IMG/VR virus record: IMGVR_UViG_3300009526_000066
Coordinates: 1 to 22,877 of that record
DNA from: a virus
Length of the DNA stretch: 22,877 nucleotides
Reading direction: 5' to 3' (one strand)
The notes below the pieces were generated by a model. The model was not told the DNA's origin, searched no databases, and saw only the letters and a program-made list of their open reading frames with translations. Of this stretch, positions 1-22,877 are shown piece after piece (the first letter of the stretch is position 1; every line of letters begins with the position of its first letter). Made by a program: the position numbers and the translations under genes.

Positions 1-1
1 T

Positions 2-160
2 ATTCACAAAGGAATATCTAAACGACAATTTAGAAAAAAGTTTACAGTTGCAGATAATGTAGTTGTAAACGATGCTGAATTGAGAGACGGGTTACTTGTT
101 ATTGAATTGGAAAAAATTCTACCCGAAGGTAAAAAACCGAGAACTATTGAAATAAAATAG
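2..160 (+). CDS. hsp20: Small heat-shock protein (Hsp20/IbpA-like), C-terminal part
   Basis: The window opens inside this gene; only the last 52 residues are present and the start is off the left edge. What remains fits the end of an alpha-crystallin domain: a basic stretch (GISKRQFRKKF), a beta-strand segment (VADNVVVNDAEL), the typical DGLLVIEL strand, and a tail with KKPRTIEIK, like the IPEEKKPRxIxI tail of IbpA. Proteins of this family are ATP-independent holdase chaperones, and Hsp20 genes are common in T4-like cyanophages and relatives. A terminator-like hairpin follows the stop codon, so this gene probably ends the upstream transcription unit. Identity is inferred from a partial sequence but the pattern is distinctive. 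Confidence 0.8.
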   Translation: MHKGISKRQFRKKFTVADNVVVNDAELRDGLLVIELEKILPEGKKPRTIEIK

Positions 161-176
161 TTATTAAAAAATGAAC

Positions 177-202
177 AATGGGGGTTGACAATGACCCCCA
201 TT
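177..202 (+). terminator. GC-rich hairpin after hsp20, terminator-like
   Basis: A perfect 9-bp stem, AATGGGGGT (177-185) pairing with ACCCCCATT (194-202), encloses an 8-base loop (TGACAATG). It is the strongest intergenic hairpin seen in this AT-rich window and sits 16 bases after the hsp20 stop. The tract after it is ATAATATA, not a clean T-run, so efficient intrinsic termination is not certain. Confidence 0.6.
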
Positions 203-214
203 ATAATATACGAT
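185..214 (+). promoter_or_regulatory. Candidate sigma70-type promoter overlapping the hairpin
   Basis: A perfect -35 hexamer TTGACA (185-190) lies at the base and loop of the hairpin. Possible -10 hexamers are TATACG (207-212, 16-bp spacer) or TACGAT (209-214, 18-bp spacer), each 4 of 6 to consensus. It would drive the gene at 236, which has a ribosome site (AAGGA, 223-227) 8 bases before its ATG. Start of a new operon after a terminator makes positional sense, but the -10 is imperfect. Confidence 0.45.
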
Positions 215-235
215 GAATAAAAAAGGAAATATATT

Positions 236-730
236 ATGACAGATATGAATCTCAGTATGAGAAATAAAATTGCCGTACACTTTATGCGTGTTGAAGTACC
301 AGAAACAATTGTCCATGAGATATGGGAAAACAGAGGAGTTTTGTTTATACCTGGCAATGAAGATATGGCTGTGAATTTAAATAAAATATTAAATGATTTA
401 GCAAAAGCATATATTAAATTTAATCACAATCTAGAAATAGACCCAGTACATGATTTTAATATTTTTCATAATGGCAATTCTATAGTTGGTGACGGAGATG
501 AAATTCCTAATAAAATTGTTAATCCATTATATCAAATGAGAATGTATTTTGACAATGAAGGCACAACAACTTTTAAATGGGGTGAAAGTAATGCTCATCC
601 ACTATATCCTTATACGGAAGAAGCTGTAGAAAGTGAACGGGGTATGATGTTAATATATCCTACCTATGTAGAAATTGTTGATACAAAAGATGTCAATAGT
701 TATTTAGAAATAAACGGAAGGTTTGAGTAA
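236..730 (+). CDS. Degenerate 2OG-Fe(II)-oxygenase-like protein (paralog 1)
   Basis: This 164-aa protein has no function I can name with certainty. It is a paralog of the next gene: both carry an N-terminal MRNK-x-A-x-HFMRVE-x-P motif followed by a predicted helix, then FKWG or FEWG, and a C-terminal block of the form GMMLIYPTYV. That block resembles the G-x-L-x-x-FPS strand of phage 2OG-Fe(II) oxygenases (PF13759-type), where PSW-L-x-H-x-V supplies a metal-binding His. Here the His is absent (YPTYVEIVDT) and no clear HxD or HxH motif is visible, so if the fold is right the protein is probably not a dioxygenase. The start is set by AAGGA 8 bases upstream. It overlaps nothing upstream and is probably the first gene of the replication operon. 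Confidence 0.65.
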   Translation: MTDMNLSMRNKIAVHFMRVEVPETIVHEIWENRGVLFIPGNEDMAVNLNKILNDLAKAYIKFNHNLEIDPVHDFNIFHNGNSIVGDGDEIPNKIVNPLYQMRMYFDNEGTTTFKWGESNAHPLYPYTEEAVESERGMMLIYPTYVEIVDTKDVNSYLEINGRFE

Positions 731-734
731 AATT

Positions 735-1403
735 ATGAAAGCATTTGACCAGATGCCAGATGGCACAGTAACGGAAGACAAAGAATTTAATAAAAAAGTT
801 GCAGAACACGATTCAAAAATATTTTCAATTGAAGAAACACACGAAGATACCAATAAAGGTTTAAAGATTGAAATGAGAAATAAAATGGCTGCTCATTTTA
901 TGCGTGTGGAAATACCAGATAATATTATTGAAGAAATTAAAGAATTAAAAGAGGAAGACGATAAAGATTTTATTGCAAATTTAACTCACGTATTAGAGAA
1001 GTGTGTAAAGTCTTATCTTAAACACAATTTTAATTTAGAAAAAAAACTTAATATTATGTTTTCTTTTTCTGAAAGAGATATCTACACACTTAACCCTGGT
1101 GAATATCTACCTGATGAATCCAATATAATTGTTAAAGGATTTTTATTTTTAGGTACAGATGGTGACGGTGAAACAAAGTTTGAATGGGGTAAAGAGAAAT
1201 CTCAAATTATAGAAGGTCAAAATGAACTTTCTTTTATAAGAAAAGTTGAAGAAACAGACCATGTATTACGACCTGCTACATCTGAGACTATAAAACATGA
1301 AAAGGGTGTACTAATGTTATATCCGAGTTATGTAAGGAGCAGTACACGTTCTAATACAGGTATGAGACAACACATGTCTGTAAAGGTTAGTTTTAATGAC
1401 TAA
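735..1403 (+). CDS. Degenerate 2OG-Fe(II)-oxygenase-like protein (paralog 2)
   Basis: A 222-aa paralog of the gene at 236, with an N-terminal extension of about 45 charged residues before the shared MRNKMAAHFMRVEIP motif. The core reads like an oxygenase jelly roll: IIVKGFLFLGTDGDGETKF (VSGVYYL-type strand plus loop), then GVLMLYPSYV near residue 195, and a final MSVKVSFND strand resembling the RISISFN ending of PF13759 proteins. The His normally found after FPSW is replaced (YVRSST), and the upstream metal pair is not visible. I infer a tandem duplication of an oxygenase-like gene that lost its iron site and kept a structural or binding role. Start at the ATG at 735 rather than the TTG at 723, because the purine-rich spacing is better; this is not certain. 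Confidence 0.65.
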   Translation: MKAFDQMPDGTVTEDKEFNKKVAEHDSKIFSIEETHEDTNKGLKIEMRNKMAAHFMRVEIPDNIIEEIKELKEEDDKDFIANLTHVLEKCVKSYLKHNFNLEKKLNIMFSFSERDIYTLNPGEYLPDESNIIVKGFLFLGTDGDGETKFEWGKEKSQIIEGQNELSFIRKVEETDHVLRPATSETIKHEKGVLMLYPSYVRSSTRSNTGMRQHMSVKVSFND

Positions 1404-1683
1404 TACTTACACATTTAACGAAGACAAGTATCTGACAGAATTGCAAGATTATATTACAGATACTTACAGTCAACACTATGCAAAAGGTAAACTTCAATCT
1501 ACCGAGTTTATTATTGATAGTGGTCACGGTGAAGGGTTTGCACTTGGAAACATTATGAAATACGCTCAACGTTTTGGCAACAAAGATGGCAAGAACAGAA
1601 AAGACTTGCTTAAAATCTTGCATTATGGTATGATAGCACTTTACAATTTAGATATGGAGACCAATGAAAATGAAAATGAATAG
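1396..1683 (+). CDS. DUF3310-like small protein
   Basis: A 95-aa soluble protein. The central segment HYAKGKLQSTEFIIDSGHGEGFALGNIMKYAQRFGNKDG, followed by a helix with DLLKILHYGMIALY, matches the pattern of DUF3310 phage proteins (Y-Y-x-G-x-IE-x-I, then GN-x-x-KY-x-x-R, K-G-x-x-DL-x-K-x-x-x-Y). The biochemical role of that family is not known to me. Related genes are often found beside the clamp gene of marine T4-like phages. The ATG overlaps the end of the preceding gene by 8 bases, and AAGG (1383-1386) is a suitable ribosome site. It overlaps the start of the clamp gene, so clamp translation is probably coupled to it. Confidence 0.7.
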   Translation: MTNTYTFNEDKYLTELQDYITDTYSQHYAKGKLQSTEFIIDSGHGEGFALGNIMKYAQRFGNKDGKNRKDLLKILHYGMIALYNLDMETNENENE

Positions 1684-2347
1684 TGAAACTTTAAGTGTAT
1701 TGAAAAACTTTTCTGCAATTAATCAAAACTTGATGATTAAAGAAGGTAATACATTAACAACAATGTCAGCGATGAAAAACATCGTGGCCAAAGCAACAGT
1801 GAAAGAAACTTTCCCACAACAAGTTGCCATTTATGATTTAAATGAATTCTTGTCATCGACAAGTTTATTTAAAGACCCTGTGATTGATTTTAGCGAACAG
1901 TATCTTACAATCAAAGAAGAAGGTAGTAACGGTACTAAACTAAAGTATTTTTATTCCGACCCTTCCGTAATTACAACCCCTAGTAAAATGATTACAATGC
2001 CATCAGTTGATGTTACATTTGAACTTACAAGTGAAGATTTAAATCAATTAAAAAAGGCTGCATCTGCTGTTATGGCACCTGACCTTGTATTTGAAAAAAC
2101 CAAAGAAGGTAGTTTTCTTACTGTAAAAGATAAAAAGAATGATACTGCAAATAGTTTTTCTTTAGAAGTTAAATGTACTTCGGAAGCAGAGACTTTTCAG
2201 TTTTATTTTAAAGTAGAGAACTTACAACTATTACCAGGGTCATATGATGTATCTGTTTCATCTAAAAACATAAGTCACTTTAAATCTAAAAGTAACAATG
2301 TAGAATATTGGATAGCACTTGAACCTGAATCAACGTATGGGGTTTAA
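1670..2347 (+). CDS. 45: Sliding clamp (gp45), DNA polymerase processivity factor
   Basis: A trimeric ring clamp that holds the DNA polymerase on DNA and, in T4, also activates late transcription. The protein is recognisable from VLKNFSAIN near the N-terminus, VAIYDLNEFLS (T4: VAIYDLNGFLG), DPSVITTPSKMI (T4: DPSTVVAPNKPI), LPGSYDVSVSSK and the C-terminal YWIALEPEST (T4: YVVALEADST). Three in-frame ATGs follow one another (1664, 1670, 1676). I chose 1670: GGAGA (1656-1660) is then 9 bases upstream, and the N-terminus MKMNSETLSVLKNF has exactly the length of T4 MKLSKDTTALLKNF. The result is 225 aa, close to the 228 aa of T4 gp45. It precedes the clamp loader gene by 3 bases. Confidence 0.93.
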   Translation: MKMNSETLSVLKNFSAINQNLMIKEGNTLTTMSAMKNIVAKATVKETFPQQVAIYDLNEFLSSTSLFKDPVIDFSEQYLTIKEEGSNGTKLKYFYSDPSVITTPSKMITMPSVDVTFELTSEDLNQLKKAASAVMAPDLVFEKTKEGSFLTVKDKKNDTANSFSLEVKCTSEAETFQFYFKVENLQLLPGSYDVSVSSKNISHFKSKSNNVEYWIALEPESTYGV

Positions 2348-2350
2348 TCT

Positions 2351-3286
2351 ATGGAAACATTTTTATGGGTCGAGAAGTATCGACCATCAACGGTAGAAGA
2401 ATGTATATTACCTAGTAAACTTAAAACTACTTTTCAAGAGTTTGTTAATGACAAACATATACCCAATTTAATTTTATCTGGTTCTGCTGGAACTGGTAAG
2501 ACAACAATTGCAAAAGCAATGGTTGAACAAATTGGTAGTACTTGGATGATGATAAATGGTTCAGAGGAATCTGGTATAGATGTTCTTAGAACTAAGATTA
2601 AAAACTTTGCATCAACTGTATCACTAGAAGGTGGCCGTAAGTATATCATCTTAGATGAGGCAGATTATTTAAATCCACAATCTACTCAACCTGCCCTTCG
2701 TGGGTTTATGGAAGAGTTTCATAAGAACTGTGGGTTTATTCTTACTTGTAATTACAAGAATAGATTAATTGACCCTTTACAATCAAGATGTTCTAATGTG
2801 GACTTTACAATTCGTAATGGTGAGAGAGTACAACTTGCTGAAAAATTCTTTAAAAGAGTTCTTAATATTTTAAAACAAGAGAATATTAAATCAGAACCTA
2901 AGGCAGTTGCAGAACTAATCAATGCTCACTTTCCTGATTGGAGAAGAGTATTAAATGAATTACAGAGATATTCTACATCTGGTCAAATCGATGCAGGTAT
3001 TCTTGTTAATATTAGTAATGAGAATGTCAAAGAACTTATGGGTTTCTTAAAGGCAAAAGAATTTACTCATGTTCGTAAATGGATTGTTAATAATCTTGAT
3101 AACGATGCTACTAGAATTATTAGAACAATCTATGATTCTCTTTACACTTCTATTGACCATTCTACTATTCCTCATGCAACACTTATACTCGCTGATTATC
3201 AATACAAATCAGCATTTGCGGCTGACCAAGAAATTAACCTACTGGCTTGTATGACAGAACTAATGTCTCAAGTAAAATTTAAATGA
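2351..3286 (+). CDS. 44: Clamp loader large subunit (gp44), AAA+ ATPase
   Basis: The ATPase subunit of the gp44/gp62 clamp loader, which opens gp45 and places it on primer-template junctions. It is 311 aa (T4 gp44: 319). The N-terminus LWVEKYRPSTVEECILP is the typical RFC-family start. Walker A is GSAGTGKT at residues 44-51, Walker B is IILDEAD at 99-105, and the arginine-finger SRC motif is at 145-147. The C-terminal half is the helical collar region. It follows the clamp by 3 bases and its stop overlaps the next ATG (ATGA, 3283-3286). In T4 the next gene would be 62; here three metabolic genes come between. Confidence 0.96.
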   Translation: METFLWVEKYRPSTVEECILPSKLKTTFQEFVNDKHIPNLILSGSAGTGKTTIAKAMVEQIGSTWMMINGSEESGIDVLRTKIKNFASTVSLEGGRKYIILDEADYLNPQSTQPALRGFMEEFHKNCGFILTCNYKNRLIDPLQSRCSNVDFTIRNGERVQLAEKFFKRVLNILKQENIKSEPKAVAELINAHFPDWRRVLNELQRYSTSGQIDAGILVNISNENVKELMGFLKAKEFTHVRKWIVNNLDNDATRIIRTIYDSLYTSIDHSTIPHATLILADYQYKSAFAADQEINLLACMTELMSQVKFK

Positions 3287-3972
3287 AAGAAGATTTTGTT
3301 TCAGTAGAAAAGTTTGAAAGAACTATTGCAGATTTCTTTGGAGCTCCATATGCAGTGGCAACTGATTGTTGTACCAATGCTATAGAACTTTCACTTAGGA
3401 TATCAAATCAATCTTTTGAAACAAAAACATTTTCTAATATATCACCTAGACTAAGGACAAATAGTATTGTTAGTGGTGAAATAAAAGTACCTGTGTACAC
3501 ATACCTTTCAGTTCCTTTCATGTTAAAGAAAAACAATTGGGAGTTTAAATTTACTGATGAAGAGTGGGTAGGATATTATCATTTAACCGAAAGAGTAGTT
3601 GATGCAGCCGTCTATTGGAAAAGAGATGGTTATGTACCTGGTACATTAATGTGTATTAGTTTTTTTAGAAAAAAACATTTGTCAACTGATAGGGGTGGAA
3701 TTATTCTACTTGATAATAAAGATGATTATGAACACTTAATTAAATTAACATATGATGGTAGAGATAGAACGGATACACCATACTATAAACAAAAAATTAA
3801 TATGGGATATCATTATTACATGACAAATGATAAAGCAGAATTAGGTTTAAAAAACTTTGAAATAGTAAAGGACAAAGAACCTGACCCTAGAAGAAAATGG
3901 GATTGGTATTCACCAATTACTGAAATAACAACTGTATTTGAAAATGAAGACATTATTCCTAGTACAAAGTAA
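3283..3972 (+). CDS. DegT/DnrJ/EryC1-type sugar aminotransferase, short form
   Basis: A PLP-dependent aminotransferase of the DegT/DnrJ/EryC1/StrS group, which usually aminates keto-sugars or keto-cyclitols. Visible signatures are GAPYAVATDCCTNAIELSL (residues 20-38, substrate/PLP phosphate loop), VVDAAVYW (D107, contacts the PLP pyridine), SFFRKKHLSTDRGG (127-139) with K131 at the place of the Schiff-base lysine, and MGYHYYMTNDKAELGL (174-189), equivalent to LGYNYRMTELQAAIGL. The protein is only 229 aa, against about 360-400 for the family: nearly all of the C-terminal small domain is missing, yet the frame is intact and the active site complete. It overlaps gene 44 by 4 bases and the next gene by 29, so it belongs to the same operon. 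The substrate is unknown. Confidence 0.83.
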   Translation: MKEDFVSVEKFERTIADFFGAPYAVATDCCTNAIELSLRISNQSFETKTFSNISPRLRTNSIVSGEIKVPVYTYLSVPFMLKKNNWEFKFTDEEWVGYYHLTERVVDAAVYWKRDGYVPGTLMCISFFRKKHLSTDRGGIILLDNKDDYEHLIKLTYDGRDRTDTPYYKQKINMGYHYYMTNDKAELGLKNFEIVKDKEPDPRRKWDWYSPITEITTVFENEDIIPSTK

Positions 3973-4975
3973 TGTGGGTAAAGGACATCATAGTCGTGTC
4001 AATGCCTTTAACAATTACATAGATGATTCTAGAGTTATCACTAAAAGTTTTACTGGTGTAGGTTTAGATATAGATTTTTTTAATTATGAAAAGAATGACT
4101 TACTACAAATGTATAAAGACTACAACCCTGATATAATTGTCACCGAAGGTTTTCCTTTTGGACGATATGGATGGCATCCACATTTTAATAAAACACTTGA
4201 ACATGGTGGTATTATTGATATTTTAGACGATGCTAAGAGCCATAGCAAGGGTATCTATTCTTTAGACAGAGATATTCCTTGGGTTGAACCTGAACAATCT
4301 AGATTTCATGCAAGTGTTTTAAATGAGTATTACAATGGTGTATTATTTCACACAGATAACAATTTCATAAACCCCAAAACAATTATTCACAATCCAATTA
4401 TAGATGTAGATTTTATTAGTACAAATTATGTAACACAATCTTTTAAACACGAAGAAGACCGAAATGGTATCATTGTTTCTGGTGGAGATTGGTATCCACA
4501 TATAGAAAAGTATTACAACACAGCACTTGAATTGCAAAAAAAGATTGGTGGTCAATGGACTTATATTGTTGGTGACAAAACTTCAAACGAAATGATGACC
4601 AAACTTGCTGATTGTGGAACTGTTATTCATAAACCAACTATTAATGAGTATAGAGAATTATTGGCATATCATGAGGTATCAATAAGTGAAATAGGTGCTG
4701 GTACTTGGTTGGATGTTAATTTAACAAAAACACCTTGTGTTATGATACCTAAACAATTTAATAATGGGAGTGTTTGGGATAATTATGGCGAGATAATAAG
4801 TCATGAACAAAAGTATAGGGCAGACCACTATGAAATAGAAGGTGGCGGTAAAGCTTTATTGTATGATGATATTAATATAGATACATTAAATGATGCAATT
4901 GAATATAGTAAAAAATTAAAAGTAAAACAATATAATATGAATGGTAGAGAGTATGTTAGAAAATTTTTCAACTGA
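3944..4975 (+). CDS. GT-B-fold glycosyltransferase-like protein (MurG/PseG-like)
   Basis: A 343-aa protein with the layout of GT-B, NDP-sugar-using enzymes. The N-terminal Rossmann half begins with LFLVQSNVGKGHHSR (about residues 4-18), the G-x-GH-x-x-R loop typical of MurG/PseG-type proteins. The second half begins with NGIIVSGGDWYP (about 174-184) and contains SEIGAGTWLDVNLTKTPCVMIP (about 248-268), which corresponds to the nucleotide-sugar binding stretch before the conserved TP-x-V-x-IP strand. The likely role is transfer or hydrolysis of a nucleotide-activated sugar; acceptor and donor cannot be told. The start is the ATG at 3944; an in-frame TTG at 3938 is less likely. It lies between an aminotransferase and a radical SAM gene with overlaps on both sides, suggesting one pathway. 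Confidence 0.7.
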   Translation: MKTLFLVQSNVGKGHHSRVNAFNNYIDDSRVITKSFTGVGLDIDFFNYEKNDLLQMYKDYNPDIIVTEGFPFGRYGWHPHFNKTLEHGGIIDILDDAKSHSKGIYSLDRDIPWVEPEQSRFHASVLNEYYNGVLFHTDNNFINPKTIIHNPIIDVDFISTNYVTQSFKHEEDRNGIIVSGGDWYPHIEKYYNTALELQKKIGGQWTYIVGDKTSNEMMTKLADCGTVIHKPTINEYRELLAYHEVSISEIGAGTWLDVNLTKTPCVMIPKQFNNGSVWDNYGEIISHEQKYRADHYEIEGGGKALLYDDINIDTLNDAIEYSKKLKVKQYNMNGREYVRKFFN

Positions 4976-5984
4976 ACAATTAGAAACTATTAATTCATTT
5001 GGTTCACACATGGATTCAGCAGTTAATGGTGAGTACCGATACCCACATACTATAGTTTTATTACCAGGTATTTCTTGCATGTACAAATGTACTTTTTGTG
5101 GTCGTAACTATGATGCAGCTTTTAAAAACGATGAAAAATATTATCATGTATTTAAAGATATCATTTATCAAAATAAAGGACGTGCAACAATTAATATCGG
5201 TGGTGGATTAGAACCACTAACAAGTCCTTACTTTGATTTAATTTGTAGAGATTTACTTGATGTTGGTATGAAGTCGAGATTGATTACAAATGGATTTATG
5301 ATGACACCAAAGTATTTAAAAAAGAATCCTTATGTAGAAAAACTTGATACAATTAGAATATCTTTGTATGGTGTAGATGAAGAAGAGTATACAATAACAA
5401 CTAGAAATCCAAAAGGATTTAATCAAGTTAAAGATAACTTGACAAGTATGAAAAGAAAAGTAAAATTAAATTGGGTATTATTACCTACTAACTATTATAA
5501 ACTACCATTGATATTAGATTACATTGAGGATATTGGTGGTGTTGAAGAATTAAGTTTACGAGAAGATTGGTCAGCACAATATCCTATAGAGGATAGAAAA
5601 AGGTTTACTGATATTTTAAATAAGTTTTATGACCTTGCAAATAAACGAGGTGTAAAAGTTCATTATGGTTATTCAATGTATGACTTAATGAATGGTAAAG
5701 AAACTAAACTAGTTAGATGTGAATTAAAACATCTAGATAGTAAACAATCACCACAAACAAAGGTTTATATTGACCCTAAAGGTGATATATACTGTTATAC
5801 AGGAGCTGCATTTTTAGATAGACCTGGTAGTGACAGACACATCTTAGGTAACTGTTATCAATCAACAATTGATGACGCCCTAAAAAACATGAAAGAAATT
5901 GAACCTCAAGAAGGTGATTTAAAGTATATGGATGCACTAAGTCATTTAATTGAAACTTACAAATGGAGTATTCGGAATGTATGA
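4953..5984 (+). CDS. Radical SAM enzyme with SPASM/twitch-like C-terminus
   Basis: A radical S-adenosylmethionine enzyme of about 343 aa. The canonical cluster motif C-MYK-C-TF-C (Cx3Cx2C) is at residues 42-49, and GGGLEP (about 84-89) fits the SAM-binding GGEP motif. Further cysteines near residues 256, 281 (in DPKGDIYCYTGA) and 301 could ligate an auxiliary iron-sulfur cluster as in SPASM or twitch proteins. Members of this class act on sugars, cyclitols, peptides or cofactors. Next to a DegT aminotransferase and a glycosyltransferase, an amino-sugar or aminocyclitol substrate is the simplest inference (DesII, NeoN and AprD4 are radical SAM enzymes of such pathways), but nothing here fixes the reaction. 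An alternative in-frame ATG is at 4941; neither has a strong ribosome site. Confidence 0.85.
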   Translation: MLENFSTEQLETINSFGSHMDSAVNGEYRYPHTIVLLPGISCMYKCTFCGRNYDAAFKNDEKYYHVFKDIIYQNKGRATINIGGGLEPLTSPYFDLICRDLLDVGMKSRLITNGFMMTPKYLKKNPYVEKLDTIRISLYGVDEEEYTITTRNPKGFNQVKDNLTSMKRKVKLNWVLLPTNYYKLPLILDYIEDIGGVEELSLREDWSAQYPIEDRKRFTDILNKFYDLANKRGVKVHYGYSMYDLMNGKETKLVRCELKHLDSKQSPQTKVYIDPKGDIYCYTGAAFLDRPGSDRHILGNCYQSTIDDALKNMKEIEPQEGDLKYMDALSHLIETYKWSIRNV

Positions 5985-6372
5985 ATTGAAAGAATATCTA
6001 AACTCTATTAATTATCAAAAAAATAATCTAATGGATACAGATGACGTAGCATGGGAAAAGAAATACCCTGCTTATATTGTCAACAAATGTCTTGCCCCCT
6101 TTGGCGATACTATTATGCTTGTCAATGAAATGAACATAAGACACCACTTAAACAACAAACTTCAATATAATTTTTTACTAAATAGTTTGCGAACACGAAA
6201 AAGATTTGCACCATGGATGAAATCGAGCAAATCTAAAAACTTGGAGTATGTAAAAGAGTATTATGGTTATAGTAATGAAAAGGCAAAATCTGCTCTTGAC
6301 ATGCTTAGTAATGAACAAATAGATTACATAAAACAAAAATTGAACAGGGGTGGAAAAAATGGAAAGCGTTAG
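5977..6372 (+). CDS. 62: Clamp loader small subunit (gp62)
   Basis: The non-ATPase subunit that assembles with four copies of gp44. It is 131 aa, shorter than T4 gp62 (187), as is usual in marine T4-like phages. The recognisable core is YIVNKCLAPFGDTIMLVNEMN, then HHLNNKLQYNFLLNSLRTRKRF with a following W, equivalent to T4 MVENALSQFPECMPAVYAMN and FNYLMAAVPRGKRYGKW, and a terminal YGYSNEKAKSALDMLSNEQ. The ATG at 5977 is chosen because GGAG (5965-5968) is 8 bases upstream; the longer reading would need a TTG at 5950. It overlaps the radical SAM gene by 8 bases and regA by 14, so the inserted cassette is stitched tightly into the clamp-loader operon. Confidence 0.88.
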   Translation: MYELKEYLNSINYQKNNLMDTDDVAWEKKYPAYIVNKCLAPFGDTIMLVNEMNIRHHLNNKLQYNFLLNSLRTRKRFAPWMKSSKSKNLEYVKEYYGYSNEKAKSALDMLSNEQIDYIKQKLNRGGKNGKR

Positions 6373-6772
6373 TTTTAATAAAGACCAAATGCTTGAGGTA
6401 ACATTAAAAGAGCCAGATGATTTTCTAAAAGTTAGAGAAACATTATCTAGAATCGGTGTTGCTTCAAGAAAAGAAAAAAAGTTATATCAATCGTGTCATA
6501 TTCTTCATAAACAAGGTAAGTATTACATAGTTCACTTTAAAGAACTATTTGCTTTAGACGGCAAAGAAACAAACCTTACAGAGAATGACATATCAAGAAG
6601 AAATAGGATTGCTAGTCTATTAAAAGATTGGGGTCTAATAGATGTTGTTGGTGAAATCGGAGAGATGTCACCTTTAAGTCAAATCAAAATAATAAGTTTT
6701 AAAGAAAAGTCGGAGTGGAATTTGGAAACAAAATATAATATTGGGAAGACTAGGGATGAAAACAGTTTATGA
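6359..6772 (+). CDS. regA: RegA translational repressor of early genes
   Basis: An RNA-binding protein that in T4 blocks ribosome access on early mRNAs. The match to T4 RegA is very clear: LEVTLKEPDDFLKVRETLSR (T4: IEITLKKPEDFLKVKETLTR), LYQSCHILHKQGKYYIVHFKE (T4: LYQSCHILQKKGLYYIVHFKE), RRNRIASLLKDWGLIDVV and KIISFKEKSEWNLETKYNIG. The start at 6359 has AGGGG 8 bases upstream and gives 137 aa, with about 10 residues before the T4 start point; an internal ATG at 6389 would match T4 length but lacks a ribosome site. It lies between 62 and 43 as in T4, except for the amidinotransferase that follows. Confidence 0.96.
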   Translation: MESVSFNKDQMLEVTLKEPDDFLKVRETLSRIGVASRKEKKLYQSCHILHKQGKYYIVHFKELFALDGKETNLTENDISRRNRIASLLKDWGLIDVVGEIGEMSPLSQIKIISFKEKSEWNLETKYNIGKTRDENSL

Positions 6773-7961
6773 TGAGTGGACTAAACTAAAAAAGGTTTTA
6801 ATAGGAAAATCTTTTAAAGTTGACCACATACTTGACGACAATAAATTAAAAATATTACTTGATTATGAACATGAAGTAAATCATAGATATAACAAATATC
6901 TAGATAATAATGTTTCAAATCACATAAGAAGTACTGCTGAAAGTTTATTCGATATATTCGATTCACCTACAATTGATGTATTAAAAAAAGTTCATGATGA
7001 AACAAATGAAGACCTTAACGCACTAGCAGATATTTGTAAATCTTTTGGTGCTGAAGTTGTTCGACCAAATCTTAGGTATGGTGTTGAAAGACAATTAGAA
7101 CATCCAATGCAATGTCGTGATACAGTTGGAAAGATAGGTAATACTATTTTTGAAATAAATACAGCATCACACGATAGACGTATTGAAAATTTTAATCATC
7201 GAGAAGTTTTGTTAGATGAATTTAATGATGGTGCTAGATTTATTGCAATGCCACCTGTGATTACAGAGATAGCAGAGGATTGGAATAACTCTGTTGATGA
7301 TATTGAATCAAGAAACACAACTGCAAATAAAACAATTAAAATTTATAATAAGGCTAGAGAATTTGTTGGCGATACTGCTGCATTCTATAAGTGTGGTAAA
7401 CATATTTTTCATACACATGCCAAACCAGATGAACTGTTAGACATTAAAGAACATTCTAAAATTTGTATAACTGAAAATGGATTAGAGTGGTGGAAAAGAG
7501 AATTTCCTAAACATGAGTTTTTATCTTTAAATGCATATGGCCATGTTGATGGTAAGTTTGCTATTTTAAGACCTGGCTTGGTTATTACTTGGCATGAAAA
7601 GTATGTACCTCAAATTATGAAAGATAACAATTGGGATATTATTTTGATTGATGAATCAGCAAACTTTACTGGTAAGACAATTAAAGAACTATGCGAAGAA
7701 AGAGGATTAAAGAATAAATATCCTTTAGAACATTTACTTGGTGTTTCTCAAGAAACTAGATTCGATTGTAATGTATTATCTTTAGATGAAAATACAATTA
7801 TAACCTCTGGGTATGATAAAAACTTAGCAGATAAACTAAAAAAATATAATATTGACATGATACCTTGGGTTAATCGCTGGAACGTCTTATGGTCTGGTGG
7901 TGCTCATTGTTGTTCAGTTGACTTAGAAAGAGACGGAGAACTTATTAATTATTTCTCTTGA
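6756..7961 (+). CDS. Glycine-amidinotransferase-like enzyme
   Basis: A 401-aa member of the arginine:glycine amidinotransferase (AGAT/StrB) group, which moves the amidino group of arginine onto an amine to make a guanidino compound. All three catalytic residues can be placed against human AGAT: Asp in GDTAAFYKCGKHIF (DAADFIRAGRDIF in AGAT), His in YGHVDGKFAILRPGLVI (HIDATFNIIGPGIVL) and Cys in SGGAHCCSVDLERDGELINYF ([21 protein letters not shown]), at the extreme C-terminus as expected. Length is about normal for the family (AGAT 423 with transit peptide). The start at 6756 has GGGAAG (6743-6748) 7 bases upstream. It overlaps regA by 17 bases and is followed by the polymerase promoter. The amine acceptor is unknown; an amino-sugar made by the cassette at 3283-5984 is one possibility. 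Confidence 0.88.
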   Translation: MKTVYDEWTKLKKVLIGKSFKVDHILDDNKLKILLDYEHEVNHRYNKYLDNNVSNHIRSTAESLFDIFDSPTIDVLKKVHDETNEDLNALADICKSFGAEVVRPNLRYGVERQLEHPMQCRDTVGKIGNTIFEINTASHDRRIENFNHREVLLDEFNDGARFIAMPPVITEIAEDWNNSVDDIESRNTTANKTIKIYNKAREFVGDTAAFYKCGKHIFHTHAKPDELLDIKEHSKICITENGLEWWKREFPKHEFLSLNAYGHVDGKFAILRPGLVITWHEKYVPQIMKDNNWDIILIDESANFTGKTIKELCEERGLKNKYPLEHLLGVSQETRFDCNVLSLDENTIITSGYDKNLADKLKKYNIDMIPWVNRWNVLWSGGAHCCSVDLERDGELINYFS

Positions 7962-7986
7962 CTTTCACACTTAATTATGGTACAGT
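7958..7986 (+). promoter_or_regulatory. Sigma70-type promoter of gene 43
   Basis: TTGACT (7958-7963) and TACAGT (7981-7986) are separated by exactly 17 bp, in a 31-base gap between the amidinotransferase and the polymerase. The expected transcription start, 6-8 bases after the -10, falls at or beside the polymerase ATG at 7993. No Shine-Dalgarno sequence is visible before that ATG, which agrees with a leaderless or nearly leaderless mRNA. Confidence 0.6.
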
Positions 7987-7992
7987 ACAAAT

Positions 7993-10467
7993 ATGAAATT
8001 TTATACTAATGTTTCCCAATGGGGAAACAATCTACTATTACGTGAGGTTGTAGACGGCCAACGTATCAATAGAAAGGTTAAATACACACCTACTCTATAT
8101 TCACCTGTTATGCGTGAAACTAAGTTTAAAACACTTGATGGTAAATATGTCACACCTATAAAACATTTATCTATTAAAGATTCAAAGGAATGGGTTGAAC
8201 AGTATAAACAACAACCACATCTCATTTATGGTAATACACAATACCAATATTCTTTCTTATATGAAAACTATCGAAATCTTGAATGGTCACTAGATGATAT
8301 TCTTATAGCAACTATTGATATCGAAGTTAAATGTGATAATGGATTTCCTAACCCACAAGACGCAAATGATGAATTGCTTTCTATTACTATAAAGAATCAT
8401 GCAAATAAACAAATCTTTGTTTGGGGTGTTGGTGAATACAAAAGTACTAGACCTGATGTTGCATATGTAAAATGTGAAACTGAAAAAGAACTTATATTTG
8501 AATTTCTAAAATTCTGGCAACACAATCAACCTGATATTATTACTGGTTGGAATACTGAATTTTTTGATATACCTTATCTGTGTAATCGTATTAACAAACT
8601 CTTTGATGAACAACAGTTAAAAAGACTTTCACCATGGGGTTCAGTTCAAGCAAGAACTATTTACAAAATGGGTCGTAATCATCAGGTGTTTGATATTCAA
8701 GGTATTGCCGCACTTGATTACTATGACTTGTACAGAAAGTTTACTTACACAAATCAAGAATCATATCGTCTTGACCACATCGCTAATGTTGAACTAGGTG
8801 AAAATAAAGATGGTAATCCTTATGAAACATTTAGTGAATGGTATCAAAAAGATTTTCAATCGTTTATTGATTATAATATTATGGACGTGGAAATTGTTGA
8901 TAAACTAGAAGACAAAATGAAACTTATTGAATTATGTTTAACCATGGCTTATGATGCAAAAGTTAATTACACAGATGTTTTAGGTTCGGTTAAGTATTGG
9001 GATATTCTTATTCACAATTATCTAATGGATAGGAATATTGTTATTCCACAAAAAACATATAGTGAAAAGTCAGACAAGTATGAGGGTGCATATGTAAAAG
9101 ACCCACAAACAGGTATGCATAAATGGGTATTATCTTTTGATTTAAATTCATTATATCCACACTTAATTATGCAATATAACATTTCACCTGAAACTATGAA
9201 AAGTGAAAAGACTGTTCCTAATATGACAGTTGATAAACTCTTAGACAAAAAGATTGATACTTCTATTCTTAAAAATACAACGATGACACCAAATGGTGCT
9301 TTGTTTAGAACTGATAAAAAAGGTTTCTTACCAGAGATGATGCAAACAATGTATGATGATAGAGTTAAGTATAAAAAGTATATGCTTGAAGCAAAACAAA
9401 ATCTTGTTAATACAAAAGACAAGAAGTATGAAAAACAAATTTCTACATTTAATAATATTCAAATGGCAAAAAAGATTTCTTTAAACTCGGCCTATGGTGC
9501 AATTGGTAACAATTGGTTTAGATATTATTCTAATACAATGGCTGAAGCAATTACTACTTCTGGTCAGTTGTCTATTCGTTGGATTGAAAAAAAGATTAAT
9601 GAATATATGAATAGTATTCTTAAAACAGAAAAGGTTGACTATGTTCTTGCGTCTGATACTGATTCTGTTTATATTACATTTGATACATTAATAGAAAAAG
9701 TTAAACCTAAAAATCCTGTAGACTTTTTAAATACCATCGCAAAAGAAAAGATAGAACCTTTCATTGATAAATCATATCAAGAACTTGCTGATTATCTTCA
9801 TGCATATGAAAATAAAATGCAAATGAAACGAGAAGTAATTGCTGATAAAGGTATTTGGACTGCAAAGAAAAGATATATCCTCAATGCATGGGATGTTGAA
9901 GGAGTACGTTACAAAGAACCAACTCTAAAGATTATGGGTATTGAAGCAGTTAAGTCATCAACACCAGCACCTTGTCGTGCAAAGATTAAAGAGGCATTAA
10001 AGATTATGATGTCTGGTGATGAAAAAGAATTAAATACATTTATACAAGACTTTCGTAAAAAGTTTCTTACACTTGCACCTGAAGAGATTGCATATCCTAG
10101 AAGTGTAAATGGTATAGGTAAATGGTCAGAGACACACACGTTATTTAAAAAAGGTGCTCCCATACATGTTAAGGGTGGTATTCTTTACAATCATTTAATT
10201 AAGAAAAACAATTTAGGAAATATTTTTCCTTATATCAACGAGGGTGATAAAATTAAATTCTTATACCTTAAACTTCCAAATATATATCAATCATCAGCCA
10301 TTTCGTTTATTACAAAACTTCCTAAACAACTTGACTTTAAAGTTGATTATGAATTGCAGTTTGAAAAATCATTTATTGAACCATTAAACTTTATTATTGA
10401 AAAGATTCATTGGAATGTTGATAGAACTTATGGTACATCAGGTTCTTTAGAGGACTTCTTTTCGTAA
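7993..10467 (+). CDS. 43: DNA polymerase (gp43), family B with 3'-5' exonuclease
   Basis: The replicative polymerase. It is 824 aa (T4 gp43: 898). Exonuclease motifs are intact: Exo I TIDIE (D109, E111), Exo II TGWNTEFFD (184-192) and Exo III YNIMD (294-298). Polymerase motif A is SFDLNSLYP (D383), motif B KKISLNSAYG (493-502) and motif C SDTDSVY (554-560). The last residues, SLEDFFS, resemble the C-terminal clamp-binding tail of T4 gp43 (LFDMFDF), consistent with docking on the gp45 encoded upstream. Unlike its neighbours it has no ribosome site, and a promoter lies directly before it. It is unsplit; some relatives divide this gene or carry introns, and neither is seen here. Confidence 0.97.
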   Translation: MKFYTNVSQWGNNLLLREVVDGQRINRKVKYTPTLYSPVMRETKFKTLDGKYVTPIKHLSIKDSKEWVEQYKQQPHLIYGNTQYQYSFLYENYRNLEWSLDDILIATIDIEVKCDNGFPNPQDANDELLSITIKNHANKQIFVWGVGEYKSTRPDVAYVKCETEKELIFEFLKFWQHNQPDIITGWNTEFFDIPYLCNRINKLFDEQQLKRLSPWGSVQARTIYKMGRNHQVFDIQGIAALDYYDLYRKFTYTNQESYRLDHIANVELGENKDGNPYETFSEWYQKDFQSFIDYNIMDVEIVDKLEDKMKLIELCLTMAYDAKVNYTDVLGSVKYWDILIHNYLMDRNIVIPQKTYSEKSDKYEGAYVKDPQTGMHKWVLSFDLNSLYPHLIMQYNISPETMKSEKTVPNMTVDKLLDKKIDTSILKNTTMTPNGALFRTDKKGFLPEMMQTMYDDRVKYKKYMLEAKQNLVNTKDKKYEKQISTFNNIQMAKKISLNSAYGAIGNNWFRYYSNTMAEAITTSGQLSIRWIEKKINEYMNSILKTEKVDYVLASDTDSVYITFDTLIEKVKPKNPVDFLNTIAKEKIEPFIDKSYQELADYLHAYENKMQMKREVIADKGIWTAKKRYILNAWDVEGVRYKEPTLKIMGIEAVKSSTPAPCRAKIKEALKIMMSGDEKELNTFIQDFRKKFLTLAPEEIAYPRSVNGIGKWSETHTLFKKGAPIHVKGGILYNHLIKKNNLGNIFPYINEGDKIKFLYLKLPNIYQSSAISFITKLPKQLDFKVDYELQFEKSFIEPLNFIIEKIHWNVDRTYGTSGSLEDFFS

Positions 10468-10610
10468 TGCTAAATAGTATTAGGAAAGAACAATCATCAG
10501 GTGCAATTGATAAACTTTCTTCTTTACGAAGTGTACAAATTAATCCTATTGATATATGCAATATCGAAGGTATAGTTCATGGTAAAGAGAGTTTTGATGT
10601 TTGGCAATAG
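10467..10610 (+). CDS. Small ORF resembling the start of a radical SAM gene (possible remnant)
   Basis: A 47-aa reading frame begins by TAATG overlap with the polymerase stop. Its middle, LRSVQINPIDICNIEG, looks like the entry of a radical SAM or SPASM protein (VQI-x-P-x-x-CN-x-x-C-x-F-C), but the sequence diverges directly after CN and the cluster cysteines never appear; it ends with a stop at 10608. No good ribosome site is seen (AGAGGA is 12 bases away) and the frame overlaps the next gene by 32 bases. I favour a gene truncated by deletion, leaving its first 30 or so codons. It may also be a chance ORF. Confidence 0.35.
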   Translation: MLNSIRKEQSSGAIDKLSSLRSVQINPIDICNIEGIVHGKESFDVWQ

Positions 10611-10800
10611 AGATATAATTGAAAGTGTAATAGATGTAGGTAGTGGTTTCTTTTTAGCCATTATAATACAACTAACTGTGTTTCCATTGTTTGATATGCA
10701 TCCTACTATTTTTGAGAATTTTCAAATTGCAATAATATTTACCATAGTGTCAATGACAAGGTCAGCATTATGGAGGAGATACTTTAGGAGGAAAAGATGA
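10579..10800 (+). CDS. Small two-helix membrane protein (DUF7220-like)
   Basis: A 73-aa protein with two hydrophobic segments: about residues 22-40 (GSGFFLAIIIQLTVFPLF) and 47-60 (FQIAIIFTIVSM), ending in a basic tail (RSALWRRYFRRKR). The pattern ES-x(2)-D-x-G-x-G-x(2)-LA-x(3)-Q-x(3)-FP-x-F, then IFT-x-VS-x-x-RS, matches small phage membrane proteins that I know as DUF7220. Their function is not established; they are usually placed among accessory early genes. The start at 10579 has GAAGG (10566-10570) 8 bases upstream; an in-frame ATG at 10597 is also possible. The stop overlaps the next start (ATGA), and a consensus AGGAGG for the next gene lies inside its end. Confidence 0.72.
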   Translation: MVKRVLMFGNRDIIESVIDVGSGFFLAIIIQLTVFPLFDMHPTIFENFQIAIIFTIVSMTRSALWRRYFRRKR

Positions 10801-11618
10801 TTAATAAATTATTAGAAAATATTATACAAAAGGAAAGAAATGAAAATAATGATATCGCTGTGTTGCTCTCTGGTGGTGTTGATAGTAATACTTGTTTATT
10901 TACATCGTACAAACTAGGTCTATCCGTTCATGGTTACTCTTTTCACATAGAAGGCAATCCTACATATGATTCACTAAAGGCACAAGAGGTTTGCGAAAAG
11001 TTTAATATTCCATTTACAAGTGTTGCAGTACCAATAGATAATTTGGTTGAAGACTTTAAAATGATGGCTTATGAAATGAATTGTAAAAAGAAAGTTCACT
11101 TTGAATGTACTTGGCCATTTCTATACATGTTTCCAAAGATAAAGGAAAAGGTTGTTATATCTGGCGTTGCCGCTGATGGTCATTATGGTTTAAGTAAAAA
11201 AGCAATGATACATTTCAAACACACAAAAGAAAAGTTTGATAAATTTAGAACTGATTACTTTAAAAATGATAATCCAGCTGGGGTGCGACAATTAGAACTA
11301 TTGAGTAAAAAGTACGATAAAATCTTTATTGCCCCTTATTTAAATAAGGAAGTGTTTGATTATTTCATACAGTTTGATTGGGATGGTATCAATAAACCTT
11401 ATGAAAAACACTTAATTAGACAACATTATCCTGAGTTTGATGAGTTAAAACTCAAGAAACACTTGAATTTACAATTAGTTGCAGATATACCAATTATTTT
11501 TGAAAAACTCCTTGACAATAGAGAGATAAACCCATATAATAGAAAAAGAATAATGGATGTATGTCGAGATTGGTCTAATATAGTTCAATCAAAAGGCACA
11601 CTTGAAAGTTTTATATGA
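10797..11618 (+). CDS. Stand-alone asparagine-synthetase-type PP-loop amide synthase
   Basis: A 273-aa ATP-pyrophosphatase of the asparagine synthetase C-terminal family (Asn_synthase, PF00733). The PP-loop is LLSGGVDS (23-30). ISGVAADGHYG (121-131) matches the SGEGADELFGGY motif of AsnB, and APYLNKEVFDYF followed by KPYEKHLIRQHY (179-211) matches VPFLDKKFLDVA and KMEKHILRECF. There is no N-terminal glutaminase domain, so it would use free ammonia, a partner glutaminase or another amine. The family activates a carboxylate by adenylation, then forms an amide. Translation should be strong (AGGAGG at 10786-10791, 5 bases from the ATG). Its stop overlaps the methyltransferase start by 4 bases, which suggests that its carboxylate substrate is made by the two genes that follow. 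QueC, TilS and PAPS reductase were considered; the C-terminal motifs favour the Asn synthetase type. Confidence 0.8.
   Translation: MINKLLENIIQKERNENNDIAVLLSGGVDSNTCLFTSYKLGLSVHGYSFHIEGNPTYDSLKAQEVCEKFNIPFTSVAVPIDNLVEDFKMMAYEMNCKKKVHFECTWPFLYMFPKIKEKVVISGVAADGHYGLSKKAMIHFKHTKEKFDKFRTDYFKNDNPAGVRQLELLSKKYDKIFIAPYLNKEVFDYFIQFDWDGINKPYEKHLIRQHYPEFDELKLKKHLNLQLVADIPIIFEKLLDNREINPYNRKRIMDVCRDWSNIVQSKGTLESFI
11512..11540 (+). promoter_or_regulatory. Perfect-consensus sigma70 promoter inside the amide synthase gene
   Basis: TTGACA (11512-11517), a spacer of exactly 17 bp (11518-11534), and TATAAT (11535-11540): 12 of 12 consensus bases at the optimal spacing. The predicted transcription start is near 11547, about 68 bases before the methyltransferase ATG at 11615. 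It lies inside the upstream coding region but in the right place to give the methyltransferase, the CmoA-like gene and possibly uvsX independent early transcription by host RNA polymerase. Confidence 0.65.
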
Positions 11619-12751
11619 AATACAAACCCTACTTACTTAAAGACGTTTATGCTGGAGAAGCATTAGAAAAGTTTAGAGTAATCTCTACTTTCGCTGGAGG
11701 TGGAGGTTCGTCCACAGGTTACAGACTTGCAGGTGGAAAGATACTTGCAATCAATGAATTTGTCGAAGAGGCAAGAAATACTTACAGAGATAATTATCCT
11801 AACACACCTATACTTGATGGCGATATTAAAGAGTTATCAGGTAAAGACTTTCTAGAACTAACAAAACTAAAAGAGGGTGAATTAGAATTACTTGATGGTA
11901 GTCCACCTTGTTCTGCATTTAGTATGTGTGGTACTCTCGCAAGAGAAGGTACTGTTCATAGTGATGGCTTTGGTAAAACTAAAAATTATTCAGATGGCAA
12001 AACAATAACTAATATTGAGGATTTATTCTTTGAGTTTTTAAGAGTTGCTGAAGTCATTAGGCCAAAGACTATCATTGCAGAAAATGTTGAAGGTCTTACA
12101 GTTGGTGAAGCAAAACAATATTTTAATAAAATTCTAAATACATTTGAAGACATTGGATATCAAGTAGTTGCAAAAGTACATGACTGTTCTAAGTTTGGTG
12201 TTCCACAAAGAAGACGAAGAGTTTTTTTTATGGCAGTAAGAGATGATATTATGGATAAAGTAGGATTAAACTTTATGACTTTATCATCATTATTTCCACA
12301 AGAGAATAAAACAATTACTACTTTACAAGGTGCATTCGATGGTTTGGAATATGACCAAGAAGAACTTGATATGCTTACTACTAAGTGGAAAGACACAGCA
12401 TACTATAAACAAACATGTACATTAATGCCAAGAAATCCTGAGAAGGTTATTACTGGTACAGACTATCATCCTAAAGGATGGCATTTTAATTTAAAGATTG
12501 CTTCAGAGTTTCAGCCGTCACCTACAATTACTGCAATGGGTGCTACAGAAAAAACTGCTGGAGTTTGTCATTGGAATGATGACAGAAAGTTTACATTGGG
12601 TGAACTGAAAAGAGTAACTTCATTACCAGATGATTTTAGACTAACAGGTAAGTGGGCTCAAAAGGCAGAACGATGTGGTAGAATGGTACCAAGTCTTATG
12701 ATGGGTCGTCTTGCAACATCGATGTATGAGAAAGTATTGAGGAATATATAA
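11615..12751 (+). CDS. DNA cytosine-C5 methyltransferase family, motif X Asn replaced by Arg
   Basis: A 378-aa C5-cytosine transferase with the family motifs in order: motif I STFAGGGGSSTGYRLAGG (24-41), motif IV GSPPCSAFS with nucleophile C99, motif VI AENVEG (155-160), motif VIII PQRRRRVFF (197-205), a variable target-recognition region (about 215-320), motif IX with LGELKRVTSLPDDF (328-341) and motif X CGRMVPSLMMGRLA (354-367). Two departures stand out: PPCS instead of PPCQ, and R356 where motif X usually has Asn (GNAVPP type). A basic residue in the corresponding Asn position of engineered M.MpeI (N374K, from memory) allows use of carboxy-SAM. The CmoA-like gene follows directly. I infer a possible cytosine carboxymethyltransferase; ordinary methylation remains the alternative. 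It overlaps the genes on both sides (4 bases and 1 base). Confidence 0.93.
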   Translation: MKYKPYLLKDVYAGEALEKFRVISTFAGGGGSSTGYRLAGGKILAINEFVEEARNTYRDNYPNTPILDGDIKELSGKDFLELTKLKEGELELLDGSPPCSAFSMCGTLAREGTVHSDGFGKTKNYSDGKTITNIEDLFFEFLRVAEVIRPKTIIAENVEGLTVGEAKQYFNKILNTFEDIGYQVVAKVHDCSKFGVPQRRRRVFFMAVRDDIMDKVGLNFMTLSSLFPQENKTITTLQGAFDGLEYDQEELDMLTTKWKDTAYYKQTCTLMPRNPEKVITGTDYHPKGWHFNLKIASEFQPSPTITAMGATEKTAGVCHWNDDRKFTLGELKRVTSLPDDFRLTGKWAQKAERCGRMVPSLMMGRLATSMYEKVLRNI

Positions 12752-13461
12752 TGACAAACGATTTTACATTTGCACATAGAGAAGAAGGATTCGATAATCA
12801 TATCGATAAATCAATTAGAGGATACAGAGACTTAATGAATGATGTTGTATCATTTTCAAGATACTTTGTTGAAGAAAGCAGTTTTGTTATGGACATTGGT
12901 TGTTCAACTGGTAAACTTACAAAAAGAATTATTGAAGAAAACTTTCCACATAAAAAAAATGTTTTCTATGAAGGTATCGAGTACGCAGAAGGTTTTAAAG
13001 AAGACCTTTCAAAAAGGTCAAAAGAAATTTTTGCCATGACTGGTAAAAGTGATTTTCCGGTAGTATCATTTCAAGAAAAAGATATTAGAGACCATTCATG
13101 GAGTAGAAACTATTCCTTTATAACATCTATTTTTACTTTACAGTTTATGCCAAAGAAAAACAGAGAAAAACTTATACGAGAAATATACAATAGTCTTAAC
13201 CCAGGTGGTGCATTTGTATTCGCAGAAAAAGTTTATGCTGAAAATGCAAACTTACAAGACATGTTAACTTTTATGTACTATGACCATAAGAGAGAACACT
13301 TTGATGATAAAGATATTCTTGATAAAGAAAAAACATTAAGACATATGTTAAAACCAAACACTTGGCCTGAAATCAGTAGTTTCTTAACAGGTGCAGGGTT
13401 TAAAAATGTACAAGTCTTTTGGCGTAATCATAATTTTTTAGGTGCGATTGCAGTCAAATGA
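12751..13461 (+). CDS. CmoA-like protein (carboxy-SAM synthase family)
   Basis: A 236-aa class I SAM-binding protein that follows E. coli CmoA along its length: RGYRDLMND with Y25 (CmoA PGYSNIISM, Y39), FVMDIGCSTG (45-54; VYDLGCSLG), EKDIRD (109-114; EGDIRD), FTLQFM (128-133; FTLQFL), LNPGGAFVFAEK (149-160; LNPGGALVLSEK), YDHKRE (177-182; HDFKRA) and [22 protein letters not shown] at the C-terminus ([22 protein letters not shown]). CmoA makes carboxy-SAM from SAM and prephenate for tRNA wobble uridine modification. The carboxylate-binding Arg of CmoA (R199, from memory) aligns with K194 in an ungapped alignment or with E193 otherwise, so activity is not assured. No CmoB is present in the window; the partner here is a DNA methyltransferase one base upstream. 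Confidence 0.8.
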   Translation: MTNDFTFAHREEGFDNHIDKSIRGYRDLMNDVVSFSRYFVEESSFVMDIGCSTGKLTKRIIEENFPHKKNVFYEGIEYAEGFKEDLSKRSKEIFAMTGKSDFPVVSFQEKDIRDHSWSRNYSFITSIFTLQFMPKKNREKLIREIYNSLNPGGAFVFAEKVYAENANLQDMLTFMYYDHKREHFDDKDILDKEKTLRHMLKPNTWPEISSFLTGAGFKNVQVFWRNHNFLGAIAVK

Positions 13462-13742
13462 GTAACTTTAAATTTATTAAAGGAAGAAAGTCTGAAAAGG
13501 ATTGCATTATGTTATTTAATGGTATTGCAGTTAAATTTGAAGACGTAGCAAAGATGTGTTTATTCTTTATGAAAAATGAAGATAACATCTATCCACCTGA
13601 AAAAGGATTTAAAGGTGCTGAACTTTTTAAACAATACATTAAAGAAGTTCTTGATACTAGAGACATACCAAATAATAGTATGTATGATATTAAAAAAAAT
13701 AAACTAACCAAAATTACTAAGGAGGGTAAAATCTATGAGTAA
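13458..13742 (+). CDS. Conserved small phage protein upstream of uvsX, unknown function
   Basis: A 94-aa soluble, slightly basic protein with no motif I can assign. The C-terminal half contains [24 protein letters not shown], which I associate with small proteins encoded near replication genes in marine T4-like phages. It overlaps the CmoA-like gene by 4 bases (ATGA) and uvsX by 8 bases, so it is probably translated as part of the same unit. A strong GGAGG (13721-13725) for uvsX lies inside its end. Confidence 0.7.
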
Positions 13743-14775
13743 AGATACTAACAATGATTTCCTAAAAGAGATTATTAAAACATCTGGCAACGAATATGCT
13801 AACTTGGCAGATGACGGAATTGATTCTGGTGATGTCGATAATTTTATTGACACAGGGTCTTATATATTAAATGGAATGTTAAGTGGTTCAATTTATGGTG
13901 GACTTCCTCAAAACAAAATTACAGCACTAGCAGGTGAATCTGCTACTGGTAAAACATATTTTCTTATGGGAATAGTTAAACATTTCTTAGACGCAAACCC
14001 AGAAGGTGGTGTTGTGTACTTTGAATCTGAATCAGCAATTACAAAGAAAATGATAACTGATAGAGGTATTGATGCATCAAGATTAGTTGTCTTACCTGTT
14101 GCAACTGTTCAAGAGTTTAGACATCAGGCAATTAAAGTTCTTGATAGATACACACAGCAAGACGTTGATGTAAAACGACCTATGTTTATGTGTCTTGATT
14201 CTTTAGGTATGTTATCAACTACAAAAGAAGTAGAAGATACTGCCGAAGGTAAAGAAACAAGAGATATGACAAGAGCTCAAGTTCTCAAGGCTGCATTTAG
14301 AATATTAACTTTAAAATTAGGAAAAGCAAAAGTTCCAATGGTTGTAACAAATCATACTTATGATGTTGTAGGTTCATATGTACCTATGAAAGAAATGGGT
14401 GGTGGAAGTGGACTAAAATATGCCGCAAGTAGTATTGTGTATCTTAGTAAGAAAAAGGAAAAAGACGGAACGGAAGTTGTTGGTAATATTATCAAAGCAA
14501 AGAATCAAAAGTCTAGATTAACAAAAGAAAATTCTCAATGTGAAGTTAGACTTACTTATTCTAAAGGACTTGATAAGTACTATGGTTTACTTGCACTTGC
14601 AGAAAAACATAATATATTCAAAAAAGTATCTACAAAGTTTGAGTTACCAGATGGCAGTAAAGTTTTCGGTAAGTCAATTAATGACAACCCAGAAAAATAC
14701 TTTACAGATGAAATTATGAAACAACTAGATGAGGCTGCGGCCAAAGAATTTTTATATGGAGATAATAATGAGTGA
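13735..14775 (+). CDS. uvsX: UvsX, RecA-family recombinase
   Basis: The phage strand-exchange protein, which drives recombination-dependent replication and repair. It is 346 aa (T4 UvsX: 391). Walker A is GESATGKT (67-74), followed by [14 protein letters not shown] with the catalytic-glutamate region, and Walker B is [11 protein letters not shown] (150-160). A DNA-binding-loop region ([15 protein letters not shown]) and [13 protein letters not shown] with [12 protein letters not shown] agree with the RecA/UvsX core. GGAGG (13721-13725) is 9 bases from the ATG. The position just before the helicase gene matches other marine T4-like genomes. Confidence 0.96.
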
Positions 14776-15052
14776 ACTTAAAAAAGGTGATTTAGTAACT
14801 GTGTTAACACCACACGGTGAATTTATTGGAAGACTAGAAAAGAATGATGAAACAGGTGTTCATCTCACTAGTCCTAAAATGATGGTAGGCACTGAAAAAG
14901 GAACAATGGGATTTGCAAGAGGAGTTTGTATGACTGCTGAAGAAAATCCTAAGTCAGTTTGTTTTCGTAGTGGTGGAGTAATATTAGTTACACCAAGTAA
15001 CCCAAACATCACAAAAGCATATACGGAAGTTGTAAGTGGATTAGTAACTTAA
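14768..15052 (+). CDS. Small Sm-like beta-barrel protein
   Basis: A 94-aa protein. The N-terminal part, [34 protein letters not shown], reads like an Sm/Lsm (Hfq-type) barrel: a strand with V-x-V, a G-E-F-x-G-x-L strand and a conserved acidic turn, then a further strand. The remainder, ending [17 protein letters not shown], is a probable helix. No function is known to me; similar small genes occur between uvsX and 41 in marine phages. The ATG at 14768 has GGAG (14758-14761) 6 bases upstream and overlaps the uvsX end by 8 bases. Confidence 0.72.
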
Positions 15053-15342
15053 TGGACGAAAAAACTTTTAGTTATATAGAAACTGAAAAGTATAAAGACC
15101 AAACTTGTATTGGAATCAATACAGGTAAATATGCAGGTGTAGTTTACAAGTATGGCAAAGTTACACCTGTTGTTAAAAATGATTCCTTGACAATGGAATT
15201 TGAATATGATATTGTTGAGAATAACGCAATACCGAGAGACCAGTTCAATGATGAATTTTTTAAACTCATTGGCGACATATTAATGGAAGTGATTGATGAA
15301 AAATATAACATTAACGATACTACAAAATCTGATAACGAATGA
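15052..15342 (+). CDS. Conserved small phage protein between uvsX and 41, unknown function
   Basis: A 96-aa acidic soluble protein that I do not recognise. It starts by TAATG-type overlap with the preceding stop and its last 47 bases overlap the helicase gene in another frame. The N-terminal half appears beta-rich (GINTGKYAGVVYKYGKVTPVV), and the C-terminal half includes a helix FFKLIGDILMEVIDE. A promoter-like sequence for the helicase gene lies within it. Confidence 0.65.
   Translation: MDEKTFSYIETEKYKDQTCIGINTGKYAGVVYKYGKVTPVVKNDSLTMEFEYDIVENNAIPRDQFNDEFFKLIGDILMEVIDEKYNINDTTKSDNE
15187..15215 (+). promoter_or_regulatory. Candidate sigma70-type promoter upstream of gene 41
   Basis: TTGACA (15187-15192), a 17-bp spacer and TATTGT (15210-15215, 4 of 6) lie 80 bases before the helicase start, inside the preceding small gene. 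The spacing is ideal, but the -10 is imperfect and near-consensus sites arise by chance in DNA this AT-rich. Confidence 0.3.
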
Positions 15343-16681
15343 GGATTATGCTAGAAAAGTTTTACCATTTATAAAAAAAGATTATTTTCAAGATAAAAAT
15401 GAAAAAATAGTTTTTGAAGAAATTGTATCCTTTGCTACAAAATATTCTAAGTTTCCTACTAAGACTTCTTTAGAAGTTGAACTGAATAATCGAAAAGATA
15501 TTTCAGAACAACAATATAAAGAGATTACAACTATTGTTGGTGATTTTACTAGCAATGAAGTTGATAACGAATGGTTAATTGATACTACAGAAAAATTCTG
15601 TAAAGACAAAGCAATCTACAATGCAATCGTTGAAGGTATTGGTATCATTGAAGGTCGAGATAAAAATAAGACACCTGATGTACTGCCTAGTTTATTAACA
15701 GATGCACTAGCAGTTTCATTTGACAATAGAGTTGGCCATGATTATATTGAAGACGCTAAGAATCGTTTTGACTATTATCATCGTATAGAAAAAAGAATAC
15801 CTTTTGATTTAGATTACTTTAACAAAATTACAAAAGGTGGACTTCCACAAAAAACATTAAACATTGCACTTGCAGGTACAGGTGTAGGTAAATCTTTGTT
15901 TATGTGTCATATGGCTGCAAACTGTATTAGTCAAGGTCGTAATGTTTTATACATCACCTTAGAAATGGCAGAGGAAAGAATCGCAGAAAGAATAGATGCA
16001 AATCTTATGAATGTCAGTATAGACAATCTTCATGACTTACCTAAAAAGATGTATGAAGATAAGATTGAAGCAATTACTAATAAGAATGTTGGTCAACTTA
16101 TCATTAAAGAATATCCAACTGCATCGGCACATACAAATCACTTTCGTGCATTAATACAAGAACTATCAATAAAGAAAAGTTTTAAACCAGACATTATCTT
16201 TGTAGACTATTTAAATATATGTGCTTCAAGTCGTTTTAAAGGTGGCTCAAATGTAAACTCTTACACAATCATTAAAGCAATCGCAGAGGAACTTAGAGGC
16301 CTTGCTGTAGAGTGTAATCTACCTATTGTATCTGCTACACAGACAACTAGAAGTGGTTTTGTGTCAACTGATATTGGACTTGAAGATACATCAGAATCTT
16401 TTGGATTGCCTGCGACAGCAGACTTTATGTTTGCTCTTATCTCGACAGAGGAAATGGATGAGTTAAATCAGATATCTGTAAAACAATTGAAAAACAGATA
16501 TAATGACCCTACTGTAAATAAGAGATTTGTATTAGGAATTGACAGGTCTAAAATGAAACTGTATGACGTAGAACTTAACGCTCAAGATTTATCTGATAGT
16601 GGTCAAGATAATGAAATACCTGTATTTGATAAGTCAAATAGTGGAGGGAAATATGCGAAATTTCAAGGTATCAAAGTTTAA
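15296..16681 (+). CDS. 41: Replicative DNA helicase (gp41), DnaB family
   Basis: The hexameric 5'-3' helicase of the replisome, 461 aa (T4 gp41: 475). It has an N-terminal helical domain (about 1-150), then the RecA-like core opening FDLDYFNKITKGGLPQKTLNIALAGTG, with Walker A GTGVGKS at 194-200, LYITLEMAEERIAERIDANLM (DnaB motif 1a), Walker B DIIFVDYLNI near residue 300, and the arginine-rich FGLPATADFMFALI and RFVLGIDRSKM segments typical of T4 gp41. The ATG at 15296 has GGAAG (15285-15289) 6 bases upstream and lies 47 bases inside the preceding gene, an unusually deep overlap. Confidence 0.95.
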   Translation: MKNITLTILQNLITNEDYARKVLPFIKKDYFQDKNEKIVFEEIVSFATKYSKFPTKTSLEVELNNRKDISEQQYKEITTIVGDFTSNEVDNEWLIDTTEKFCKDKAIYNAIVEGIGIIEGRDKNKTPDVLPSLLTDALAVSFDNRVGHDYIEDAKNRFDYYHRIEKRIPFDLDYFNKITKGGLPQKTLNIALAGTGVGKSLFMCHMAANCISQGRNVLYITLEMAEERIAERIDANLMNVSIDNLHDLPKKMYEDKIEAITNKNVGQLIIKEYPTASAHTNHFRALIQELSIKKSFKPDIIFVDYLNICASSRFKGGSNVNSYTIIKAIAEELRGLAVECNLPIVSATQTTRSGFVSTDIGLEDTSESFGLPATADFMFALISTEEMDELNQISVKQLKNRYNDPTVNKRFVLGIDRSKMKLYDVELNAQDLSDSGQDNEIPVFDKSNSGGKYAKFQGIKV

Positions 16682-16874
16682 AAAAAGATACTATGTTGGT
16701 GTTGACGATTCTAATTTAAACTATCCTTTTGTTGCAATTGATAAGAAAACAGACAACATTATATGGAATTTTGAGTTTCAAGAGGACGCTGAATTATGGT
16801 GTCATAAACAAAATCACGAACCTACGTTCGGAACTGGCGAAATACCTAAAATGATGCGAATGTATAAAGCATAA
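16653..16874 (+). CDS. Small soluble protein after gp41, unknown function
   Basis: A 73-aa protein. The start at 16653 is set by a strong ribosome site, GGAGG (16643-16647), 5 bases upstream; it overlaps the helicase end by 29 bases. The sequence has a beta-rich first half (KRYYVGVDDSNLNYPFVAIDKKTDNIIWNF) and a short helix with EDAELWCHKQNH. No family is recognised. It closes the early or replication block; a possible late promoter follows. Confidence 0.68.
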   Translation: MRNFKVSKFKKRYYVGVDDSNLNYPFVAIDKKTDNIIWNFEFQEDAELWCHKQNHEPTFGTGEIPKMMRMYKA

Positions 16875-16877
16875 ATA
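16870..16877 (+). promoter_or_regulatory. Candidate late promoter (CATAAATA) before the late block
   Basis: CATAAATA differs in its first base from the T4 late promoter TATAAATA and lies 36 bases before the ATG at 16914. The region 16875-16913 is otherwise AT-rich with TATAATAAATGGGAG, which includes the ribosome site. Placement at the boundary between replication and virion-type genes supports a late promoter, but the first-base mismatch and the overlap with the preceding stop codon weaken it. Confidence 0.35.
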
Positions 16878-16913
16878 CTTTCAAGATTATATTATAATAA
16901 ATGGGAGCTATTG

Positions 16914-18245
16914 ATGTCTATTAGACAATATGTACAACAAGTCAGAAATACAAAACAATCTAAACATATTCTAGAAAAACTAGATATTGTTGAAGAGATT
17001 ATTTCAGAGGAAGTACTTCCTAAAGGAGTATTTGCTGAATTACCTTATGAAAAATCTGAAAAACTAACAACTTCAATAAGAGATGTTTATATTGCTCGTT
17101 CTGGTGATAGAGAAAACGACAGAGACGAGATACTTCGAAACCTTAAACAACAAGGTATCAAATCTGCTTTAGGTACAAGTTCATCATCAGTCGACCCAAT
17201 TGATGGCACAATTGGATTTAGAAAATTCCGTATTTTTGTCAAACCAAAATCAGGTGGTATGCAAGAAACAACTTTAAACTCAAGTATCACAGAGTTATTC
17301 CCATGTATTGCATTTGAAAAGAAATACAAACCTTCCAATCCAACAGACTTTCATAAATTTTTATTAGATGTAGATATTAAATCTTTAAACTGCGTTCATA
17401 CAAAAGATGTTGTGGCTGCACAAGAAACTATAAACAAAGCAGATACATCATCTAAGTTTGATGAAAAAATGAAAAATGCAATTGGAATATTAGGATATTT
17501 AAATCAAGAAAACAAAAACAAAAAAATTAAAGATGTCTATTGGGGTTATAGGTCAAGTTCAAAACCACCCGGGGTGCCAGGCAATCATCCAGGTGACATG
17601 TTTATTGAATATTTTGATAAACAAATGTTAGGTGTCAGTTTAAAAGCAGGTGGAAAGAAAACATCTGAACCACAATTAAATACCTATGTTGGAAGAGTAT
17701 TTGATGTATTTAAAGATAGAACTTATGGAAAATTAATTCAACAAGCACACAAAGAAGTTTACTCAAAGATACCAGGCATATCAGATGCAAAATCTTTTAT
17801 ACGAGATAAAAAAACAAAATTAATATTAAAAGATTTTGATAAAAAAAATAATGAAAAATACGAAGAGTATTATAATCAGTATCTAGAAATTATGAGAAAA
17901 GGATTAGTTAATTTATTTAATAAAAACAAACAAGGTTCGATTAACTATATTAAATCTGAAATTTTAAGAGATGCACCAGATGTTCCTACAATTGTTATTA
18001 AAGCAATTGATAGTAGTTATGAAGAAGTAACTGATAAAGATGCTATAGGTGTGTTCTTACCACAAGTTAAATTTATTAAAGCATATGCTGGAAAGTCAAA
18101 ACAAAATTGGTTTATTGAGTTGACATCTGGCCCAGATTCACTTAAAATGAACATGACAGTAAGAACAAATAAATCAGGTCATGCTGGAATGAAAAAGTTA
18201 GGACAGTTTAGTCTTGCAGTTAAATACAACGGATTGGCAAAATGA
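16914..18245 (+). CDS. Large phage protein with possible PD-(D/E)XK-like nuclease core
   Basis: A 443-aa soluble protein of no named family. After an N-terminal helical region it contains TLNSSITELFPCIAF (about 120-134, with E127), GDMFIEY (D228) and MLGVSLKAGG (S242, K244), an E...D...(S)xK arrangement reminiscent of restriction-endonuclease-like folds, where D and the xK strand form the metal site. The usual acidic residue two before the lysine is Ser here, so catalysis is uncertain. SEPQLNTYVGRVFDVF follows. The C-terminal third includes a lysine-rich helical stretch (305-350) and a beta-rich end (KMNMTVRTNKSGHAG). It starts the presumed late block, and its stop overlaps the next gene by 4 bases. 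The nuclease idea rests on motif appearance only. Confidence 0.75.
   Translation: MSIRQYVQQVRNTKQSKHILEKLDIVEEIISEEVLPKGVFAELPYEKSEKLTTSIRDVYIARSGDRENDRDEILRNLKQQGIKSALGTSSSSVDPIDGTIGFRKFRIFVKPKSGGMQETTLNSSITELFPCIAFEKKYKPSNPTDFHKFLLDVDIKSLNCVHTKDVVAAQETINKADTSSKFDEKMKNAIGILGYLNQENKNKKIKDVYWGYRSSSKPPGVPGNHPGDMFIEYFDKQMLGVSLKAGGKKTSEPQLNTYVGRVFDVFKDRTYGKLIQQAHKEVYSKIPGISDAKSFIRDKKTKLILKDFDKKNNEKYEEYYNQYLEIMRKGLVNLFNKNKQGSINYIKSEILRDAPDVPTIVIKAIDSSYEEVTDKDAIGVFLPQVKFIKAYAGKSKQNWFIELTSGPDSLKMNMTVRTNKSGHAGMKKLGQFSLAVKYNGLAK
18120..18148 (+). promoter_or_regulatory. Candidate sigma70-type promoter before the KxDG protein gene
   Basis: TTGACA (18120-18125), a 17-bp spacer and TAAAAT (18143-18148, 5 of 6): 11 of 12 consensus bases, located 93 bases before the ATG at 18242 and inside the upstream gene. 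Other near-consensus pairs occur mid-gene in this window (for example at 5439), so chance is not excluded. Confidence 0.35.
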
Positions 18246-19483
18246 TGAAGTTTACAGATTTACAAGAAAACAAAGCAGGTAAGAATCTTCACCTAGAACA
18301 TTTAGAAGATGAGATTATTAACTTTGGTGTTGATGGTGGAAGAGCTGCAATTAATTTCTTGCGTTCATTAAGAGATATGTTGGCAGGTAATAGTCGTTCA
18401 TCTGTTAATATGACTGTTAAGTGGGATGGTGCTCCAGCTATCTTTGCAGGTATTGACCCAGAGGATGATAAGTTTTTTGTTGCAAAGAAATCAGTTTTCA
18501 ATGTTAATCCAAAATTATATAAAACAAATGAAGAGATAGATGCCGATTTATCTGGCGAATTAAATGCAAAGTTTAAAGTTGCATTAAAAGAATTTTCAAA
18601 ACTTGGTATTGAGAATGTACTTCAGGGTGACCTTATGTTTACAGATGATTTAGAAACAGATACAATCGATGGTGAAAAGTTTATTACATTTCAACCCAAT
18701 ACAATTGTTTATGCTGTACCTGTCGATTCTGATTTTGCAAAGACTATAAAAAAAGCAAAAGTTGGTATTGTCTGGCATACAACATACACAGGAAAAACTT
18801 TACAGGGTATGAAAGCTTCCTTTGGTGCTGACATTAGTAAGTTGACTAAAGTATCAAGCGTTTGGCAAGATGATGCGACATACAAAGATGTATCAGGTGA
18901 GGCAACAATGAATTCCAAAGAAACAGATGCCGTTACATCTTCACTATCATTAGTTGGAAAGACATTTCAAAAGATTAATGCCACTATGTTGAAGAAGTTT
19001 CTTAAATTACAAGAATCTATGACAGGTCAAATTGCAGGTGCATCATGGAAAACATATACAAATAGCAAAGTTCGTAGAGGACAAAAGATAACAAATCCTA
19101 ATAAACACGCATCAGAATATGTTGGGTGGGTAGAAGATTCTATACAAAAACAGATAGATAAAGTCAAATCAGCTGCAGGTAAGAAGAAATATGAGAATAT
19201 TCAGAAACAATATAGTATTGAAATGAAAAAACACGTTAAAAATCTAGTTGAACTGGTAAAGTATCAAAACTTCTTAATTGATGCAAAGATGCAAATCGTC
19301 AGGAAACTAAATAGTGTTAAACAATTAACAGATACGTTTATTCGAACAAATAATGGTTATAAAGTGGTAAACCCAGAGGGTTATGTTGCAATAGATAGAG
19401 TATCTGGTAATGCTGTAAAACTAGTTGATAGAATGGAATTTTCTTTCAATAACTTCACAGCAGTAAAGTCATGGGATAGATGA
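18242..19483 (+). CDS. Phage protein with ligase-like KxDG motif (DUF6267-like)
   Basis: A 413-aa protein of a family widespread in marine T4-like phages that I associate with DUF6267. It opens with LHLEHLEDEIINFGVDGG, then VKWDGAPAIFAG (59-70), where K60-W-D-G has the form of nucleotidyltransferase motif I (KxDG) of DNA/RNA ligases and capping enzymes. The lysine of that motif is adenylated in true ligases. VLQGDLMF (126-133) could be motif III and KVGIVWHTTYTG (173-184) motif IV, with plausible spacings. The C-terminal 180 residues are helical and lysine-rich. I infer a covalent nucleotidyltransferase or a decayed relative; no substrate can be named. It overlaps the preceding stop by 4 bases and the next start by 4 bases. 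Confidence 0.8.
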   Translation: MMKFTDLQENKAGKNLHLEHLEDEIINFGVDGGRAAINFLRSLRDMLAGNSRSSVNMTVKWDGAPAIFAGIDPEDDKFFVAKKSVFNVNPKLYKTNEEIDADLSGELNAKFKVALKEFSKLGIENVLQGDLMFTDDLETDTIDGEKFITFQPNTIVYAVPVDSDFAKTIKKAKVGIVWHTTYTGKTLQGMKASFGADISKLTKVSSVWQDDATYKDVSGEATMNSKETDAVTSSLSLVGKTFQKINATMLKKFLKLQESMTGQIAGASWKTYTNSKVRRGQKITNPNKHASEYVGWVEDSIQKQIDKVKSAAGKKKYENIQKQYSIEMKKHVKNLVELVKYQNFLIDAKMQIVRKLNSVKQLTDTFIRTNNGYKVVNPEGYVAIDRVSGNAVKLVDRMEFSFNNFTAVKSWDR

Positions 19484-19863
19484 AAACATTTAAAGACTTA
19501 GTTTCGACAATCAAAGAACTACGAGTTATATCAGTCGCACAAAGAAGAAAGATTGGTAGAAGAATGGCTCGTCTAGCCAAAACATCAGCATTTAAAGCCA
19601 AAAAAGAAAGAGCAATGAAAAAGATTGCTTCGCCTATGAAACAACGTATCAAGGCAAATAAGATGGCAAAGAAAATTATCATTAACAAATTTTATAAGAA
19701 CTATGACAATATGTCACCTATGCAACGAATGAAAGTTGACCAATTGATTAAAGCAAAATATGGAGCTACGATTGATAAGATTGCAAAGAGAAGTTTAATC
19801 AAAGTTAAAAAGGGCGAGATAGAAAAGGTTAAAAAGGCAAGGATGGCGAATAAAGATGATTAA
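19480..19863 (+). CDS. Highly basic small protein, probably DNA-binding or virion core
   Basis: A 127-aa protein, unusually rich in Lys, Arg and Met (for example RRKIGRRMARLAKTSAFKAKK and MKKIASPMKQRIKANKMAKK), with few acidic residues apart from the C-terminus. It resembles short basic proteins of marine T4-like phages encoded among virion genes, with an N-terminal FKDL-type helix followed by R/K-rich helices and a closing helix DKIAKRSLIKVKKGEIEKV. The expected role is binding to DNA or acidic core proteins inside the head; this is inferred from composition. It overlaps the genes on both sides. Confidence 0.75.
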   Translation: MKTFKDLVSTIKELRVISVAQRRKIGRRMARLAKTSAFKAKKERAMKKIASPMKQRIKANKMAKKIIINKFYKNYDNMSPMQRMKVDQLIKAKYGATIDKIAKRSLIKVKKGEIEKVKKARMANKDD

Positions 19864-21736
19864 AAAATTTAACGTATTTGAAGCACCAGGTAAGAGTGTT
19901 GTATTTGCATTTGGTAGATTTAATCCACCAACAACTGGTCATGAAAAATTAATAGACAAAACAAAACAAGTTGCAGGTTCTAATGATTATAGAATCTATC
20001 CGAGTTTTTCACAGAATCCAAACAAAGACCCTTTACCTCATGCATTAAAAATAGCATATATGAGAAAGATGTTTCCAAAACATAAAAAAAATATTATTGC
20101 TGACAAAAAGGCAATTACTGCTATTAATATTGCAGTTAAGTTATATGACCAAGGGTACACAGATTTAAAAATGGTTGCAGGTTCTGATAGAGTAAAAGAG
20201 TTTGAAACGTTACTAAAAAAATACAATGGAGTTAATGGTAAGAGACACGGTTATTATAAATTTGATAATATAGACGTAGTATCTGCTGGAGAAAGAGACC
20301 CAGACGCTGAAGGTGTTTCTGGTATGTCTGCTTCTAAAATGAGATATCATGCAAACAAAGGTGAGTACGATGATTTTGTTGATGGTCTTCCAACTTCATT
20401 TAAAGACGGAAAAAAATTATTTAGAGATTTAAGAAAATATATGGGAATTAGAGAACAGAAAGATATGGGTAGTATGAATGATTATGAGAGACTAAGAGAC
20501 AATTATCTCACAGGTCAAATTTGGAACATTGGTGATTTAGTCGAAGCAAAAGGAATAGAAGGAAAAATTATTCAAAGAGGAACAAACTATATTACATTTA
20601 ATGACAGAGACGGAAAAGTTCACAAAGCATGGTTGCATGAAGTAAAACAAGATAAAGATGTTAAAGATAAGGCAGGTACACAACCTGCGAAATACTTTGC
20701 AGGTGTTTCTAAAAAAAGTAAAGATGCTAGAGATGCTCACTTTAAAAAAGGTTCAAAAATGGATGATGATAATCCAGCTGCATATGCTCCAGCACCAGGT
20801 GATGCAAAAGGGAAAACTAAACCAAGTAAACATACTAAGAAATATAAACAAATGTTTGGTGAAGATATGCCACAAACTATGGACAAAGACTTACAAGAAA
20901 AAATTGAAGGTTTAGTAAAGAAAGCAGAAAAGTCAGGTATTTCTTACGGAATACTAAAACAAGTTTACAACAGAGGAATGGCTGCATGGAGAACTGGTCA
21001 TAGACCTGGTACTACTCCACAACAATGGGCATTTGCAAGAGTTAATTCTTTTGTAACTAAATCTAAAGGAACATGGGGTGGAGCTGATAAAGATTTAGCT
21101 GCAAAAGCAAGAGGAACAAAAGAGGCTTACGATATAGGTAAACCTTATGCCGACCACACGAAAGAAATAACACCGGGCGAGAATAAAAAAACTACAAAAG
21201 AAGAAATTGAAAAATGGTATAAGAGTGAAACTGTTCAAGAAAAATATGAATTAAAATATGGAAATGAATGGTATATTAAGTTAACGGAAACATATAAAAA
21301 GTTACTTGAAAAAGTTAAACCAGTTGTTCATGAAAACTGTGGCACACCAGATTGTTGTATGCAATGTGATACTGCTGAAACAGTTGTAGTTAAACCTATT
21401 AAAGAGAAAAGAGATTCATTCGGACAATTCATACTTAAAAATGCATGGGGCGAAATAACCGAAGATGCAGAGTATCAAGGAAGAAAAGTTAAACTTAATA
21501 ATCCTACAACAGGTGATAGAAAAAAATATAAAGTTTATGTAAAAAATGACAAAGGTAATGTCGTCAAAGTAGAGTTTGGTGACCCAAATATGTCTATTAA
21601 AAGAGATGACCCAAAAAGAAGAGCCTCATTTAGAGCAAGACATAACTGTGACCAAAAGACTGACAAAACAACAGCAGGTTATTGGTCTTGTAAATTTTGG
21701 AGTACGAAATCCGTAACGGACTTGATGAAGGGATAA
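19856..21736 (+). CDS. Polyvalent virion-type protein with N-terminal nucleotidylyltransferase domain
   Basis: A 626-aa multidomain protein. Residues 13-195 form a cytidylyltransferase/NMNAT-type HIGH domain: FAFGRFNPPTTGHEKLI (17-33) supplies the G-x-F-x-P-x(3)-GH signature, and SGMSASKMR (155-163) the ISSTxxR-type motif. Residues 220-265 read as an SH3/KOW-like barrel (IGDLVEAKGIEGKIIQRG). Then comes a charged linker with AGVSKKSKDARDAHFKKG and APAPGDAKGKTKPSKHTKKY, a DUF5872-like domain (ISYGILKQVYNRGMAAWRTG, 362-381, to about 412), a Cys-rich knot CGTPDCCMQC (495-504), and a C-terminal domain with VYVKNDKGNVVKVEFGDPNM and RARHNCDQKT (560-602). Such domain strings occur in phage polyvalent or injected proteins. 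It is unclear which reaction the nucleotidylyltransferase performs; NAD or CTP-sugar metabolism are the family options. Confidence 0.82.
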   Translation: MIKKFNVFEAPGKSVVFAFGRFNPPTTGHEKLIDKTKQVAGSNDYRIYPSFSQNPNKDPLPHALKIAYMRKMFPKHKKNIIADKKAITAINIAVKLYDQGYTDLKMVAGSDRVKEFETLLKKYNGVNGKRHGYYKFDNIDVVSAGERDPDAEGVSGMSASKMRYHANKGEYDDFVDGLPTSFKDGKKLFRDLRKYMGIREQKDMGSMNDYERLRDNYLTGQIWNIGDLVEAKGIEGKIIQRGTNYITFNDRDGKVHKAWLHEVKQDKDVKDKAGTQPAKYFAGVSKKSKDARDAHFKKGSKMDDDNPAAYAPAPGDAKGKTKPSKHTKKYKQMFGEDMPQTMDKDLQEKIEGLVKKAEKSGISYGILKQVYNRGMAAWRTGHRPGTTPQQWAFARVNSFVTKSKGTWGGADKDLAAKARGTKEAYDIGKPYADHTKEITPGENKKTTKEEIEKWYKSETVQEKYELKYGNEWYIKLTETYKKLLEKVKPVVHENCGTPDCCMQCDTAETVVVKPIKEKRDSFGQFILKNAWGEITEDAEYQGRKVKLNNPTTGDRKKYKVYVKNDKGNVVKVEFGDPNMSIKRDDPKRRASFRARHNCDQKTDKTTAGYWSCKFWSTKSVTDLMKG

Positions 21737-21737
21737 T

Positions 21738-22040
21738 ATGGCTGAAACTTTAACAGATTTTATGTCTCTTGCAACTGATATTAAAATTGGTGAAGACGAC
21801 CAAACTAAAATAGATTTCGAAACAGCAGATGAAATACATTTCTATGCGGCTAATGCCGAACAAGTTTTTGTTTCAGACGGAGTATTTGGCCCACAAACAG
21901 ATAGTGATGTTGAAAGTGGATTTGAATCAGGCGCACAGGATGTATTTGGTGTTTCTATAGGATTTGTATTTGATGCAATGGAGCCAATTGGTGCTAATAC
22001 GGATAATAACCTAGATTTAGGACAGTCAGGTAGTATCTAA
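21738..22040 (+). CDS. Small acidic protein with tail-fibre-like segment
   Basis: A 100-aa acidic protein. The segment IDFETADEIHFYAANAEQVFVSDGVFGPQTDSDV resembles the repeated beta units of marine phage tail fibres and adhesins (a DFETADEI-x-FYA strand, then FGP-x-TDSDV), and the end NNLDLGQSGSI echoes the DLGxSS turn that follows such units. At this size it is either a small virion protein or a stranded fragment of a fibre gene. It begins 1 base after the preceding stop, with AAGGG upstream as ribosome site. Confidence 0.68.
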   Translation: MAETLTDFMSLATDIKIGEDDQTKIDFETADEIHFYAANAEQVFVSDGVFGPQTDSDVESGFESGAQDVFGVSIGFVFDAMEPIGANTDNNLDLGQSGSI

Positions 22041-22045
22041 GAACT

Positions 22046-22053
22046 TATAAATA
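22046..22053 (+). promoter_or_regulatory. T4-type late promoter TATAAATA
   Basis: A perfect match to the T4 late promoter octamer, in a 31-base intergenic gap and 18 bases before the ATG at 22072. In T4 such promoters need the gp55 sigma factor, gp33 and the DNA-loaded clamp gp45, which this phage encodes at 1670. It implies that the following gene is a late, probably virion, gene. Confidence 0.72.
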
Positions 22054-22071
22054 GGTATATGGGGAAAAAAT

Positions 22072-22877
22072 ATGTCAAAATATAGTAAAACAGACACACA
22101 ACTCTACAATGAGGTGTTAAATCCGAAGGATGGTGCTGGTGCATATGTTAAAGATTTTAGAAAATCTGATGCCCCACAGTTCAAAGGAAAAACTGAAAAG
22201 GAAAAAGATAAGATGGCAGTAGCTGCATATTTAGATGCAAAAGACAAGAATGAAAATTTTCAAATAGCTGCTAACGAAGAAAAGGTTAAAATTACAGATA
22301 TGAAAGATGCAAGTGTTATGAAAACTATTTCACAAGCATTAAAAAAAGCGAAGGATGTTAAAGCAACAAAGATACCAGGTGGTATTGAGTTAGATGGTGA
22401 TATTAAATCATTAACTACTGTTGTTGATATTCTCTTTAATAAAACAATTAAAGGGGGTAGTTTAGAAACACCTGCAAAAATAAGATTAAGTAAAGAAGAA
22501 ATAGAAGAATCTATTTCAATCAAACCTTACAAAAATGCAAAAGACCCATCTAAGAAAGGTTTAGAAATTAATAAGTCTGGTGGTATGAGTGGAAGCATTT
22601 TTATTAAAGATAAAAAAGAATTAAAAGATTTAATGAAAAAACTTATACAAGCAAGTAAATTATCTGGTTTAAAAGAAGAATTAGAAGAACTGTTTGGTAT
22701 TTCTTCAAATCCTAATCATAGAGTAAAAGTTATTGTTATGTTAGATAAAGAAAAAATTGAATATGAAAAAAGTGGTTCTAACGGACTTGTAATAAAAGGC
22801 GTTTCTAAAGATAAACAACAACCGTTACTTAATAGAATTAAAAAAGAAGTTGGTATGTTTAACACTTATGTAAAAGA
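22072..22877 (+). CDS. Late gene of unknown function, 3'-truncated by the window
   Basis: An open frame of 268 codons begins at the ATG at 22072 and runs off the right edge without a stop. The ribosome site is GGGG (22061-22064), 7 bases upstream. The start, MSKYSKTDTQLYNEVLNPKDGAGAYVKDF, is followed by KSDAPQFKGKTEKEKDKMAVAAYLDAKD, a stretch I associate with virion proteins of marine T4-like phages. The rest is lysine- and glutamate-rich with several predicted helices (ELKDLMKKLIQASKL, GLKEELEELFGI) and a beta region (HRVKVIVMLD). No enzymatic motif is seen. The perfect late promoter before it supports a structural or assembly role. Confidence 0.75.
   Translation, partial: MSKYSKTDTQLYNEVLNPKDGAGAYVKDFRKSDAPQFKGKTEKEKDKMAVAAYLDAKDKNENFQIAANEEKVKITDMKDASVMKTISQALKKAKDVKATKIPGGIELDGDIKSLTTVVDILFNKTIKGGSLETPAKIRLSKEEIEESISIKPYKNAKDPSKKGLEINKSGGMSGSIFIKDKKELKDLMKKLIQASKLSGLKEELEELFGISSNPNHRVKVIVMLDKEKIEYEKSGSNGLVIKGVSKDKQQPLLNRIKKEVGMFNTYVK

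What the first reader, a model, noticed from the sequence alone, without database searches (positions are those of the whole stretch)
18242..19483. Ligase-like KxDG motif in a widespread phage family of unknown function
VKWDGAP at residues 59-65 has the form of the adenylated-lysine motif of ligases and capping enzymes, and later segments at 126-133 and 173-184 fall at suitable distances for motifs III and IV. If real, many marine phages encode an undescribed nucleotidyltransferase among late genes.
Basis: partly seen in the sequence, partly recalled or inferred. Interest (0 to 1): 0.6.

Follow-up and report, generated by a model that had tools for sequence, protein, structure and literature searches.

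The report
Ligase-like enzyme tagged for phage heads
A protein of unknown function found in hundreds of ocean phages has the fold and signature residues of an RNA/DNA ligase-type enzyme, and in this phage's lineage it starts with a short sequence like the one phage T4 uses to pack proteins into its head, which suggests that the phage injects it into the host with its DNA.

Summary
The ORF is Pfam DUF6267 (T4-LIKE gene cluster 71), found in about 470 phage records and never assigned a function. K60-x-D62-G63 is invariant in 263 of 263 relatives. Its motif IV (173-184) does not: the real motifs IV and V lie at the C-terminus (E379-G380-Y-V, K393...R397) behind a helical insert. A confident AlphaFold2 model (pLDDT 89) has RNA and DNA ligases as its best structural matches (Z 8-9). 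Profile comparison with T4 RNA ligases is not significant.

The surroundings change the story. The gene sits in a late-type operon: ATAAATA promoter, a hypervariable nuclease-like gene, DUF6267, a small basic gene, and a T/HIGH adenylyltransferase-like gene whose homologues are repeatedly found in cyanophage virions. Long-form DUF6267 and the adenylyltransferase carry N-termini like the T4 capsid-targeting sequence (for example MINFNSFITE|D against T4 IPIII MKTYQEFIAE|A). Short forms lack it (0 of 72).

Best reading: a ligase-superfamily nucleotidyltransferase, packaged in the head and injected, probably acting on RNA. Fold and motifs are strong, packaging is likely but untested for this protein, and the substrate is inferred.

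The parts
16871..16877 (+). T4-type late promoter core ATAAATA, 36 nt upstream of the first gene of the operon
   Evidence: across long-form loci ATAAATA lies 15-70 nt before this slot's gene in 80/108 cases vs dnaB-type helicase 0/79 and uvsX 1/46
16914..18245 (+). Upstream 'slot' gene, 443 aa, PHROG 2496, candidate PD-(D/E)XK-like nuclease (E127...GD228...SLK244); hypervariable position
   Evidence: model; fold search did not confirm a nuclease fold
18242..19483 (+). DUF6267 protein, 413 aa, ligase-superfamily nucleotidyltransferase fold (the finding)
   Evidence: Pfam PF19782 E 8.6e-104; model pLDDT 89.4, pTM 0.84; structural matches
18242..18268 (+). N-terminal leader MMKFTDLQE like the T4 capsid-targeting sequence; predicted cleavage after L-Q-E
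   Evidence: PMC9026906 for the T4 rules
18416..18436 (+). Motif I, VKWDGAP (residues 59-65), nucleotidyl lysine K60
   Evidence: K60, D62, G63 in 263/263
18473..18499 (+). Conserved FFVAKKSVF (residues 78-86) with invariant K83, Ia-like position
18617..18640 (+). Motif III-like VLQGDLMF (residues 126-133), invariant Q128 and D130
18695..18715 (+). Motif IIIa-like PNTIVYA (residues 152-158), invariant N153 and Y157
18914..19312 (+). Helical domain (residues 225-357) inserted between motifs IIIa and IV; shorter in ~300-aa family members
   Evidence: secondary structure; alignment with short forms
19376..19393 (+). Motif IV, EGYVAI (residues 379-384)
   Evidence: E379 and G380 in 262/263
19412..19432 (+). 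Motif V-like AVKLVDR (residues 391-397), K393 and R397
   Evidence: aligns with EGYVAV..FKIK of T4 Rnl1
19480..19863 (+). Small, very basic 127-aa protein; relatives start MKTFxxL.E
   Evidence: weak match to PHROG 805 internal virion protein, E 0.0034
19856..21736 (+). T/HIGH adenylyl/cytidylyltransferase-like protein (T4-LIKE GC 190 kind), 626 aa, leader MIKKFNVFE|A, with DUF5824 domain
   Evidence: homologues found in virions of S-SM1, S-CREM2, S-SCSM1

Best explanation
DUF6267 is a covalent nucleotidyltransferase of the RNA/DNA ligase superfamily. It is predicted to load AMP (or another NMP) onto K60 and pass it to a nucleic-acid end, most likely RNA because it has no OB-fold domain. It is made late, from an operon that also encodes a variable nuclease-like protein and a T/HIGH adenylyltransferase-like protein. 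In this lineage it carries a T4-type capsid-targeting leader: the protein is drawn into the prohead core, the leader is cut after L-Q-E by the gp21-type protease, and the enzyme is injected with the DNA. There it acts before any phage gene is expressed, most likely resealing RNAs (such as tRNAs) cut by host defences. Shown by computation: motifs, fold, operon, late promoter, leader. From the literature: the partner adenylyltransferase is in virions. Inferred: catalysis, packaging of this protein, substrate. My step estimates: nucleotidyltransferase fold 0.9, catalytically active 0.75, packaged in tagged lineages 0.7, RNA substrate 0.5.
For: K60-x-D62-G63, K83, Q128/D130, N153 and Y157 invariant and E379-G380, K393 in 262/263 relatives, down to 24% identity. 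AlphaFold2 pLDDT 89.4, pTM 0.84. In VIA-align the first 39 rows are all ligases: Naegleria Rnl Z 9.1 over 185 residues, TbREL1 8.5, T4 Rnl2 8.2, T4 Rnl1 8.1; the ends of those alignments put K393 on or next to the known motif V lysines. Leader: strict pattern in 73/129 long forms, 66/165 of the T/HIGH neighbours, 0/72 short forms, 19/402 background. T4 CTS rules: PMC9026906; T4 IPII/IPIII start MKTYQEFIAEA. Late promoter 80/108. T/HIGH neighbour in 100/113 long-form loci, fused in S-PM2 and in L280/L281. T/HIGH protein in virions: PMC3037559, PMC10665884 (the detected protein starts MKNFSSFLTEA), PMC9602691.
Against: Foldseek alone is weak (best E 0.083) and profile comparison with Rnl1/Rnl2 is not significant (E 0.014, probability 3%). 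Motif III Glu is Asp and the second motif V Lys is replaced. DUF6267 itself is not named in any virion list I read. Cyanophage DUF6267 proteins (P-HM1, S-PM2, S-RIM2) lack the leader, so packaging cannot be general. The RNA substrate rests on architecture only.
Confidence: 0.5

Rival explanations
1. It is a late DNA-sealing enzyme: it closes nicks or ends in phage DNA at packaging or just after injection, perhaps opposite the nuclease-like protein encoded next to it.
For: Many DNA ligases among the structural matches (Z up to 7.2); gene lies directly after uvsX and the gp41-type helicase; nuclease-like gene adjacent.
Against: No OB fold or motif VI after motif V: only one short helix follows, whereas ATP-dependent DNA ligases need an OB domain; RNA ligases score higher.
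Confidence: 0.2
2. It transfers a nucleotide to a protein, cap or small molecule rather than joining ends, possibly handing products to the T/HIGH adenylyltransferase with which it is fused in some phages.
For: Fusion to the T/HIGH domain in S-PM2 and in two metagenomic contigs; unusual invariant residues (HLEHxED at 17-23, H179-T180-x-Y182).
Against: Capping enzymes also carry an OB domain, absent here; I know of no protein-modifying enzyme with this fold.
Confidence: 0.2
3. The N-terminal sequence is not a head-targeting leader; DUF6267 is a late cytoplasmic enzyme and is never packaged.
For: Cyanophage members lack the leader; authors of the virion studies warn that abundant proteins can co-purify; DUF6267 was not named in any virion list read.
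Against: Leader matches T4 IPIII in exact register in 40/129 long forms vs 7/402 background, and is absent from all 72 short forms; the same leader type sits on neighbours with unrelated bodies.
Confidence: 0.25
4. It is a catalytically dead ligase fold used as a structural part of the head or core.
For: D130 and R397 differ from the canonical residues; late expression.
Against: K60, D62, G63, E379 and K393 are kept in practically every sequence down to 24% identity, which a dead fold would not need.
Confidence: 0.1

Closest known systems
T4 RNA ligase 1 (gp63, RnlA)
   Same: KxDG motif I, Ia-like lysine about 20 residues later, acidic motif III about 60-70 later, EGYVA...K motif IV/V with the same 13-14 residue spacing; fold match Z 8.1; phage protein
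   Different: No significant profile similarity; helical domain inserted before motif IV instead of following motif V; leader peptide and late operon; T4 Rnl1 is not a CTS-tagged head protein
Rnl2/Rnl5-type RNA ligases (T4 gp24.1, Naegleria Rnl, trypanosome REL1)
   Same: Best structural matches, Z 8.2-9.1 over 171-196 residues; no OB fold after the nucleotidyltransferase domain
   Different: About 10-15% identity; no C-terminal Rnl2 domain; D instead of E in motif III
T4 internal head proteins IPI, IPII, IPIII and Alt
   Same: Short N-terminal leader with aromatic at 4, hydrophobic at 7 and an L/I-x-E cleavage site; late expression; variable cargo beside it
   Different: T4 cargos are small basic proteins and an ADP-ribosyltransferase; no ligase-fold cargo is among them
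Cyanophage virion cytidylyltransferase / NMNAT-like protein (T4-LIKE GC 190)
   Same: Encoded next to DUF6267, same leader type, sometimes one polypeptide with it
   Different: Different catalytic fold (T/HIGH), already reported in virions

Membership tests
Pfam DUF6267 (PF19782) | Profile match above the curated cut-off | tested here: met
   348 bits vs cut-off 27, positions 1-376 of 376
Covalent nucleotidyltransferase superfamily (ligases, capping enzymes) | Motif I K-x-D-G with invariant lysine | tested here: met
   263/263; all eight isolate-derived proteins
Covalent nucleotidyltransferase superfamily (ligases, capping enzymes) | Motif III glutamate (hhxGE) | tested here: inconclusive
   Acidic residue invariant but Asp (QGD/QAD)
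Covalent nucleotidyltransferase superfamily (ligases, capping enzymes) | Motif IV EGhhh | tested here: met
   E379 and G380 262/263
Covalent nucleotidyltransferase superfamily (ligases, capping enzymes) | Motif V K-x-K | tested here: inconclusive
   K393 kept in 262/263; second lysine replaced, R397 four positions on
Covalent nucleotidyltransferase superfamily (ligases, capping enzymes) | Nucleotidyltransferase-domain fold | tested here: met
   first 39 rows all ligases, Z up to 9.1; Foldseek E only 0.083
Covalent nucleotidyltransferase superfamily (ligases, capping enzymes) | Covalent enzyme-NMP formation | not testable with these tools
   Needs biochemistry
T4 Rnl1 / Rnl2 families | Significant sequence-profile similarity | tested here: not met
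   hhalign probability 3% (Rnl1) and 0.6% (Rnl2)
T4 Rnl1 / Rnl2 families | Family-specific domain C-terminal to motif V | tested here: not met
   Only residues 398-413 follow motif V; the helical part is inserted at 225-357
ATP-dependent DNA ligase / mRNA capping enzyme | OB-fold domain with motif VI after motif V | tested here: not met
   The chain ends 20 residues after K393
T4-type CTS-tagged internal head protein | N-terminal leader with aromatic ~4, hydrophobic ~7 and L/I-x-E site | tested here: met
   Window MMKFTDLQE; family 73/129 vs background 19/402
T4-type CTS-tagged internal head protein | Late transcription | tested here: met
   Promoter-like ATAAATA at 16871 and in 80/108 loci; sequence evidence only
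T4-type CTS-tagged internal head protein | Presence in the virion and cleavage by the prohead protease | not testable with these tools
   Reported in papers only for the T/HIGH neighbour
PD-(D/E)XK nuclease (upstream gene) | Catalytic E...D...(E/S)xK on an alpha-beta-beta-beta-alpha core | tested here: inconclusive
   D 87/88, SxK 87/88, E 83/88 in divergent relatives, compatible secondary structure, but no nuclease fold in the search

The most novel reading that the evidence does not exclude
Marine T4-like phages inject a three-part enzyme kit from the head: an interchangeable nuclease, a ligase-fold nucleotidyltransferase (DUF6267) and a T/HIGH adenylyltransferase, all addressed by T4-type capsid-targeting leaders and made from one late operon. 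The nuclease attacks host or rival nucleic acids, while the conserved pair repairs or marks RNA or DNA in the first minutes of infection.
Probability: 0.3. Interest if true: 0.88.

Novelty: new variant of a known kind. Interest (0 to 1): 0.68.

Why it matters
DUF6267 occurs in about 470 sequenced phages and was treated as a hypothetical protein. Assigning it to the ligase superfamily gives a concrete enzyme to test. A ligase-fold enzyme carried in the head would be a new type of injected phage cargo, and the operon offers a general marker (the leader) for finding other injected proteins in very abundant ocean phages.

Tried and rejected
Sequence search of solved structures with the single protein and with the family profile: no ligase. 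hhalign against T4 RnlA, RnlB and gp30 single sequences and against Rnl1/Rnl2 alignments: the best hit is motif IV/V to Rnl1, above the decoy families but not significant. Foldseek against PDB: weak. Upstream protein: model only moderate (pTM 0.52); its N-terminal part 24-113 resembled polymerase-beta-type folds (Z 8.8), and the nuclease-like part found no match; Pfam and PADLOC gave nothing useful for slot proteins. The full T4 consensus TATAAATA found only one site in the window, outside the operon start; the shorter core ATAAATA was informative. Looked for DUF6267 in the S-CREM2 virion list: none among the genes tested beside its cytidylyltransferase. No paper in the library names DUF6267.

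Full report
What is there. The reading frame 18242-19483 encodes 413 residues and matches Pfam DUF6267 over its whole length (E 8.6e-104) and PHROG 455 of unknown function. In cyanophage records it is T4-LIKE gene cluster 71. tblastn finds relatives in 405-469 phage records, mostly cyanophages but also phages of Pelagibacter, Methylophilales and Stenotrophomonas. The window is an uncultivated virus record of 22,877 bases.

Motifs. KxDG by itself is common: 75 of 552 unrelated ORFs of 300 aa or more have it. What matters is conservation. In 263 full-length relatives K60, D62, G63, K83, Q128, D130, N153, Y157, T180, N274 and K349 never vary, and E379, G380 and K393 are present in 262 of 263; the set of 139 used for modelling falls to 24% identity to the window protein. 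Two scans used patterns containing K.DG, which could bias this. Eight proteins taken from phage isolates, which were found by tblastn, agree at all 20 positions checked. The spaced set I-III-IV-V fits 239 of 264 members and none of the 552 others. Its motif IV is not: the glutamate-glycine motif is EGYVAI at 379-384, followed by AVKLVDR at 391-397. T4 Rnl1 reads EGYVAV...FKIK at the same place, and hhalign aligns the two.

Fold. AlphaFold2 on a 139-sequence alignment gave pLDDT 89.4 and pTM 0.84; the first 11 residues have pLDDT below 50. Motif I follows strand 56-59, motif III is strand 126-133, motif IV leads into strand 381-384 and motif V is strand 391-394. A helical domain (225-357) is inserted between IIIa and IV, and only 16 residues follow R397. 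VIA-align's first 39 rows are all ligases: Naegleria RNA ligase (Z 9.1, 185 residues, 3.8 A), trypanosome REL1 (8.5), T4 Rnl2 (8.2), T4 Rnl1 (8.1), then DNA ligases near 7; the first unrelated entry, a helical match to DnaK, has Z 6.7. The alignment ends (residue 407 on 339 of Naegleria Rnl, 406 on 252 of T4 Rnl1, 402 on 233 of T4 Rnl2) place K393 on or beside the motif V lysines of those enzymes, whose numbers I recall from the literature. Foldseek alone is weak (best E 0.083), and profile comparison with the Rnl1 and Rnl2 families is not significant. I therefore call it a ligase-superfamily nucleotidyltransferase by fold and motifs, not a member of Rnl1 or Rnl2. The lack of an OB domain separates it from DNA ligases and capping enzymes.

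Operon. The gene overlaps its neighbours by a few bases on both sides (16914-18245, 18242-19483, 19480-19863, 19856-21736). ATAAATA, the core of T4-type late promoters, stands at 16871. Across long-form loci it lies 15-70 nt before the upstream gene in 80 of 108 cases, against 0 of 79 for the helicase and 1 of 46 for uvsX; in 1.6 Mb it occurs 462 times on the coding strand and 39 on the other. Downstream, a T/HIGH adenylyltransferase-like gene is present in 100 of 113 long-form loci with enough flank and 1 of 40 short-form loci. The two are one 591-aa protein in the newer S-PM2 record (two frames in the older record) and one frame in L280 and L281.

Upstream slot. The gene before DUF6267 is hypervariable. 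For locus pairs whose DUF6267 proteins are 80-90% identical, the slot proteins are typically 23% identical, while the T/HIGH protein and the helicase stay at 68% and 82%. Among 118 slot proteins, 88 form one very divergent group sharing E...D...S-L-K, and many of the rest show motifs of the PD-(D/E)XK type by eye. The fold search did not confirm a nuclease, so this is a candidate only.

Leader. The N-termini before the conserved HLEHxED read MINFNSFITE|DKGG, MKSFTKYLNE|S, MIKFSSFLTE|D, and in the window MMKFTDLQE|N. T4 internal proteins II and III begin MKTYQEFIAE|A. In T4, the first ten residues of IPIII suffice for head targeting, residues 4 and 7 direct targeting, 8 and 10 processing, and gp21 cuts after L/I-x-E (PMC9026906). 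A strict pattern in this register occurs in 73 of 129 long forms, 66 of 165 T/HIGH neighbours, 17 of 70 small basic neighbours, 12 of 91 slot proteins, 0 of 72 short forms and 19 of 402 other large ORFs. The sequences are related, so the nominal p-values overstate the case, but the contrast with the short forms and the occurrence on neighbours with unrelated bodies are hard to explain otherwise. T/HIGH proteins were found in purified virions of S-SM1 (PMC3037559), S-CREM2 (PMC10665884) and S-SCSM1 (PMC9602691). The S-CREM2 protein begins MKNFSSFLTEA, so here leader and virion detection coincide. The authors caution that co-purification is possible.

Mechanism. Shown by computation: family, motifs, fold, late-type operon, leader. 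From papers: virion presence of the partner. Inferred: that DUF6267 is charged with a nucleotide, is packaged in tagged lineages, and acts on RNA. The timing (ready at injection) and the lack of an OB domain make early RNA repair or counter-defence the most economical function. DNA sealing and nucleotide transfer to another target remain open.

Limits. Cyanophage members lack the leader, so packaging cannot hold for the whole family unless another route exists. No coordinates were available to measure active-site geometry. No biochemical data were found.

Noticed in passing
window 16914-18245 and the same slot in 118 loci: Hypervariable gene position directly behind a late promoter, filled by divergent, often PD-(D/E)XK-looking proteins with shared leader sequences (MSIRQYVQQVRP...SE); slot identity stays near 20% even when flanking genes are 80-90% identical.
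   Followed up: partly
window 19480-19863: Very lysine/arginine-rich 127-aa protein between DUF6267 and the T/HIGH gene, weakly similar to an internal virion protein family (PHROG 805, E 0.0034); relatives start MKTFxxLxE.
   Followed up: partly
L081 (NC_006820) 4998-6777 vs L289 (LN828717) 3989-5764: The older S-PM2 record splits DUF6267 and the cytidyltransferase into two frames, while the newer record has one 591-aa gene; the old split looks like a sequencing error.
   Followed up: yes
L280 1819-4635, L281 285-3101: 939-aa open frames with DUF6267, a T/HIGH domain and a further C-terminal part in metagenomic contigs labelled Firmicutes.
   Followed up: partly
window 20600-21736: C-terminal half of the T/HIGH protein holds DUF5824 and a PHROG 7595 segment, domains of unknown function.
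   Followed up: no
window 3283-7961 and 10797-13461: Run of genes that look metabolic by sequence: truncated aminotransferase-like, glycosyltransferase-like, radical SAM, amidinotransferase-like, PP-loop ATPase-like, DNA cytosine methyltransferase and a SAM methyltransferase, between clamp loader, DNA polymerase and uvsX genes.
   Followed up: no
short DUF6267 forms, e.g. L084 4010-4900, L163: Leaderless ~300-aa members lie mostly outside the operon, often among small unknown genes, and keep all motifs; they may be a cytoplasmic version of the same enzyme.
   Followed up: partly
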